From Pseudomonadota bacterium (GTDB taxonomy: Bacteria; Pseudomonadota; Gammaproteobacteria; Steroidobacterales; JBCBZW01), in assembly GCA_039193195.1 (NCBI GenBank), contig JBCCWS010000032.1, forward strand, positions 1-64,000: 64,000 bases of DNA, written 5' to 3'. Shown in pieces: positions 1-64,000 of this stretch. The notes beneath the pieces are model-generated. The model had not been told where the DNA came from. It did no database searches and saw only the letters and a list, made by a program, of their open reading frames with translations. Numbering within the stretch: the first letter of the stretch is position 1; each line of letters begins with the position of its first letter. The translations under genes and the position numbers were made by a program.

Positions 1-515
1 CATGCAGATGATGTCCTTGGACCGGCGGGATAGTCAGCCAGGGTGGGTGGTGACCGTGCCGGCTGCTGGGGGCTCACGACTAGGACAGCGAGGCTGCGCC
101 AGCGCCAGGGTGGCAACTCCCGCTGCCATCTTGCGAACTAGGTGCGCATTGCGTGTTTCTTCATCGGCGAGCCTGTTCTTTACTACAAGTGCTGGTCCTT
201 GGCGTCGCCGCCAGCTGATCCCCGCCGCGTCGCGACGATCCTGCCCTTTGGTCTGCACCAAAAGGCACGCAGCAGCAAAGCCCTGAGCCAGAGGCTCTGC
301 GATCGGCATCCTCTATCGTTCAGCTTGGGCGAACCCTCTGCTCAGGTGGCGTTGATCGCGCCCTCGTGCGGTACCCGTGCGGCAAGGCCGGGACCCGCAA
401 GGCCTCGACTGAGCAGCTCTAAGCAACGCGTCGCGCGATGTTTGAGCCCCGAGGCATTGCGCTGGTAGGGTACCGTATCCGTAGCTTAGCCTAATGGGCC
501 AAAGGCCGATCAACT
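1..515. other. Non-coding or unassigned left edge
   Basis: I see no convincing gene here. Short open frames exist on both strands, but their translations are rich in Arg, Ala and Pro with no recognisable domain and no good ribosome binding site. It presumably holds the promoter of the CHAT gene that follows; I could not identify a clear -35/-10 pair. Confidence 0.5.
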
Positions 516-3500
516 GTGTTTGCGCGCCAGTGGCAGCTTCTAGTTGCGAGTCTCGCGGTGCTTTTCGGAGCCTCCCTCGTGGTGCTCGAGTTTGCCCGAA
601 GGCCGTCGACGGCGACTGAATTTCAAGCGTCAGCGGCCGGGGTTCGTTGGCTGGATGCCCGGCTGTCTGCCGACGGCAGCGGGCGCGTCTGCGCCGCGGG
701 CGCGTCCGCTCTGCCGTCGCTACCCTGTAAGAGACGGCTGTCGGAGCAAAAGGCGGCCCTGCGCCAACGCACGCTACTGAGCGTGCTTCCAACCTTAAGC
801 AATCAGGAGAAGGCGCTGGCCTGGCTGATCTCCGGGCGTTCCAGTGCGGGCGCGGCGCAGCTCCTCGAGCAAGCGTTGCAGCAACGCCCGCGGGACAGCT
901 CACTATGGAGCGACCTTGCCGCTGCGGAGTACTTGGCTCGCGATGACGATGACGACTGGAGGTCCCTGGAGCGAGCCCTGGCGGCGACCTGGAAAGCGCT
1001 TGAGTACGCGAAAAACCGGCGTGCTAGCGACAATCGCTCCCTGATTCTCCACACCCTTGGGCTCACTGGCCAAGCAGGGCGTCTTCGCGCAGGAACGCCG
1101 CAGCTTACCGAGGGCCCGCCCACGATGGCCGAGCGTACGCGCGGCGGAGCAGACCGCGAAACTGAACTGACCCCGGGCCATTCTGCGGCAAGCCCTATGA
1201 GCGCCTCAGCACTGCCCGCGTGGCTTGGTGCGCCAGGGCGCAGTGAACTCGTGTCCGCAATGCTCGACGATGGTCGGCTCCTCTCGCGCCTCGCAGCAGA
1301 CGCGGGGACGGTCTGTGTTGAGGAGGCTGCGGCGTGGCAGACACTGTCGGCATCGCTGAACACCCAGCACAAGTCCTCCCTACTCACTGATACCATCGAT
1401 TGGGTATGCGGCGCGCAGGCTGTGCAGTTGGAGGCCCTCGGCACGCTGGCCAAGGCCGTTCGCCTGTACGGTGAGAATGATACTGCGCAGGCCGAAGCCC
1501 ACGCCAAAGCGGCGTTGCTGGTACTTGCGGCTACGCCCCTCGAGGTCATTGCTAAGCTGACGATTGGATCGAGCTATTTCGCTGCTGGCATGTCCTCGGA
1601 GGCAGAACCGGGGCTGTCGGTCGCCGCAGCGAGTGTCTATCCGGAAGTTGCCGCTAGGGCGCACGAACGGCTTGGTACCCTGCGCTCACGACAGTCCAAT
1701 GTGGAGCAAGCCCTAGGTCACTACGATCGCGCCCGAGAGCTGTTGGCGGGGGGGAGTGATCCGGCGCGTTGGGTGAGGATCGGTATCGTCAGCGCGGATG
1801 CGTACTCCCTCTACGGCCAGCCCGACGCGGCGTGGCGCAGTGGGCTATCGGCGCTGCGCGAAGCGCGGCGTCAACGGCTTTCACCTGAGTTGCTGGCCTT
1901 TGCCTGCGAAGTCCTTTCCATCGTGGCTACCGACGTCGACGCGAAGCAACTCAACTATGTCTTCTCTCAGTGTGCTGTCGACGTGCTGGAGGGCGGTGGA
2001 GACGCCAACCAGGCCGCTTCTGTCCATCGCGCACGCGCGGCGGCCCGCTTTGCCGCCGGCGATCGCGGGGGTGCGATCGCAGACCTTGAGACCGCTAGGG
2101 CGCACGCAAGGACCCTTCCAGCCCAGGACCGAAGGACGGTCGAGGGCTACCTCGACCTCACGGCGGGTCAGGTTCACCTAGAGGCCTCCCCGCAGCGTGC
2201 TCAGACCCTGTTCGCGCGGGGCAAGGCGCATTTTCTTGCTCAAGACAGCCCGGAGAACGCCATCATCGCCTCCCAAGGCTTGGTCGATGCGCTGTATCAG
2301 CAGCGGCTCTACGAGGAAAGCGAGGAGGAGCTCAAGGAACTAACGAAACTGATCGGTCAGTCCCAGGCGCTCGCCGAGTCTACCGCGGTTACTCAGACGA
2401 TTCACCAGCACCGTCGGGGTGAGTTCGAGCGCCTGATCCGCGCCCAGCTGCGCCGAGGGGATCAGCTTGCCGCGCTCACGACCCTGGTGGCTGCGCGTAG
2501 GCCGAAGGAGATGGCCACTCTAAACAGTGGTGTGCTGCTTGAGCGCTTGGCACCCGCGGCGGGATCTGTGCGGCTTGTCTATGCGTGGGTACTCGGGGAA
2601 GTCAGCTGCTGGGTTATCTCCAGCACGGGGCAGGTCCGGTGGTTCGAATCGCCTCGCCCGCCCGCGGCGGACCAACCTTGGGAGCTGCTAGTTGATCGCG
2701 CCTTGGGCCGGCATCAGGAGACCGCGATCGGTGGACGCCGCGCGGCCCTGAGCGCTCTTTACGACGGATTGATTCGACCTGCACTTGCGTACGCGGATTC
2801 GTCGGACACGCTGATCGTGGCGCCGGACGGGGCACTTTTCGGTGTGCCCTTCGCGGCACTGTGGGATTCGCAAACCGGAGAGTTCCTTATCCAGCAGCGC
2901 AGAGTGGCTGTGGTGCCGGAACTGCTCGCCGGCGCTGCGCCGGGAGAGGCGACCTCCGCGGCGCAGTCCGGGCGTGGGCACGCTACCCGCGTTGTGATCT
3001 ACGCCAATCCCGCTGCGGATCCGTCGCGTCCTCTCGCGTCGCTGCGATCGGAGCGACGCGCGGTCGCCGATGCGTTCGTGGACACGCACGCCACGGTGCA
3101 CGCCGTCACTGCTGCCAACGCCAATTCGCGCACGTTCTTGCAGGCGCTACAGGATTACGAGGTTGTGCACTTCGGTGGCCACGGTGAGGTCGATCCTCGC
3201 TCCCCAGGCCAATCGAGGCTCATCTTTTCCAGTGGCGCGGATGGCCGCACTGCCGACTCCCTTTCCGTGGCTGACATCGACGATGCAATCGCCAGTGCAA
3301 GTGCTGAGTCGGTGGGGAACAGGCATGCCCGCTTGGTAGTGCTGGCAGGGTGTAGTACGGCTGGCTACGCTAGACGCCTGCCCCACGCACTGTCCCTAAC
3401 CCGACCGCTACTAGCCTTAGGGGTGGAGCAGGTACTTGGTAGTCTGCGAGAGATCGAGGATGCGGCGTACCTAGACCTGATGAGAGGCTTCTACCTAAGG

Positions 3501-3620
3501 TACGCAGAGACTGGTGACGCGAGGCAGGCACTGCATGATACCCAGGTTGGGTTTGCGCAGGCGACGTCCGTCGATGCCCCTGCCGGCTGGCAGTATCTTC
3601 AGTTGTTCTCCTACCTGTAG
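516..3620 (+). CDS. Membrane-anchored TPR-CHAT (caspase-like) protein
   Basis: The frame opens with GTG and encodes 1,034 residues. An N-terminal hydrophobic stretch (about residues 7-26) looks like a signal anchor. The middle (roughly 100-650) is helical and Ala/Leu-rich in the manner of tetratricopeptide repeats. The C-terminal third is a CHAT domain, a member of the caspase/separase cysteine-protease clan: the catalytic His lies in FGGHGEV (H889) and the catalytic Cys in VLAGCSTAG (C946). Both are present, so the protease should be active. CHAT proteins act in regulated proteolysis and in some bacterial immune pathways; the substrate is unknown. The gene stands alone, tail to tail with an ECF sigma/anti-sigma pair, and no partner overlaps it. 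The GTG start is weakly supported; an ATG near 544 lies in another frame. The family assignment is firm, the cellular role is open. Confidence 0.88.
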   Translation: MFARQWQLLVASLAVLFGASLVVLEFARRPSTATEFQASAAGVRWLDARLSADGSGRVCAAGASALPSLPCKRRLSEQKAALRQRTLLSVLPTLSNQEKALAWLISGRSSAGAAQLLEQALQQRPRDSSLWSDLAAAEYLARDDDDDWRSLERALAATWKALEYAKNRRASDNRSLILHTLGLTGQAGRLRAGTPQLTEGPPTMAERTRGGADRETELTPGHSAASPMSASALPAWLGAPGRSELVSAMLDDGRLLSRLAADAGTVCVEEAAAWQTLSASLNTQHKSSLLTDTIDWVCGAQAVQLEALGTLAKAVRLYGENDTAQAEAHAKAALLVLAATPLEVIAKLTIGSSYFAAGMSSEAEPGLSVAAASVYPEVAARAHERLGTLRSRQSNVEQALGHYDRARELLAGGSDPARWVRIGIVSADAYSLYGQPDAAWRSGLSALREARRQRLSPELLAFACEVLSIVATDVDAKQLNYVFSQCAVDVLEGGGDANQAASVHRARAAARFAAGDRGGAIADLETARAHARTLPAQDRRTVEGYLDLTAGQVHLEASPQRAQTLFARGKAHFLAQDSPENAIIASQGLVDALYQQRLYEESEEELKELTKLIGQSQALAESTAVTQTIHQHRRGEFERLIRAQLRRGDQLAALTTLVAARRPKEMATLNSGVLLERLAPAAGSVRLVYAWVLGEVSCWVISSTGQVRWFESPRPPAADQPWELLVDRALGRHQETAIGGRRAALSALYDGLIRPALAYADSSDTLIVAPDGALFGVPFAALWDSQTGEFLIQQRRVAVVPELLAGAAPGEATSAAQSGRGHATRVVIYANPAADPSRPLASLRSERRAVADAFVDTHATVHAVTAANANSRTFLQALQDYEVVHFGGHGEVDPRSPGQSRLIFSSGADGRTADSLSVADIDDAIASASAESVGNRHARLVVLAGCSTAGYARRLPHALSLTRPLLALGVEQVLGSLREIEDAAYLDLMRGFYLRYAETGDARQALHDTQVGFAQATSVDAPAGWQYLQLFSYL

Positions 3621-4216
3621 CGGTTTGTGCGAGCGGCGGCCAAGCGGCCGTGGTGTCTGAGGAGTACAGCGATAGAAGTTGACCGCAAATCATCGGCGCT
3701 CATCAGGGCGCCGGGGCACTCAGGCCTTGCCGATACAGCGAGACGTTGGGCGGCTAAGCGGCTGTCGGCTTGGGAGCGCCATGGCTTGAGATGAGCTTCC
3801 GCGAGGTCCATTCGAGGCTATTCCCGGAAGCGTCGAGGGGGCGGACGTCGTGTTCCTGCATTCGGAGCGTTGATCGGCGCTCTTCAGGTGACCCTACTCG
3901 ATCACTTTGCGCGCGCGCCCGCGAAGACCGCAAGGATGACGGCAACATCGACGATAGGCTTAGGGCAGCACTACAGTCTCTCGCGCGCTTGAGACACGGC
4001 TTGTCCACGCGATGGCGCTCCGTCTAGCGTACCGAGTGCCTTTCGTCACCTTCTAACGGACCGTGCGCGGCATCCAGGTGAACCTCATCAGCTGCCGCGG
4101 CTACGGCGACGGTGCGCTCAACACGGAGCGCTTGATAGCCGCTGCCGAGAGGGCACTTGGCCGTTCGGGGAGTTAGAAGGATAGTGATGTGTCGGCCCTG
4201 GTAGCTGCACGCACCC
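3621..4216. other. Gene-poor gap between CHAT gene and anti-sigma gene
   Basis: About 600 bases with no gene I can support; the short frames on either strand look like noise. The right part (4049-4180) is a structured inverted-repeat segment listed separately. Neither convergent gene has a hairpin followed by a T-run here. Confidence 0.5.
4049..4180. repeat. 132-bp segment bounded by 9-bp inverted repeats with an internal hairpin
   Basis: The outer arms CCTTCTAAC (4049-4057) and GTTAGAAGG (4172-4180) are perfect complements. Inside, CGGCTA pairs with TAGCCG, enclosing GCGCTC-AACACG-GAGCGC. The shape recalls a folded recombination site or a small mobile repeat, but the ends do not match the integron attC core consensus exactly and there is no cassette array. 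Function unknown. Confidence 0.4.
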
Positions 4217-4903
4217 TCATTTGAGGGAAATCTCAAAGGCGTAGCTGGCGAGGATGTCGTCACTGACAGCATCCACCAGTCTCAACTCGTAGGCGCCGGG
4301 CGTGAGAGAGGTTCCCGGTATGCTCAGGCGTACCGTTCCTTGATCTGGCTCCGGCGCAGGCACGCTTGCGATTAGGTACTCCACGCCGCCGCCCTTCACC
4401 CGCAGCTTCAAGCTACCTAGTGTTGTGCCGCGCGCAGGGAGCTTGAGATCCAGCACGAGGGACTCTCCAACACCGGGCAGCGCCACGCCCTGGCCCAGGG
4501 TGGCGCTTGAGCGGACGGGGGCGAGCGTAAGCGTGTTGGAGACGAGGCTAGCACTCCGTTCGGATTCTAGCGTGGTGAGCAGGCTCTCGATCTGCTCTTG
4601 ACTCGCCGCCAAGCGTTGCAACATGTAGAGGCTAGGTGCCAACGTGACCGCTAGTGCGATGCTGGCTGCGAGCGCAAGCCGCTGTGGTGTAAGGCGGATG
4701 GAAGCGTTTGGTAGGTCCTTCGCGGGTGTCTTGATGGGTGGCGTGGCGAAGTGCTGATGTACCGCCTGCTCAATCTCGACCAAGCGTGCGAGCTTCCTAT
4801 CGACGAAGAAAGCCGCCTCAAATCGCTCTGCGTCGTCGTCGGTCAGCTCGTTCCTGACGTACTGGCCGATGATGTCGTTTTCGGCGATGAACTTATGGTC
4901 CAT
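4217..4903 (-). CDS. Probable transmembrane anti-sigma factor
   Basis: A 228-residue protein encoded 11 bases downstream of an ECF sigma gene on the same strand. The N-terminal ~65 residues are acidic and helical, like the sigma-binding region of anti-sigma factors, but I see no zinc-binding HxxxCxxC motif. One membrane span follows at about residues 75-95. The remaining ~130 residues should be outside the cytoplasm; after a short coiled-coil-like segment they look beta-rich and Ig-like. The arrangement (cytoplasmic inhibitor, one span, external sensor) and the operon position support a membrane anti-sigma that releases the sigma factor upon an envelope signal. Function is inferred from context and topology rather than from a diagnostic motif. 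Confidence 0.65.
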   Translation of the reverse strand: MDHKFIAENDIIGQYVRNELTDDDAERFEAAFFVDRKLARLVEIEQAVHQHFATPPIKTPAKDLPNASIRLTPQRLALAASIALAVTLAPSLYMLQRLAASQEQIESLLTTLESERSASLVSNTLTLAPVRSSATLGQGVALPGVGESLVLDLKLPARGTTLGSLKLRVKGGGVEYLIASVPAPEPDQGTVRLSIPGTSLTPGAYELRLVDAVSDDILASYAFEISLK

Positions 4904-4914
4904 GTTCTGTCCCC

Positions 4915-5544
4915 CTAGTCCAGCCCCGTAATTTCCGGTTCGTCATCCACGCAGGCCTTTAACTGTTGCCGCGCCCGATGGAGAAACATATGAAATCGTT
5001 CGATCTTCAAGTTGATTTCCCGACACAGGGCGTGTCGGTCCTCCCTGCGTACCTGACCTTCGAGGATGCGAGCGTAGCGTCGGTGGATCTTCTCCATGCA
5101 GTCGGCTACCTTGCGGTGCAGCTGTTCCGCCTCTGCGTACCTTTCGAGCGATGGCTCTAGGCTCTCCAGCAGGGCCTGCATCTCCGTACTCAGCTCCAGC
5201 AAGCGGCCCTTGGGCTTGAATTGCTCCAGCTCGACCTTGCGGGCAATGCCGAGAAACCAGGCGACGTGGGAGTCCGGTTCCTTGCCCTCGAGGAGATGCT
5301 CGAAGAAGCGTAGCCATGTTTCCTGGTAAACCTCCTCCACGCGTTCGGGAGCGACCCGGCGTCGTAAGCTGATCAGTAGGGGCGTGTGGAGGAGCCGGCC
5401 GATCTGGTCGGCAGCGTTGGGGTCGCCGGCTCGCAACCGCATTGCCAGCGCTGCGATCTGCTCGTCCAGTTCCTTTCGTCCCACTGCGATCGTTCCCTCG
5501 CGTATCTGTTTCAGAGCACTAGGGTACACTCGGCGTGGAGTCAT
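4915..5544 (-). CDS. ECF-type RNA polymerase sigma factor
   Basis: A 209-residue sigma-70-family protein of extracytoplasmic-function size. The region-2-like part shows the EEVYQETWLRFFEHL helix, with a DPNAADQIGRLL stretch before it. The region-4-like part carries RREDRHALCREINLKIERF, matching the helix-turn-helix that reads the -35 element, and LHRARQQLKAC, the usual end of region 4. It should direct transcription of a small regulon, probably including itself and the anti-sigma encoded just downstream. The ATG at 5544 is preceded by a GAGG about 8 bases upstream; an internal ATG near residue 36 is possible but would cut into region 2. The nearby CHAT gene could be a target, but this is not shown by the sequence. 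Confidence 0.8.
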   Translation of the reverse strand: MTPRRVYPSALKQIREGTIAVGRKELDEQIAALAMRLRAGDPNAADQIGRLLHTPLLISLRRRVAPERVEEVYQETWLRFFEHLLEGKEPDSHVAWFLGIARKVELEQFKPKGRLLELSTEMQALLESLEPSLERYAEAEQLHRKVADCMEKIHRRYARILEGQVRREDRHALCREINLKIERFHMFLHRARQQLKACVDDEPEITGLD

Positions 5545-6280
5545 GCAGTAGGCCTCGTGGTATCGCGGACGCTCTCCCTAGTGGCGTGGCATCGGCAAAC
5601 ACCTCAACCGCCGGTCTTGCAAAGACCAAATTCGGTTCGGAATTGCGGGACAGGGGGCCAAGACTGTCCCACCGCTCGGTTGAGACAAACCGAAGCCTGT
5701 CGACACAGAACAGGGCAGGCGCTATTCCTCGAGCGTCCGAGTGTGCCGTTCGAGCAAGCGGTGCTCGCTCGGTGCGGACAGCCAAGGGAAGTAGACCTTA
5801 GGCGCCGATCAGCCCCTAGGGCGGAGCAGTCGACTCACGTCACGCTGTGGAACGCGGCGCCCATCACCTATTAGGTCAAGAGGGAGCTGCCGTTAGGCAT
5901 CCGCGCCTCGCTAGAGGTGGTGACGTAGATGTCCCCTCGCGTGGCATCGTGAACTGCGCCATTGGCTTTCAGCGCCACTTCCATGGACGTTGCGATGTCG
6001 GTTGCCTCCAAGTTGGTGATGGCTTGTGCTATCCCGTCGGTAATCGCACCGTCTCGCTCACGACCCGGGGACAACCGGGTGCATCGGTCGACCCTGCCTC
6101 TGTCGCCGACCGTGCAGTCTAGCGCAAGGAGAGTGCTGAACTTCACACTGAGAGACACTAGGCAAAATGCACGCCTATTGCAGCCGTCCACGGTTGTCAG
6201 GAGGTGCCGGAATCGCTCTGCTCTTGCGATGGGCGTCGCGGCGCCAGGGCCAGGGCAGGCCAATAGGGTATCCTTCGCTC
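5545..6280. other. 736-base intergenic stretch with clustered hairpins
   Basis: No gene is supportable. One minus-strand frame of about 130 codons (5871-6263) has no recognisable domain and is probably chance. The left part contains four consecutive perfect hairpins (5613-5779), listed separately. The sigma-factor promoter must lie near 5560-5620, and that of the DUF350-like gene just before 6281. Confidence 0.5.
5613..5779. repeat. Cluster of four hairpins, candidate structured RNA or decayed element
   Basis: Four perfect inverted repeats follow one another: GGTCTT-GCA-AAGACC (5613-5627), GGGACA-N12-TGTCCC (5647-5670), TCGGTT-GAGACA-AACCGA (5676-5693), and a long one with outer arms GTCCG/CGGAC (5735-5779) enclosing CGAGCA-AGCGG-TGCTCG. 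They lie upstream of the divergent sigma gene. The density of dyads is unusual for a plain spacer. I recognise no known RNA family. Confidence 0.4.
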
Positions 6281-6511
6281 ATGAAAACCGACTTCCTCTT
6301 CGCTAGCCTCTTCAACCTTGGCATCAACCTACTCTTCACGATCATTGCGTTGATCATCGGCGTGACCGCGCTGATCCTGATCGACAAGAGGATCCTGAGA
6401 TCCGTCGACATCGAAGCGGAACTGAAGAAGGGCAACGTGGCCGTCGCCATATTCGCCTCTACCATCCTGATCTTCGTCGCTCTGATCGTGTCTTTCGGTT
6501 TGAAGGGCTAG
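6281..6511 (+). CDS. Small two-span membrane protein, DUF350-like
   Basis: The 76-residue protein has two hydrophobic spans (about residues 10-33 and 52-72) separated by a charged loop with LKKGNVAVAI. That GN-A-A pattern at the start of the second span is typical of DUF350, of which this would be one repeat unit; the function of the family is not established. The ATG at 6281 was chosen because everything upstream is low-complexity and it gives a clean membrane protein. The stop codon TAG is part of the CTAG target duplication of a 157-bp mobile element inserted directly behind it. Removing the element places this stop 12 bases before the next gene, so the two genes probably formed an operon. 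Confidence 0.65.
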   Translation: MKTDFLFASLFNLGINLLFTIIALIIGVTALILIDKRILRSVDIEAELKKGNVAVAIFASTILIFVALIVSFGLKG

Positions 6512-6672
6512 TGGGCCGCTTGGTAAGTAAGGTAGCGCTCAGTCTGCGTAGGGGCAGCGTCAGCAAGGCGCGTCGCGCAGCCAATGGCATCGCCATTGGC
6601 AAGCGATGCAACGCCGCGATGGCGCCCGTGCTACTCGCTGAGCGTCAACTTATTTGCCAAGCGGCCCACTAG
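6508..6672. mobile_element. 157-bp MITE (type A) with CTAG target duplication
   Basis: The element spans 6512-6668, exactly 157 bp, beginning TGGGCCGCTTGG and ending CCAAGCGGCCCA. The terminal inverted repeats match at 26 of 31 positions. CTAG stands on both sides (6508-6511 and 6669-6672), a clean target duplication. A perfect hairpin GCCAATGGC-ATC-GCCATTGGC (6580-6600) sits at the exact centre. There is no transposase, so it must have been moved in trans. TG...CA ends and CTAG targeting are known from IS481-family elements, so such a transposase is plausible. The insertion reuses the host gene's TAG stop and leaves the upstream protein intact. Confidence 0.8.
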
Positions 6673-6684
6673 GGCAGCAGGGAG

Positions 6685-7500
6685 ATGCGTACGGCGAGCG
6701 CCCTGCTGGGCGTCGTGATCGCGTTCCTATACGCGCTGGTAGAGCTGCAGACAGCGCTGGACGGCCCGCCCACCGACCAGCTGATCGAGGAAGGGCTGCA
6801 GCGCGCGAGAGCGGTTCCCCTACCGCAGCAAAATACCCTCCAGGATGGCTACGTGGAGGTGTTCGGTCAGCCCGGGCGCTTCTCCCAGGCGAGACTCCAC
6901 GAACTCACTGAGAGCCGACCCGGCAGGGATCATACCTACGCCTGGAGCTGGGGCAGCCCCGACGACGCTGTCACCACCGCTTCGGCGTTGGGGTTGGACA
7001 ATCTGCACCACTTCGTCAACTCCTACCTGGTCGGCTACCGTCCCTTCGACACTGATCAACTGTGGATTCCCCTCTACGTGTTGGCGAGCAGGAAGACCTA
7101 TGAGTTCGACCACCTGCAGTACACGGGACTCAACGACGTCTGGCAAAACTCGGCCCAGGCGTTCCTCCAAACCCGCGGCGACTGCGAAGATCACGCCATC
7201 GCCCTGGCGGACTGGCTGATCGACATGGGGGCGGATGCCTGGGTGGCGCTTGGCAGATACCAGAACGAGGGGCACGCCTGGGTGGTGGTCAATCGCGAGG
7301 GCAGTACTTACCTGTTGGAAGCGACAGGTAAGCGCCGTCTGTCACGCTGGAGCGAGTATCGCCTCGCCGCTACGCAGACGGACTATCACCCAAAGTACAT
7401 GTTCAACAGGGAGCAGTTTTGGGTAAACACCGGGAGCGAGTACACGGTCCGCTACGAAGGGGCGAGCTGGCGGCGTGCGTCGGCCTTTCATCCGCGCTGA
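6685..7500 (+). CDS. Transglutaminase-like cysteine protease-fold protein
   Basis: This 271-residue protein has an N-terminal hydrophobic segment (about residues 3-20; signal peptide or anchor) and a papain/transglutaminase-like core. The Cys motif is RGDCEDHAIAL (C167), the His motif GHAWVVV (H197), and an acidic residue follows in TYLLEAT (E212), giving the usual Cys-His-acid triad of bacterial transglutaminase-like cysteine peptidases. It probably acts outside the cytoplasm on a peptide or amide substrate that I cannot name. The start follows a CAGGGAG ribosome binding site 12 bases after the mobile element's right target duplication, so the element inserted between this gene and the preceding DUF350-like gene without damaging either. 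Confidence 0.75.
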   Translation: MRTASALLGVVIAFLYALVELQTALDGPPTDQLIEEGLQRARAVPLPQQNTLQDGYVEVFGQPGRFSQARLHELTESRPGRDHTYAWSWGSPDDAVTTASALGLDNLHHFVNSYLVGYRPFDTDQLWIPLYVLASRKTYEFDHLQYTGLNDVWQNSAQAFLQTRGDCEDHAIALADWLIDMGADAWVALGRYQNEGHAWVVVNREGSTYLLEATGKRRLSRWSEYRLAATQTDYHPKYMFNREQFWVNTGSEYTVRYEGASWRRASAFHPR

Positions 7501-7965
7501 AGGACGGTTTGCGCAGTTTCGCCCTCGTCAACCTGGCCGCTGTCTGCGCCGTGCGTGCGTCCATTGGGGCGGAGATCCCGCGAGGATCATGATCGAGTCC
7601 CTTCGCGGACGCGATACCTGGGTGGCTCGGGGGACATCGCGCGCCATCATCTGACGATTGCTGGCTTCCGCAACCAAGTTGCAACTTGGATCCAACCCTG
7701 TCGGCGGTTCATCTGCGCGAAGACCGCGGCCAATGGACTGGCAGGAGAGCGATCTCCGCCTTTCGAATTCGCGCTGTCAGGCCGAGTGCACGTCAGCTGA
7801 CCGCCTCGCCCGCGCCCGCAGACTACTCACTGCCCAGCGGTGCTTCGCGCGCGGGCTGAGCCCTCAGACGATGGAATCAGCCCCGGGTGCGAAAGCAGTC
7901 GTGCTCCCGTCACTTGTCAACTAGCTCAACACAGAAACTCGGCTTGTTTTAAGGAGTGCTGTCCG
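7501..7965. other. Intergenic region upstream of the ACT/TIR-like gene
   Basis: 465 bases without a supportable gene. It contains a perfect 16-bp palindrome, CCAAGTTGCAACTTGG (7674-7689), which could be an operator for the downstream gene, although it lies about 280 bases before the start codon. An open frame continues upstream of the chosen start of the next gene, but its extra codons look like noise. Confidence 0.45.
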
Positions 7966-9678
7966 ATGCGCTATGTGGACTTCGTGACCGTCACGGCGAC
8001 TGGCGTCAAGGTCCCGAGAAAGGAACTAGAGCCGCTAGGCATCTTCAACTCTTCCGTGTGCTGGGGAGTCTGGGTGGCTGCCTGGCGTGAATCGGACGAG
8101 AACCAGCGGACGCCCCACCTCGTCATCTCTCCGTTCGAACCGGAGTGCTGGACGAGGCTCATTCGAGTGGAGCTTCAGCTGCATGAGCGCCCGGGGGTGA
8201 TCGCTGATGCGTGCAGAGTGCTGAAACAGCAAAACTTCAACATCCTTAGCATCGACGGTACGCCCGTTGGCCACTACTACGGAACTGTGAACATCATTGG
8301 GGAGGCACTTAGTCTGCGCGAGGTCGGTAATCTCCCATTCGCAAGCCCATCCCCCACCAGCCCGGAGCTTCGCAAGTACGTGCACGAAGTCCTGGCACCC
8401 GAGACGCTGAGATACTGCGAGGTGCTTCAGCAGGCCCTCGAGCGGGAAGACGAGGTGCTTACGGAGCAGGGCTGTCCGCTGCTGCATCCACCCTTCAGGG
8501 AGCTCTGGAGGGGGGCAACAGAGCGCAAGCTTCCTAAGAAGTTCGAGAGCTTCGCGAAGTACGGAACGCTCTATAGCGTCGATCAGCTCCCTGGCGATCT
8601 ACGGCAGTTAGGACAGGAGCAAGCGACGCAACCGATTCATATCCGTTGGCTGCAGAACCTAGCCTTCTACCGAATTCTCAATCAACCCAACTACGGACCT
8701 CTGCGCTACCAGTTTGACGGTAGCAACCAGAAGCTAAATCTGGTCTCTTCGACCAGCTTCGACCATCCATTCTGGCTGACCAGAGACGAACGTACCGCCG
8801 GGATCGAACTGCCCAGAAAGACCATCGCGTGCTTCGACTCGGACGAGAAGTTCTTGCGTTTGCACCTGTCCGATCTCGATGTGCCGCGAAAGTCGCTGGA
8901 GATCCAAATTCCCTACAGAACGCATGGGAGCACATCTCTGGGACTGCAGCATGAGTTGGCGAAGGGGCTTTGGGACGCGGGCTTTCATATCCGAGCTCTA
9001 ACGAAGACGGTGAAGGCGATTTCCCAGCAAGGGGAGGAGGGCAACATACGTATAGCCATCTCGCGCATAGACAGAGGTGAGATAACCTCCCAGGACCCCG
9101 ACCGACTGAAGGCGGCTGTCGAAGACTCCGCCAACAAGATGCAGTTCAACACCCACTGCACCAACACTACCTATCGACGACTGTCTGCGGCCACACTATT
9201 TGTCTCCACGAAACACCAATTCAGGAAGGACCGAAAGTGGGCGTTTGAGAAGCTTGGGAAGCTTGCCGAGCAGGAGGGCATAAAGCTCGTCTATGGAGAT
9301 CTCGATGAGTTTACGACGGAGGACTACGAGCAAGCGGAAGCACTCGGATCGGATCTCACACGCAGGGCGATTCAACGCATCAAGGAATGCGACGCCTTTA
9401 TTGTTGTGTTGCCGCAGACTGAGGGTGAGGACGAGCGGGATCTTCAGTGGCTTCTGTTTGAACTCGGATGCGCAGCGGCACGGGACATTCCGCGCGCTAT
9501 CTGCGTAGAAGACTCCCATTCCAGCGAGTTGTGGAAGCGGCTTCGTGTCTTTCGAGGTGATTATGTGCTTACCTTTTCGAGTAAGGGAGGCGATGCGGCA
9601 ATCACCAGCGCTCTGACACCTGCCATCAAGCAAATTGCGGGTCAGGTCAGTGGCACACCCTGGACCACCTCGGTGTAG
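7966..9678 (+). CDS. ACT-domain protein with C-terminal TIR-like effector domain
   Basis: The ATG at 7966 follows AAGGAG with 9 bases of spacing, giving 570 residues. Around residues 65-120 is an ACT-like segment (ERPGVIADACRVLKQQNFNI), the ligand-binding fold of amino-acid-regulated enzymes. A second ACT-like stretch may lie near 310-370 (ELAKGLWDAGFHIRALT). From about residue 409 the protein looks like a TIR or nucleotide-deoxyribosyltransferase-like domain: a strand ATLFVSTKH, then CDAFIVVLP, then LLFELGCAAA, in which E499 occupies the position of the catalytic Glu of NAD-cleaving TIR domains. I infer a ligand sensor coupled to an NAD- or nucleotide-consuming effector. It is a single gene without obvious partners and looks less GC-rich than its neighbours. 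The domain match is by motif only. Confidence 0.6.
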   Translation: MRYVDFVTVTATGVKVPRKELEPLGIFNSSVCWGVWVAAWRESDENQRTPHLVISPFEPECWTRLIRVELQLHERPGVIADACRVLKQQNFNILSIDGTPVGHYYGTVNIIGEALSLREVGNLPFASPSPTSPELRKYVHEVLAPETLRYCEVLQQALEREDEVLTEQGCPLLHPPFRELWRGATERKLPKKFESFAKYGTLYSVDQLPGDLRQLGQEQATQPIHIRWLQNLAFYRILNQPNYGPLRYQFDGSNQKLNLVSSTSFDHPFWLTRDERTAGIELPRKTIACFDSDEKFLRLHLSDLDVPRKSLEIQIPYRTHGSTSLGLQHELAKGLWDAGFHIRALTKTVKAISQQGEEGNIRIAISRIDRGEITSQDPDRLKAAVEDSANKMQFNTHCTNTTYRRLSAATLFVSTKHQFRKDRKWAFEKLGKLAEQEGIKLVYGDLDEFTTEDYEQAEALGSDLTRRAIQRIKECDAFIVVLPQTEGEDERDLQWLLFELGCAAARDIPRAICVEDSHSSELWKRLRVFRGDYVLTFSSKGGDAAITSALTPAIKQIAGQVSGTPWTTSV

Positions 9679-9933
9679 TTGATAGGCAATCGGGAACAGT
9701 GGTTGTCGGCGCCCGCGGGTCATGAGGCGCGTGTGCGCGTACCCGTAGCCTGGTCGTCGGCCTCGTTGGCGGGACGCGTGGAGGAAGGTTTCGTGCTAGG
9801 CGCGCACGGGTTTGTCCGCAAGCGCCACTTGGAATGGCGAAAGTGCTTGGTTAGGAGCACCACTCACGCGTGGCTGCCTCCACGACGTGTTTGCACATCG
9901 TATCGCGGCCGACCTCGCCCGCCCGATCGCCCT

Positions 9934-11826
9934 CTACAGGTACTCTTCAAACCACTGCACGATCGCCACGTCAGAGGTCACTCGATTCTCCACCTTGCCC
10001 CAGCCGTGCCCCTCGTCGGGGAACAGGACGTACCGCACGGGCACGTCGCGTGCTTCCAGGCTCTCTACCACCTGTTCGGCCTCCACCACGGGTACGTTGG
10101 TGTCGTTAGCGCCGTGGAGGACGATCGTCGGCGTGGTGATCCGGTCGACGTGGTGAATGGGGGACAAGCGACGCAGCATGTCCGCTTCGGTCACCGGATC
10201 GCCGTACTCGATGGTCGAAATTGCAGCCATCCACGGCTCGGTTTGGGCGAAGAAAGTCTCGAAGTTGACCACTCCGAAGAGGTTGGCGCCGGCGGCGAAC
10301 ATGTCGGGGTACTCGGTGATAGCGGCCATCACCATATAGCCTCCATAGCTGCCCCCCATGATGCCCAGGCGCTCGGGGTCTGCGTAGCCGGCGTCGGTCA
10401 CGAAGGTGACGGTCGATTCGATGTCCTTGATGCCGTTGACCCGTAGGGCACCGTTGTCGAGGTTGACGAAGGTCTTGCCAAAGCCGGAGGAGCCGCGAAC
10501 GTTGGGGGCGAACACGGCGATGCCGCGGCTCAGGAGCGCCTGGTAGGTGGCACGGAAGCGGGGCCGCTCCTGACCCTCTGGGCCGCCGTGGAAGCTGAGT
10601 ACCATCGGTCCCGGCGCCGTTCGGTCCGCGGGCAGGTATAGCCAACCACTCAGGGTCAGCCCGTCGTGGGCGGTGTAGCGCTCGAAGCGCGGCGTGACCA
10701 AGCGCTCGAGCGACACGCCGTCGTGGGGCGTACGCGAGATCTTGGTGAAGGTGCCGCTTTGCGTGTCGAGGCGCCAGACATCGCTTGGCGTAGTTGAGCC
10801 AGAGACCGTGAACAGGGCCTGGTTGCCATCGGCCGAGGCTTGGGGGGAACCGGTGATTTCCGCGGGCAGCGTCGGCCCGGGGCTCAGCTGCCCATCCTCG
10901 ATCGCAAAATAGGCCAGCTCGCTGCGGCCGCCGACGTTCCAGTTCAGCAGCAGGCGGCCGTCGCCCAGGTCCTCGATACCCGCCAGCTCCGCATCATCGC
11001 GTGCGGCCAGAATCTGCAGCTCGCCCGCAACGTCGTCGACGATGGTGATGCGCGCGAGGGCCAGCATCTCGCGGTCGACATTGGTGGCGAACACGATCGT
11101 TTGGTCGTCAAGGAATAAGGCCTCCTCGGAGATGGCTACTCCTTCGTGGGCGGTTAGCAGTTGTTCCTGGCCGCCGTCGATATCGGCCAGGTACAAATCG
11201 GTGTTGCCGCGACTGACCATGCGCCAAACCAACGCGTGCTGATTGTTCGGTGACAGGGAGCACACGTCGATACCCTGGTTCTTGACGATCAGACGGTTCT
11301 GGCCAGTTTGCGTGTCGTGCAGCCAGCAGTCCATGCCGTTGTTGCTCGCGGCGCTGCTGGAGTAGCTCACATAGCGCCCGTCGTCGCTCCAGGCCACAAG
11401 CCAGTTGTTCACGTCGCCGCCGGCGGTGATCAGGCGTTGCTCGCCGCCATCTGCTGGCATCAGGTAGATCTGTCGGTTCAAGCCGCCGCCGGGAGCGACG
11501 TCGAGTGCCAGCAGATCGGCGGTTGGGGACCACGCCACGCCGTTGATCTGATCGTCCGACGTCGTGAGCTGGCGGAGGCCGCCGTTCTCGGCGATCCAGA
11601 CGTTCGGCACCCCGGAGGCGTTGGTAACGAAAGCGATGCGATCGGCCAGCGGGGAAAACACGCCACCGCCCGAGTAGCCGATCGCGCCCATGCGCGATAC
11701 CTGTTCGAGGAGGCTGTCGACGGGGGGCGCCGACTCCGTACCGTCCGGTGGGTTGGTCGGCGCGCACGCCGAGAGCAGCAGCAGTGCCCCGATGGACGCT
11801 AGGGAGGTCAGCGTGAGTCGGCTCAT
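9934..11826 (-). CDS. S9 family peptidase lipoprotein (prolyl oligopeptidase/DPP-IV-like)
   Basis: The 630-residue product starts at the ATG at 11826, which has GGAG 9 bases upstream; longer starts lack this. The N-terminus is a lipoprotein signal with lipobox LLSAC, so the enzyme is probably anchored in the envelope. Residues ~60-380 carry WD40/TolB-like propeller blades, and the C-terminal ~250 residues form the alpha/beta-hydrolase catalytic domain with Ser in GGSYGGY (S493), Asp in HGANDTN (D575) and His in DEGHGWG (H607). Such enzymes remove dipeptides or acyl-amino acids from short peptides and typically serve peptide scavenging. The triad is complete. It is divergent from the B12-region genes. 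Confidence 0.88.
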   Translation of the reverse strand: MSRLTLTSLASIGALLLLSACAPTNPPDGTESAPPVDSLLEQVSRMGAIGYSGGGVFSPLADRIAFVTNASGVPNVWIAENGGLRQLTTSDDQINGVAWSPTADLLALDVAPGGGLNRQIYLMPADGGEQRLITAGGDVNNWLVAWSDDGRYVSYSSSAASNNGMDCWLHDTQTGQNRLIVKNQGIDVCSLSPNNQHALVWRMVSRGNTDLYLADIDGGQEQLLTAHEGVAISEEALFLDDQTIVFATNVDREMLALARITIVDDVAGELQILAARDDAELAGIEDLGDGRLLLNWNVGGRSELAYFAIEDGQLSPGPTLPAEITGSPQASADGNQALFTVSGSTTPSDVWRLDTQSGTFTKISRTPHDGVSLERLVTPRFERYTAHDGLTLSGWLYLPADRTAPGPMVLSFHGGPEGQERPRFRATYQALLSRGIAVFAPNVRGSSGFGKTFVNLDNGALRVNGIKDIESTVTFVTDAGYADPERLGIMGGSYGGYMVMAAITEYPDMFAAGANLFGVVNFETFFAQTEPWMAAISTIEYGDPVTEADMLRRLSPIHHVDRITTPTIVLHGANDTNVPVVEAEQVVESLEARDVPVRYVLFPDEGHGWGKVENRVTSDVAIVQWFEEYL

Positions 11827-11979
11827 GGGCATTGGCTCCGCGGTGGGTGTGAGGATCAGATGGTGAGCAGCCTCGTCGTCGGGCGGCTTGAGGTCAATCC
11901 GATAGTCGTGCATTGCTGGCGGCTAGCTGGGCGCTGGCGAACAGGCATCGCGCCCTTGCCAAAGCTTCGTAGGGGTGAA

Positions 11980-12005
11980 CAAGGGTAGCAAGTCGACTAC
12001 CCTTG
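11980..12005. promoter_or_regulatory. 9-bp perfect inverted repeat in the divergent spacer
   Basis: CAAGGGTAG and CTACCCTTG are perfect complements separated by eight bases, located between the S9 peptidase gene and the rightward B12-region genes. No T-run follows, so it is not a terminator. It could be an operator or a 5' leader hairpin of the gene starting near 12083. I see no B12-box here. Confidence 0.35.
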
Positions 12006-12082
12006 GGAGGCAGTCTACAACGGGCCCGCCTCCAGGCCAGCTGTCCCGCTCGAATCGTCGCGCCACAAAGAGCTCGCGTTGC

Positions 12083-12451
12083 ATGAAGCACTCCGTCGTT
12101 TTCATCGCCACCCTCATCCACCGGCTGCCCCGTCCCTTCGCCATGTCGCCCGTCGGCACTCTCGCGCTGCACAGGGGCGCCCACGGACCCAAGCCGCTCG
12201 CCTGGCCGGTGCCGCTGGTCCCGCTCACGATCGCCGCACTCATTTTCGGGTTCTACGATCTCAGGGGCATGATCTGCGCCTTCGGCGGCTTCGCCCTCGC
12301 CACCTCCGCTGGGTGCCGGCTTCTACGCGCGCTAGGCCTCGCCGCCCGTCACGGTGCTGGCGCTTTGCTTGGCGCGGCTTTCAGCCTGCTGCTCCTTGGG
12401 CTCCAGAGGTTTCTCGAACGCGGCGAGCACGACAAGGCCGTGCTCGCTTGA
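12083..12451 (+). CDS. Small hypothetical membrane protein before the BtuF-like gene
   Basis: The predicted 122-residue protein has two or three hydrophobic stretches (for example PLVPLTIAALIFGFY and GAGALLGAAFSLLLLGL) and no recognised family. Its stop codon TGA overlaps the TTG start of the next gene in the sequence TTGA, which suggests translational coupling and is the best evidence that the frame is real. The start at 12083 has only a weak ribosome binding site, and codons before it are low-complexity. If real, it may serve in cobamide uptake together with its downstream neighbours; this is guesswork from position. Confidence 0.45.
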   Translation: MKHSVVFIATLIHRLPRPFAMSPVGTLALHRGAHGPKPLAWPVPLVPLTIAALIFGFYDLRGMICAFGGFALATSAGCRLLRALGLAARHGAGALLGAAFSLLLLGLQRFLERGEHDKAVLA

Positions 12452-13380
12452 GAATCGTCACGCTGCTACCGAGCGCCACGGAGATCGTGTGCGCCCTTGG
12501 CTTGCGCGAGCAGCTTGTCGGCGTATCCCACAGCTGCGACTTCCCAGCGGACGTCGCCGAGCTGGCCGTGATGACCAGCACACGCGTGCCGGTGCAGAGG
12601 CCGAGTGATGAGATCGACAGCTTCGTGCGCGATCACCTGGGTGAGGGCAACGATGCGCTGTACGACCTTCACGCGGATAGGCTCGCGGCGGCGGCGCCGG
12701 ACGTAATCGTCTCTCAGGCGCTGTGCGACGTTTGCGCCGTGTCCACGGGCGATGTTGCGAGCACGATTGCCGCACTGCCGACCTCGCCCGTGTTGATCGA
12801 TTTGAACCCGCAGACCCTCGACGATGTCTTCGCGGATATCGAGCGAGTGGGGCAGAGCGTGGGTCGGGCCGCGCAAGCCGCTGAGCTGGTATCGAGCCTG
12901 CGATCGCGCAAGGAGGCTGTGGTTCGGCGCACGAAGGGCATCCCGGAGGTGGAGCGCCCGCGGGTCGCTTTCCTGGAATGGCTGCTTCCGCCATTCAGCG
13001 CAGGACACTGGATGCCGGAGCTACTGCGCGCTGCCGGCGCCGTCGACGTGCTCGGCCGTGTCGGCGAGCCATCCGCGACGGTCACCTGGGAGGCGGTCGC
13101 GGGCGCTGAGGCGGACGTGCTCTTCGTCGCTTGCTGTGGCTTCGATATCGAGCGGACTCGTGAGGATGTCGACCGCGTGCGCGACCTCAGCGCTTGGCGA
13201 GGGTTGCCTGCGGTCGAACAGGGGCGGGTGTACCTGGCGGACGGCGGCGCGTACTTCTCGAGCCCGGGTCCACGATTGATCGACGGCTTGGAGCTGCTAG
13301 CGCACGCACTGCATCCCCGCGTCCACCCGCAACCTAATGCGGGCATCCGCCCGGCCGTCGTCGACGGCCTGTCAGCCTGA
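12448..13380 (+). CDS. BtuF-like cobalamin-binding protein (ABC substrate-binding fold)
   Basis: The 310-residue protein begins RIVTLLPSATEIVCALG, the conserved opening of cobalamin/Fe3+ periplasmic-binding proteins of the BtuF/TroA-like class. It continues with GVSHSCDFP and a typical second lobe (WMPELLRAAGAVDVLG, VLFVACCGFDIERT). The TTG at 12448 overlaps the preceding stop. No signal peptide is visible, so it may stay in the cytoplasm; signal-less members of this class are common next to B12-salvage genes. It lies seven bases before a DUF71 gene and about 1.1 kb before a cobalamin riboswitch and TonB receptor, which strongly supports a role in B12 uptake or salvage. The binding ligand is inferred from family and context. 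Confidence 0.78.
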   Translation: MRIVTLLPSATEIVCALGLREQLVGVSHSCDFPADVAELAVMTSTRVPVQRPSDEIDSFVRDHLGEGNDALYDLHADRLAAAAPDVIVSQALCDVCAVSTGDVASTIAALPTSPVLIDLNPQTLDDVFADIERVGQSVGRAAQAAELVSSLRSRKEAVVRRTKGIPEVERPRVAFLEWLLPPFSAGHWMPELLRAAGAVDVLGRVGEPSATVTWEAVAGAEADVLFVACCGFDIERTREDVDRVRDLSAWRGLPAVEQGRVYLADGGAYFSSPGPRLIDGLELLAHALHPRVHPQPNAGIRPAVVDGLSA

Positions 13381-13386
13381 GAGCGA

Positions 13387-14085
13387 ATGACCGCCCAGAG
13401 ACCGGCAATTCGCCGCGTGTTGCTCTCGTGGAGTAGCGGCAAGGACTCCGCCTGGTGCCTGCACGTGCTCCGCCAGCGCAGCGATGTCGAGGTGGTCGGC
13501 CTGCTCACCACCATCGACGAGGCTGCCGACCGCGTCGCAATGCACGCCGTGCGTCGCGAGCTGCTCGAGCGCCAGGCCGATGCGGTGGGCCTGGCGTTGA
13601 TCACGGCAGAGCTCCCCTGGCCGTGCCCGAACGCCGACTATGAACGGTTGGTTGGGCAGGCGATCGCCGAGGCGCGGTCGCGGTTCGCGGTCGATACCGT
13701 GGCCTTCGGCGACCTCTACCTAGAAGACATCCGGCGCTATCGCGAGCAGCAGCTCGGCCGCTTGGGTGTCGAGACCTGCTACCCGCTGTGGCAGCAGCCT
13801 ACCGCCATGCTCGCCCAGCAGATGGTCGCGGGTGGACTCCGTGCGGTGATCACCTGCGTGGATCCGAAGCGTTGTTCGAGTGTCTTGGCAGGGCGCGAAT
13901 TCGATCCCACCTTGCTCGCGGAGCTACCGCCGAGCGTCGACCCCTGCGGAGAGAACGGCGAGTTCCACACGTTCGCCTTCGACTCACCGGACTTCGAGCG
14001 TCCAATCGATGTAAAGGTGGGAACTCAAACAGAACGTGATGGCTTTGTCTTCGCCGATCTCACGCCGATCACCACTGGTAGATGA
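13387..14085 (+). CDS. DUF71/COG2102 PP-loop ATPase, probable B12-salvage member
   Basis: This 232-residue protein carries the N-type PP-loop SWSSGKDSAW, a central GDLYLEDIRRYRE, and the family signature CGENGEFHTFAFD near the C-terminus. The family includes eukaryotic and archaeal diphthine-ammonia ligase, but bacteria lack diphthamide. Comparative genomics has linked a bacterial branch to cobalamin salvage (amide chemistry on corrinoids). The location between a BtuF-like gene and a cobalamin riboswitch fits that branch. It would adenylate a carboxylate or catalyse a related amide reaction in the cytoplasm. The motifs are intact. The reaction is inferred from genomic association; automated labels of diphthine-ammonia ligase would be misleading. 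Confidence 0.8.
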   Translation: MTAQRPAIRRVLLSWSSGKDSAWCLHVLRQRSDVEVVGLLTTIDEAADRVAMHAVRRELLERQADAVGLALITAELPWPCPNADYERLVGQAIAEARSRFAVDTVAFGDLYLEDIRRYREQQLGRLGVETCYPLWQQPTAMLAQQMVAGGLRAVITCVDPKRCSSVLAGREFDPTLLAELPPSVDPCGENGEFHTFAFDSPDFERPIDVKVGTQTERDGFVFADLTPITTGR

Positions 14086-14138
14086 GCGGGTGCGAGCCGG
14101 TTTCATTCCCGCTGCCACTCCTGTAAATTTCGCGAAAT

Positions 14139-14330
14139 CGGTGAGCCCCTCGCCACGTGTGGGGGTGAAAAAGGGAATGCGGTGAGAATCCGCAGCTGTC
14201 CTCGCAACTGTTAGCGCGGAGCGAGTTTCCAATAGGCCACTGCGTCGTAGGGCGGGTCCATGAAGGATCTCCCCGGACCTGGGAAGGCGGAGACGAGCGA
14301 TGAGGCGTAAGCCAGGAGACCTGCTACCGA
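14139..14330 (+). promoter_or_regulatory. Cobalamin riboswitch
   Basis: The leader of the downstream TonB receptor contains the conserved cobalamin-element blocks in order: GGGAATGCGGTGAGAATCCG, then GCTGTCCTCGCAACTGT, then GGCCACTG, GGGAAGGCGGAGACG and the B12-box AAGCCAGGAGACCTGC (about 14309-14324). The 215 bases between the aptamer and the TTG start of the receptor would hold the expression platform; I cannot decide between terminator and start-site sequestration. When adenosylcobalamin is abundant it should switch the receptor off. Boundaries are approximate to about 10 bases. Confidence 0.95.
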
Positions 14331-14545
14331 CAATCGCTACTGCGCCGTGAAGCGGGGAGTCTTCGCGGGCCGGTATCCGTTGCAGTGGCGTGCTAGTAGA
14401 GCTGCGATGGAAAGCCCTCCGTGCCCGGAAGTATCGATCCGTCGTTGACCCGCGTGCCTCTGCACGCCTGCGGTCAACGCCGTCGATCCGGTAGCGACGC
14501 GACCCCTTCGGCAGCTTTAGAGTCTCATCTGCCAAGGAAAGTACG

Positions 14546-16501
14546 TTGCCATTCTCAAGGATTTCCGGGGACCTCGCCTCCCTGTGGCTCGCATTGGGCC
14601 TGCTTATCGCCCCCTCACTTCCTGTCCAGGCTCAAGAAGCCTCTATCGAGGAGATCGATGAAGAGCTGATCGTGATCGGCTCGCGCCTGCCGACCCAGCA
14701 GTACAAGCTTGGGAACGTGGTCACTACTCTCGATGAGGCGGCTATCGACAGCGTTGGCGTGCAGTTCGCCGCGGACCTGTTCCGTTTCGTACCCGGTGTA
14801 GCCGTTAGCCGAACCGGTGGCTTCGGTGGGCTCGCGCAGCTTCGCCTGCGCGGTGCCGAGGGTAACCACGTGCTGGTGCTGGTCGACGGCATCGACGTGT
14901 CGGCCGCCGGCAGCGGTGAGTTCGATTTCTCTTCCCTGCTGTCCGGGGATTTGCAGCGCATCCAAGTGCTGCGTGGGCCCCAGTCCGGGCTGTATGGCTC
15001 CAACTCCCTCGCCGGCGTGATCAGCATCGAGACGCTGGACCCAGAGGACGGCCTGAGCGTAAGCGCCAACTTCGAAGGCGGCGCCAACGACGTTCGCCAG
15101 GGCATGCTCTCTATCAGCGGCGGCAGCGGGCCGTTGCGTGGACGCCTCTCGCTGCTCCAGCGCAACTCGTCTTTCGATCTCTCCGAGGACAACACCCTGG
15201 GCGAGGAAGATGATGACGATGAGAACACCACCGTCAGCGGCAAGCTCTCGTTCATCCCAAGCGATGCATTTCGCCTGGATCTGGTGGGGCGCTTCAACAC
15301 GCGAGACACGCAGACTGACGGCTTCGACTTCAGCGGAGGTCCTCTGCAAGGGCTCGCCGTCGATGACGCCAGCATGGCAAAGACGGAGAACCTGACCCTC
15401 GGCGTGCGAGGCACCTTCCGCGCGTTGGACGGTCGCTCGACCAGCCTAGTCTCCGTTGAGCGTACGGACAGCGAAACGGACGGCGGCACCTTCGGGTCCG
15501 ACTCCGCGCGCACGCGCCTCGCCGTGAGCACGGGGATGGAGTGGGGCGATCTCGGCAACGCCACCCATCGCAGCACCTTCTTCTTCGAGCGCGAGCAGGA
15601 GTCTTTCAAGAACACGGTGCCCTTCGACCCGTCCCAGGAGCCGCGTCAAGACCGCAGCCTGCTTGGCGCAGGGGTGGAGCATCGGATCGATGTCGGCGAG
15701 CGGTTTTTCCTCTCCGGCACCGTGCGTCACGACTGGAACGATGACTTCGACGACCAGCTCACCTGGTCCACGGGGGCGTCCGCCCGCATCCTCGAATCCG
15801 GCACGCGATTCCATGCGAGCTACGGCGTCGGCGTCACCAACCCCACGTTCTTCGAGCAGTTCGGCTTCACTCCCGGCCAGTTCCTGGGCAACCCGGACCT
15901 AAATCCCGAGAAGTCCCAGGGCTGGGATTTCGGCATCGAACAGACCCTGTTGAACGGCGACCTCGTGGCGGACATCACCTACTTCAACGCCGATCTCGAG
16001 GATGAGATTCAGAGCGTGTTTCTCTTCGAACAGGGTCTTTCTTCCGTGGCCAACGATGAGGGCGACAGCGATCGCCAGGGCGTGGAGGTGAGCGTGGCCT
16101 ACCAGCCGCGAAGCGGCACCCTGGTGCGCGCCGCCTACACCTATACGGATGCCACGGACGCGGCGGGCCGCGAGGTTCGCCGGCCCGAGCATACGGCGAG
16201 CCTGCTCGTCGACCAGAGCTTTCTCGATGAGCGCTTTGCGATCGGCGCTAGCGTCGTCCACAACGGCGATCAGCTCGACACGGACTTTCGCAACTTCTTC
16301 GAGACCTTCGTCGCGGAGGCGACTCCCGTGGAGAGCTACACGTTGGTCAACCTCCACGTACGCTTCCAGGTGATCGATAGCCTCCAGGTGTACGCGCGCG
16401 TGGAGAACCTCTTCGATGAGGACTACGAGGAGATCATCAGCTACGCCACGCCGGGCGCGGCAGTGTACGCGGGCTTCCGCTACCGCTTCGCCGGCAACTA
16501 G
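14546..16501 (+). CDS. btuB: TonB-dependent vitamin B12 receptor (BtuB-like)
   Basis: The 651-residue outer-membrane receptor starts with TTG at 14546, supported by AAGGAAA about six bases upstream. A signal peptide (about residues 1-29, ending VQAQ) precedes a TonB-box-like ELIVIGSR and a plug domain with AADLFRFVPGVAV, LRLRGAEGNHVLVLVDGI and VLRGPQSGLYGSNSLAGVI. The C-terminal half is a 22-strand barrel ending AVYAGFRYRF, with the terminal Phe near the end as expected. The cobalamin riboswitch directly upstream identifies the substrate class as cobalamin or another corrinoid. The barrel contains an acidic loop near residue 220 (EEDDDDEN) that may bind calcium, as in the known receptor; this is inference. 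Confidence 0.92.
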   Translation: MPFSRISGDLASLWLALGLLIAPSLPVQAQEASIEEIDEELIVIGSRLPTQQYKLGNVVTTLDEAAIDSVGVQFAADLFRFVPGVAVSRTGGFGGLAQLRLRGAEGNHVLVLVDGIDVSAAGSGEFDFSSLLSGDLQRIQVLRGPQSGLYGSNSLAGVISIETLDPEDGLSVSANFEGGANDVRQGMLSISGGSGPLRGRLSLLQRNSSFDLSEDNTLGEEDDDDENTTVSGKLSFIPSDAFRLDLVGRFNTRDTQTDGFDFSGGPLQGLAVDDASMAKTENLTLGVRGTFRALDGRSTSLVSVERTDSETDGGTFGSDSARTRLAVSTGMEWGDLGNATHRSTFFFEREQESFKNTVPFDPSQEPRQDRSLLGAGVEHRIDVGERFFLSGTVRHDWNDDFDDQLTWSTGASARILESGTRFHASYGVGVTNPTFFEQFGFTPGQFLGNPDLNPEKSQGWDFGIEQTLLNGDLVADITYFNADLEDEIQSVFLFEQGLSSVANDEGDSDRQGVEVSVAYQPRSGTLVRAAYTYTDATDAAGREVRRPEHTASLLVDQSFLDERFAIGASVVHNGDQLDTDFRNFFETFVAEATPVESYTLVNLHVRFQVIDSLQVYARVENLFDEDYEEIISYATPGAAVYAGFRYRFAGN

Positions 16502-16559
16502 CGAAAGTAAGGGTTGGGTGGACCGGGGCACGTGCACGCCGCGCCGGTCCCCTCGAGGT

Positions 16560-17561
16560 TCAGGCCGCCGGCGCGGGTTGCTGTTGCGTGATGCAGTGAA
16601 TGCCACCACCGCCCACGGCAATGGCGTCGATGCTCACCATCTTGACGGCGCGCCCGGGAAAGTAGTCACTGAGGCGCTCGCGCACCGCATCGTCGGTGGC
16701 GATGCCGTAGGACGGGGCGATCACGGCGCCGTTCGCTAGGTAGAAGTTCACGTAGGACAGGCAGAAGCGATCCCCGATGATGCAGTCCTCGCTGGCCTCC
16801 GGCAGGGGTAACAGCTCGAAGGGGCGGCCCTTCGCATCGGTTTGCTGATCGAGTGCCGCGTGTAGGGTGTCGAAGTAGGCCTTGCGCGGATCCGCCGGGT
16901 CGTCGGTGGATTCGACGATGATCTTCCCGGGCGCCGAGAAGGCGGCAACGCCGTCCACATGGCCATCGGTCTCCTGGTCCAGGGCATCGCCTGGTAACCA
17001 CAGCACCCTCTCCACGCCTAACCGTGTCATCAGCTCCGCCTCGATCTGCTCCCGGGTCCAGTCGGGGTTGCGGTTGGCGTTCGGGAAGCAGGAATCGGTG
17101 GTGAGGAGCGTACCCTCACCGTCGACGCAGAGGCCGCCGCCCTCGGCCACCAGGTCTGAGCGAATGACGGGCAAGTCCAGGGAGGCCAGAATGCGCTCGG
17201 CCATCAGCGCGTCCTGATCGTGCGGGTGGTACTTGCCTCCCCAAGCGTTGAAGGTAAAGGAGACGCCAGCCAGGGAGCCGTCATCGCCGTGCACGAAGTT
17301 GGGGCCGCTGTCCCGACACCAGGAGTCGTCGATCGGCACCGCGAGCAGGGTGATGTCGCTGCCCAAGTAGTTCCGCGCGCTGGCCGCGAGGTGGGGCGGC
17401 ACGAGCATGCTGACTGGCTCGTACTCGGCGATGGCGTGGGCGACGCGAGCGTAGGCTTGGCGGGTCGCCTCGGGGTCTTCCCACAACCCCTCGCGGCTGG
17501 GCCAGGCCATCCAGCAGCGATCGTGTGTCTCCCACTCGGCGGGCATGCGGTAGGTGGTCAT
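16560..17561 (-). CDS. aguA: Agmatine deiminase
   Basis: The 333-residue protein belongs to the peptidyl-arginine-deiminase fold and matches agmatine deiminase: SWCRDSGPNFV near residue 80, ETDGHVDGVAAF near 210, and the catalytic-Cys motif GGGGIHCITQQ (C323) ten residues from the end. It converts agmatine to N-carbamoylputrescine plus ammonia in the cytoplasm, the first step of the arginine-decarboxylase route to putrescine. The next enzyme of the pathway (aguB) lies 3.8 kb away on the opposite strand, and the two are separated by a STAND-type gene that has nothing to do with polyamines. Length is slightly short of the ~360-370 usual for the family, but all motifs are intact. Confidence 0.94.
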   Translation of the reverse strand: MTTYRMPAEWETHDRCWMAWPSREGLWEDPEATRQAYARVAHAIAEYEPVSMLVPPHLAASARNYLGSDITLLAVPIDDSWCRDSGPNFVHGDDGSLAGVSFTFNAWGGKYHPHDQDALMAERILASLDLPVIRSDLVAEGGGLCVDGEGTLLTTDSCFPNANRNPDWTREQIEAELMTRLGVERVLWLPGDALDQETDGHVDGVAAFSAPGKIIVESTDDPADPRKAYFDTLHAALDQQTDAKGRPFELLPLPEASEDCIIGDRFCLSYVNFYLANGAVIAPSYGIATDDAVRERLSDYFPGRAVKMVSIDAIAVGGGGIHCITQQQPAPAA

Positions 17562-17971
17562 TTGCAGGGCTCTCTCTCGTTCACGGATGCCCTAGTTTGC
17601 AGGCTATGTGGGTACAGCGGTAGGAGCGAAGCGTCTGCCATCCACTCGGTACACTCCTTAAGCCGGGCTAGCTGGGGCAACGCTGCGTGAATACGTGAAC
17701 GCCTCCTGATGCGCACACTCTGACAATCGGATCATAGCTGCAGGCGCAGTGCACTGGACTGGTCGCGGTCGCTACCCGGCTAGAATCGTGAGTCGCTTGA
17801 AGCACCGAACCAGCTCCCCCCTTGATGGCGAAACAACGTCCCATCGACGCGTAAGGTACGCAGCTGCCCACAGTGACGCCACCTACGAGACACCCTCTGA
17901 CTCGGTGGCTTGGGCAGCCGAGGGAAGCGTGCCAGGAATCCAGAGCCTGTACTCGGTGATCTCGCGTCACC
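17562..17971. other. Intergenic spacer between aguA and the STAND gene
   Basis: About 410 bases that hold the aguA promoter region and the 3' flank of the STAND gene. No supportable gene and no clear terminator. It is a probable junction of inserted DNA, but I find no direct repeats or element ends that would prove it. Confidence 0.45.
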
Positions 17972-20900
17972 TCATTCTCGCCCCTTCCGCGCTTTCTCGT
18001 TGAGCGCTCGCAAGTCGCCTTCCCAATCAAATCTGAGGTCTTCAGAGGGGTCGTACTGGGGAATCGGTGGCAGAGTCTGTCCGAGGTCTTCGAGAAGCCT
18101 GATCGCACGGTTCAGGCGAAATCGGACCACGTAAGGCTCACCTCTGCCGCACGCGAAATGATGAGCCCTCAATGCCGCCTTGACCGCCAGTTCTCCTTCC
18201 CCAAGTTCTTGCCAGATCGTTGCAATGACGAGTGTCAGTCCCCCATTCTGCTCAAAGCTGCTCAGCTCCAAATCGTCGTATCGCTCGGCGACATCTCGCG
18301 CCTCTGACTCTTGACCCGCTCGTAGCTTTGCTAAGGCGAGTAGCGACTCCGCTCTAGGGGCATCCTCCCCGCTTTCTCGCAAGAGGCGCACCGCCTCCGT
18401 AAGCGGAGCAAGTGCTGGCACTACTTCGTCGCGATCTAGGAGGATCTCTCCTTGCAACATCAAGCAAAAGTGCAAGTAGAGGCGATTGCTAGCTTCTTTG
18501 CAGAGTAGTGAAGCCTTCGTTGTGAGAGCGTCCTCCGGGTGCCCGCGATGGTACATATCGTGGGCACGGATCGTCTCCAGGCGGCTCCGTTGAAGAGCGC
18601 TCTGGTTCCTGCCCTTTAGGGATGTACTTAGGCGCGCATAGTGTTCATCAGCCTTTGTTGTGTCCCCGCGTCTCTGGGCGGTGTTGTAGATGAACAACAG
18701 TGTCGAAAACACGCTGTCCTCATACCTGGCGGTCTCTGCTAGCGTTAGCGCTTCTTGGTAGCATTTTGCTGCCACGCCTAGATCTCCCATCTCCTCAAGG
18801 CAGCCGCCAACCTCTCTCAGAGCAGAGCAAACATGCCCGGTGCTCTCTTCGTCTATCCAAATGCGGAGAGCTCGCTGTCGAAGATCTAACGCTAGACGGC
18901 TACTTTGCCGAGAGAATGCAACGCCCGCTGCACCTAGCAGCATCGCCTGGTTGCGTGGACTGTTCGACATTACTCTTCCGTGCCAGCCGTCTGGGAAAAA
19001 TGGCTTCAATACCCGCTGCTGCTCGGATTTCGCCTGCAAGCTGTGGTTCAACGCAGATACAAGATCACCTAGATAGGCACGACTGGCACGCTCGAACTCC
19101 CCCATCCGAGTTAGGGTGACGACAAGCTGAATCCCAGGCGCTAGATCGTGCAGGCTCTTCGCCTGCTCCCAGGTGTCAAGCGGTTTGCCTGAAAAGTAGT
19201 CGACCACACCTTCACCGATCTCACGGGCCTCACTGTCATTGAGACGCCCGGAGGCCACACCCCGTACTACCGGGTGGAGATCGAATGACTTCAACCCCCG
19301 TTCATACTGAAGAAGTCCGCGTCGTTCGAGTTGGCGAAGCGTTTCATCGAAATCAGCAATGGCAGCTGCGTATTCGGGAGAGTCTTGCCATGTCGACAAC
19401 TGCTGCTCGTACTCCGTTTGCGCCTGTTGGTGTTTCTGTCGAGCGAGCAGGCGTTCCTCCGAATCCTCGTATCGAAATGGCCGGAACTCCTGGGGCTTCG
19501 CGGGCGCAGGAGGCATATGCGGGTTGAACGCCCTAAGGGTGTCGTAGCTGGCGCTACCGTTCAGAAGGGAAAGCGTTTGCAGCAGTCGACGGTCCGGGGG
19601 CGGCAGTGAGTTGATTGCTGCATCGAGAATGTGATGCTGGCGCTGCTTTAGGTCTAGGTCGGCGAGGCCAAGCTTACCGCCCGCCGCAGGGTCTTCGAGC
19701 CAAGCGTCGAAGTTACCGCGGTCGGGCAAGTACTCGTTAACCAGGCCCGCCAAAGCGCCGATGACGAGCGGATGGCAATCACAGTTGCGCTGCAAGTACC
19801 TACGGATCGACGCGCCATCGCCCGTGACTTCGCAAGCTCGAAACATCGCTTCCGCATCTGATGGCCGCAAGCCGTAGAGCGGTTCGTGGCGCACGCCGGG
19901 CACTCGTGCGTTTGCGTTGTTTACCAGTGCCTGCGGTGTCAGACGTGACGACACCAACACCTTCGACTGGGATGGCCCGGCTAAGCGGCGTAGAAGCTCG
20001 TCGTCCTCGGGATTGATCGCGGCACGGGGATCACGGTCTAGGATCTGGTCTGTCGCTTGCTCCACCTCGCCGTCCCGCATGTGCGGAGCGTCGACTCGGT
20101 GGTACGCCACGAGAATTCGCTCCAGCCCGTCGAGCACCAGAAGCCAGGGCCGAGCCTCGAGCTGCGCCAACAGATCAGGCATCATCGCGCGCGTGGTGAG
20201 CTTTCGGAACTCCTCGACGGGTGTACTGGTGATGTAGGCAAGCGCCTCTTGGCAGAAGCTGCGCATCGTGGCGCCGCCCTCGTAGAAGGAAAACCAAAGC
20301 CGCCCGGCCCAGTCGTCGCGCACTACGGGAGCGTGGGCGTTTAGCCAGGTCCAGGTGAGCATGCTCTTGCCCGATCCACCGATCGCCTCGAAGAGCAGCA
20401 TCGGATTGGGATCTGCCGCGGCGCACCAATCATCGAGCATATTGAGTTCGGCCTGACGTCCTACGAAACGGTGAGAACCGAGGTAGCGTGGCAGGGCGCG
20501 CAGGTCCGGGGCCGCGGCGGCATGAAGGCCGTCGACAGACTGAGTGGGTAGTTGGCCGGTGTTGGGTGAAGCAGCCGCTTGGCGATCCAAGAAGCTCGCG
20601 ACCTTCGCTACCGCCGTAGTCGCGGCGACCAAAAACTCTTCTTTGGTGTTGAATACTTGGTATATCCGTTCGACCTCGCTCCCCGCGCCCATCTTCTTCG
20701 CGCGTTCTCGGAAGGCATGGAGCTTCTTGAGTCTTTCAGGGTCCCGCTCGACGTGGGCGGGCTTAACGGCATAGTCGTCGCCCATAATGAACAGCAGGAT
20801 AGGGCGATCGAGCCGTATTGCCTCATTGAATTCGAGCTCGGTGATGGAGAGCTCGTCGGGATTACTATCGGGGCACAACGGTATCTGGCCGTAGCGGTGG

Positions 20901-21109
20901 CCAATGACGGTAACGAGGGCGGCGGCATTCCGTACCATTTTCAAGGACGCGTCGATGACGTTGCTTTCGGCCTGCGCGCCGGAGTACTCCATCACCTCAG
21001 CCCGAAAGCCGTGTCGGTTGATCGCGTCGATGACCGCGCGACGATCCTCCTTGAGATCTGCGAAGGTGCTTGCCACCATGATCGCTTGGAATTGCTTCGG
21101 CGTGTCCAT
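17972..21109 (-). CDS. DUF4062-STAND NTPase-TPR protein, candidate immune sensor
   Basis: The 1,045-residue protein opens with a DUF4062 domain (FQAIMVASTFADLKEDRRAV to about residue 110), a TIR-related fold often attached to signalling ATPases. A STAND/NACHT-like NTPase follows: Walker A in IGGSGKSML (about residue 247) and Walker B in WLLVLDGLERIL (about 320), then a helical sensor region. A predicted coiled segment near 560-590 and TPR-like helices fill the rest to the C-terminus. STAND proteins with an effector-like N-terminus and a repeat sensor are typical of phage-triggered abortive defence, such as Avs-type systems; the exact target is unknown. It sits as a single gene between aguA and aguB and appears less GC-rich than both, consistent with acquisition by transfer. 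Confidence 0.78.
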   Translation of the reverse strand: MDTPKQFQAIMVASTFADLKEDRRAVIDAINRHGFRAEVMEYSGAQAESNVIDASLKMVRNAAALVTVIGHRYGQIPLCPDSNPDELSITELEFNEAIRLDRPILLFIMGDDYAVKPAHVERDPERLKKLHAFRERAKKMGAGSEVERIYQVFNTKEEFLVAATTAVAKVASFLDRQAAASPNTGQLPTQSVDGLHAAAAPDLRALPRYLGSHRFVGRQAELNMLDDWCAAADPNPMLLFEAIGGSGKSMLTWTWLNAHAPVVRDDWAGRLWFSFYEGGATMRSFCQEALAYITSTPVEEFRKLTTRAMMPDLLAQLEARPWLLVLDGLERILVAYHRVDAPHMRDGEVEQATDQILDRDPRAAINPEDDELLRRLAGPSQSKVLVSSRLTPQALVNNANARVPGVRHEPLYGLRPSDAEAMFRACEVTGDGASIRRYLQRNCDCHPLVIGALAGLVNEYLPDRGNFDAWLEDPAAGGKLGLADLDLKQRQHHILDAAINSLPPPDRRLLQTLSLLNGSASYDTLRAFNPHMPPAPAKPQEFRPFRYEDSEERLLARQKHQQAQTEYEQQLSTWQDSPEYAAAIADFDETLRQLERRGLLQYERGLKSFDLHPVVRGVASGRLNDSEAREIGEGVVDYFSGKPLDTWEQAKSLHDLAPGIQLVVTLTRMGEFERASRAYLGDLVSALNHSLQAKSEQQRVLKPFFPDGWHGRVMSNSPRNQAMLLGAAGVAFSRQSSRLALDLRQRALRIWIDEESTGHVCSALREVGGCLEEMGDLGVAAKCYQEALTLAETARYEDSVFSTLLFIYNTAQRRGDTTKADEHYARLSTSLKGRNQSALQRSRLETIRAHDMYHRGHPEDALTTKASLLCKEASNRLYLHFCLMLQGEILLDRDEVVPALAPLTEAVRLLRESGEDAPRAESLLALAKLRAGQESEARDVAERYDDLELSSFEQNGGLTLVIATIWQELGEGELAVKAALRAHHFACGRGEPYVVRFRLNRAIRLLEDLGQTLPPIPQYDPSEDLRFDWEGDLRALNEKARKGRE

Positions 21110-21371
21110 TCCTGTTCCAGGGGTTCGTTTTCGATATTGTTAACCAAAGGCGCCGGTGTGGGAAGATCTGTGCGTCCGAGTGACGTCGAACCAACACAGT
21201 CGCCATCTGGTTGGAGCTGCGTACCTCAGGAGGTTGGAATGATTCGCTCGTGGGGTAGGCGGCGAGCCGTTCCGGCAAGAGCTGACCACTTTGCAGGCGA
21301 ACCGCACCCATGAGACAAAGACGCGGGAAGCGATCGGTGTTCGCTAGGTCCAGGATCGAAGGGGCTCGCAG

Positions 21372-22253
21372 ATGCGTGAAGTGACGTTGGCCGCCGCCCA
21401 GATGGCGTGCAGCTGGGATCGGGAGGCGAACACTGCTAAGGCCACGGCGATGGTCCGTGAGGCCGCGGGGAAGGGTGCACAGGTCATCCTCCTTCAAGAG
21501 CTGTTCGAGACGCCCTACTTCTGCATCGAGCAGCATGGCGAGCACCTTCGCCTCGCCACGCCCCTGGCGGACAATCCGTTCCTCGCCCACTTCCAGGCGC
21601 TCGCCGCGTCGCTCGGCGTGGTGCTGCCCGTGTCCTGGTTCGAGCGTAGCGGCAACAGCTTCTTCAACTCCGTTTGTATGTTCGATGCTGACGGCGCCAT
21701 GCTCGGGGTGTACCGCAAGACCCACATTCCGAATTCGATCGGCTACCAGGAGAAGACCTACTTCAGTCCGGGGGACACGGGCTTCAAAGTGTGGAACACC
21801 CGTCTCGGGCGTATCGGCGTCGGCATCTGCTGGGATCAGTGGTTCCCTGAGGCCGCTCGTGCCATGGTGCTCGGCGGCGCCGAGCTCCTCCTCTACCCAA
21901 CGGCGATCGGTAGTGAGCCCGGCGATGCATCCCTCGACTCGCGAGCGCACTGGCGCCGAGTGATGCAGGGGCATGCCGCTGCCAACATGGTGCCCCTCGT
22001 GGCGTCGAACCGTGTCGGCGCGGACGTGGCCACGCAGACGGCGCAGCTCGAGATGTCCTTCTACGGCAACTCCTTCATCGCCGATCATACGGGCGCCCTG
22101 CTGGCGCAGGCCGATGACCGTACCGAGATGAGCTTGTTGGCGACGGTCGATCTCGATCTCTGCGACCGGTACCGGACCGAGTGGGGCGTGTTCCGCGATC
22201 GACGACCCGAGTGCTACGGCGCACTCATGACTCTCGACGGCGTGCAGCGCTAG
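21372..22253 (+). CDS. aguB: N-carbamoylputrescine amidase
   Basis: The 293-residue nitrilase-superfamily amidohydrolase has the full Glu-Lys-Cys triad: E43 in LLQELFETPYF, K116 in VYRKTHIPNS and C153 in GVGICWDQWFPE. The FETPYF and IPNSIGYQEKTYF segments are characteristic of AguB. It hydrolyses N-carbamoylputrescine to putrescine, CO2 and ammonia, completing the pathway begun by agmatine deiminase. The ATG at 21372 follows an AAGGGG site. The stop codon abuts the GTG start of an MFS transporter, so these two are one transcription unit. Separation from aguA by the STAND gene is unusual because the two enzymes are commonly adjacent. Confidence 0.93.
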   Translation: MREVTLAAAQMACSWDREANTAKATAMVREAAGKGAQVILLQELFETPYFCIEQHGEHLRLATPLADNPFLAHFQALAASLGVVLPVSWFERSGNSFFNSVCMFDADGAMLGVYRKTHIPNSIGYQEKTYFSPGDTGFKVWNTRLGRIGVGICWDQWFPEAARAMVLGGAELLLYPTAIGSEPGDASLDSRAHWRRVMQGHAAANMVPLVASNRVGADVATQTAQLEMSFYGNSFIADHTGALLAQADDRTEMSLLATVDLDLCDRYRTEWGVFRDRRPECYGALMTLDGVQR

Positions 22254-23405
22254 GTGATTCCCGGGCCCGCGATTTGGGCGGCATCGCTCATCGGCTGCGT
22301 TGCGCTCATCCCGATTCTCATCGGTCCGATCATCATCGGGGTACTGGTCGACTTCGGGGGGCTGACCGATACGCAGGCCGGAGTCACCTCAGCGTACGGA
22401 GCGATCGGCACGGTTACCGTCGCCCTGATCTGCGCCCTGCGCATGCATCGACTGCCCCTGCGCCGCCTCGCGACGATGGGACTGGGCGCGGCCATCGTCA
22501 CGAACGTCGTGACGGCCCTGAGCTACGAAAACCTCGCGCTGTTCTACAGCTTGCGCATGCTCAACGCCCTCGGCGAGGGGGCAGCCTACGCGGCGGTGAT
22601 GAGTTCCTTTGCGCGCAAGCCCGAGTCCGAGCGCTGCTATGGGTTGTTCATGATGCTGCAGTTCGGGGTTGCCGGCGTATTCCTCTGGGCCCTCCCGACC
22701 TACCTGCCGCAGATGGGGGTGCGGGCGATGTACCTGGGCTTCGCAGGGGCGCAGCTGTTGGTACTGCCCTGTGTGCGGTGCCTGCCTGCGGATGCTGCCG
22801 ACGCTGCGGGGATTACCATTCGAGGCGCCGAGTGGCGTCTGCTATTGGCGGTACCGGCCCTGGCGGGCCTGGTGGCGTTGTGTTTCAGCGAGGCCTCGAA
22901 CGTGGGCACGGATGCCTTTCTCGAGCGGATCGCCGTCCATGCGGGACTGAGCGATGCGCAGGTCGGCACCAGCTTAGGGCTCGCCTCGATCCTAGGGATG
23001 CCTGGTGCCTTTGGGATTTTGCTGTTGGGCAGCAGGCTCGGCCACGCACTTCCGGCGCTGGTCGGCTTTACCGTGGGGGCTGGCTCCCTCCTCGGGATCC
23101 TGAGTGCAGACTCTTACGCGGGCTTCCTCGCCTTCACCTGCATCCACAGCGTGGCGTGGGCCTTCGTCACGCCCTATGTCCAAAGCGTGCTCGCCGATCT
23201 AGATCCCGGTGGCGCGGTTGTCACTGCTGGGGGGATTGCCAGCGGTGCCGGCGCAGGCATCGGTCCGGCCGCCACCGCCACGCTGGTGTCTGCCAATAGC
23301 TACGAGGGCGTGTTGACCGTCGGTCTCGGCGCCTTTGCCATCGCCGCTGTGGCGATCGTGCTCGCCTCGAGCGGCTTGAAGCGGGCATCGCGTGCGGAGC
23401 ATTAA
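22254..23405 (+). CDS. Major facilitator superfamily transporter
   Basis: A 383-residue polytopic membrane protein with about eleven to twelve hydrophobic spans and no soluble domain. The GTG start is the codon right after the TAG stop of aguB, so the two are translationally coupled. An MFS-like loop motif (LRMLNALGEGAAYA) appears near residue 100. Coupling with aguB suggests export or import of a polyamine, agmatine or a related compound, but the substrate cannot be read from the sequence. The family assignment rests on topology and general composition. Confidence 0.75.
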   Translation: MIPGPAIWAASLIGCVALIPILIGPIIIGVLVDFGGLTDTQAGVTSAYGAIGTVTVALICALRMHRLPLRRLATMGLGAAIVTNVVTALSYENLALFYSLRMLNALGEGAAYAAVMSSFARKPESERCYGLFMMLQFGVAGVFLWALPTYLPQMGVRAMYLGFAGAQLLVLPCVRCLPADAADAAGITIRGAEWRLLLAVPALAGLVALCFSEASNVGTDAFLERIAVHAGLSDAQVGTSLGLASILGMPGAFGILLLGSRLGHALPALVGFTVGAGSLLGILSADSYAGFLAFTCIHSVAWAFVTPYVQSVLADLDPGGAVVTAGGIASGAGAGIGPAATATLVSANSYEGVLTVGLGAFAIAAVAIVLASSGLKRASRAEH

Positions 23406-23544
23406 GTCATACAATAGGCTTTACCCCTTGGTTATTTGACGCTGGTCACAGCTCGTCCGTTGCTGCACAGGATGCTTGCCAAGCACATCGATATTGAACC
23501 GCGGATACTCACTCCCACATCGATTCCGTACCGGGGAGAGAGGG

Positions 23545-25329
23545 ATGAAGGGTTTCGCAACCGTAGGCGCAGCGCTGCTGGTGCTGAGCGGCGTCACGCA
23601 GCCAGCGCACGCCAACCATGGGCTGAGTTCAGAGCAAGAGCAGGCCGCAGCGCCGGTCGAGGCGCTGCGTGCCGCTACGAGCTATCTCGTGCAAGCGCGG
23701 GACGTTGCGACGGCCGCGGCGCTCGTGCGTCAGGTGGGCGGCACGGTGGTGTCCTCCGTCGAGCTGATCAACACCGTCGGCGCGCGACTGAGCGAAGAGC
23801 AGGCTGCAGCCCTGCGTCATCACCCCGATGCGAGGGTGTTCAACAATACGACCGTGCGCGCCTCCAGCGCGAACGAGGCCACCTCTAACCTAGAGGACTT
23901 CCTGCGCAGTATTCCGCGGCACGCTTGGTACGTGCCGACCTTCTACCCGGCACAAGTCGGCGCTGGCGCATTGCACGATCTGGAGATCTACGGCTACGAC
24001 GTTGGCGTTGCCGTGATCGACACCGGCATCTCCGATTACCTCAGCGAGCAGTATTGGACCAAGTGGATCGTCGAGGTGGACGTGCTCGGCGATGATGTGC
24101 GTGTGAAGCGCCCTCATCAGTGGTGGAAGTACGGCTTTGGTGATGAGAGCGGCCACGGCACGCACGTGGGCTCCATCATCATCAACGACGGGTGGAACCG
24201 CAGTACCCGCCAATACGAAGGCGTGGCCCCGTATGCGAGCCTGATCTCCGTGCGCGCCTTCGATGGCGACGGCGCCGGCAGCTACCTCGATGTGATCGAG
24301 GCGATCGACTGGGTCGTCTCCAACCGTGAGCAGCACGACATCCGCGTGCTGAACCTGTCGTTTAGCGCAGCACCCCACTCGCATTACTGGGAAGACCCGA
24401 TCAACCAGGCGGTCATGGCCGCCTGGAAGGCGGGCATTGTGGTAGTGGTATCTGCGGGCAACACTGGACCGGAGCCGATGAGCATCGGTGTGCCCGGCAA
24501 CGTGCCCTACGTGATCACCGTGGGCGCGATGACCGATAACTACACGCCCCACATTCCCGCGGACGATCACGTGACCTCTTTCTCGTCCGCCGGCCCGACC
24601 TACGAGGGCTTCGTCAAGCCGGACGTGATCGCCCCCGGCGGCCACCTGCTGGGCCTTGTGCCCGACGACAGCCGACTCCTGGTAGAGCATCCCCAAGCCA
24701 TGGCGCCGAACGAGTGGCACTACGCCATGTCGGGCACTTCGCAGGCAGCAGCCGTCGTCAGCGGCGCAGTTGCACTGCTGTTGGACGCCGAGCCTGAGCT
24801 CACGCCAGACGAGGTGAAGTGCCGGCTGATGGCGACGGCCCGCCGTGCGACCGACGCAGACGGCGGGTCAGCGTTCAGCGTCTTTCAGCAGGGGGCGGGC
24901 CTCATCGACGTGTCCGCCGCGCTGCAGACCGACGCCGCAGGTTGCGCCAACGTTGGCCTAGACATCGCCGACGACCTCGCCGGCATTCGCCACTTCGGTG
25001 GCCCCGCCAACATGAACGACGATGGCGAGTTCTATCTGATGGATATGGAGGCGGCCACGCCCAACCAGGAACTGGAAGGTAGCGGCTACACCTGGAGTCA
25101 GGGCTACACCTGGTCGCAGGGCTACACCTGGAGCCAGGGCTACACCTGGTCGCAAGGTTACACGTGGAGTCAGGGCTACACCTGGTCGCAAGGTTACACG
25201 TGGAGCCAGGGCTACACCTGGTCCCAAGGCTACGTATGGAGCCAGTCCTTGCCGTGGGCAGAGGGGCCGCCGTCCGAGGCGTCGAACGCGCGTAGCGCGA
25301 CGGTGGATCGGTGGGTGCCTAACGAGTAG
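23545..25329 (+). CDS. Secreted subtilisin-like (S8) protease with C-terminal WSQ repeats
   Basis: The ATG at 23545 follows GGAGAGAGGG and yields 594 residues with a signal peptide ending AHA. Residues ~40-105 resemble an I9-type propeptide. The S8 catalytic domain has Asp in VAVIDTGIS (D159), His in GHGTHVGSI (H204) and Ser in SGTSQAAAV (S399); all are intact. After the protease, residues ~514-567 are nine tandem hexapeptides, GYTWSQ eight times and GYVWSQ once, then a short tail with LPWAEG. The enzyme should be exported, self-processed and act on extracellular protein. The repeat tail could be a cell-surface or ligand-binding ribbon. A strong terminator follows the gene. Confidence 0.9.
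   Translation: MKGFATVGAALLVLSGVTQPAHANHGLSSEQEQAAAPVEALRAATSYLVQARDVATAAALVRQVGGTVVSSVELINTVGARLSEEQAAALRHHPDARVFNNTTVRASSANEATSNLEDFLRSIPRHAWYVPTFYPAQVGAGALHDLEIYGYDVGVAVIDTGISDYLSEQYWTKWIVEVDVLGDDVRVKRPHQWWKYGFGDESGHGTHVGSIIINDGWNRSTRQYEGVAPYASLISVRAFDGDGAGSYLDVIEAIDWVVSNREQHDIRVLNLSFSAAPHSHYWEDPINQAVMAAWKAGIVVVVSAGNTGPEPMSIGVPGNVPYVITVGAMTDNYTPHIPADDHVTSFSSAGPTYEGFVKPDVIAPGGHLLGLVPDDSRLLVEHPQAMAPNEWHYAMSGTSQAAAVVSGAVALLLDAEPELTPDEVKCRLMATARRATDADGGSAFSVFQQGAGLIDVSAALQTDAAGCANVGLDIADDLAGIRHFGGPANMNDDGEFYLMDMEAATPNQELEGSGYTWSQGYTWSQGYTWSQGYTWSQGYTWSQGYTWSQGYTWSQGYTWSQGYVWSQSLPWAEGPPSEASNARSATVDRWVPNE
25084..25245 (+). repeat. Nine tandem 18-bp coding repeats (GYTWSQ)
   Basis: Nine in-frame 18-bp units encode GYTWSQ (eight copies) and GYVWSQ (last copy). 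The units differ at synonymous positions (AGC or TCG or AGT for Ser, GGC or GGT for Gly), yet the peptide is kept, which points to selection on the protein sequence rather than a very recent expansion. It is not a CRISPR: there are no spacers. Confidence 0.95.
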
Positions 25330-25358
25330 CTGAGAAGGACGACCCTGACTGGGGCTGA

Positions 25359-25397
25359 GGCGCTGCTGACCGGCGGGTCGGTGGCGCCTTATTTTTT
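25359..25397 (+). terminator. Rho-independent terminator of the S8 protease gene
   Basis: A 13-base-pair stem (25359-25371 with 25376-25388, two wobble pairs) closes a GGCG tetraloop and is followed by TTATTTTTT. It begins 30 bases after the protease stop codon. This is the clearest intrinsic terminator in the window. Confidence 0.85.
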
Positions 25398-25519
25398 GCG
25401 AAGGCCCGAGCGCAGACGCCTGGACGCGCGAAGACGATGGTGGGGGATGGTGGGAATCGATGCGGCGCGCCGCCGAAAGCGTCGGAGCCCAGCCGCGGTC
25501 CACGCACCACCACGCAGTG

Positions 25520-25699
25520 CTACTCGTCCTTTTTGCCGAGCTCGATAGCGCCCAACGCCAACATTAGTGAGGCTACGGCGCCCAAAATCACGTGGTCGTC
25601 ATACACCGCTTTTAGAAACGCGATTATCGGGATTGCACCGAAGATCAGGATCAGGCCCTTCGTTTGGTGTGAGAGCTTTCTCGGCGGCTTGTCGGACAT
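25520..25699 (-). CDS. Small two-span membrane protein, unknown
   Basis: A 59-residue protein beginning MSDKPPRKLS with two hydrophobic segments (about residues 15-30 and 36-52) and a charged C-terminus, GKKDE. The ATG at 25699 has GGAAG about six bases upstream; longer starts add low-complexity sequence. I do not recognise a family. The clean topology, positive-inside N-terminus and ribosome binding site argue for a real small membrane gene. It faces the terminator of the S8 protease. Confidence 0.55.
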   Translation of the reverse strand: MSDKPPRKLSHQTKGLILIFGAIPIIAFLKAVYDDHVILGAVASLMLALGAIELGKKDE

Positions 25700-26196
25700 C
25701 CTGACTTCCCATTCGCGTGAGTCACCCCAGATCGATCGTGGTGCGGCGTCAGCTCCTCGGTCGCCTATACGACCGGCTGCCGCCGGGCCGCGATCACTGG
25801 CAGCATGCAAGGGGTGTGCCCGTGCGCAACATCCTCACGGACCGGGGCCGCACCGTCATCCACTGCGGCGATAGGGTGAAGAATTGGTCGAAAATTCAGT
25901 GGGTAATGCGGAGCCGTGGAGGGAGAGTAAAGCGCTCCTAGCAGTGGGTCCGCACGGTCAGCTCTGTCCAAACTATGCACGACATTAGGGCTTGGCTGAC
26001 TCAGTTCAGGGCAAGCGCGGTTGCTTGCCCACAAGCGTAGCGTCTGCGGCGATCCGTGCGGCCCGCCCATCTTTGTGCCGGTTTCGATTGCAATGGCGCA
26101 TAGGTGACCACCGCCGCCCATTGGCCAGATGTGGCCTGATTATTGCTGCAGACAACGAATGATTGGAGGCGTCAAGACAGCTAAGGGAGGAGCGAG
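25700..26196. other. Intergenic region before the hydroxylase gene
   Basis: Nearly 500 bases with no gene that I can support. A perfect 8-bp hairpin, GGGCAAGC-GCGGTT-GCTTGCCC, lies at 26009-26030 without a T-run, so it is not a simple terminator. The region must contain the promoters of the small leftward membrane gene and the rightward hydroxylase gene. Confidence 0.45.
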
Positions 26197-27165
26197 ATGT
26201 CGGACGAAGCAGCTAGCCTAGAGCAAGCCACCAACCCGCCCGTGCACCGCACCGCGGGCGCCAGCAGGGCAGCCTGGACCGCGGGGGATTACCTGTCCGC
26301 CGCCATCCAGCCTACGCTGGTCATCGGGTCCATGCTGCTGGTCGCCACGATGATCGTGACCGAGTGGTGGGACCACAAGCTCTTCGCCCTGATCATGATC
26401 ATCCTACCCACGCCGCTGCTCATCTTCGCTGAGCGCATCTGGACCAAGCGTAGGGACTGGATTCTCGAACCGCACGAGCTGGCGGAGGACGCCTTCTGGC
26501 TCGCTATGGGCGGCCTCCTGTGGGCGCCCCTGTACAGCGATTACTACAAGACCCCCTTGTCCGAGGGCTTCCGCGCCCTGCGAGACATGGCTCCTCTGCA
26601 AATCACCCTGGAACCCGAATCAGTCCTCGGCCTGATCGCCGCCGCTCTCGCGGTAAAGCTGGTCGCGAGTTTCGTCTACTACTGGCTTCACCGCTGGCAG
26701 CACGAGTCGTCCTTCTGGTGGCGCATCCACGCCACACATCATCACATCACGAAGATGAGCTGCATGCGCGGCGCTCGCACCCATCCGCTGGAATACCTCG
26801 CACTCGCCGTCGGTACGCCGGTCGCCCTAGCCCTACTCGGTGCTAGTGACTACGTGATGGCCGTCTCCGGCGCGTTCGGGATGTGGAACGGCAAGCTAAA
26901 CCACTCAAATCTACCGCTCAAATCGATGCCCGGCTACGACTGGTTTTTCGCGACGGCGCAGCAGCACCATGTTCATCACGCCCATGCGCTGGAGCAGAGC
27001 AACACCAACTACGGCTGCAACATCATCCTCTGGGATCGGCTGTTCGGCACCTATTGCGGCGATACGCAGGTGGGACAGATCGGTGCTGGCAAGGCGAAGG
27101 CCTTGTCGATAAAGGATCAGCTGTTGATGGCATTTTACTCGAAGGAGAAGCTCGACAGTCTGTAG
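26197..27165 (+). CDS. Fatty acid hydroxylase/sterol desaturase superfamily protein
   Basis: The 322-residue membrane protein has hydrophobic spans near residues 40-80 and 95-115 and the di-iron histidine clusters of this superfamily: HRWQH (about 165), HATHHH (about 181), NHSN (about 235) and QHHVHHAHA (about 255). These bind two irons that activate oxygen for C-H hydroxylation or desaturation of a lipid substrate in the membrane. The ATG follows GGGAGGAGCG. The substrate (fatty acyl chain, carotenoid or sterol-like lipid) cannot be told from sequence. It is transcribed alone and converges with the unknown lipoprotein gene on the other strand. Confidence 0.87.
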   Translation: MSDEAASLEQATNPPVHRTAGASRAAWTAGDYLSAAIQPTLVIGSMLLVATMIVTEWWDHKLFALIMIILPTPLLIFAERIWTKRRDWILEPHELAEDAFWLAMGGLLWAPLYSDYYKTPLSEGFRALRDMAPLQITLEPESVLGLIAAALAVKLVASFVYYWLHRWQHESSFWWRIHATHHHITKMSCMRGARTHPLEYLALAVGTPVALALLGASDYVMAVSGAFGMWNGKLNHSNLPLKSMPGYDWFFATAQQHHVHHAHALEQSNTNYGCNIILWDRLFGTYCGDTQVGQIGAGKAKALSIKDQLLMAFYSKEKLDSL

Positions 27166-27275
27166 CGCACCCCGCATGCTACGGACGTCATCAAACGTCC
27201 TACCCTTATGCAATCCGGCGCCGTCATGTCCGCGGAGCACATCGCCCGCCCTATCCCTAGCTCAGGAAGCACTTC

Positions 27276-29033
27276 TCACTGGGTGATTATGAACTGCTGG
27301 TTAGGCAAATCCTTAGCTTTCTTGTTCAGATTGATCAGCTGATCGATCAATGACAAGACTTGGGCGCCTCGGCTCGCCGGGTCAACGCCAATCCTAGTGC
27401 CTGCGAAACTTGCATTGATGAACGTGCGAGCGCTGTCGTCACCGAACTTGAGCCCGAACAGCTCGCTGCCATCGACCGTTCGGTTGTGCGCCTCGCCGCT
27501 CGTCTGATCGGTGCAAGCGGCAATTGTAGAGCCAGGGTTTGCCAATATCTTATCGGTTCTACGGAGGTACTCTCCGGCTCCATCTACGGCACCATCAGCA
27601 CTGCGCGTGATCAATGTGATTGATGGCTCGAAAGCGTGTCTGAACAGACGTTCCTCGCTGTCGAGTAGCTCTTGGTAATCGGCGTCGTTCAATCCGCAAA
27701 AGGCGATCATTGATTTGGCGAGGCGCTGCTCAACGGAGTTGCGGTCGCGAGTCATCTCCCACTTCACAAATGCCTGAAAAAAGGGATCGTCATCCTTCGC
27801 CGCGATATCGACTACTTGAGACATGGCCTTAGCGGCGAGTGCGGTACTGCGTGCCTTGCATTTCTTGTCGTTGGGGGGCGGCGGAGTCTCTAAGAGCCGG
27901 TAGCGTGCGCGCAACGAGTCGCCGAATAGCTGGGATTGAAACAGCCTAAAGGGTTCCTTGTCGGACTCCTCTGGGCTTGCGGAGGAGGACGGTGCACCGG
28001 TTGCCACTGGCGTGAGTGAACTTCCGGCCGTCAAGCGAGAGAGAGCCCCTAGCAGATAAGTCCTCGGTAGCGCGCCATTAACGGTGGGCAGGTAGATGTC
28101 GTCCGGACTGGCTAGCGCCAATCGGACGTACGGGAAGTCGTCGATCGCGGCTTGGTAGGTTGTGTTCCACCACCCGTAAGTGTCCGTATCCTTGTAGGTG
28201 CGCATGGTCAGCGAAACACCGCCTTTAGCGCTGCGGCTGATCTCGTAGCAAGCGTCTGCCTTGCAGTTAGACGCTTCGAATCCTGCCTTGTACAGAGCCG
28301 GGATGTCCTTAGCTCTCAAGTCCTTCGTCTTCAGGATAGGTGTCTTCTTGCCCTCCGTGCGGTAAAGCGTCAGAGAGAAACTCTCGTCTACCAGTTTACT
28401 CCAAGTGAGATTCCTTGGATCGTTCTCGACATACACGCGGGTGCCGTCCGGGAACTCGAACTCGATGCCTTCGAGCAGCGTGTGTGCGAGGAGATCCGAC
28501 GGCCATCCCTGTGCCACGTAAAGGCCGAATGTGCCGGTGGAGATCGGACTCGTTATCCCACGGTAAAACTCTTGGTTGGCGAGAACACCAACAACGTAGC
28601 TCGGGTTGGTCACGTAGCTCGTACCAACGGACGGTGTGTATGTGTTTTTCGCGGAGTTCAGTGTCCGCTTAAGGGTGTCCGGTGCGTTGGATCCCTCCGA
28701 GATGACGACGTCGCCGGAGCTCACGTTGGTCTCGGTGTTCGTATTGGTACTAAGTACCTCATTGAGCTCGCGAGACGTGAAATCGCCCGCGACCGTGGCC
28801 GTGGTGCTGGCGTTTAGGGTCAGCGTCGAGTTGCCCGTCACTTGGGTGACGGCGGTGTAGTGACGCGGCAGGCCGCAGGCTGATCGAAGCACATTGACGA
28901 GAATGACCTCGTCGGCAGAATTCGCGACAGCCTCGTTGTAGTCGGTCGCACTCTTCTCGATTGCGGTCGACAGCGTGGTACACCCCGTAGCGAATACCAG
29001 CAGAATGGGCGTGATGCCGTGCAGGAGCTTCAT
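27276..29033 (-). CDS. Large lipoprotein of unknown function
   Basis: This 585-residue protein has a lipoprotein signal peptide with lipobox FATGC (Cys18). After it comes KSATDYNEAVANSADEVILVNVLR, a helical segment repeatedly seen at the start of envelope lipoproteins with this layout, then a Thr/Ser-rich beta region (about residues 60-130). The remainder mixes helices and strands and includes a conserved-looking Cys pair (CKADAC) near residue 255. I recognise no domain and give no function. It ends 110 bases from the convergent hydroxylase gene and is encoded downstream of ppnN on the same strand, about 100 bases away. Composition is slightly less GC-rich than the surrounding metabolic genes. 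Confidence 0.7.
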   Translation of the reverse strand: MKLLHGITPILLVFATGCTTLSTAIEKSATDYNEAVANSADEVILVNVLRSACGLPRHYTAVTQVTGNSTLTLNASTTATVAGDFTSRELNEVLSTNTNTETNVSSGDVVISEGSNAPDTLKRTLNSAKNTYTPSVGTSYVTNPSYVVGVLANQEFYRGITSPISTGTFGLYVAQGWPSDLLAHTLLEGIEFEFPDGTRVYVENDPRNLTWSKLVDESFSLTLYRTEGKKTPILKTKDLRAKDIPALYKAGFEASNCKADACYEISRSAKGGVSLTMRTYKDTDTYGWWNTTYQAAIDDFPYVRLALASPDDIYLPTVNGALPRTYLLGALSRLTAGSSLTPVATGAPSSSASPEESDKEPFRLFQSQLFGDSLRARYRLLETPPPPNDKKCKARSTALAAKAMSQVVDIAAKDDDPFFQAFVKWEMTRDRNSVEQRLAKSMIAFCGLNDADYQELLDSEERLFRHAFEPSITLITRSADGAVDGAGEYLRRTDKILANPGSTIAACTDQTSGEAHNRTVDGSELFGLKFGDDSARTFINASFAGTRIGVDPASRGAQVLSLIDQLINLNKKAKDLPNQQFIITQ

Positions 29034-29136
29034 CCACCGTGTCCCTTATGGTTGGCCTACTGGTGGGTGTTGCTACTCGCCACTTTATCTCACGTCAGTT
29101 TTCGAGCAGGTGGTTCGGTATCGCACTGCTGCGCCG

Positions 29137-30528
29137 TTACCCATGCACCTCGTAACAAGGCACGTACTCCCCAACCAGCTTCATCCTGCCCGCTGCCACA
29201 AACTCCCTGAGCAAGCCGTCCAGCGGTGCTAGCAGGGTCTCGTCCGCCCGAATTCGAAACGGTCCGTGCGCAGCCACGGCGCGAATTCCTGGCTCTTTCA
29301 CGTTGCCCGCCACGATGCCAGAGAACGCCCGTCGCAGATCCGCGGCCAAATCGTGCACCGGCCGGTCCCGCTCCAAGCGCAGGCCCGCCATATTCTGGTG
29401 CGTGGGCTCAAAGGGGCGCTGGAACTCGTAGGGAATTCGCAGTAGCCAGTTGTAGTAGAACGCATCGCCGGTGGTTACGCGATTGCGCCGCACCCGCCTG
29501 ACGCCCTCGTTCACGCGCTCCGCTACGGCCGGAGCATCGTCTACGATCACCTCGTAGTATCCACGCACCTGCTCGCCCAGGGCCTTTACTAGGAAGGCAT
29601 CGACCGATTCCAGCCAGTCCCGACTGTGCTCCGGTCCGGTCAGCACCAACGGCAGCCTTACATCGGCGTTGTCGGGGTGCATCAAGATGCCGAGCAGATA
29701 CAGTATCTCCTCCGCCGTGCCCGCGCCGCCGGGGAAAATCACGATCGCGTGGGCCGCTCGTACGAAAGCCTCGAGGCGCTTTTCGATATCCGGCAGGATC
29801 ACCAGGTGATTGACCAATGGGTTAGGTGGCTCGGCGGCGATAATTCCAGGTTCGGTGAAGCCGATGTAGCGCCCGGTGCGGTTTCGCTGCTTCGCGTGCC
29901 CGACGGCAGCTCCCTTCATCGGTCCCTTCATGGCGCCGGGGCCGCAGCCGGTACAGACGTCGAGGCCGCGCAGACCCATGTGGTAGCCAACGGCCTTGGA
30001 GTAGTCATACTCCTCGCGGCCGATCGAGTGACCTCCCCAGCAAACGACAAGGTTAGGCGGCGTACGAACCGCCAGGATGTCGGCGTTTCGCAGCACATGG
30101 AAGACAGCGTTGGTGATGCCGGTGGTGCTATCGAGATCGAACAGATCGTCTTGCTCGAGCACGGTGGTCATGTAGAGCACGTCGCGAAGTACAGCGAACA
30201 GGTGCTCCTTGATACCCTCGATCATGTGGCCGTCGACGAAGGCGCCGGCGGGAGCTCTGGCGATCCGCAGCTGGACGCCTCGGGTGCGCTGGAGGATCTC
30301 GCAGGCGAAATCAGCGTGGCGGGCGAAGATCGCCGCAGCGTCGTCAGTCTCGTTGCTAGTGTTCAGCACGGCCAAGGCGCAGCGGCGGAAGAGTTCGGCG
30401 GCGCTGCCCGTGCCGGCGCGGCGCAATACGTCCACCTCTAGCTGCGAGAGCATCTCGAGGGCCCCGCGGGGATTTACGTCTACGGAGACGGTGTCGCTGT
30501 CGGTGCCGGCAGATAATCGCTTGCTCAT
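29137..30528 (-). CDS. ppnN: Nucleotide 5'-monophosphate nucleosidase PpnN
   Basis: The 463-residue protein matches PpnN (formerly YgdH): an N-terminal regulatory region, a LOG-type Rossmann core with GCGPGAMKGPMKGAAVGHA and the signature FPGGAGTAEEIL, and the C-terminal PpnN-specific domain. It cleaves purine and pyrimidine nucleoside monophosphates to base plus ribose 5-phosphate. In E. coli it binds (p)ppGpp, linking nucleotide salvage to the stringent response. Length equals the E. coli enzyme closely. It is divergent from the TIR/SLOG operon, with a 490-base spacer between them; the LOG fold of PpnN belongs to the same superfamily as SLOG proteins, probably by coincidence of place. Confidence 0.92.
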   Translation of the reverse strand: MSKRLSAGTDSDTVSVDVNPRGALEMLSQLEVDVLRRAGTGSAAELFRRCALAVLNTSNETDDAAAIFARHADFACEILQRTRGVQLRIARAPAGAFVDGHMIEGIKEHLFAVLRDVLYMTTVLEQDDLFDLDSTTGITNAVFHVLRNADILAVRTPPNLVVCWGGHSIGREEYDYSKAVGYHMGLRGLDVCTGCGPGAMKGPMKGAAVGHAKQRNRTGRYIGFTEPGIIAAEPPNPLVNHLVILPDIEKRLEAFVRAAHAIVIFPGGAGTAEEILYLLGILMHPDNADVRLPLVLTGPEHSRDWLESVDAFLVKALGEQVRGYYEVIVDDAPAVAERVNEGVRRVRRNRVTTGDAFYYNWLLRIPYEFQRPFEPTHQNMAGLRLERDRPVHDLAADLRRAFSGIVAGNVKEPGIRAVAAHGPFRIRADETLLAPLDGLLREFVAAGRMKLVGEYVPCYEVHG

Positions 30529-31019
30529 GGGGACTCGTTGCCTTGTGAAGGGACGAAGCGGACGGGGACGCTCGCTGCGGCCACGATGTTACCGCTGTTG
30601 GGCTCAGGGGGCGCTCTTGTCTGCGACAGTCCTTCCTGAGGGCGGCAGCCCGTTGCCTACCGCACCGAGCGCTGAGCTGGGCCCCTGTGCGCCCCGAGGG
30701 CGGCGCTGCGCCGCGATCGCGATAGTGGTGCGGCGCACGGTGGGCGAGTGCAGGGCCGTAACAGCGGGCGCGGGCGCGGCGAAGTGGCTTGTGGCTCCAG
30801 GAATGGCGTGTGTGAGAGGGAGTGGTGCCTATGGACACATAGGGTAGATTCGACGGCTAGCTGGAGCTAGTAGTTGCGTTGGCTCGCCATAGCGTTTCGT
30901 TCGGAAAAGCGCTCGTGCGCTGACGGTGCCCATCCAGCTCTCGCCTTTGATTCGCTAATGTCGCATTGTTACGCCCACGCTTGCGCCACATCGGCGATGC
31001 GCTGCACCAAGGAAGATCA
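30529..31019. promoter_or_regulatory. Divergent promoter region of ppnN and the TIR/SLOG operon
   Basis: About 490 bases without a gene. It contains two short perfect dyads, CCTATG-GACA-CATAGG (30828-30843) and CTAGCT-GG-AGCTAG (30857-30870), placed between the divergent starts. Either could be a repressor site for the immune-like operon, but no regulator is linked to them by the sequence. No strong -35/-10 pair was recognised. Confidence 0.4.
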
Positions 31020-34000
31020 ATGACTGCGAAGATCCGTCTGCAGGGACGTCGACGACAGATCGACGATGGCACCAAGAGCGAGTTGCCCACTTCCACCAGG
31101 CGCGTCAAAGCGAAGGTGATCCTGGATGTGGCCTGTGACGCTGGCGCCCGCGCGGGCGGCGAGCGCGTCGAAGCGCAGGCGCGCGGAAACGATCTGCTAG
31201 AGGTCGATTTGGGCGATGGCCTGGTGCTGTGGACCACCGTCGAGCAGTACCTCGAGGACACGGGCGATCAACCCTTCAAGGCGCGCGCTCGCTCCCCCCA
31301 AGATCTGCCTCTTGAGTATCCCGTGCGCAATCCTCGCGGCACCCGCGGGCGGGTGGCGTGGGCGGTGAAGGGCCTGAAGACCGTCGGCATCGACCTGGTG
31401 GAGATCGGTGCAGACGCGACCATCGACCTGCTGGCGGAGAAGATCGAGAAGGATCGGTTAGCGAGCACCGGTGACCAGGTGGGCGGCTTGTATCGCTTCG
31501 ACGGCGAGGTGCTAGGTGAGTGCGTGACGAGTCAGGCGCAGATAGCCACGGACGAGGGGCCCATTCTGGTCCTCATTCACGGCACCTTCTCTACCACGCC
31601 AGGCTCCTTCGCCAGCCTCAAGCGTGCCCAGGCCGAGAGCTGGAATCGCTTGCTGAGCACCTACGGCGATCGCATCTATGGCTTCGATCACCGCTCGATC
31701 ACGCAGAGTCCCGCCGAGAACGCGCGCGACCTCCTTGAGCTACTGCCGAGCGACACGCCGGTACATCTAATCAGCCACTCGCGGGGTGGACTGGTCGGCG
31801 AGCTGCTGTGTGCTGGCCGCGGCGCGAAGGGCCGCGACGAGCCGGTGTTCGACGCGAGCGCGATCGGCCTGTTTCCCCGCGACGAAGACCAGCAAGCGCT
31901 GCGGGCGCTAAGCGATCGGTTTAGGAAGGATGGGTCACCCGTCGAGCGGTTCGTTCGCGTGGCCTGCCCGGCTCGCGGCACCACCTTGATGGAGGGGCGC
32001 TTCGACCTGTGGCTGTCGGTCGTCATCAACGTGGCAAAGGCTTCGGCAAAGGCCTTGGGAAAGGCCCTCGGCGTGCCCACAGGTGGCCTCGCCGGCGATC
32101 TGGCAGACGTCGCGAGCATCGCGGCGGACGTGCTCGCCGCGGCCGCCGAACTGCGTGCCGATCCGATGAAACTGCCGGGCTTGGAGTCGATGCTGGTCGA
32201 CTCGCCCACGGTGCGCGTGCTGAATACCTTTCCGACGCTAGAAGCTGACCTCACGGTAGTGTCCGGTGACTTCGAGGGCAGTGGCATCGCCGGTCGTCTG
32301 GCGGAGTTCGTCAGTGATCGGTACTTCGGTGAAGACCACGACCTGGTGGTGCCCACGGCCTCGATGAAACGCGGCATTCGCCGCCCGGATGGCCGCCTGT
32401 TTCACGTGCCGAAGGTGACCCACGGTGGGTACTTCTCTCATCCGCAAAGCGCCGCGGCGATTGCTGATGCGCTTCGGGGAGAGGAGATGAGCGGCTTCGA
32501 TAGCCTGCGAGGACGTGCAGAGGCGGTCGAGAAAGCTCACAGGGGGGCGAGCAACGCTGAGGGTGAGCTGGTCGTCGACGAGGCGAAGCCTTGGTTGTAC
32601 GTCCTGCCTGGTATCTTGGGCTCGAACCTGAGCGTGGATGGCAACAAGATCTGGCTCGACTTCTTCGATCTGGCGCGCGGGTGCATCAACCAGCTTGCCG
32701 TCGACGCGGCTGGCGTGGAGGCTACGTCGCTGAACGCCGGAGCCTACGGCAGCTTCGTGAAGTACGCGCGGGAGCACTTCAATGTAGTGCCCTACGCCTA
32801 CGACTGGCGCCTCTCCTTGGAGGCGTTGGGCGACCAGCTGGCGGATGAGCTTGAGGGTGCCCTCACCCAGGGCCAGCGGCCGATTCACTTGATCGCCCAT
32901 TCGATGGGCGGGTTGGTGGCTCGCGCGATGATGGCGCGTCGGCCCGAGGTGTGGGATCGCATCGTGGAGCCTGGCGGTCGCCTGGTGATGGCAGGCACAC
33001 CGAACGCGGGCTCCTACGCGAGCGTGCGCTCGCTGCTCGGGCGGGGCAAGATGATCTCCTTGCTGGCGCTGGTCGATCAGCTGAACGACAAGGAGTCGTT
33101 GCTCGACGTCGTCAACGAGTTTCAGGGCTACCTTCAATTGCTCCCGCAGCCCGGCAGCGAGCCCCACCAGCAAGCGGACCACTTCGCGTTGGCCACCTGG
33201 CGCGAGTACCGCGACCTGCGAGAGCGCGGGTGGTCTGTGCCCAACGGCAACATGCTGCGCCAAGCGGGCGCGGCGGCGCGACGGGTGCTGGACGTCCCCT
33301 TGCGACATCACCAGCACATCAAGTACGTCGCTGGCTGTGCACGCGAGACGCCCGCGGGCATTGCCCTCGACGAGGGCAAGATCCGCGTCGTGGGTAGCCG
33401 CCGTGGAGACGGTACCGTCTTGTGGGACGGGGGCATTCCCAAGGGTACACAAGCCTGGTACGTGCGAACGAAGCACGGCAATTTGCTCGATCATCGCAAG
33501 TCGTTTTCCGCCTACCGCGATCTGCTCACGCGCGGTACCACGGCGGAGCTGTCCCAGGAGCCGCCGGTTGCCCGCGATGGCGATGCACCGTTTTTCCTCG
33601 AGGACGATCCGGATCCTCAGTACTTCCCCGACGAGGACTCGATCTTCGACGATTACCTCGGTGGCGCCAGCGACGGCTGGGCGAGGGAAACGGTGTCCGT
33701 GAGGGTCAGCGTGGTCCACGCGGATCTGCGTTGGGCTAAGCACCCGGTGCTGATCGGCCACTACCTCGATGACGGGATCTACAACGCGGAACAGGCACTC
33801 GACGAGACCTTGGGCTACCGCCTGAGCCATCGCTTGAGCCTCGACGATTACCCGGGGGACCTCGGCTCAGCGGCCGTTTTCTTTGCCGACGAGCACGCCG
33901 GCGAGACCAAATGCAAGGGCGCGGTGGTCGTTGGCCTCGGCGTGATCGGCGACTTGGAGCCTGGAGCGTTGGTCACGACGTTAGCCCGCGGCATGCGCAG

Positions 34001-36464
34001 CTACGCGGCGCGCTGCGGGGAACTAATGCCGAGCGCGGAGGGACTTTCGCTGACGGCGTTGCTGATTGCGAGTGGCGAGGGCGGCGTTGGCACTAAGGAC
34101 TCGCTGCGCGCCCTGTTGAGCGCTGTTCGTCAGACCAACCTTAAGATCGAAGAGGTCAATCAGGTGAGTGCGCACGGTGATGGCGCCCAGCCTCACCTCT
34201 CGCCGATCACCCAGCTGGAGATCTACGAACTCTTCCACGACCGCGCCGTGCAAGCCCAACACTACGTTCGCGAGCTAGTCGAGGAGGCCCGCTTTACGAA
34301 CTGGTTGAGCGCCGAACAGCATTTGCGACCGGGCAAGGGCGGACGCCGTCGGATGGTGTTCGAGACCCGTAATGCGTGGTGGACACGTTTGACCATCGAG
34401 CGGCTGGCGTCGGCCACGGACCCGGGCGGGATGCCCTTGGGGTTCAAGTTCACCGCGCTCGCCGATCGCGCGCGTTCGGCCGAGCACCGCGTCATCGTGC
34501 AGTGGCGGTTGATCGAGGAGCTGCTCGCCAACGCCCTCACCGGGGATCGGGATGCACTCTGCGACCGCCAGGCGTTGTTCGAGCTGATGCTGCCTCACGA
34601 CTTCAAGCGAGCGGCGGCGGAAGGGCGCAACGTCGTACTCGTGGTGGATACGAAGGCGGCGAGCTACCCCTGGGAGCTGTTCCTCGATCGCGGCCTCGAC
34701 GCGGATCGCGAGCCCGGACCCGCCACCACGGGCCTGCTGCGCAGCTTGCGGGAGGAGCGCCCTCGTGCGGTCACCCACTCGAGTGAGCTGACAGCATTCG
34801 TGCTCGGTGACCCGACCCCCGCCGGTGATCTCGATTTTCTGCAGTTGGACGGGGCTCGCCGCGAGGCACTCACCGTCATGGCGCGCCTTCAGCGCAAGGG
34901 TTGGGACGCTAAGAACAGCCTTGTCCGTGGACGGGCGCCGATGGGCACCGCCGATGTGTTGTGCGCCCTGTTCAAACGGGAGTACCGCCTGTTGCACCTT
35001 GCCGGTCATGGGGTCTTCGATCCCGATGATCCCACCCGCACTGGCATGATCATCGGGCCCGTGGATGGCGATAGCTATGCGCAACGTACGGCGGAGCGGC
35101 CCCTACTGACACCCGGCGAGATCCGCCAGCTCCCCGTCACCCCAGAACTCGTGTTCATCAACTGCTGCTACCTAGGCGCCATCGATAATCCAGACGGACC
35201 CGGCGAGCAGGATGCGCGGGCCGACCGCCACTTGTTGGCCGGCAACCTCGCCACGGAGTTCATCCGCATGGGCGTGAAGGCGGTCGTGGCCACGGGGTGG
35301 GCGGTGGAAGATGACGCCGCGGGCGAGTTCGCCGATGTCTTCTACGAGCGCATGCTCCAAGGCGAGAACTTTGGCGAGGCGGTGGTCGCAGCTCGCCGAG
35401 CGGCCTACGACAAGGCCCCCGATTCCAATACCTGGGCGGCCTATCAGTGCTATGGAAATCCTCAGTTTCGCCTGGTCGTGCGAGAGAACGAGCAGGGCAC
35501 GTTTACACCAGCGCGCTACGTGGATCCCGGCGAAGCGGAAGTGGACCTACTGAACCTCAGTGCGATGGTCCAGCAGGGCAGGGAAGACGCCCGGCAATAC
35601 AGCCGGCGTGGTGTCGAGCGCATCGAGCAGGCGATCCCCGAGGCATGGCGTCACAGATCGGACATCAACACCGCCATGGGGGAGCTCTGGGGCAATCTCG
35701 GCGATTTCGGGGCGGCGATCGACTGTTACACCAGAGCTATCGTCAACGCCAAGGAGGGCAGCGGCGTCCCAATTCGTGCGATCGAGCAGCGCGCGAACCT
35801 CCGTGCACGCTGGGCGGGAGAAATCGCCGTCGAGCTAGCCAGCACAAGTCTACTGACGCCGCAGGCAAAGGAGGAGGCGTTGGCGAAGGTGGTGCAGTCG
35901 GTGGACGAGCTCCAGCACCTGATGGCGATCGCGACGACACCAGAGCGTGAGGCAATCCTCGCTAGCGCCTACAAGAGCACGGCGATGATCGAGCTGTTGG
36001 GCGTGACGGCAGGGCAGTCCGGTCGTCGTAAGGCTATCGATGCCTTGGTGGAAATGGCCAAGCGCTACCGAGCTGCGGCCGACGAGGTGGGGGCGGACTT
36101 GTACGCACAGACTAATGCACTGGTTGGGCTTGCGTTGCTCTACGCTCTGTCCAAGCGGGATTTCGGCGCGTCCAAGCATGGGTTTCCCAGCCTAGAGGAA
36201 CTGCAGGAGGAGTGTGAAGGTGTGTTGTCGCTTGCTCGCATTGCTGCGAACGATGCCGAGAACTTCTGGGATCTGACTTACGTGCTGGATGCACTCGCGG
36301 CCAAGCAGCTGATTTGCGTGGAGTCCGATCGAGCTGAAGCTGCCGAGGAGCAAAGGGCGCGTCGACAAGCATTGCTCTCAAGCCCCTTGGGTGCGGTACG
36401 AGAGCGCCGCTCTGTTGAACGACAGGCGCGGTTCATCGAGCTTGTCAAGGGAGTCGCTGGGTGA
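31020..36464 (+). CDS. Giant double alpha/beta-hydrolase-CHAT-TPR effector-like protein
   Basis: The ATG at 31020 (AAGGAAG upstream) gives 1,814 residues. A first alpha/beta hydrolase has LIHGTFS (H187) and the nucleophile elbow SHSRGGL (S254). A second, LCAT/lipase-like, has VLPGILGSNL and AHSMGGLVARA (S628). The middle ~850-1230 contains a beta-rich region (SVRVSVVHADLRW) of unknown fold. A CHAT caspase-like domain has LAGHGVF (H1330) and FINCCYLG (C1383). The C-terminal ~300 residues are helical and TPR-like. Both hydrolase Ser elbows and the CHAT dyad are intact. The stop overlaps the GTG start of the TIR gene (GTGA), so they are coupled. I infer a lipase/protease effector or sensor-effector of a TIR/SLOG signalling system; the first 140 residues are unassigned. 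Confidence 0.82.
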   Translation: MTAKIRLQGRRRQIDDGTKSELPTSTRRVKAKVILDVACDAGARAGGERVEAQARGNDLLEVDLGDGLVLWTTVEQYLEDTGDQPFKARARSPQDLPLEYPVRNPRGTRGRVAWAVKGLKTVGIDLVEIGADATIDLLAEKIEKDRLASTGDQVGGLYRFDGEVLGECVTSQAQIATDEGPILVLIHGTFSTTPGSFASLKRAQAESWNRLLSTYGDRIYGFDHRSITQSPAENARDLLELLPSDTPVHLISHSRGGLVGELLCAGRGAKGRDEPVFDASAIGLFPRDEDQQALRALSDRFRKDGSPVERFVRVACPARGTTLMEGRFDLWLSVVINVAKASAKALGKALGVPTGGLAGDLADVASIAADVLAAAAELRADPMKLPGLESMLVDSPTVRVLNTFPTLEADLTVVSGDFEGSGIAGRLAEFVSDRYFGEDHDLVVPTASMKRGIRRPDGRLFHVPKVTHGGYFSHPQSAAAIADALRGEEMSGFDSLRGRAEAVEKAHRGASNAEGELVVDEAKPWLYVLPGILGSNLSVDGNKIWLDFFDLARGCINQLAVDAAGVEATSLNAGAYGSFVKYAREHFNVVPYAYDWRLSLEALGDQLADELEGALTQGQRPIHLIAHSMGGLVARAMMARRPEVWDRIVEPGGRLVMAGTPNAGSYASVRSLLGRGKMISLLALVDQLNDKESLLDVVNEFQGYLQLLPQPGSEPHQQADHFALATWREYRDLRERGWSVPNGNMLRQAGAAARRVLDVPLRHHQHIKYVAGCARETPAGIALDEGKIRVVGSRRGDGTVLWDGGIPKGTQAWYVRTKHGNLLDHRKSFSAYRDLLTRGTTAELSQEPPVARDGDAPFFLEDDPDPQYFPDEDSIFDDYLGGASDGWARETVSVRVSVVHADLRWAKHPVLIGHYLDDGIYNAEQALDETLGYRLSHRLSLDDYPGDLGSAAVFFADEHAGETKCKGAVVVGLGVIGDLEPGALVTTLARGMRSYAARCGELMPSAEGLSLTALLIASGEGGVGTKDSLRALLSAVRQTNLKIEEVNQVSAHGDGAQPHLSPITQLEIYELFHDRAVQAQHYVRELVEEARFTNWLSAEQHLRPGKGGRRRMVFETRNAWWTRLTIERLASATDPGGMPLGFKFTALADRARSAEHRVIVQWRLIEELLANALTGDRDALCDRQALFELMLPHDFKRAAAEGRNVVLVVDTKAASYPWELFLDRGLDADREPGPATTGLLRSLREERPRAVTHSSELTAFVLGDPTPAGDLDFLQLDGARREALTVMARLQRKGWDAKNSLVRGRAPMGTADVLCALFKREYRLLHLAGHGVFDPDDPTRTGMIIGPVDGDSYAQRTAERPLLTPGEIRQLPVTPELVFINCCYLGAIDNPDGPGEQDARADRHLLAGNLATEFIRMGVKAVVATGWAVEDDAAGEFADVFYERMLQGENFGEAVVAARRAAYDKAPDSNTWAAYQCYGNPQFRLVVRENEQGTFTPARYVDPGEAEVDLLNLSAMVQQGREDARQYSRRGVERIEQAIPEAWRHRSDINTAMGELWGNLGDFGAAIDCYTRAIVNAKEGSGVPIRAIEQRANLRARWAGEIAVELASTSLLTPQAKEEALAKVVQSVDELQHLMAIATTPEREAILASAYKSTAMIELLGVTAGQSGRRKAIDALVEMAKRYRAAADEVGADLYAQTNALVGLALLYALSKRDFGASKHGFPSLEELQEECEGVLSLARIAANDAENFWDLTYVLDALAAKQLICVESDRAEAAEEQRARRQALLSSPLGAVRERRSVERQARFIELVKGVAG

Positions 36465-37738
36465 GCCGGGGGGGCGCGTCGGTGACCGCCACCGCGATCC
36501 AGGTGGTGGTGCTTCGTCCGGCTTCCGATCGAGACACCGATGCCTACGCGCGCACCATCCGAAGCGCCTTTGACAGTAGCGGAATAGCGGGCACGTACCT
36601 GGACGGCGCCCTGAATACGGGTGTTCCGGTCCTAATCCCGCAGGACCCCACCGGCGAGGATTTCAAAGAGCACCATGCCGCGGCGATGCTCGATGCGGCG
36701 GTCTTCACGGTGATGGTAGTGCTGCAACCCTCCGTAGCGAACCCGAAGCTACGCAGCGTTGTCGAGGACCTGTCGTCGCATCACTCAGCGCGCATCGGGC
36801 TGATGGAATACTACCTCCCTAGGAAGATCGAGCTCACTGATGTGCAGCAGGCTGCACCCTCGGATCGGGTGCGCGAGCAGGACCTCCAACAACCCCAGCT
36901 GGCGTTCGAAGTACTGCAACAGGTACGCCTGCGGTTGCTCGAGTACGGGCTTAAGCGTGGTTCTGAGGCGCAAGGGGGCGGGAGGCGGCGCAAGACCCGA
37001 GAGCCGACCCTGTTCCTCAGTCATGCGAAGATCGATGGTATCCCGACAGCGCTATCACTTTTGAACCTGGTGATGCGTTTACGCTTTCGGCCGAAGAATG
37101 AGAAGAGCAAGAAGGAGACCAGCGAGGAGGTCAGCAGGGTCTATTACGACGCCGTCGACATTAAGCCAGGCGAGAATTGGCAAAAGGAGCTACTGCGCCA
37201 TTCGTCATCGAGTGTGATGATCGCCCTGCGCACAGAGGCGTACGAAACGCGCACGTGGTGCCGCAAGGAGTACCTGCAGGCGGAGACCCATGGCATGCCG
37301 ATCGTGGTGGTGGACCTGCGCACGCAGCAACACCATCGCCCGGAGCGTCTGCCCTTTGGACGCGCTACCACGGTGCGTATCCACGACGGCAATCTCCTTC
37401 GAGTGCTGGTCTGTGCCTTGACCGCGGATGTTCGCCTGCTGCGCATCGAGGCCCTGGTCGCAGAGTTGCTGAGGCGCCTTCACCCGCGTAGGCTGCCTCC
37501 ATTCGTGGTATTGCCTCACGCACCGAGTGAATTGTCACTCGCGGGTGCCCGCGCCGAGATCAACAGGCGGGCAGGTTCTTGGAAGCTTGGGTACGTGATC
37601 TACCCTGAACCCGCGCTACACGGCGTACACGCCACGGCGGCCAGATCTATTCTCGGTCAGTCCGATGTGCGGATCAGATTTTATACCCTCGCCGAATTAC
37701 GCCAGAGGCTACTGGGTAAGTCTCGCCATGCCGCCTAG
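36461..37738 (+). CDS. TIR-domain protein, probable NAD-cleaving signal generator
   Basis: The GTG start overlaps the previous stop, giving 425 residues. A TIR domain begins near residue 181 (EPTLFLSHAKIDG), shows DIKPGENWQKELL and SSSVMIALRT, and has the catalytic-Glu helix TWCRKEYLQAE with the Glu at residue 270. This CxxE arrangement is that of NADase TIR domains, which make cyclic or modified ADP-ribose signals. An N-terminal domain (1-150; VVVLRPASDRDTDAYA, LMEYYLPRKIEL) and a C-terminal domain (about 345-425; GYVIYPEPALHG) flank the TIR and are unassigned. The start of the next gene overlaps its last 11 bases, so all three genes are one operon. TIR assignment is firm, the product is inference. 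Confidence 0.85.
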   Translation: MSRGGASVTATAIQVVVLRPASDRDTDAYARTIRSAFDSSGIAGTYLDGALNTGVPVLIPQDPTGEDFKEHHAAAMLDAAVFTVMVVLQPSVANPKLRSVVEDLSSHHSARIGLMEYYLPRKIELTDVQQAAPSDRVREQDLQQPQLAFEVLQQVRLRLLEYGLKRGSEAQGGGRRRKTREPTLFLSHAKIDGIPTALSLLNLVMRLRFRPKNEKSKKETSEEVSRVYYDAVDIKPGENWQKELLRHSSSSVMIALRTEAYETRTWCRKEYLQAETHGMPIVVVDLRTQQHHRPERLPFGRATTVRIHDGNLLRVLVCALTADVRLLRIEALVAELLRRLHPRRLPPFVVLPHAPSELSLAGARAEINRRAGSWKLGYVIYPEPALHGVHATAARSILGQSDVRIRFYTLAELRQRLLGKSRHAA

Positions 37739-38630
37739 CTCATCGCCTCGCTTCACCGTCAGCGTCTCCGTGGGTGGGAGTCGAGAGTCCCGCGCCATGG
37801 GCTTCGATAGGGTGGCACTCAATCAGGTGCTGATCCGCTTGGCGGAGCACTTCATCTCTCTTGGTGACCGGGTGCTGTTCGGTCACGATTGGCGGGCGGA
37901 CGGTGTGATGGATGCCATCGGAGCCTACGCGCAGTCGGCGGTATCGGAAGGCTCGCTGATGAACGACCCGAAGGGCGAGCGCTTGCTCAACCTAGTCCCA
38001 TCGGGAGGGAAGCCGCTGAGCGTGGCGGCGGAAGAAGCGGAGCGCTACGGTGGGGGCGTGCTTGCCGTTCGCACCCTGCAAGATGCGGTGGAGAATGAGG
38101 ACCCGGAGCGCAACCTTGTGGATCTGGGGTTCAAGCTGCCCGCGGGCTGGCAAGAGGATCGCGTGGTCGAGCTTTGGGTCTTGCGTACATGCCTTACGCG
38201 TTTGCTCGCCCCGGGTTGTCGCATATGTCTTGGCGGGCGTGTAGATGACTATGACGGGTTCTACGCGGGCATCCTCGAGGAGGCTTACTTCGCCCTCGCC
38301 CAGGGAAAGCCCCTGTACCTACTGCCAGCGTTCGGCGGTTCCACGCGAGTGGTGTGGGAGGCGCTGAAGGGCAATCTCGCCAGTCCGTTGCTGCAGCGTC
38401 AGGGTGAGCGTCCGAGGCCCGGCACGCTGCAGTCCAAGGTGGTCCGGAGAATCGGGTTGCCCATGGGTGGCCTGGGCAAAGCCCTATCGGCAGTCGGGGT
38501 CGCCGGCTATCGTCGCGCCAACGGGCTAGAGCTGGGGGAGTGCGAGCAACTCGAACGCACCACCGATATCGAGGTGGCCCTCAGTATCGTCACGCGCCGC
38601 GCCCATCAGGTGGCCTCGCCGTCAGGCTAG
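37728..38630 (+). CDS. SLOG-fold protein, probable sensor partner of the TIR enzyme
   Basis: The ATG at 37728, inside the end of the TIR gene, gives 300 residues. The N-terminus reads FTVSVSVGGSRESRAMGFDRVA, and the core has CLGGRVDDYDGFYAGILEEA (about 165-185) and KPLYLLPAFGGSTRVVWEAL (about 193-212). These glycine-rich loops and the EE pair match SLOG/LOG-type Rossmann domains, especially the Sir2/TIR-associated SLOG group. In Thoeris the SLOG domain binds the TIR-made ADP-ribose-like signal and triggers the attached effector. Here no effector is fused to SLOG, so it may relay the signal to the hydrolase-CHAT protein. The last ~80 residues are unassigned and helical. Neither a stand-alone enzyme nor a regulator role is excluded. 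Confidence 0.75.
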   Translation: MPPSSSPRFTVSVSVGGSRESRAMGFDRVALNQVLIRLAEHFISLGDRVLFGHDWRADGVMDAIGAYAQSAVSEGSLMNDPKGERLLNLVPSGGKPLSVAAEEAERYGGGVLAVRTLQDAVENEDPERNLVDLGFKLPAGWQEDRVVELWVLRTCLTRLLAPGCRICLGGRVDDYDGFYAGILEEAYFALAQGKPLYLLPAFGGSTRVVWEALKGNLASPLLQRQGERPRPGTLQSKVVRRIGLPMGGLGKALSAVGVAGYRRANGLELGECEQLERTTDIEVALSIVTRRAHQVASPSG

Positions 38631-38870
38631 GCGCAGCGTGTGGGGCGCCGGGTCGTTTGCGCAGGGCGGTCGGGGTCGATCAGGTCCTTTAGGCGTCGGG
38701 TGGCGCTGCGGTTCGAGCATTTTCCAGGCGCGAGCCGTGCCTCGGAGCGTGGAGCAAGCGTGTCCCCCTTGCGGTCTCGGAGCGCAGGCCGCGGCGCGGC
38801 ATGAGGTCTGCCCTGGAGTGAGACCGGCATCCAGGCTAGCCTCCTGACTTTATCCGCAGACGGACTCAGC

Positions 38871-39631
38871 ATGCCCGCTAAGCAAGACACCGCAACGTCC
38901 CAAACCCTCGTGATCGACATCGGCGGCACGGGGCTTAAGATGATCGTCCTCGACGAGGCCGGGCACCCGATCAATGAGCGCGCCCGCGAGCTGACACCCA
39001 AGCCTGCCACCCCGGAAGGTGTGACGGCGGTCCTCGAGGGCATGATCTCCTCTCAACCGGCGCATGCCAGGGTGTCGGTGGGGTTTCCGGGCGTCGTGCA
39101 ACGGGGTGTCGTGCGCACAGCGCCCAATCTCGGCACCGAGGCGTGGGCAGGCTTCCCCCTGGCCCACCGCATTGGCGAGCTGACGGGTAAGCCGACCCGC
39201 GCCGTCAACGACGCGGACCTGCAGGGTTTCGGCGTCATCACCGGCGAGGGAACGGAGCTCGTCCTCACGCTGGGGACGGGGCTCGGTTCAGCGGTGTTCG
39301 CCGACGGGCGTCTCGTCCCCAACCTAGAGCTCGCCCACCAGGCGTGGCGCAAGGGCGACACTTACGAGGAGCGCGTGTCGAATGAGGCGCGCAAGCGCAA
39401 GGGCAACAGCGACTGGTCGGAGCGCGTGCATCGAATGCTGGCGGACCTCGCGCCGATCTGGAACTACGATCGACTGCACCTAGGCGGCGGCAACGCAAAG
39501 CACCTGGAGGGCGATCTACCCGATTGCGTACGTCTGTTCTCCAACGTGGAGGGCATGACAGGTGGCGCTCGGCTGTGGCACGAGGGACTCGACGCGAAGG
39601 GTGCGTCCCAGGGCGATCCCGCCGGTAACCT

Positions 39632-39635
<4 letters not shown>
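38871..39635 (+). CDS. ppgK: Polyphosphate glucokinase (ROK-like)
   Basis: The 254-residue protein has the ASKHA phosphate-1 motif VIDIGGTGLKM, the catalytic-region VNDADLQGFGV, phosphate-2 LTLGTGLGSA, and HQAWRKGDTYEERV, a basic stretch typical of bacterial polyphosphate glucokinases. It phosphorylates glucose with polyphosphate or ATP. The last codons overlap the start of a glucosidase gene (ATGA), so glucose released by that enzyme would be phosphorylated by the kinase made from the same message. The family assignment is good; the phosphoryl donor preference cannot be determined here. Confidence 0.85.
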
Positions 39636-42331
<2,696 letters not shown>

Positions 42332-42332
42332 G

Positions 42333-42893
42333 CTATTGGGCGCGCGAGCGTCGGCCGAGGAAGCCGAGACCGAACAATCCGGACAGCAGCAGCGGCAGCC
42401 CCGCGGGCAGCGGAATCGCGCTCAGATCCGACCGAAAGTAGGAGAAGCTGCCACCGGCGCCTCCGCCCCGACCCCAGTCGGTGAATAGAACTTCTAGGTA
42501 GATGTCATCCTCTATTAGGTAGATAACGCCGAGGCGGTCGAGAATGTTGAAGGCTAGCTCGCCGCGACCGCCGAGGGAGCTCTCCCAGTCGGTGAAGCTC
42601 AGATCGGCAAAGTCCTCGGCGCTGATGTCCGCCGGGTTGCCGTTGAGGCCGGCGAAGGCCCAGAGCGTGCCGGTGGGGCTGCCGTCGACGAAGGCGCCTT
42701 CCACGGCGATGTTGAACAAGCCCTGCACGCTGTCGCGTGTGAGGACGACGTTGTCCGTCAGGAGATCCTGGTTCTCCGCCAACTGCGGATCGGCGAAGGG
42801 ATCCTTGCTAAAGCTCACGTCGAGCCCCGTGAACACGGTGGCGGCGTGCGCGGCGTTGGCGAGGAGCAGGCCGAGCAGGAGCAATGGGCGCAT
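42333..42893 (-). CDS. VPLPA-CTERM sorting-domain protein
   Basis: A 186-residue exported protein with an N-terminal signal peptide (residues 1-17, ANAAHAA region) and a C-terminal sorting tail: IPLPAGLPLLLSGLFGLG then a basic end LGRRSRAQ. This tail is the VPLPA variant of the PEP-CTERM signals processed by exosortases. The body is beta-rich, and its strands (FTDWESSLGGRGELAFNI) resemble extracellular matrix-type beta-sandwich proteins. It presumably is cleaved and placed in the exopolysaccharide matrix. The sorting tail is clear; the molecular role is unknown. It converges with the glucosidase gene. Confidence 0.85.
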   Translation of the reverse strand: MRPLLLLGLLLANAAHAATVFTGLDVSFSKDPFADPQLAENQDLLTDNVVLTRDSVQGLFNIAVEGAFVDGSPTGTLWAFAGLNGNPADISAEDFADLSFTDWESSLGGRGELAFNILDRLGVIYLIEDDIYLEVLFTDWGRGGGAGGSFSYFRSDLSAIPLPAGLPLLLSGLFGLGFLGRRSRAQ

Positions 42894-43207
42894 ATCGATT
42901 CCCCCCGTGGATCCGCCCCCGGCTGGGCGGAGGCTCGCGATGGGTCTGAGGGTAGCGTGTCGTCTCCCGAGGCGTAAAGTGGCGCGCTGCGTAGGTACTC
43001 AGCTAGTTGATGTCGCGGGACGAAGTCGGGCGGCCATGAGGGCTTGCCGAAAGTTGGGTGATCTGCTGCGTCGCGTCGCCCGCTCCGGTTTCCGCAGCAG
43101 GGCGACGGCGTTCGAAAAGGTATCGGCTCCTCGTTAGAGATCTGTGAGATTCAATCCCTACACTCGTGCGGGTAGCTCGCGCACGTCGCGCCATTGGGGA
43201 GGCACCG
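42894..43207. other. Divergent spacer between VPLPA-CTERM gene and FG-GAP gene
   Basis: About 314 bases with no supportable gene; two opposite promoters are expected. I searched for a sigma-54 -24/-12 signature like the one at 61104-61122 and did not find one here. Confidence 0.45.
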
Positions 43208-44752
43208 GTGCCCAAGTACGCCTATTGCACTGCAGGACTGGTCGTGGGACTGACCGCGTGCGTGCTCGCGGGCGCCCAGACGCCTGTGCTGTTCGAAGAG
43301 CTCAAGCTGGTGCCCGCGCAAGGAGCGCCGAGCAATCGCTTCGGTCGCAGCGTCGACGTCTCTGGGCCGATCGGTTTGGTTGGAGAGCCCTTCGCCAATG
43401 GCGCCGCGCCAAACTCGGGAGCGGCCTACCTGTTTGACTTGCGAAGCGGCCAGCAACTCTCGCGCCTTACGCAGGTGGCGCAGCCGGGAGACGACTCGCC
43501 AGCCGAGGACGGCTTTGGCGAAGACGTGGCCCTCGGCGGCGATGTCGCCCTGATCGGCGGCCCCAACAACGAGACGGAGGGAGTCTTCTCCGGCGCGGCG
43601 TATACCTTCAGCGTTGTTGACCGCGAACAGACCGAACGGCTCCTCCCTTTCTCTCCGCCGCCGTTCATGGAAGCAGGCAGCGCCTTTGGCGAGCACGTGT
43701 CGGTCAGTGCCGATGGCGCCCGCATGATCATCGGTGCCCGAGGTGATACGGGCGAGGACGATCAAGGCGCGAACGGGGGTGGCGGCGCCGTTTACCTGTA
43801 CGACAACGTCGCTGGCACCGCGATCAAGGTGTTCGCCAGCGACGCTGCCTTCGCCGACAACTTCGGCACCAATGTGGCGATCTCCGACGAGTTCGCCATC
43901 GCCAGCGCTCCCTTCAACGACGACGCCGGCTCGAGCTCGGGGTCCGTTTACCTACTCGATCCCGACACCGGTGCGGAGTTAGCAATTTTGCGAGCGAGCG
44001 ATGCTGCCCCCCAAGATCTCTTCGGCTACCAGCTGGCGATCTCAGGGTCCATGGCGGCGATCGCCACGCCATTTGCCGATGGGGCAGGCGGTGTCGATAC
44101 GGGTGCGGTGTACCTATTCGATCTGATCACCCGAGAGGAACTGCTCAAGATCACCCTCGAGGGTGCCGCGCCCCTCGAGCAGTTCGGCTTCGACGTCTCC
44201 ATGGACGGCGCCTTGATCGCCATCGGTTCGGCCACGGGGCGCGCGTGGGTGTACGACATAGAGGCCGGCGGTTTCATCGCCGAGCTACGGCCGAGCGACC
44301 CCGCGCCGGAGCAGTTCTTCGCCACCGCCGTGGGTATCGATGGCATGCGGGTGATTGTGGGCGCCGAGGGTGATGAGGCCAACGGCGAGCGCTCCGGGGC
44401 CGCTTACGTGTACGACCTCGCGAGTCTCGTCCCGGAGGGTGCGAGTCGGGTGGCGTCCATCGACCCGGGGTTCTTCCCGCGGGGAAATCGCTTCGGGGCT
44501 GAGGTCGCTGTGAGCGTGCAGGACACCGACGGCACGCCAGTGGCCGGCGCCATCGTCACGGCGCGCGCCTTCGGCGGTATCGTGCAGACACTGCGTGGCA
44601 CGACGGACGCCAACGGCGTCGTCGTGCTCAGCAGCCTGCGCGCATCCGAGGCGCCGTTCACCTACACCGTTTGCGTCTTCAACATCGTAAGCGAGCTGCC
44701 TTACGACGCGCGCGCTAATGCGCAGACGTGCGCCTCGGCTAGCGCGCCGTGA
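43208..44752 (+). CDS. Secreted FG-GAP repeat protein
   Basis: A GTG at 43208 with GGGGAGG upstream gives 514 residues with a signal peptide (VVGLTACVLAGAQT; a lipobox-like C lies within, but the usual spacing is poor). The body repeats an FG-GAP-like unit about eight times: NRFGRSVDVSGPIGLVGEP, DGFGEDVALGGDVALIGGP, SAFGEHVSVSADGARMIIGA, DNFGTNVAISDEFAIASAP and so on, each followed by GAAYLFD or GSVYLLD. This makes an integrin-like beta-propeller. A C-terminal Ig-like or big-domain segment (VTARAFGGIVQTLRG) follows. Such proteins bind calcium and act outside the cell in adhesion or matrix. The ligand is unknown. Confidence 0.85.
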   Translation: MPKYAYCTAGLVVGLTACVLAGAQTPVLFEELKLVPAQGAPSNRFGRSVDVSGPIGLVGEPFANGAAPNSGAAYLFDLRSGQQLSRLTQVAQPGDDSPAEDGFGEDVALGGDVALIGGPNNETEGVFSGAAYTFSVVDREQTERLLPFSPPPFMEAGSAFGEHVSVSADGARMIIGARGDTGEDDQGANGGGGAVYLYDNVAGTAIKVFASDAAFADNFGTNVAISDEFAIASAPFNDDAGSSSGSVYLLDPDTGAELAILRASDAAPQDLFGYQLAISGSMAAIATPFADGAGGVDTGAVYLFDLITREELLKITLEGAAPLEQFGFDVSMDGALIAIGSATGRAWVYDIEAGGFIAELRPSDPAPEQFFATAVGIDGMRVIVGAEGDEANGERSGAAYVYDLASLVPEGASRVASIDPGFFPRGNRFGAEVAVSVQDTDGTPVAGAIVTARAFGGIVQTLRGTTDANGVVVLSSLRASEAPFTYTVCVFNIVSELPYDARANAQTCASASAP

Positions 44753-44800
44753 GCGCCGGGCGGTCGGTCAGGTAGCAGGTGGCTGCACGGCGTCGGCGCA

Positions 44801-46447
44801 CTAGCTGCGCCTTGCCCACTCGCGGGCCTTCAGCTCCTTGCGCTTGATCTTGCCGCTGATCGTCTTCGGCAGTGCCTCGACGAACTCGATTTTCCGCGGG
44901 TACTTGTAGGGCGCCGTCGCGTCCTTTACGTGTTGTTGCAGGGTCTTGACTAACGCCGCACTCGGCACGTGCCCCGTCGCCAAGACCACGAAGGCCTTGA
45001 CAAGCTCACCGCGCGTGGGATCGGGGCTCGCAACGACCGCAGACTCCGCCACCGCGGGATGCTCGAAGAGCACGCTCTCCACCTCGAAGGGGCCGATGCG
45101 GTAGCCCGAAGATAAGATGACGTCATCGGCGCGACCGACAAACCAGAAGTAACCCTCGCTGTCGCGCACGGCGCGATCGCCCGTGAGGTACCAGTCACCG
45201 CGACGGGTGCTGGCGGTGCGTGCCTCATCGTCCTGATAGCCGAGGAACATGCCCTGCGGTTTCGCCTCGGGATGGACGTTCACTGCGATGTCACCTTCCG
45301 TATCGATCGGCAGGATCGCCCCGGCCTCGTCGATCACCTGTAGGTCGACGCCTGGGGCGGCCACGCCCATGGAGCCCTGGCGGATTGGCACGCCCGGGAA
45401 GTTGCCGCACAGCAGAATGGTCTCCGTTTGACCGTAGCCCTCGAAGATTTCCAGTCCCGTTTGCTGTTGCCAAAGGGCGATCACCTCCGCGTTGAGGGGT
45501 TCGCCCGCGCTCACGCAGTGACGCAGCGAGTGGGAGCGATCTGGGGCGAGTTGACCGGAGCGCACAAACAGGCGGTAGATCGTTGGAGGGGCGCACAGGG
45601 TGGTGACGGGGCAGTCGGCGAGGGTGGCGAGGATCTGCTCGCCGTCGAAGGTCTCGGCGTGGAGCGCGAACACGCCGGCCCCGGTCAACCAGGGGGCAAA
45701 GAGGCTGCTCCAAGCAGCCTTCGCCCAGCCCGTGTCCGAGAGGTTCCAGATTAGCGATCCCGGGCCCGCCTGCAGCCAGTGGTGCCCCGTTGCCTGGTGG
45801 CCGAGAGGGTAGTCATGGCGGTGAATCGTGAGCTTAGGCTGGCCTGTGGTGCCGGAGGTGAAGTAGCACAGGGCCGGGGAGTCGGCGGGCGTGTCGGTCG
45901 CGCTCGGCTGTGGCGGTACCTCGGCGCGCAGGGATTCATAGGACTGCCAGCCTGGGGCAAGGCCTGGCGATAGGCTTACGCGTGCGCCGTTCCAAGCAGT
46001 CTGCGCTAGGGCCTCGTCCACCTGCGGCGCTACCGCAGCGTTGGTGATCACCGCGCGTGCCTTCGCCGCTTGCAGGCGGTAGGCGATGTCCTTGGCCTTG
46101 AGCTGCGTCGTGCCGGGCGAGACCACCACGCCGAGCTGTAGACAGCCCAACATGAGCTCCCACCAGCGTTGCTCCCGCGAGAGGATCAGTAGCACGGCAT
46201 CGCCCGGTGCGAGGCCGAGCGTGCCTAGCACGCCGGCGGCGCGGGCCGCATCGTCGCGCAGTTCAGCGAAGGTACGCAGCACCCTATTGCCGTCGGCGTC
46301 CATCCAGTGCAGGGCGACGGCGTCGGGCTGGGTCCGAGCCCAGTGCGTGATCGTGTTGCCAACGAAGTTGTAGCGCGCTGGCCGCTCCCAGTGGAACTGC
46401 GCGCAGAGCCTGTCGTAGGGGAGAGGTTGCGGCGGTTGCTGGCTCAC
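44801..46447 (-). CDS. AMP-forming acyl-CoA synthetase (medium-chain type)
   Basis: The 548-residue enzyme has the adenylate-forming motifs: YFTSGTTGQPK (P-loop, about 205), NLSDTGWAKAAW, FEGYGQTET (about 335), WYLTGDRAV (about 415) and PKTISGKIKRKEL with the catalytic Lys near residue 535. The pattern HWERPARYNFVGN at the N-terminus matches acetyl/medium-chain acyl-CoA synthetases such as ACSM. It activates a carboxylic acid with ATP and CoA. A fatty, aromatic or short-chain acid are all possible. The gene is alone on its strand. Confidence 0.87.
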   Translation of the reverse strand: MSQQPPQPLPYDRLCAQFHWERPARYNFVGNTITHWARTQPDAVALHWMDADGNRVLRTFAELRDDAARAAGVLGTLGLAPGDAVLLILSREQRWWELMLGCLQLGVVVSPGTTQLKAKDIAYRLQAAKARAVITNAAVAPQVDEALAQTAWNGARVSLSPGLAPGWQSYESLRAEVPPQPSATDTPADSPALCYFTSGTTGQPKLTIHRHDYPLGHQATGHHWLQAGPGSLIWNLSDTGWAKAAWSSLFAPWLTGAGVFALHAETFDGEQILATLADCPVTTLCAPPTIYRLFVRSGQLAPDRSHSLRHCVSAGEPLNAEVIALWQQQTGLEIFEGYGQTETILLCGNFPGVPIRQGSMGVAAPGVDLQVIDEAGAILPIDTEGDIAVNVHPEAKPQGMFLGYQDDEARTASTRRGDWYLTGDRAVRDSEGYFWFVGRADDVILSSGYRIGPFEVESVLFEHPAVAESAVVASPDPTRGELVKAFVVLATGHVPSAALVKTLQQHVKDATAPYKYPRKIEFVEALPKTISGKIKRKELKAREWARRS

Positions 46448-46561
46448 GGCTCGCTCCTGGGGTTGCTGCAGTCTCGGCCAGTCTACCGCGCCGTGGCATC
46501 GCGTCGATGTTCTCGACCCCCGAATCCCCTCGCCCGCGAGATGGCTCGTGCTGGCTTGCCG

Positions 46562-47245
46562 TCAGTGCCTTTGGCGATAGCGCGGGTGGGTCGACCGAGC
46601 CATGCGGGTGGGCTTCACCCGCTGTCGGCCATTGGGTGATGAGGAACGGGAAGGTGCCGTGCGACTTCCAGCGCTTGCGTTTGATCGGGATGCGGCCAGC
46701 GCCCGGGCGTTGGCCAGCGATACGCTCGCGCCGTCGCCGAACTTCCACTGCTGCGGATTCGTTTGGCGCTGAGCGGCGGCTGCCCACGGCGCTTCCTGGC
46801 GCCTGGCGGCCGGGCGCGAGGGGCGGCCGAGGGCGGAGTGGGCTTGGAGCGCGGGCGCTGCCCTCCCACGCGGCCTGACGGCGTAGCGCGTCGGGTAAGC
46901 TGGATAGGGGAAGCGGGACTGCCAGGGGGTGAGCGGGAACAGCGCCGACAGACCGGAGCCCACCGCGTACCAACCGGTATCACCCCAAACGTGCAGTGAT
47001 GAGAAGCGTGGGCCTTGTGGGTAGGGGTAGTAGTAAACGGTGCACGGGCGCGGGAAGCTGCTCGACGCGACCTGCTCTCGCCAGTCCTCGCCAGGCGCTC
47101 GGGTGTCGCAAGCTGGGAGGTCGAGCGCTGCCGACGTGTCGGGTGCGAGCGCTTGTGCGCGAAGGGCCTGGGGCGCCCAGACGGTGCCCAGCACAAGCCC
47201 CAGCCACATCGCGTGGGCGATGGTTCGTGCGGGCGGCATTTTCAT
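46562..47245 (-). CDS. Predicted secreted protein, unknown
   Basis: A 227-residue frame with a plausible signal peptide (HAMWLGLVLGTVWAPQALRAQA), then a segment with FPRPCTVYYYPYPQGP and LHVWGDTGWYAVGSG, rich in Tyr, Trp and Pro. The last ~100 residues are Arg/Ser/Ala-rich and low in complexity and might be a tail or partly spurious. No domain is recognised. The signal peptide and tyrosine-rich middle argue that it is a real small secreted protein, but an opposing frame overlaps and I hold it with modest confidence. Confidence 0.45.
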   Translation of the reverse strand: MKMPPARTIAHAMWLGLVLGTVWAPQALRAQALAPDTSAALDLPACDTRAPGEDWREQVASSSFPRPCTVYYYPYPQGPRFSSLHVWGDTGWYAVGSGLSALFPLTPWQSRFPYPAYPTRYAVRPRGRAAPALQAHSALGRPSRPAARRQEAPWAAAAQRQTNPQQWKFGDGASVSLANARALAASRSNASAGSRTAPSRSSSPNGRQRVKPTRMARSTHPRYRQRH

Positions 47246-47469
47246 GAGCGTGCTCCCACCTGCTGCTTACGTCGCGTTTGGCGACTGCACTTTCGCGAAC
47301 TGTGCGGCGCTTACGGTATGGACCTCGGCCCGCTCCCTCCCGGGTACAGACTACACCTCGTGCAGCGCTTACGACCACGCGTAGTTGTGTCGGGCGCACG
47401 CGCGTGGCCGTCGCCGTCCGGACGTAGATCTGCTAGCGTCCGCTTCACCCCCGATCACGGCGTAGCGAC

Positions 47470-48684
47470 ATGAATGTGCTCTTCTTCTCCCCCGGTTTTC
47501 CCGACGAGATGGGTCGCTTCGCTCGCGGACTTGCCGCCTGTGGCGTCAATGTGATCGGTCTCGGCGAACATCCGCCCTCCAGCATGTCGATCGCGATTCG
47601 CGGCGCCCTTGCGGACTACCTGCAGGTCACCTCGCTAGTGGATGAGCACGCGGTGCTACAGGCCGTGCAGCGCTATGCGCAGCGGGTTCGTATCGACCGC
47701 ATCGAGTGCCTGTGGGAACCCTTCATGACCCTGGCGGCGCAGCTGCGCGAGGCGCTCGGACTGCCGGGCATGGGTATTGCCCAAACCCACCTCTTCCGCG
47801 ACAAGGAGGCGATGAAGCAAGCCCTCGACGCAGCGGGCCTTCGAACCCCACGCCACCTGCAAGCTGTGGGTGAGCAGGAGATTCGTGCTGCTGCGCAGGC
47901 GATCGGGTTGCCGCTCGTGGTCAAGCCGATCGCCGGGGCGGGCTCGGCTAACACGCACCAGGTGCGTGACAGCGCTGCGCTCGATAGGGCGATCGTTGAT
48001 GTCGGGCGCCGGGCGGTGAGCGTCGAAGAGTTCATCGAAGGCGAGGAGTACACCTTCGACACCGTCTGCAGCGACGGCCAGATTCACTTCGAGAACATCG
48101 CCTGGTATCGGCCGAAGCCGATCATCGGTCGCAACGAGGAGTGGATTAGTCCGCAAACGGTCAACCTGCGCGATGTCCGTCGAGCGGAACTTCAGGTGGG
48201 CCGCGAGCTCGGGCGCCAGGTGCTAGAGGTGCTCGGGTTTCGAACGGGCTTCACGCACATGGAGTGGTTTCTCACGGCCGATGGCGAGGCGGTGTTCGGC
48301 GAGATCGGCGCGCGCCCTCCGGGGGGGCGTTCGGTGGACCTCATGAACTACACCCACGACTTCGACGTCTACGCGGGTTGGGGCCAGGCCATCGCCAAGC
48401 AGCCCTTCAGTCAGGAAGCGAAGGCGCGCTACAACGCCGCCGCCACCTTCAAGCGAGCACGCGGGCAGGGCAGGATTAGTGCGATCCATGGTCTGCATGA
48501 GCTAAGGCAACGCTTTGGTGACTACCTGGTATTGGAAGATCTGCTGCCGATCGGTGCGCCGCGCCGCAACTGGAGGCAGACGCTGCTCGGTGACGGTTAC
48601 CTGGTAGTGCGTCACCCGGAGCTGCAGACATGCTTAGCGATGGCAGATGCGGTAGGCGCCGACATGTGGCTGGAGGCGCGTTAG
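47470..48684 (+). CDS. ATP-grasp family ligase
   Basis: The 404-residue protein shows an ATP-grasp fold: a preATP-grasp N-terminus (MNVLFFSPGFPDEMGRFA), FRDKEAMKQALDAAGLRTP, the ATP-binding strand PLVVKPIAGAGSANTHQV (about 155), SVEEFIEGEEYTFDT and the metal-binding VFGEIGARPPGG (about 277). This resembles carboxylate-amine ligases that form amide bonds from carboxyl and amino substrates through an acyl phosphate. The substrates are unknown. It stands only about 20 bases upstream of a GNAT acetyltransferase gene, and the two may be co-transcribed. Confidence 0.82.
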   Translation: MNVLFFSPGFPDEMGRFARGLAACGVNVIGLGEHPPSSMSIAIRGALADYLQVTSLVDEHAVLQAVQRYAQRVRIDRIECLWEPFMTLAAQLREALGLPGMGIAQTHLFRDKEAMKQALDAAGLRTPRHLQAVGEQEIRAAAQAIGLPLVVKPIAGAGSANTHQVRDSAALDRAIVDVGRRAVSVEEFIEGEEYTFDTVCSDGQIHFENIAWYRPKPIIGRNEEWISPQTVNLRDVRRAELQVGRELGRQVLEVLGFRTGFTHMEWFLTADGEAVFGEIGARPPGGRSVDLMNYTHDFDVYAGWGQAIAKQPFSQEAKARYNAAATFKRARGQGRISAIHGLHELRQRFGDYLVLEDLLPIGAPRRNWRQTLLGDGYLVVRHPELQTCLAMADAVGADMWLEAR

Positions 48685-48703
48685 CGGTCTTTGGGGGTTT
48701 GCG

Positions 48704-49420
48704 ATGCGTACGAACCAGTTCGGGCAGCCGATAGGCGAGCCGGTGGAGGATTGGCAAGGGGCAGCCCTACCGGACCGCCGCCCGTTACATGGGCGGTACT
48801 GCCGCCTACTGCCCTTGTCTGCTGCCGAGCACGGCCCGGATCTGCATGCGGCCTACACGCAGGCAGACGACGGTCGCCTCTGGACGTACATGCCCGTCGG
48901 CCCATTCTCGACGGAGCAGGACTATCTGCGGTGGGCGAGGGATGCGGAACACTCGCAAGATCCGCTGTTCTTCACGATCATCGCCGGCTCGTCGTCGCAG
49001 CCCTTGGGTCTGGCCTCCTACCTGCGGATGCAACCGCCGATGGGTGTGATCGAGGTTGGGCATATCGCCTACGCACCTCACCTTCAGCGGACGCGGGCGG
49101 CGACGGAGGCGATGTACCTGATGATGGCTCGCGCCTTCGATGGGTGGGGCTACCGGCGCTACGAGTGGAAGTGCGACGCGCTCAACGCCCCCTCAAGGGC
49201 GGCAGCAACACGGCTCGGGTTTACCTATGAGGGTCAGTTTCGCCAAAACGTAGTCTACAAGGGTCGCAACCGCGACACGGCCTGGTACTCGATCACCGAT
49301 CGCGAGTGGCCTGCTGTAAAGCAAGGCTTCGAACGTTGGCTCGCGGAGGGAAACTTCGATGCCGACGGCCAGCAGCGCAGCAGCCTCGTGCAGCTACGCG
49401 CCGAAGGCGCTGTGCAGTAG
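48704..49420 (+). CDS. GNAT family N-acetyltransferase (RimJ/RimL-like)
   Basis: The 238-residue protein has the RimJ/RimL layout: LHGRYCRLLPLSA at the N-terminus, MPPMGVIEVGHIAYAPH-type core strands, RTRAATEAMYLMMARAF (acetyl-CoA pyrophosphate loop region) and NAPSRAAATRLGFTYEG. It transfers an acetyl group from acetyl-CoA to an amine, often a protein or amino-acid amine, in the cytoplasm. It lies immediately downstream of the ATP-grasp ligase, which hints at a joint small-molecule modification. The acceptor is unknown. Confidence 0.85.
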   Translation: MRTNQFGQPIGEPVEDWQGAALPDRRPLHGRYCRLLPLSAAEHGPDLHAAYTQADDGRLWTYMPVGPFSTEQDYLRWARDAEHSQDPLFFTIIAGSSSQPLGLASYLRMQPPMGVIEVGHIAYAPHLQRTRAATEAMYLMMARAFDGWGYRRYEWKCDALNAPSRAAATRLGFTYEGQFRQNVVYKGRNRDTAWYSITDREWPAVKQGFERWLAEGNFDADGQQRSSLVQLRAEGAVQ

Positions 49421-49453
49421 GCGCTTATTGCATGGAGCGGCGCTCATGATGGC

Positions 49454-49903
49454 TCATTCGCGTGTCGCTTCGGACCTAAGAAAGTAGACGCAGAGGCTGA
49501 GCGCGATCGCGCTTGCCGAGAAGATGGTCATGATTCTGCCCGGCACCACCTTGCCGAACTCGCCAAGATCGATGAACACGAAATAGCCCACATCCAGCAA
49601 ACCGCCGACCATAGCGGTGACCCAGATAGCTGTTCGATTGCCGCGCCAGATGAACACCGCACCGACGATCGTGACCAAGCCCCCCCAAAGTAGATTCCAA
49701 GCGTGTTGATTGAGCACCCCACCGACGGCGGGGTGGTAGTCGTTCGTCAGCGCTTCGGGCGGTACGGCATCCGCGATAGCCTGGAATCCGCTCAGGGTGT
49801 CGCCACTCATGATCAACGCGCCAGCCGCCGCGTGCACGAGGCCCCAAACGATCCATAGCAGGGCGGAAGCTACCAGCATGAGGCTGGCGGTTCTGTCGTT
49901 CAT
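49454..49903 (-). CDS. Four-span membrane protein, unknown
   Basis: A 149-residue protein starting at an ATG with GGGGA about eight bases upstream. Four hydrophobic spans (about residues 8-28, 66-82, 88-107 and 122-142) are separated by short loops; the first external loop holds ADAVPPEALTNDYHPAVGG. I recognise no definite family beyond a small integral membrane protein. The upstream in-frame extension of 34 codons is of poor quality and was left out. It lies convergent to the GNAT gene. Confidence 0.6.
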   Translation of the reverse strand: MNDRTASLMLVASALLWIVWGLVHAAAGALIMSGDTLSGFQAIADAVPPEALTNDYHPAVGGVLNQHAWNLLWGGLVTIVGAVFIWRGNRTAIWVTAMVGGLLDVGYFVFIDLGEFGKVVPGRIMTIFSASAIALSLCVYFLRSEATRE

Positions 49904-50086
49904 CAAGGCATCCCCGATCCCTAAGTGTGCCAAGTGCTGGGCAGGCGCCGCGTCGTCGCGGTTCAGCGTGAGCAAAGCCTCACACGAGCGTTTGAGGGTG
50001 TACATGCGCGCAGGCGCACATCCGCCGTGCGGCGGTGGCGACGTGATTGGGGGCCACGCCGGGCGAGCTTGGCGAATCGTCGGGCG

Positions 50087-51007
50087 TTAGCTCTCACGCA
50101 GCACCTTGAGGAAGCTCTGCACCTTCGCGCTGCGGTGAAGATCGACGTGGGTCACCACCCAAGTGCGTGCTTTCCAGTGAGGGTTCGCAGGCTCTAGCTG
50201 CACGACCGCGTCGCCGTGGCGCTCGGCGACCTCGAGTGGCAGAAACCCAATGCCAAGGCCGCTAACGATCGCACGAATCAACACTCGGGACTCGTTGGTC
50301 TGAAACGTGCACCGGTGGCTCGGTGCCTGGCGACGCAGCCACGCCTGCATGCCTGGGGGCCCGATGGGGTCCAGCAACGCGAAGCGATGATCCGCGTACC
50401 GTTCCTCGCGTTCGCCCGCCGGCATGCCGTGCTCGGCAATGTACTCGGGGCTTGCGAACAGACCAAAGTCGATGTCCTTGAAGGGCAGCACCACGTAGTC
50501 CGGCGTCTGTGGTTTGCGGCCCATGCGAAAGGCCACGTGGGCTTCCCCGTACTCGAGCTTGAGAGGTTCCGGTCCCTCGATGAACCGTACCCGCACGTGT
50601 GGATACTGGGCCTGGAATCGCCTTATCGCCGGGATGACCTGGTAAGCCGCATCGGCCACAGAGGTCAGCAACAGCTCGCCCGACACCGTGGATTCCTGAG
50701 CGAGGGCCTTGCCGATGATCGAGCGAAACTGTGCCTCAGACGCTGCGGCAGTTCGGATCAACTCCCGACCCAGGTCGGTCGGGGCATAACCCCGGGCGTG
50801 GCGATGGAACAGCTTCGCGCCGAGCGACTGCTCGAGCGCGTCGACGTGTCGAATGACGGTGGCGCGGTGGATGCCTAGGTAGTCGGCCGCGGCGGAGACC
50901 GTGCCCAGGCGACCCACCTGGTAGGCGGTCTGGATCTCGGTCCAGTTTTGTAAAGCGGGCGCGGTGCCGTCGGACGCCGCGTCGCTCGGTGGGGTGCTAT
51001 CAGCCAT
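50087..51007 (-). CDS. LysR family transcriptional regulator
   Basis: The start at 51007 gives 306 residues. The N-terminal winged helix-turn-helix is recognisable in TAYQVGRLGTVSAAADYLGIHRATVIRHVDALEQSLGAKLFHR. The rest is a periplasmic-binding-like co-inducer domain (SGELLLTSVADAAYQVIPAIRRFQ; VFRMGRKPQ-like substrate cleft). Longer starts upstream are Arg-rich noise; an AGGAG lies about 12 bases before the chosen ATG. It is divergent from a CadC-like regulator, with a 316-base spacer that it may control. The inducer is unknown. Confidence 0.88.
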   Translation of the reverse strand: MADSTPPSDAASDGTAPALQNWTEIQTAYQVGRLGTVSAAADYLGIHRATVIRHVDALEQSLGAKLFHRHARGYAPTDLGRELIRTAAASEAQFRSIIGKALAQESTVSGELLLTSVADAAYQVIPAIRRFQAQYPHVRVRFIEGPEPLKLEYGEAHVAFRMGRKPQTPDYVVLPFKDIDFGLFASPEYIAEHGMPAGEREERYADHRFALLDPIGPPGMQAWLRRQAPSHRCTFQTNESRVLIRAIVSGLGIGFLPLEVAERHGDAVVQLEPANPHWKARTWVVTHVDLHRSAKVQSFLKVLRES

Positions 51008-51323
51008 GGACGTATGTTGCTCCTGGCGCGATCGGTGTCGAGCGCGTGTGGCCGTTCGCCTGGCCCCGCGATCGGTTCTGCTGCGAATCCACCGTCTGCT
51101 GTGCAACCGATGGGTGTTGCGCTGTAACCCCTGCGCGCCGAAGCGAGCGTTCCGCGCGACCAACGGACTCCAGCATATTGCGGGCGCTTCGCCCCGTGGC
51201 GATACTGGTTATCCATGAACACCTTTTGCGAAGCGTGTGATCGCGGCGTGCCCGCGATGTCCCGGACCAGGGCGCCAGCCTCGCTGCACTGCCTGCGCAC
51301 CGCCGATACCTAGCATCCCGCCT
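51008..51323. other. Divergent spacer between LysR and CadC-like regulator genes
   Basis: 316 bases with no gene that I can support. It should contain both promoters; I identified no convincing LysR dyad here. Confidence 0.45.
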
Positions 51324-53330
51324 ATGACCTCCTGGACCGTCGGCGCCTTTCAGTTCGATGCCAACACCAACCGCCTGCACGGGCGCGGTGGCGATGTCGC
51401 GCTAGAACCGAAGGCCTCCGCCTTGCTCGCCTACTTCTGTGAGCACCCAGGGCGCAACATCGGGCGCGATGAGTTGCTGCAAGCCGTCTGGCACGGCCAA
51501 TTGGTGTCCGACAACTCGATCAATCGCGTGATCGTCCTGTTGCGCAAGGCCTTGGGTGATGACAAGAAGGTCCGTGAGTACATCGCGACCGTGCCTAAGG
51601 TAGGTTATCGGTTTATCGCGAGGGTGTCTGCGATCGAGCACTCACCGTCAGCCTCCGCCCCGGTAAGCCCGCCGCGACGCACGGCACCCGCACTGCTCGC
51701 CATTGCGATCGCAGTGGCGACGGTGCTGCTTTGGTCCGGTAGATTTCCATCGCCCCCGGCACCCGCCGTGCGCTCGATCGTGCCCCTCTCGCGCCTCGCG
51801 GTCACCCAATCGAACGGGGCGCAAGCGCACGATGGCGGAGCACTGCTCTACACAGCACACGATGGACAGTACGATCGGATCTATCAGGTAAGCAGGCCTG
51901 GCGATGTGCCCGAGCCCATCAGCGCTCCTGGGGGCGATGCAGATTTTGCCAGCTGGGCGCACGATGATCGCTTTATCGTCTACCAGTTCTTCGACGGGGA
52001 ACGCTGCGAGTTTCATCTGCTTGAGCGCGCTCAGTTCGGGACGGGGGAAGTGCAGGTCATCTACGAGTGCATCTCCGGCAGCTACTCAGAGCTGGCGCTA
52101 TCCCTGGACGATAGGACGCTCTATTTCCTTGAGCGCCCGACGCCTGCCGCGCCCTACGCGGCCTACGCGCTGAAGCTCGAAGGCGGTACCAAGCGACGCC
52201 TATCTCAGCCCGTGGCGCGCGGCTACGGCAATCACTACCTCGATGTGCATCCAACCCGTGGCAGCTTGCTCCTGCTGAGCGATCAGCGCCCGGGCAAGAC
52301 CTCGGTGTTCGAGGTGGACCCAGCAAGTGACAGCTTTAGCCTGCTGACCGTGTTCGAGTATGGCCTGGACAGTGCCATCTGGAGCCACCGCGACGGCTAC
52401 ATCGTCCATCCTTCCCGGCATCCGTCCTACCAGCTCCTCGAAACATCCTTGACCTCCGACCAAAGCCGTGTGGTCGTCTCCGATAGCCGTCGCATTAGCA
52501 GTGCGCGGCGCATGCGCTCGTCCGGCCAGGACTACCTATTCACGTCCTACCTGTACAACCGCGACATCGAGCTCGCCCAGGGGTCGAACGCCGGCCTCAA
52601 CTCCGCCGTGATGGACTACTTGCCCGCCCTGTCCCACGACGCGCGACGCCTGGCCTTTATCTCCAAGCGAGCCGGCTACAGCCAGATCTGGGTTCGGGAG
52701 CTGGCCTCGGGGCGTCTACGTGCCATCGAGCCGCCGGACGAGGGGCGGCGCTTTCACGATCTACGATGGTCTGCGGACCATGGCCAACTGCTCGCCAATA
52801 CCAACACAGGGCTGTTGGTGTATGCGATCGCTGAGGACAGGGCCGACCTGATACACGACGTAGCCTTCGAATTGCCGGTGTACGCGGTGCGCTGGCGCGA
52901 CGAGCGCACTGTGAGCTTCAGCCACTACGAAAATGGCCGCTGGCGCGCCTACGAGCATAGGCTCGACACGGGGCAGAACACGGCCCTTGATGCGCGCTGG
53001 GCATTCTCCCTCGCGCAGGGCCAGCGGGAGCTCCTTCTGGACCAGTCGCTGGTCGCCTTTCGGGACGGCCGACCGGTGCTCGAGCTACGGCGCTGCGCCG
53101 ATCCCGTTTGGCGCTATCAGCTGCGCTGGTACAGCGACGGTCAGGACCTGTATTGCCACGCTGGCGACTCCCCAGCAGATGTGCTGCGATTCGACGCGCA
53201 GCTAAACAGTACCCGACTCCCTGGCGCCGTAAATCGCTTCGAGTTCTTTAGTGTCGCCCGGGGCAAGATCGCCAGCACCTACGTGGCGAGTTCGCACAGC
53301 GACATCATGCGCACCGGCGGCTCTGAGTAA
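51324..53330 (+). CDS. CadC/ToxR-like membrane regulator with beta-propeller sensor
   Basis: The ATG at 51324 gives 668 residues. Residues 1-98 are an OmpR-type winged helix (VALEPKASALLAYFCEHPG, SVNRVIVLLRKALGDD-like, YIATVPKVGYRF), then a single membrane span at about 120-137. The remaining ~530 residues are periplasmic and contain TolB/WD40-like repeats (FASWAHDDRFIVYQF, YLPALSHDARRLAFIS). This is the CadC/ToxR design: a DNA-binding domain in the cytoplasm, one span, and an external sensor. The signal and target genes are unknown. It is divergent from a LysR gene. Confidence 0.85.
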   Translation: MTSWTVGAFQFDANTNRLHGRGGDVALEPKASALLAYFCEHPGRNIGRDELLQAVWHGQLVSDNSINRVIVLLRKALGDDKKVREYIATVPKVGYRFIARVSAIEHSPSASAPVSPPRRTAPALLAIAIAVATVLLWSGRFPSPPAPAVRSIVPLSRLAVTQSNGAQAHDGGALLYTAHDGQYDRIYQVSRPGDVPEPISAPGGDADFASWAHDDRFIVYQFFDGERCEFHLLERAQFGTGEVQVIYECISGSYSELALSLDDRTLYFLERPTPAAPYAAYALKLEGGTKRRLSQPVARGYGNHYLDVHPTRGSLLLLSDQRPGKTSVFEVDPASDSFSLLTVFEYGLDSAIWSHRDGYIVHPSRHPSYQLLETSLTSDQSRVVVSDSRRISSARRMRSSGQDYLFTSYLYNRDIELAQGSNAGLNSAVMDYLPALSHDARRLAFISKRAGYSQIWVRELASGRLRAIEPPDEGRRFHDLRWSADHGQLLANTNTGLLVYAIAEDRADLIHDVAFELPVYAVRWRDERTVSFSHYENGRWRAYEHRLDTGQNTALDARWAFSLAQGQRELLLDQSLVAFRDGRPVLELRRCADPVWRYQLRWYSDGQDLYCHAGDSPADVLRFDAQLNSTRLPGAVNRFEFFSVARGKIASTYVASSHSDIMRTGGSE

Positions 53331-53385
53331 GGCGCGGTCACGACGCCCGACTGCCGATGGCTCCCGGGCGCCGCGCTCGCGCCGC

Positions 53386-53823
53386 CTACTGCTGGTTGGT
53401 CACCCGACCCCACACCACGTTCGTGACACGCCAACCGTCAGCGAGCTTCAATAGCACGATGTTCTTGACGTAGGTGTTCTGGGGGGCTTCCGGTTGATAG
53501 CGGTGAAGGGACGTCACGACGGCCATGTCGTTGTAGATGTCGATGTCCAGCAGGTTGTGGATCACTGCGTCTGCGCCCTTCCCCGTATCGTTGTCCAGGG
53601 GCGGTGTTCCGTAGGAGTGGCGGCCGTTCTCGTCGATACGATGGTAGAGCACCGTGTCGGCGATGCACCGCGACGAGTTCTCGGCCCCGCCGTGCAGATC
53701 CCACTGGTAGAAGCACTCCATGGCGGCCTTGATCTGTTCGCGATCCGTGTCGGCGTGAGCCGTCGGTGCTAGTAGGGCAAGGCTGAGGGCAAGGCTGAGG
53801 GCAAGGGTGAGCATCATCTTCAT
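53386..53823 (-). CDS. Secreted NTF2-like (SnoaL/DUF4440-type) protein
   Basis: The ATG at 53823 has GGAG seven bases upstream and gives 145 residues. The N-terminus is a repetitive Leu/Ala signal peptide (TLALSLALSLALLAP, encoded by near-identical 12-base direct repeats) ending AHA. The mature part has the cone-shaped alpha+beta NTF2 fold pattern: REQIKAAMECFYQWDLHG, CIADTVLYHRI, and the final strands TYVKNIVLLKLADGWRVTNVVW. Such proteins serve as enzymes or ligand-binding domains; no catalytic residue is certain. It lies downstream of a broken DJ-1/PfpI gene on the same strand. Confidence 0.75.
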   Translation of the reverse strand: MKMMLTLALSLALSLALLAPTAHADTDREQIKAAMECFYQWDLHGGAENSSRCIADTVLYHRIDENGRHSYGTPPLDNDTGKGADAVIHNLLDIDIYNDMAVVTSLHRYQPEAPQNTYVKNIVLLKLADGWRVTNVVWGRVTNQQ

Positions 53824-53837
53824 GTGTTGGCTCCGCG

Positions 53838-54587
53838 TTAGCGTCGTGGTTGAGGTGATTGGATCGACTCGCCGCGGGCGAGCATCTCCAACAAGGTGGT
53901 CGCCAGGGGACCGGCAGAGGCCGGGTTTTGCCCGGTGAGCAAGTTGCCGTCTCGCACCACCCACGGATCGTAGGGGGCAGCGGCACTGAATTGAGACGAG
54001 GCGTCCTTCAGCTTGTCTTCCAGCATGAAGGGGTAGTTCTCTCGGGCCCAATCACCCTCTTCGGCGTTCGACTTCGCCGTGAGGTGTTTGTCCTTGATCA
54101 TCAGCTCGCCGCTGCTCAGGCGCACCGCCGCGAAGGCGGCCGGGCCATGGCAGTCGGCGGCGACGGGTTTGTCATCCTCGTACATCATTGCCGCGATTCG
54201 ATTCACCTGCGGATGGTCGAAGAGGTCGAACATGGGGCCCGCGCCGCCAGGCACGTAGAGCGCCAGGTAGTCGTCGGGGTCGATCTCGCCGAGCTTGCGT
54301 GGCTTGGCCAGGATGTCCGTGAGGCGCGCAAGGGTTCGCCGCTGCTCGGAGGTCATCATCTGGGCGCCGGCCTGAACGCCCGGCGCGCCACCAGGGGTGG
54401 CGAAGGCCACCTCCAGCCCGGCGTCCGTAAGGATCTTGTAGGGCGTGAGGACCTCCGGCAGCCAGTACCCGTGTTAGTGGGCCGACAGAATGAACAGTAC
54501 CTTGCCCTCGTGCGGGCTTTGGCCTTGGGCGGACAGCGCCAGCACCGCCAGGAGTAGGGCGGCGGGCAGAGTGGACTTGCATCGCAT
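53838..54587 (-). pseudogene. DJ-1/PfpI-like glutamine amidotransferase gene broken by one stop codon
   Basis: From the ATG at 54587 (GGAG six bases upstream), the frame gives a signal peptide and KVLFILSAH, then codon 38 is TAA (54474-54476), after which the same frame continues without a shift as HGYWLPEVLTPYKILTDAG and the full DJ-1/PfpI domain: ALYVPGGAGPMFD, VAADCHGPAAFA with the nucleophile Cys, and GQNPASAGPLA. The only defect is the stop; a single base change (for example GAA to TAA) would explain it. A shorter frame starting at 54410 would lack the first strand. The intact family is an ~230-residue Class I amidotransferase-like or chaperone/glyoxalase-like protein. Sequencing error is an alternative. 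Confidence 0.72.
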
Positions 54588-54801
54588 CAGCGTCTCCTCG
54601 TGGTGAGTAGGCGCCAGAGTGTGCGAGGGCCGGTCAATCGGCGTCGTTGGGCGTCAGTGATGTTTCGTGATGTTTTGTGATGCCCCTGGTGAATCAGCCG
54701 CTTGCGTTCAGCCGCGGCGGTGCCCAGGGCGGCTCGAGGCGCTGGCGTGGCCGGCCTGCGGTCAGTTGACGGGTGCGCCGGCGCAGGGCACCCTCGCGCG
54801 C

Positions 54802-55470
54802 ATGGTCGACCTCCTCCAGTTTGCGAGTCTGTTCGAGATCGGATTCGCCCTGCACATCGCCGTCGCCTTGCTCGAGCGTATCTACGCGCGGGAGCTGCCC
54901 GTTCGGATCGATCGGATCTCCGCCAGGTTGAACGCCCTGGAGCGCTTCAAGCGGGAGATGCAGGAGGGGGCGGTCCGCCTTGAGCAGAGCGGCCAGGAGA
55001 GTGAACTGCGGCTGGCCTACCGTCGCATCAAGAATCCCATCTGGGCGCAGCGCAATGACGCGCTGCTAGACCAGCTGTACGATCTCGGCCACGTCGCTAG
55101 CGGTCGACTCACGGGCCTAAAGCAGGCGTTAGGAGTAGTGACCGTGCTCTCTATCGTGGTGGTTGTCTACGCCGTGACGATGCTGTTCCTGATCGGGTTG
55201 GATCTGCCGCTGGTCAAGGGCCTAGATCCCTGGGTGGCGAGCCTGCTGGTGCTGGCGCAGCTCCTGCCGCTGCCCCTTGCCGCGGGGGTCTTTTTCCTCG
55301 TCGCGCGGCGCATGAGCCTGCGTATCGATCGCAAGCTGCGCGGCCTTGGCGAGCTGCGGGTGCTGCTCGCCAGCCCTACCGCCACCACCACCGGGGTGGC
55401 ATACGCCTCGATCGAGGAGGTGTTCCAACGCGATCTGGGGCGGCAGGGCCGGCTTTACGCAGACCATTGA
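54802..55470 (+). CDS. Membrane protein with coiled coil, unknown
   Basis: The 222-residue protein begins with a hydrophobic segment (FASLFEIGFALHIAVALLE), followed by a charged helical, probably coiled-coil stretch (ISARLNALERFKREMQEGAVRLEQ), two further spans near residues 120-143 and 155-175, and a C-terminal cytoplasmic helix. No known domain is recognised. The start at 54802 avoids an upstream Pro/Cys-rich stretch. The gene is convergent with the small TPR gene on the other strand. Confidence 0.6.
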   Translation: MVDLLQFASLFEIGFALHIAVALLERIYARELPVRIDRISARLNALERFKREMQEGAVRLEQSGQESELRLAYRRIKNPIWAQRNDALLDQLYDLGHVASGRLTGLKQALGVVTVLSIVVVVYAVTMLFLIGLDLPLVKGLDPWVASLLVLAQLLPLPLAAGVFFLVARRMSLRIDRKLRGLGELRVLLASPTATTTGVAYASIEEVFQRDLGRQGRLYADH

Positions 55471-55482
55471 CCGTTCGCGAGC

Positions 55483-55956
55483 TCAGCGCTGGATCGCCAC
55501 CATCGCGGCCTCGATGTTGGTCTGCACGTCCTTTCGCTTCGGGTCGACCGCCGCGGCTTGCTCGAACCAGCTGAGGGCGGCGTCGAAGTCGCCCATCGCG
55601 TAGTGGTACACGCCGAGGTTGTTCAAGTCGCTCCAGGTGGCGTACTCGCTTTGGACGGCCACGGCGCAGGCCTCTGCGGCCATCTGCAGGTTTTCCAAAC
55701 GCAGCTGGGCCGAGCAGAGCGTGCTGTTGGCTAAGTGCTTGTCAGTGGAGCGGCGAAGCAGCCCCATACGCGGCAAAATCAGCCCGACCGCGCGGTCCAG
55801 GCGACCCTCTTCGAGGGCCAGTTCGGCTCGTTTCAAGAATCCGGGGGTCCTATCGAAGGTGCCGGGGCCCTGGCGTGCTGCGGCCGCCGGCAGGGCACTG
55901 CCCAGGGCGCCGGCGATGCAAAGGACCAGTGCGCCTACGCGTAACGTCGTATTCAT
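55483..55956 (-). CDS. Exported TPR protein
   Basis: A 157-residue protein with a signal peptide ending AAAA and about two or three TPR-like repeats: LKRAELALEEGRLDRAVGLILP, TLCSAQLRLENLQMAAEACAVAV and WSDLNNLGVYHYAMGDFDAALSWFEQAAAVDPKR. It should act in the periplasm as a protein-binding scaffold. The partner is unknown. It is divergent from the LysR gene at 56050, with a 93-base spacer that contains a dyad. Confidence 0.8.
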   Translation of the reverse strand: MNTTLRVGALVLCIAGALGSALPAAAARQGPGTFDRTPGFLKRAELALEEGRLDRAVGLILPRMGLLRRSTDKHLANSTLCSAQLRLENLQMAAEACAVAVQSEYATWSDLNNLGVYHYAMGDFDAALSWFEQAAAVDPKRKDVQTNIEAAMVAIQR

Positions 55957-55994
55957 GGCCTATCTCCAGGTGATCAAATCGCTCGAAGTACAGG

Positions 55995-56017
55995 CTATGC
56001 CGATCATCAATGCATAG
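55995..56017. promoter_or_regulatory. Candidate LysR operator in a divergent spacer
   Basis: CTATGC and GCATAG form a perfect dyad with an 11-base spacer (CGATCATCAAT). It lies 33 bases before the LysR start codon and 39 bases before the TPR gene's start codon. LysR regulators often bind such interrupted dyads next to their own gene, so this is a reasonable autoregulatory site, though it does not fit T-N11-A strictly. Confidence 0.4.
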
Positions 56018-56049
56018 CGATAACGGAGAAACATACTTACTATGCGCTG

Positions 56050-56973
56050 ATGAATAGCAAAGATGTGCTCCAGGACTGGGCAGACATTCGCCTTTTCCTC
56101 GCTGTCGTCGATCACGGCAGCCTCTTGGCCGCTTCCGAGCATCTCGCCCTTTCCCAGCCGACGGTGGGCCGCCGCCTGAGCGCGATGGAGCGACGGCTCG
56201 GCCTGCCCCTCTTTGTGCGCACGGGTCGGCGTATGCAGCTCACGGATACGGGCGGCGCCATCCTGGAGAACGCGCGGCGCATGGAGCGGGAGATGCTCGC
56301 CATCGAACGCGCCGTCGAGGTGCAGTCGAAGGGCTTGGCAGGGGAGGTCGTCATCACTGCCACCGAAGGCACCGGGACCGAGTGGCTGGCGCCGGAACTC
56401 TACGAGTTTCATCAGCGCTACCCGGAGATCGTGCTCAACATTCACGTGGACAATCGCGCGATCGACCTGGTGCGCCGAGAGGCGGATATCGCCCTTAGGC
56501 TAGGCGAACCGAAGGGGCCGGAGCTCATCGCCAAACGTCTGGTGACCGTCGGCTTCGGCATGTATGCGTCGAAGCGCTACCTCGACAGATCACCGCCCAT
56601 ACAGTCGCTTGACGATCTGCAACAACACGACTTCATCGGCCTGTACGGCGGCGACGGCAAGGCGCAGCTCGCCCTCGGTGACCACACGCCGATAGACTTT
56701 CCCCTGCGCATGGTAATTCTCACCAATAGCCCCTCGGCGCAGCTCTCCGCCGCCCACGCGGGCTTTGGCGTGGCGGTGCTCTCGCACCGCTGGGTGAGTA
56801 TGCGCGGTGAGTTGGTGCCGGTGCTGCCGCAGATCACGGTGCAGGAGACGGACATGTGGCTGGTGACCCACGAGGAGCTGCGCCATAGCGCCCGGATTCG
56901 AGCCGTTTCCGACTACCTCACCGAGCGCGTCCTCTCCAGTAAGGAGCAGTTTCACGGGCGTGGTTCCGTCTGA
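56050..56973 (+). CDS. LysR family transcriptional regulator
   Basis: A 307-residue LysR protein. The winged helix-turn-helix is WADIRLFLAVVDHGSLLAASEHLALSQPTVGRRLSAMERRLGLPLFVRTG, followed by a co-inducer-binding domain (AGEVVITATEGTGTEWLAPELYEFHQRYPEIVLNIHVD; ADIALRLGEPKGPELIAKRL). The first pair of helices and the linker match the classic type. The inducer and regulon are unknown. It may regulate the divergent TPR gene or itself through the dyad at 55995-56017. Confidence 0.9.
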   Translation: MNSKDVLQDWADIRLFLAVVDHGSLLAASEHLALSQPTVGRRLSAMERRLGLPLFVRTGRRMQLTDTGGAILENARRMEREMLAIERAVEVQSKGLAGEVVITATEGTGTEWLAPELYEFHQRYPEIVLNIHVDNRAIDLVRREADIALRLGEPKGPELIAKRLVTVGFGMYASKRYLDRSPPIQSLDDLQQHDFIGLYGGDGKAQLALGDHTPIDFPLRMVILTNSPSAQLSAAHAGFGVAVLSHRWVSMRGELVPVLPQITVQETDMWLVTHEELRHSARIRAVSDYLTERVLSSKEQFHGRGSV

Positions 56974-57105
56974 AGCAGCACCTGTCTTTGGAGTGTGCCG
57001 GGGTTAGCCCGCAGTCTGTCATCGCATTAAATAGGTGCAATGCAGCTGTGCTAGGTATCGTGGGTCTCGAGCGGCGTGCGACCCCGCCCACGGGTGTACG
57101 GGGCC

Positions 57106-57262
57106 TGTCCTGAGTTGGAAGTTCGTTGATGAATTCGCACGCGAGTTTTTGTCCCTGAGCGCGGTGCGACGACGAGCGTGGCAGGTCCCACGGGAGGAGG
57201 AGCAACGTGTTCAGGGGCGAAAAGGTGCCGCGAAGTCATCAACGAACTTCTAACTCAGGACA
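57106..57262. mobile_element. 157-bp MITE (type B), first copy
   Basis: The element begins TGTCCTGAGTTGGAAG and ends CTTCTAACTCAGGACA, with terminal inverted repeats of 33 bp (two mismatches). It is 157 bp and 153 of these bases match the copy at 60036-60192. The left flank is GGCC and the right flank CTAA, so no clean target duplication is left here; later change or a recombination event is possible. There is no coding capacity, so a transposase elsewhere must have moved it. Confidence 0.85.
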
Positions 57263-57386
57263 CTAAGGTAAGCTCAAAGCACCAGGCACCCGGTGGCATA
57301 GCCGTTTCTGCGCCCATTGGCCCATTGCCTGGGCCGCCCGTTGGAGTACAACGTGGGTGGGTACCGAACTGAGCAAAGGAGCGACC

Positions 57387-57812
57387 ATGACCAGTGCCGT
57401 CACCGCCGTCCCCGCCACCGATAGCCAGCGTGCCGCCGAGCACTTCGCCACCTCCCTCGCCTTCGAGGCCGACTGCTGGGACACGCACGAGGCGATGGCG
57501 AGCGGCCAACAGGACTTCGTCCTGCTCGATGTGCGCTCGCCGAGCATGTACCGGCGCAGCCATATTCCCGGTGCCATCAACTTGCCTCACGGCAAGATCA
57601 TCGAAAGCAAGCTGCGCGACTGGCCCGAGAACACGCTCTTCGTGGTGTACTGTGCAGGCCCCCATTGCAATGGCGCGGACAAGGCAGCGCTAAAGCTAGC
57701 CACGCTGGGGCGCGCCACCAAGAAGCTCATCGGCGGGATGACGGGCTGGGCCGATGAGGGGTTTGCCTACTTCGCTGGGGCAGCACCCGGGAGCGTTGCG
57801 GAGGTAGAGTAG
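57387..57812 (+). CDS. Rhodanese-like domain protein
   Basis: The ATG at 57387 (AAAGGAGCG upstream) gives 141 residues. A single rhodanese fold: DFVLLDVRSPSMYRRSHIPGAINLPHG and the active loop VVYCAGPHCNGADKAA. The active-site Cys is probably C89; a second Cys (C94) follows. Members of this GPxCNGA subgroup accept sulfur or act as redox or signalling carriers. Transfer of a sulfane sulfur is expected; the acceptor is unknown. It stands 44 bases before the alpha/beta hydrolase gene on the same strand and may be in an operon with it. Confidence 0.85.
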   Translation: MTSAVTAVPATDSQRAAEHFATSLAFEADCWDTHEAMASGQQDFVLLDVRSPSMYRRSHIPGAINLPHGKIIESKLRDWPENTLFVVYCAGPHCNGADKAALKLATLGRATKKLIGGMTGWADEGFAYFAGAAPGSVAEVE

Positions 57813-57856
57813 GCCTACCGCCGCCCTGGGGCCCGGACTTAAGGACAGCTCCGCAC

Positions 57857-58771
57857 ATGATTCGATCGATCCACTCAACCCTCGCGGTCATATGCCTGGG
57901 CATCCTCGCCCTACCGTGCCAGGGCGCCACACCGTTACGGCACACGGTCACCGTCGACGGTCATCCCATCGCCGTCTGGGAGAAGCCCGCCGCGACGGCG
58001 CCATCGCCATCGGTGTTGCTCGTGCACGGGCGCACCTGGAGCGCCCTGCCCGACTTCGATCTGCAGCTGGAAGGCGAGAACCTCTCCCTAATGGATGCCT
58101 TGAGCGAGGCAGGGCTCACCGTCTATGCCATCGACCTGCGGGGATACGGGGAATCGCCTCGCGATGACACGGGCTGGCTGACGCCGCAGCGCGCCGCCGA
58201 TGACGTGGTAGCCGTCTTGCGGTGGATTCACCAGCAAGGCGAGAGTCACTTGCGGCCACACCTGTTCGGCTGGTCCATGGGATCGACGATCTCCCAGTTG
58301 GCAGCCCAGGCGCACCCAAACGCCATGGCATCCCTGACCCTCTACGGCTACTGGCACGATCCGGACGATCGCTTCCCCGAAGGATCTTCGGACCAGGCCC
58401 CGGCACGCTCGAAAAACACGGCACGAGCAGCGGCAAGCGACTTCGTTACCCCGGGGTCCATCTCGCAGCGAGCCATCGATGCCTTCGTAGCAGCGGCGCT
58501 CGCGGCAGACCCGGTGAAGACGGACATCCGCCGCCTCACGGACTACAACCGTCTCGACCCGGGCGAGGTGACCGTGCCGACGTTGGTGATCGCAGGCGAG
58601 TTCGACCCGCTAGCGCCGCAGGAGCAACTCGCCAAGCTCTACACGCGCCTCGGCACCGGTCACAAGCAATGGGTGAGCGTGCCTGGCGGGGATCACGCGG
58701 CTCATCTCGAGGCGCCGCGGGCGTACTTTGTGCGCGAACTCCTGGCTTTCATCAGCGGCATCTCCAATTAA
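57857..58771 (+). CDS. Secreted alpha/beta hydrolase
   Basis: The 304-residue protein carries a signal peptide (LAVICLGILALPCQG) and a classic alpha/beta hydrolase core: VLLVHGRTW (oxyanion region), AIDLRGYGESP, the nucleophile elbow GWSMGSTI, the acid near AGEFDPLAP and the catalytic His in GGDHAAHLE. It hydrolyses an ester, amide or related bond outside the cytoplasm. The substrate is unknown. Its stop overlaps the stop of the convergent peroxiredoxin-like gene: the four bases TTAA at 58768-58771 serve both. Confidence 0.85.
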   Translation: MIRSIHSTLAVICLGILALPCQGATPLRHTVTVDGHPIAVWEKPAATAPSPSVLLVHGRTWSALPDFDLQLEGENLSLMDALSEAGLTVYAIDLRGYGESPRDDTGWLTPQRAADDVVAVLRWIHQQGESHLRPHLFGWSMGSTISQLAAQAHPNAMASLTLYGYWHDPDDRFPEGSSDQAPARSKNTARAAASDFVTPGSISQRAIDAFVAAALAADPVKTDIRRLTDYNRLDPGEVTVPTLVIAGEFDPLAPQEQLAKLYTRLGTGHKQWVSVPGGDHAAHLEAPRAYFVRELLAFISGISN

Positions 58772-59373
58772 CGCCCCGCCGAGCGCCGCGCTAAGGCGCC
58801 GGCGTCGACTGCCGCCAGCACATCGTCAATCTTGGGCCGCTTGCGGTAGCCCTGCTCTGCGAACTTCATCCGCAGTTCGCCGTCGGGACCGAACACCATG
58901 ATGCCTGGGTGGGGGATCCCATAGCCTGAAGAGCCGGGCTTCTGGCGCTCGTTTCGAATACCAAAGGCATCGATGATCTTGGATTCGGGATCGGAAAGCA
59001 GCGTGAAGGCGATATCGAAGCGTTGCTCGAACTGCCCGAGAATCTCCGTGCTGTCGTAGCTAACGGAAACGAGGGTGAGGCCGCGCGCCTCGAAGTCCGC
59101 ATGGCGCTTGGAGAGCTCGATCAGCTGGCGCTTGCAGAAGGGACACCAGTCCGCGCTACGCACGAAGGCCACGACCAAACCCTCTCCCTGCTCGGCCAAG
59201 GCCGAGAGCTCTACCCTGTTGCCATCAGGCGCAACGGCGGTCAGCCCTCCCAAGAGTCTACTGCCCTCAGCTGGACCCCAGTCGTAGGCGAGTACGGCGG
59301 CCGAGAGGCCAGCGAGCGCCAAGACGATGGTCGAACGGATAAGGGGATTAGCGAGGAAACGGTCGCGGCGCAT
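58768..59373 (-). CDS. Peroxiredoxin-like (AhpC/TSA) exported protein
   Basis: The ATG at 59373 has GGAG six bases upstream and gives 201 residues. An N-terminal hydrophobic segment (STIVLALAGLSAAVLA) is a signal or anchor. The thioredoxin-fold body has VVAFVRSADWCPFCKRQL, with a CPFC pair at the redox position, then LVSVSYDSTEILGQFEQRF and IDAFGIRNERQ. CxxC at the peroxidatic site rather than the usual T/SxxC is typical of the AhpC/TSA-like disulfide-oxidoreductase or bcp-like group. It probably reduces peroxides or disulfides in the periplasm. Longer starts add no signal. Confidence 0.8.
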   Translation of the reverse strand: MRRDRFLANPLIRSTIVLALAGLSAAVLAYDWGPAEGSRLLGGLTAVAPDGNRVELSALAEQGEGLVVAFVRSADWCPFCKRQLIELSKRHADFEARGLTLVSVSYDSTEILGQFEQRFDIAFTLLSDPESKIIDAFGIRNERQKPGSSGYGIPHPGIMVFGPDGELRMKFAEQGYRKRPKIDDVLAAVDAGALARRSAGR

Positions 59374-59474
59374 GGTGTACTCCACAGGCTGGCATCGGTG
59401 CATGGTAGCCCGGGGAGCGTACGGCAAGTGACGCTCGACTATCTAACGTTCCGCTAACATCGTGGGTCGCTCCC

Positions 59475-59945
59475 TCACGGCAACGGCTGGATAAGCTCGC
59501 GTAAGGTCACCCAGCCGTGCGGCGCCGCTTGGGACCGCACCATGACGATCATCGCGCGGCCGCGAGCCACCCCGCCTGGATCCCCGTTTTTGGGTGTCCA
59601 GCCGATCGAGAAACGCGTAATCGCGATCGCCGTATCACCGCAAATGGCCAATGACTCGCGCACATTGTCCGGGCCATCGCCAAAGGCCAGATCCACAGTC
59701 TCAAAGGTGGCTGCAAGATCCGCCTTGAGTGCGTCCTTGCCCTCGAAGTAGCGTCCGGGACCGAGGGATTTGATCACCTCATCATGATGGAACAGGGCGA
59801 TGCGTTCGATATCCCCCGCCTTGAAGGCCTCGCGAACTTCCCGGTTGGTGGCGTCGATCCTCGCCAGATCAGGCGTTTGCTCGGCGGGAACGCACGACGC
59901 AATGGCCCCGGTAGCAAGTAGCGAGAGGGCGGTCACTAGCGGCAT
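59475..59945 (-). CDS. SnoaL/DUF4440-like lipoprotein
   Basis: A 156-residue protein with a lipoprotein signal (lipobox AIASC) and an NTF2-like fold: IDATNREVREAFKAGDIERIALFHHDEVI, YFEGKDALKADLAATFE, and strands AIAITRFSIGW and RAMIVMVRSQAAPHGWVTLREL. This is the SnoaL/DUF4440 group, small proteins with ligand-binding or unknown catalytic roles. It sits between the peroxiredoxin-like gene and the second 157-bp repeat. Family is likely, function unknown. Confidence 0.7.
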   Translation of the reverse strand: MPLVTALSLLATGAIASCVPAEQTPDLARIDATNREVREAFKAGDIERIALFHHDEVIKSLGPGRYFEGKDALKADLAATFETVDLAFGDGPDNVRESLAICGDTAIAITRFSIGWTPKNGDPGGVARGRAMIVMVRSQAAPHGWVTLRELIQPLP

Positions 59946-60031
59946 GTGTCGGCGACTTCCTGTTGTGGGAGCGAGGGAGTTGGCTTAAGCCTGCGCCGCC
60001 GTGATCTGGGAGATCTCACGTCGGCCCTAAG

Positions 60032-60196
60032 CTAGTGTCCTGAGTTGGAAGTTCGTTGATGAATTCGCACGCGAGTTTTTGTCCCTGGGCGCGGCGCGAC
60101 GACGAGCGTGGCAGGTCCCACGGGAGGAGGAGCAACGTGTTCAGGGGCGAAAGGGTGCCGCGAATTCATCAACGAACTTCTAACTCAGGACACTAG
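60032..60196. mobile_element. 157-bp MITE (type B), second copy, with CTAG target duplication
   Basis: The element spans 60036-60192. Terminal inverted repeats are 33 bp with a single mismatch, and CTAG flanks both ends (60032-60035 and 60193-60196). It differs from the copy at 57106-57262 at four positions. The centre has CGTGG-CAGGTC-CCACG near 60107-60122. The clean target duplication indicates this copy transposed after the two sequences were already similar. No gene is disrupted. Confidence 0.9.
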
Positions 60197-60376
60197 CAAG
60201 TGCTTTCGCTGAATGAGAGGGAGCGTGTATGGTCGCGCACCCATCAAGGCGACAACAAGTGGATGCGTGACCGGCCGAAGGCGTCTAGCCGCGCCGCTCA
60301 CGAGGTCTAAGGAAAACGAGGGCGGGGGCTCAAGCCCGCGACGCCGCCCTGGCGAGAAGGATGCGCCCGCCTAGCG

Positions 60377-61003
60377 CTATCGTGTTTCGCGGCGTCGTGC
60401 GTAGGCGATGCCCACCAGGCCCCACAGCACAAGCGGTATGCTGGCAGGCTCTGGGATGGCGACCTGACCGATGTTGATCGTCAGGGCGAGGGCAGCGTAG
60501 GCGGCGTTGCCGTAGTCGGAGGCCGAGATCGATACCGGGGTGCCCGCCAGGGAGATGTTGTTGATGTCGAGGTCGACGAGCAGGGATCCGGACCAGCTCA
60601 CCGAGTCGCCGTCGTTGAAATTGAAGTTGCCGCTTCCGTCCACACCAACGCCGAAATCGTCCCTGTCGGTATCGGAGCCATCGTTGTCTATGTAAGCGAG
60701 GTCGATCGAGCGCGTATTTCCAGCAATGGTCAGGGTCGCATCCCCGGTCACGGCAGTCACTTCGACGTCGTTGTCGTTCGTGAAGTTGATCAGGTCTTGC
60801 CAGGTGTCGTTGTTGGAGAGGCCATCGTTGTCGTCAAAGAAGCCGCTGCCGATGGCGGTGGTGGATCCGGAGAAGGTCCACACGGTCTGGCCGCTGCCCG
60901 CGTCCCCGGTGATGTCGACCACCAAGCCGGCCTGACTGACGAGAGAGCTGAGCAGGAGCGTGCTGCCGAGGAGGCTGCGCAGCGCCGGTAGTTTCCAAGT
61001 CAT
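60377..61003 (-). CDS. PEP-CTERM sorting-domain protein
   Basis: The ATG at 61003 is preceded by GGAAG five bases upstream and is preferred over the ATG four codons earlier. The 208-residue product has a signal peptide (LLGSTLLLSSLVSQA), a beta-rich, Asp/Asn/Gly-rich body (VDITGDAGSGQTVWTFSG, DGDSVSWSGSLLVDLDI) and the sorting tail AIPEPASIPLVLWGLVGIAYARRRETR (PEP motif, hydrophobic span, basic end). Exosortase should cut at the PEP region and the protein ends up in the exopolysaccharide matrix. It lies downstream of prsT on the same strand and behind a sigma-54 promoter match. Confidence 0.93.
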   Translation of the reverse strand: MTWKLPALRSLLGSTLLLSSLVSQAGLVVDITGDAGSGQTVWTFSGSTTAIGSGFFDDNDGLSNNDTWQDLINFTNDNDVEVTAVTGDATLTIAGNTRSIDLAYIDNDGSDTDRDDFGVGVDGSGNFNFNDGDSVSWSGSLLVDLDINNISLAGTPVSISASDYGNAAYAALALTINIGQVAIPEPASIPLVLWGLVGIAYARRRETR

Positions 61004-61103
61004 GTTCACTTCCATGTGATCCAGGCCAAGCCGTTAGCGAGGGTGGCGGCCGTCATGAGCCGCGGCGACCCTCAGGTCCTCGGGATGTCGTCAATTAACT
61101 ACT

Positions 61104-61122
61104 GCAAGCAAGTTCTAAGCCA
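61104..61122 (-). promoter_or_regulatory. Sigma-54 promoter of the PEP-CTERM gene
   Basis: On the minus strand the sequence reads TGGCTTAGAACTTGCTTGC: the -24 GG and -12 GC are separated by exactly ten bases, and both TGGC and TTGC boxes match the RpoN consensus. The expected start of transcription is near 61097, leaving a leader of about 94 bases. Upstream, two direct repeats of CATTAGA (plus strand 61136-61142 and 61159-61165, 23 bases apart) may bind an enhancer-binding protein. RpoN and the PrsK/PrsR pair are known to drive PEP-CTERM genes. Confidence 0.7.
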
Positions 61123-61239
61123 TAGAATTCCAACTCATTAGAATCAGTCAGTTATGATCATTAGAGGAGATCACCAGCCGAGACTTGTACGAGCCTCTGT
61201 AAATCCAATCGACAGCTTGCGCAGGTGCCACGAGACCGC

Positions 61240-64000
61240 TCACAGCTCCTTCATCAGACGCTCGGCGTCATCGCGGGCGGCAAACTGCCCTCCACTGGCA
61301 AGCGCCTGGCGCAACACCGCGCGCGCCTCCTCACGCTCGCCGGCGCGGGCGAGGCCCGCCGCCAGGTGGTATCCGATCTCGCCAGCGCCACGGTCGGCCT
61401 GCCACGCATCGCGCAGGATCGAGATCCCGTCGTCCACCTGGTCATCCAGAATCAACATCCAGCCGTATGTGTCCTGGATGGTAGGGCTGGCCTTGGCGAG
61501 ATCGAAGGCACGGCGGGAGGCCTCCAAGGCACGAAAGTCGCCTAGCTCGGAGTAAGCCCAGGCGAGGTTGTTCCAGGCCACGACGTTCTCCCGATTAAGG
61601 AGCAGCATGCGCTCGTAGTCTGCGGCTGCGGTCAACAGGTCTCCGGCGCCGTGGGCGTGCGCGGCGGCAGCCATCAGTACCGTCTGATCCTCCGGATACG
61701 CGTCGAGCCAGTCTCGCAGCACCTGCTGCGACTGGGGATGTCCGTCGCGCTGGCGCGCACGGTACAAGCGCATCACCATGGCCGTCGATTGTCGTTCCTC
61801 AAACACCGCCTCGTAGGCCCGCACCGCAGCAAGGTGCTGCCCGCGGACCATGGCGATGTCTCCCGTAAGCACCTTGCTCAGGGCCGTAGTGCCATCTGCC
61901 GCTACCAGGCGCGCGAGGAACGCGTCGGCCTCATCGGCACGGCCCCGATCGATCGCGATACGCGTGGCCAGATCCAAGCCCGCACCGTCCTGCGGATGGG
62001 CGCGGAGCAGCTGACCGATCGTCAGAGTCGCCTGAGACAGGTCACCGCTTGCGTACTCGGCTCGAGCGAGATTTCGCAGGGGCTCGGCCGCCGTGCCGTC
62101 GATGCGCAGCGCCCTGCGCAGGCTCTGCGCGCCATCCGCCACCTTGCCCTGGCCGATCAAGGCCACGCCGAGGGCGTTGTGTGCGCTCACCGCGGTCGGC
62201 TGGGCGACGACCATCTCGCGCGCCACCTCCTCAGCCAGCTGGTACTCCCCAGTCTTAGCCAACATGTTAACTAGCTTGATTCGCGGCGCCAACGCCGCCG
62301 GATCGACCAGCCGAGCACGCTCAAGGCTGACCCTTGCACTGCTCACATCGCCCGCTCGCAGCTGTAGCTGCGCCAAGGCGTCGAGGGCCAGCGCATCGTC
62401 CGGGTAGTCCGCGGTAAAGGCCAACAGTCGGTCGACCGCCCCCACCTCATCGTCAGCGCTCGAGGCAAGCTTCGATAGGTTGATCGCCGACGTGGTGTGG
62501 CTCGGATCGAGCGCCAGCGCTTGTTCGAAGTGGCGTGCCGCCGTCGATGCATCCTCGCCAAGGGCGACCAAGCCTTGCACGCTGCGAGCGGCAGCCGACG
62601 CCGGGAATTGCTTCGCCGCCGCCGCGGCCTTGCGGCGAGCGGCTTGCGTGTCGCGCTCGAGGAGGCTGAGCAGAGCGTCGAGGACTGCCGCCCGCTCGGC
62701 GTTGGCGGCATCGCGCCATTGCGCCCCATCGAGGAGCGAGGCCGCGGCGTCGTAGCGTTGGGTGAGCAAATAACCGGTGAGCAACTCCAACCGGGTGCCA
62801 TCATCCTCGGGGGTCTCCTGGAGCACACGCTCCCATAGGGAAACCGCGGCTGCGTAGTCTCCGGTCAGCGCATTTGCCTCGCCGAGGAGCGACATCACTT
62901 CCCCCCGACTCAGTGCGACCGGTGCATCGTGCGGACCTGGCCGCGACTCGGCGCCGCGACGCGCTGCCGCCAGCAGAGTGCGCACCTGCGGATCATCAGG
63001 CCGCACCACCGCCATTCGCTCGAGGAGGGCGGTCGCTTGCTCGTACTCACTTCGTGCCAGATAGATCGTGGCCTGCAGGATCTGCGCCGCCACGAAACCC
63101 GGCACTTCCACCAACACTCGCCCAACAAGATCGTTCGCAAGCACAAAATCCCTGCGCTCGAAGGCAGTGCGCGCCCGAAGGTACTTGATGAGCGCATGGT
63201 CCGCTTGCAGTTGATTGAGATCGTCGATCGTCTCCCCTGCCTGATCGAGCTTACCTTGAGCAAGTTGCGCCTCTGCCAGCGCCAGGCTCAGCTCCCAGCG
63301 CAGAGGGCGATGCTCCTCCAGAAGTGGCTGAGCGAGCGCTGAGCGGAACTGCGACTCGGCGTCCTCGCTCCGGCCCAGCTCGTGCAGGAAGCGTCCGTAG
63401 TCAAGGCGCACGGCAGGCGAATTCCCGTGGGCCGCGACGGCGCTCTCGTAGGCCCGACGAGCGCTCGCGACGTCGGCCTTTGCCAGCGAGGCGCGCGCGA
63501 TGCCAAGTAGCGCTCGCTCCTCCTCGGCGTCCAAGGCCAGGGCGCCCTGGTAGGCATCGACTGATCGATCAGCGTCTCCCAGCATTTCATAAGCCAGGGC
63601 GCTGAGGGCCAACACCTCGGCGGTCTGCGCCTGGGCCTGGGTCAGCTCAGTAAGCGCCTCGTCCGCGCGCCCTAGGAGAAGCAATGCCTCCGCCATCTTC
63701 GCAATCGTGGCCTGCTGATCGAAGCCGAGTTCACGGGCGCGCGCCAGTTCCTTCTCGGCGGTCGCGGCATCGCCGAGGGTCAGCGCGGCGGCGCCCAGGC
63801 GGTAGCGCGTCCGCGCATCACGCGGATCGATCGCCACGGCGTTGCGCAGCTCGATGATCGCCTCGCGGTAGCGTCCGTATTCCTCAGCCTCGAGGGCGCG
63901 AGACATCGGCTCGGGTGCCCCTTCATCGGCGCAGCTAGCTGCCAGCCCCAGGATCGTCACCGCAAGGAGCGCCCTCCCGGCGGGCTGCGAACTTCCTCGA
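61240..64000 (-). CDS. prsT: PrsT, TPR lipoprotein of the PEP-CTERM/exosortase system (5' end beyond window)
   Basis: The frame remains open to the right edge: codons before 63960 read ...AGRALLAVTILGLAASCADEG, which is a lipoprotein signal with lipobox LAASC. So the true start lies beyond position 64000 and at least 919 residues are present here. The body is a long run of about twenty TPR-like units (LRNAVAIDPRDARTRYRLGAAAL, LYRARQRDGHPQSQQVLRDWLDA). This is the size and layout of PrsT, the TPR lipoprotein of PEP-CTERM/exosortase loci. It probably assists export or sorting of PEP-CTERM proteins and polysaccharide. The PEP-CTERM gene follows 236 bases downstream on the same strand. Confidence 0.85.
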   Translation of the reverse strand, partial: RGSSQPAGRALLAVTILGLAASCADEGAPEPMSRALEAEEYGRYREAIIELRNAVAIDPRDARTRYRLGAAALTLGDAATAEKELARARELGFDQQATIAKMAEALLLLGRADEALTELTQAQAQTAEVLALSALAYEMLGDADRSVDAYQGALALDAEEERALLGIARASLAKADVASARRAYESAVAAHGNSPAVRLDYGRFLHELGRSEDAESQFRSALAQPLLEEHRPLRWELSLALAEAQLAQGKLDQAGETIDDLNQLQADHALIKYLRARTAFERRDFVLANDLVGRVLVEVPGFVAAQILQATIYLARSEYEQATALLERMAVVRPDDPQVRTLLAAARRGAESRPGPHDAPVALSRGEVMSLLGEANALTGDYAAAVSLWERVLQETPEDDGTRLELLTGYLLTQRYDAAASLLDGAQWRDAANAERAAVLDALLSLLERDTQAARRKAAAAAKQFPASAAARSVQGLVALGEDASTAARHFEQALALDPSHTTSAINLSKLASSADDEVGAVDRLLAFTADYPDDALALDALAQLQLRAGDVSSARVSLERARLVDPAALAPRIKLVNMLAKTGEYQLAEEVAREMVVAQPTAVSAHNALGVALIGQGKVADGAQSLRRALRIDGTAAEPLRNLARAEYASGDLSQATLTIGQLLRAHPQDGAGLDLATRIAIDRGRADEADAFLARLVAADGTTALSKVLTGDIAMVRGQHLAAVRAYEAVFEERQSTAMVMRLYRARQRDGHPQSQQVLRDWLDAYPEDQTVLMAAAAHAHGAGDLLTAAADYERMLLLNRENVVAWNNLAWAYSELGDFRALEASRRAFDLAKASPTIQDTYGWMLILDDQVDDGISILRDAWQADRGAGEIGYHLAAGLARAGEREEARAVLRQALASGGQFAARDDAERLMKEL

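Follow-up and report, generated by a model that had tools for sequence, protein, structure and literature searches.

ERIC and Correia elements of bacteria target TA and are not known to target CTAG. When carried in an mRNA, the hairpin of either element can influence RNA decay (PMC10969869). MITEPsy1 of Pseudomonas syringae is 100 bp long, has IS5-type ends (GGAAGGTCTGAAAAAGCC) and is present in few copies, with ISPsy2 as its probable parent (PMC3189936). IS5 of E. coli makes a 4-bp target duplication, and its copies are flanked by CTAA or CTAG (PMC11677980). Chunjie (Chen et al. 2008) is a MITE that lies in an operon in Geobacter uraniireducens; according to one review, its copies are numerous, either full or partial, and differ in length (PMC10969869).

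Here we describe a non-autonomous, high-copy, CTAG-specific element that very probably inserted, after the split from the sequenced congener, at the CTAG of the stop codon of a DUF350 gene, with the proteins on both sides left unchanged. The case is made by sequence comparison and draws on the element family, the CTAG flanks, an empty site, the intact genes and recurrence on other stop codons.

Results

A long palindrome between two genes

The window is a stretch of 64,000 nucleotides, and in it the element has a DUF350 gene on one side and a transglutaminase-like gene on the other (Table 1). The Pfam match of the DUF350 gene scores 35.9 bits against a 26-bit cut-off. A preliminary description had placed a 157-bp MITE between two copies of CTAG, and both the sequence and a multi-copy family bear this out. 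The 12 bases that it reported after the right CTAG are also present, with CAGGGAG in them and the ATG at 6685 behind them.

Table 1. Positions in the window of the element, its CTAG borders and the two flanking genes.
Feature	Position	Strand	Basis
DUF350 membrane-protein gene, 76 aa, end GGC-TAG	6281..6511	+	Pfam PF03994, E 9e-9
Left CTAG; its TAG is the DUF350 stop codon	6508..6511	.	Sequence
157-bp non-coding MITE-like element, near-perfect palindrome	6512..6668	.	Inverted repeat, copies, fold, family alignment
Left terminal inverted repeat, TGGGCCGCTTGGTAAGTAAGGTAGCGCTCAG	6512..6542	+	Inverted repeat
Right terminal inverted repeat	6638..6668	-	Inverted repeat
Right CTAG, second copy of the target tetranucleotide	6669..6672	.	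Sequence
12-nt rest of the original gene gap, GGCAGCAGGGAG, with Shine-Dalgarno-like CAGGGAG	6673..6684	+	Sequence
Transglutaminase-like / CEP76-peptidase-like gene, 271 aa, intact	6685..7500	+	Pfam PF24656, E 1e-14

The arms of the element, 35 nt with CTAG included, are 86% complementary. The whole element folds at -112.5 kcal/mol (z = -11.5), which was matched by 0 of 200 shuffles, and the hairpin is unchanged when the flanks are included. For the flanked sequence, the minimum-energy structure pairs the Shine-Dalgarno region and the centroid leaves it open. The 157 bp contain no ORF of at least 80 aa, and a covariance-model search of Rfam with the element gave no match up to E = 1. No sigma-70-like promoter and no intrinsic terminator was matched inside it.

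These properties are those of a MITE. The element is short (<500 bp; 157 bp here and 94-263 bp in paired copies) and lacks a transposase ORF. It has terminal inverted repeats, its copies are dispersed and differ in presence between relatives, and it is bounded by a target-site duplication, although conservative recombination at CTAG would look alike.

The site is empty in relatives

One genome of the same genus, G001, was compared and is called the congener here. Its orthologous gene pair lacks the element and has a gap of 13 nt (GGC-TGA-GGCGGGCGGGACG-GTG). In Thalassotalea loyana (L100) a gap of 3 nt separates this gene pair, and the junction reads TAA-CCT-ATG. Relatives with an uninterrupted short gap, anticipated in the preliminary description, therefore exist. 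The opposite case, which it named as evidence against insertion, is an element-free relative with the same spacer of ~170 bases, and this was seen in neither the congener nor T. loyana. The empty site in relatives indicates a real insertion into a gene pair that was ancestrally tight. Its placement exactly at the DUF350 stop codon agrees with the GGC TAG end, the element family and the empty congener site. Because the congener stop is TGA, the CTAG that preceded the insertion cannot be read directly at this locus.

Both genes appear to be maintained. The DUF350 protein differs from that of the congener at 2 residues and has the same C-terminus. The transglutaminase-like protein is 84% identical in the congener and 47% identical in T. 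loyana. Against the congener, dN/dS is 0.017 for the DUF350 gene and 0.094 for the transglutaminase-like gene, pairwise values that indicate purifying selection and span the time both before and after the insertion. The ends and starts of the two proteins at this junction match those of relatives, in keeping with the earlier claim that neither was altered. That claim also spoke of a split operon. The split of a closely spaced, co-directional and conserved pair stands, and the same spacing, direction and conservation suggest that the pair is an operon.

The tight pairing of the DUF350 and transglutaminase-like genes (window 6281-7500) is conserved in distant bacteria as well (L100). PADLOC gave no link of either gene to a defence system.

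A high-copy family with a conserved fold

A search with the end 20-mer of the element, CTAGTGGGCCGCTTGGTAAA, allowing up to 2 mismatches, found 111 matches in the genome and 0 in the control. Full-length copies are scattered across the genome with identities of up to 98% (40 first-look candidates scored). Such identity, together with the number of end matches, indicates that the element did not arise by chance. The congener has 12 matches to the 20-mer, and a variant end, CTAGTGGGCCGCTTGATAAA, has 1-5 matches in each of five genomes from another family of the order. Roughly 390 other genomes sampled from the order gave no match to the element end. No relatives of the element were found on plasmids or viral contigs.

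For analysis, 41 copies with both ends paired were fetched. Their lengths group at 157, 165, 173 and 262 bp. CTAG flanks both sides of 27 of the 41 and is present at 89 of 106 distinct element ends. The two flanks of one copy, at the end of contig C28 (L019), repeat each other in inverted orientation, which is an artefact of the assembly folding back at the palindrome. A second, unrelated CTAG-flanked family, also of 157 bp, has the ends TGTCCTGAGTTAGAAGTTCGTTGATGA (L077:667-831, L069:127-290, L056, L064, L067). Its members are neighbours of first-family copies, some of them in direct contact, and the two together form CTAG-element-CTAG-element arrays.

The fold of the 262-bp form consists of an outer stem and two hairpins, A and B, which a short CCCGAAGGG linker separates. 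This form is of equal length in this genome (L078 and others), in the congener (L030, L033) and in G112, which belongs to another family (L109). By deletion or recombination it appears to have given rise to the 157-bp form. At least one double compensatory change was found in 32 of the 110 predicted pairs of the 262-bp form.

We asked whether the element could be kept for regulating the downstream gene, its hairpin serving to insulate, attenuate or stabilise the DUF350 mRNA. The fold is very stable and stays unchanged by the flanks, that of the 262-bp form is preserved by compensatory changes across genomes, and hairpin MITEs are known substrates of RNase III and RNase E (PMC10969869). We nevertheless regard a regulatory role as improbable. 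The element has no promoter or terminator match, the insertion is missing in the congener, and copies occupy many unrelated contexts. Paired change is also produced by template switching in palindromes, and part of that seen in the 262-bp form may stem from this process and not from selection.

Elements in G019, G021, G025 and G049 (L025-L028, L031, L032, L034, L041) have the same hairpin core with different terminal repeats, and several of them again adjoin CTAG. Such different-ended elements could form an order-wide superfamily. A fuller version of this idea, in which CTAG-bounded two-hairpin elements with exchangeable ends are moved by an enzyme that favours CTAG at stops, seems to us quite unlikely. 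Were it true, the stop codon would be a built-in safe harbour, and the elements would spread through operons without breaking proteins.

Many copies reside on stop codons

We could classify 38 copies. The TAG of a CTAG stop is the exact site of 16, another 17 are intergenic and 5 are in called genes. These classes were assigned, once the element flanks had been spliced, with a simple gene finder for which the congener served as training set. They replaced a first statistic (25 of 89 ends on stop codons), which was dropped because nulls that use all CTAG sites ignore selection against inserts inside genes.

Some sites serve as examples. At L090 the order is lysA-TAG, element, 11 nt and polA, and at L105, in another bacterial family of the order, it is glyA-nrdR-TAG, element and ribD; these are names that we presume from reading the translations, not from a database search. 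Two convergent genes at L080:870-1049 once shared a single CTAG for both stops, and each retains its TAG with the element between them. The congener orthologues end at the same codon at eight element-free sites, namely this locus, L008, L078, L083, L063, L065, L076 and L088. Beyond this locus, the congener stop codons there are TAG (L008, L078), TAA (L083), TGA (L063) and CTAG (L065, L076, L088). These shared end points show that no gene was truncated by the insertions at these loci. Our search of the literature, partial in its coverage, found no description of stop-codon residence for such a MITE family.

This distribution could reflect an active preference of the mobilising enzyme for CTAGs that lie at gene ends, where they may, for instance, be exposed or be coupled to the termination of transcription or translation, so that stops are a targeted safe harbour. 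The count of 16 in 38 copies against 6 of 121 CTAG sites in the window (p = 2e-7) fits that reading. One expects insertions within genes to disappear, and the fair comparison is therefore between stop and intergenic CTAGs. With these sites alone, the window null still gives an excess (16/33 against 6/37, p = 0.004). The congener null, drawn from 2.4 Mb, does not: stops make up 326 of its 887 non-genic CTAGs (37%), and 16 of 33 is not significantly more (p = 0.12). CTAG stops are also common, ending 352 of 1914 congener genes. Active targeting of stops thus seems unlikely, and the frequency of CTAG stops in the congener leads us to prefer CTAG specificity with purifying selection. The simplest explanation that we infer for the many copies on stops is mainly CTAG-specific insertion, followed by purifying loss of inserts that break genes.

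Candidate mobilising enzymes

Of six transposase families searched, five are absent from the genome and one, rve, is present. PF01609 (DDE_Tnp_1), PF13546 (DDE_5) and PF13586 (DDE_Tnp_1_2) had no match in the genome, the congener or any other genome searched with them. PF01797 (Y1_Tnp) had none in the genome, the congener or G112. PF05598 (DUF772) had none in the genome or the congener, and among the genomes searched it is present in G049 only. The four rve loci of the genome and congener carry the ends of neither CTAG-flanked element family. No transposase bearing the element's ends was found in this draft of 113 contigs, some of which end inside the palindromes. The assembly may therefore lack an autonomous copy.

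Two origins were considered and rejected. An IS5-derived MITE does not agree with the absence of PF01609, PF13586 and PF05598 or with the ends TGGGCCGCTTGG, which are unlike the GGAAGG of MITEPsy1. A REP/BIME moved by RAYT does not agree with the absence of PF01797, and the element is one long palindrome and not a set of 20-40-bp hairpin units.

Instead of being duplicated by a staggered cut, the CTAG might travel with the element and be joined to the target through conservative site-specific recombination at a palindromic 4-bp core. As CTAG is a palindrome, target duplication and conservative insertion of a CTAG-bearing circle leave the same product. The lack of a DDE transposase with matching ends is consistent with this route, as are four empty congener sites that read CTGA, GTAG, CTAC or CTTAG in place of CTAG. 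However, the orthologous element-free sites of L065, L076, L088 and L089 have exactly one CTAG, which both routes predict, and the classical anatomy of terminal inverted repeats plus target-site duplication speaks for a DDE enzyme. We give conservative recombination little probability.

The orthologous CTAG of L089 in the congener (L152:12328-12410) is itself followed by a different short palindrome, GGAAGCTCTGCATAAGTCCG..., which has IS5-like ends and terminates in a further CTAG. Two unrelated elements have possibly used one position in two species.

Discussion

We propose that a high-copy, non-autonomous, CTAG-specific element, presumably mobilised by a transposase acting in trans, inserted here after this species split from the sequenced congener. 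The target would have been the CTAG at the end of the DUF350 gene, in which the TAG stop follows the final C of the coding sequence, and this CTAG would have been duplicated. The left copy retains the stop codon. The right copy, together with the old 12-nt gap, leaves the transglutaminase-like gene with its ribosome-binding site and start, and both proteins are unchanged. The intergenic distance would have grown from about 12 to 173 nt.

The insertion was probably mostly neutral. Its likeliest effect would be a loss of stop-start translational coupling, and a joint mRNA would contain a hairpin that might be cut by RNase III. Both effects are reasonable guesses by analogy with known hairpin MITEs (PMC10969869).

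Comparisons with empty sites at several loci show plainly how a transposon can enter a tight gene junction and leave both proteins unchanged when its palindromic 4-bp target includes a stop codon. Operons can acquire long hairpin spacers by this simple route, and the events can be counted. Occupied and empty stop-codon sites in one genome pair also make targeting and selective survival directly testable against each other.

E. coli IS5, unlike this element, is autonomous and has other ends, and the IS4/IS5-type transposase is absent from the genome and congener. Chunjie is not described as CTAG-specific or as residing on stop codons in what the review PMC10969869 says of it. ERIC and Correia (NEMIS) elements are likewise palindromic, 100-200 bp long and high in copy, with some at gene 3' ends (PMC10969869), whereas the element here is distinct in having no Rfam match. 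It differs from MITEPsy1 in size (157/262 bp), ends, high copy number and the lack of a parent IS found here. As in MITEPsy1, which also uses YTAA, terminal repeats bound a short MITE that has no coding sequence, and insertion at CTAG duplicates this tetranucleotide (PMC3189936). The element is thus a further case of the already known CTAG-duplicating MITEs, of which MITEPsy1 is an example.

Follow-up and report, generated by a model that had tools for sequence, protein, structure and literature searches.

What switches on the PEP-CTERM surface-protein gene that lies beside a prsT paralogue in this genome, and which parts of the DNA upstream of it matter for that control? The original prediction placed the cis-site for RpoN/PrsR control at positions 61104-61165 of the window (the whole 64,000-nt stretch analysed), and saw it as a sigma-54 promoter together with twin CATTAGA repeats. 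The features discussed below are as follows, G001 being a sister genome of the same family.

60377..61015, minus strand: PEP-CTERM surface-protein gene predicted to be driven by the promoter (open reading frame and profile matches)
61096, minus strand: predicted transcription start (+1), placed from the -12 position, 12 nt past the -12 C (61108)
61107..61122, minus strand: sigma-54 -24/-12 site TGGCTTAGAACTTGCT (pattern and score matches; conserved in G001)
61123..61197, minus strand: 75-nt spacer from box to promoter, '74' helical class (also 75 nt in G001)
61136..61142, plus strand: CATTAGA copy 1 (exact match; not conserved)
61142..61154, plus strand: IHF-consensus match AATCAGTCAGTTA (WATCARNNNNTTR, 0 mismatches), 19 nt before TGGC
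61159..61165, plus strand: CATTAGA copy 2 (exact match; not present in G001)
61198..61213, minus strand: PrsR-type box GTCGATTGGATTTACA (Haft motif 1), predicted PrsR enhancer (pattern scans; core kept in G001)
61240..63960, minus strand: prsT paralogue, a TPR lipoprotein (TIGR02917), preceding the PEP-CTERM gene

Gene neighbourhood and regulator genes

The PEP-CTERM gene and its adjacency to prsT were both claimed at the outset, and both hold. The protein carries a IPEPASIPLVLWGLVGIAYARRR tail that scores 15.6 bits against a cut-off of 16 in a whole-protein scan and 19.5 bits, above the cut-off, in the genome scan; the neighbouring gene on the minus strand matches TIGR02917 at 403 bits (cut-off 312). 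The gap between the two genes is ~225 nt and non-coding. The ATG at 61003, which is kept in G001, is a likelier start than the one at 61015, placing the start codon 103 nt rather than 91 nt past the sigma-54 site. Downstream of the PEP-CTERM gene (~60031-60200) there is an inverted repeat with arms of ~38 nt (1 mismatch) ~90 nt apart, a MITE-like element or an insertion-sequence remnant.

Both rpoN (TIGR02395, 475.6 bits) and prsR (TIGR02915, about 737.4-737.6 bits, cut-off 502.6), on which the original prediction depended, are present in the genome, as is prsK (TIGR02916, 703 bits), all above cut-off. Contig C17 holds an epsB-prsK-prsR-prsT-export-chain-length-kinase cluster, with 7/7 proteins above their family cut-offs. 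There are thus two copies of prsT, one on C17 after prsK-prsR (495 bits for TIGR02917) and the lower-scoring one of the window. The latter sits outside the exopolysaccharide cluster, and its order with the PEP-CTERM gene is kept in G001.

The sigma-54 site and the PrsR-type box

The TGGC-N7-TTGC claimed for the coding (minus) strand is present at 61122-61108. This pattern is found five times in the window where 2.98 would be expected, with at least five in 18/100 shuffles, and this near-chance count means that the -24/-12 site on its own is no proof of a promoter. Across the genome it occurs in 506 places (264 for the reversed control pattern), and a scan with TGGC-N7-TTGC only was rejected as an uninformative promoter finder. 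ACG often follows TGGC in the sigma-54 consensus and is missing from the window site; the weight matrix used for scoring was built from the general consensus.

What decides for the -24/-12 site being real is its upstream context. A PrsR-type box (defined as GTCG-N6-TTTACA, 16 nt) lies at 61213-61198 on the minus strand, outside the interval of the original prediction and 75 nt upstream of the sigma-54 site, counted from TTTACA to TGGC. The genome has 31 profile matches to PEP-CTERM, and the upstream regions of 30 loci were taken. Ten of the 30 combine a box with 0-1 mismatch and a sigma-54 site scoring at least 12, and the other 20 have neither element (at least 2 box mismatches, best following sigma-54 score at most 10.8); on the opposite strand, as a control, 1/30 reaches a box with 1 mismatch. 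All 10 strong sigma-54 PEP-CTERM promoters carry the box 62-94 nt further upstream. Searching the other PEP-CTERM promoters for the same -24/-12 site, as proposed at the outset, brought up nine more of this type in the genome. The exact box occurs in 11 places in this genome, compared to one for the reversed pattern, and 9/11 precede a strong sigma-54 site by 62-75 nt. Together with prsK-prsR and rpoN, these findings support the claim of RpoN/PrsR control.

The promoter is also kept in the sister genome. A search of contigs with the PEP-CTERM protein gave no confirmed relative, and the sole ortholog (74% identical, likewise behind prsT) came from G001, the one other genome of the family covered. 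Its promoter retains the box core, the -24/-12 site and the 75-nt spacing; the spacing is the same although one 9-nt insertion and one 9-nt deletion separate the aligned spacers.

A few boxes of the same genome (G000) lie elsewhere. An exact box at G000:C4:37762-37777 (minus), with a sigma-54 site AGGCACGGCCGTTGCA 67 nt on, precedes a 101-aa protein that is PilZ-like by eye, a possible link to c-di-GMP. At G000:C5 ~31,790-31,998 (minus), an exact box and a strong sigma-54 site (16.8) face an intergenic region that closes with a strong hairpin and a run of T, in which no convincing gene was found. This 203-nt stretch folds better than 200/200 shuffles (z -3.1) and has no match in Rfam; we suggest it as a candidate PrsR-dependent small RNA. 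Box and sigma-54 site were also seen at G000:C29:24145-24237 and G000:C17:41156 (both minus), not before PEP-CTERM genes: one precedes a possible 48-aa peptide and the other faces the 3' end of a candidate glycogen-debranching-type gene, so assigned by eye.

Box-to-promoter spacing across the class

The composite, taken as an exact box, a 50-80 nt spacer and the sigma-54 pattern, was sought across the class in 274 genomes (300 requested), with prsR called at E <=1e-150. It was found at 127 sites in 57/274 genomes, and the reversed control gave none. prsR was present in 73/274 genomes; 49 had both, 8 the composite only, 24 prsR only and 193 neither (Fisher p 1.7e-27, indicative since the 274 genomes are related and non-independent). 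Against the PrsR reading stand the 24/73 prsR genomes without an exact composite, the exact pattern being strict, and the 8/57 composite genomes without prsR at E 1e-150. Because the pattern does not catch longer spacings, GGGC/CGGC promoters or boxes with one mismatch, the composite counts are lower bounds; spacers of 81-111 nt added 33 further sites, and spacers of 20-49 nt gave only noise (3 matches versus 3 controls). A loose regular expression for PEP-CTERM tails downstream of composites proved a poor test and was set aside (69/116 forward versus 36/116 in reverse complement); tightening the expression gave tails at 45/116 sites versus 3/116 in the control.

Of 163 sites in total over the three spacer ranges, the 144 in prsR genomes were used for the analysis of spacing. 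Box-to-promoter spacings are quantised, with peaks at ~52, 63, 74, 85 and 96 nt and near-empty gaps between them. The periodicity at 11.0 bp reaches R 0.746, compared to a maximum of 0.265 in 2000 simulations of a smooth null, and with one site per genome (50 genomes) the minimum R in 300 draws was still 0.575. The ten promoters of the window's own genome agree with this (R 0.83). The 19 sites set apart in prsR-negative genomes include some at class spacings (G127: 74, 63; G207: 75, 64, 62; G198: 75, 96), so the missing prsR there may be a matter of threshold or assembly.

An IHF-type element in the spacer

The IHF consensus is given as 5'-WATCARxxxxTTR-3' (PMC3897727), and WATCARNNNNTTR occurs between the predicted enhancer and the promoter of the window as AATCAGTCAGTTA. 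Anchored on TGGC, the spacers of 116/127 composite sites were examined, the 11 in prsR-negative genomes being set aside. The reverse-complement consensus (at most 1 mismatch) stands 18-20 nt before TGGC at 35/116 sites and the direct form 5-7 nt before it at 18/116; one or the other is found at its fixed offset in 52/116, these offsets not being chosen blind, as the 30 loci in which they were first noticed also form part of the full set used for the test. At least one such match was present in 28/49 genomes, and equal windows upstream of the box gave 1/116. Within the window's own genome, a match with no more than 1 mismatch stands at offset 19 in only 4/10 PEP-CTERM promoters; in G001 the match has 2 mismatches and lies at offset 20.

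Instead of IHF, this spacer element might bind HU or another regulator, or it might be no more than a curved, AT-rich stretch. AT content in the final 45 nt of the spacers is indeed high (0.63-0.70 by class), and minus- and plus-strand IHF matches stand almost back to back, an arrangement that differs from the usual one-sided IHF consensus. Against this, composition-matched shuffles give a mean of 1.23 and a maximum of 5 sites in 300 rounds, versus the 52 observed at exact offsets, and both subunit genes, ihfA (TIGR00987, 156.9 bits) and ihfB (TIGR00988, 152 bits), are in the genome above cut-off. IHF between enhancer and promoter is moreover usual at RpoN promoters (PMC7962754). We consider a non-IHF element rather unlikely, and it would leave the rest of the preferred explanation, a PrsR-regulated sigma-54 promoter, standing.

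CATTAGA repeats and alternative promoters

The claimed twin CATTAGA repeats exist as two exact copies, at 61136-61142 and 61159-61165, and their position just upstream of the promoter, 23 nt (~two helical turns) apart, could suggest a site for a specific activator of the PEP-CTERM gene. Two identical 7-mers separated by 8-40 nt arise, however, in 501/2000 shuffles of the 225-nt intergenic region, and the window holds 419 such pairs, so that by chance frequency the pair is by itself unremarkable. Neither copy was found in the aligned G001 promoter, which retains box, promoter and spacing, and among 116 related spacers any copy is present in only 2, both copies in one, that of the window itself. 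Copy 1 overlaps the IHF-consensus match by one base, and the copies flank the IHF core. We therefore rejected the repeats as a cis-site; they are probably incidental and a side issue, and a dedicated activator binding them is highly improbable. It is equally hard to credit that the sigma-54-like match is a chance occurrence and that another promoter in the 225-nt region drives the gene. The chance-level count of TGGC-N7-TTGC alone in the window and the 20/30 PEP-CTERM genes of this genome without such a promoter would fit that reading, whereas the box and promoter occurring together at a phased distance, also in the sister genome, argue against it. Of the original cis-site, then, the RpoN/PrsR promoter stands and the CATTAGA part falls, with the likely activator site at 61198-61213, beyond the interval first drawn.

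Comparison with known systems

Haft 2006 described a 17-nt motif 1 ending in TTTACA, a spacer with a mean of 62.8 nt (32-92) and a sigma-54 motif, the pair preceding 99/167 proteobacterial PEP-CTERM genes with PrsR as the predicted binder, and a start codon 71 +/- 38.5 nt past motif 2 within a large non-coding region (PMC1569441). The window resembles this arrangement, having a TTTACA-ended motif, a spacer, a sigma-54 motif with -24(GG)/-12(GC), a ~225-nt gap, a corresponding start-codon distance and a PEP-CTERM gene, with PrsK, PrsR, PrsT and RpoN genes in the genome; its 75-nt spacer compares with the 32-92 range subject to motif edges that may differ by a few nt (the box being 16 nt as defined here and 17 nt in Haft 2006). 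That paper nowhere mentions IHF, nor does its section on the motifs report any helical quantisation (PMC1569441).

In Aquincola tertiaricarbonis RN12, the -24/-12 of pepA was mapped by primer extension and is RpoN1-dependent, with a predicted enhancer upstream (PMC9850573). The window shares with it a PEP-CTERM gene beside prsT, a -24/-12 site and a predicted upstream enhancer, but the order differs: pepA is upstream of prsT, whereas here prsT is upstream of the PEP-CTERM gene. As in IHF-assisted sigma-54 promoters, an IHF consensus lies between enhancer and promoter; unlike in those, IHF is here deduced from sequence only and has a fixed place across many genomes (PMC7962754, PMC3897727). A literature search, with most subscription journals outside its scope, returned no earlier report linking PEP-CTERM with IHF or helical phasing.

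Proposed mechanism and significance

We conclude, with a rough probability of 0.9, that the interval belongs to a sigma-54 promoter under PrsK/PrsR regulation, with a predicted PrsR enhancer and IHF bend. Box, IHF-consensus match and -24/-12 site stand in this order at the spacings given, alongside the protein genes and the conservation described above. By analogy with established sigma-54 biology, which also suggests the dependence on RpoN and PrsR, sigma-54 polymerase would sit closed at 61122-61107, and phosphorylated PrsR would bind ~seven helical turns (75 nt) upstream, to the GTCG-N6-TTTACA box at 61213-61198. With the spacer bent by IHF at 61142-61154, PrsR on the right helical face would touch and open the polymerase, and the PEP-CTERM gene would be expressed alongside the exopolysaccharide system. 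PrsR, IHF and sigma-54 polymerase most likely form a short, phase-locked DNA loop. Separations of ~5-9 helical turns are short for unassisted looping, and this would account for the phasing as well as for the bend site.

For the class as a whole, we lean towards PrsR promoters being phase-locked loops of this kind, in which the box would lie an integral number of ~11-bp turns from -24, with five turn classes or more, the bend would be clamped at a fixed place ~20 nt before TGGC by IHF or a relative of the DNABII type, and the regulon would extend beyond sorting substrates (the PilZ-like small protein; the structured, terminator-ended RNA).

The promoter itself is one well-supported addition to a class predicted in 2006 and of a kind already known; what deserves further attention is the helical phasing and the IHF-type site at its constant place. 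Across the class, these two features offer a testable geometry for PrsR activation of exosortase-sorted surface proteins, which through those proteins bears on floc and biofilm formation, and they allow PrsR regulons to be searched for with a more precise pattern.
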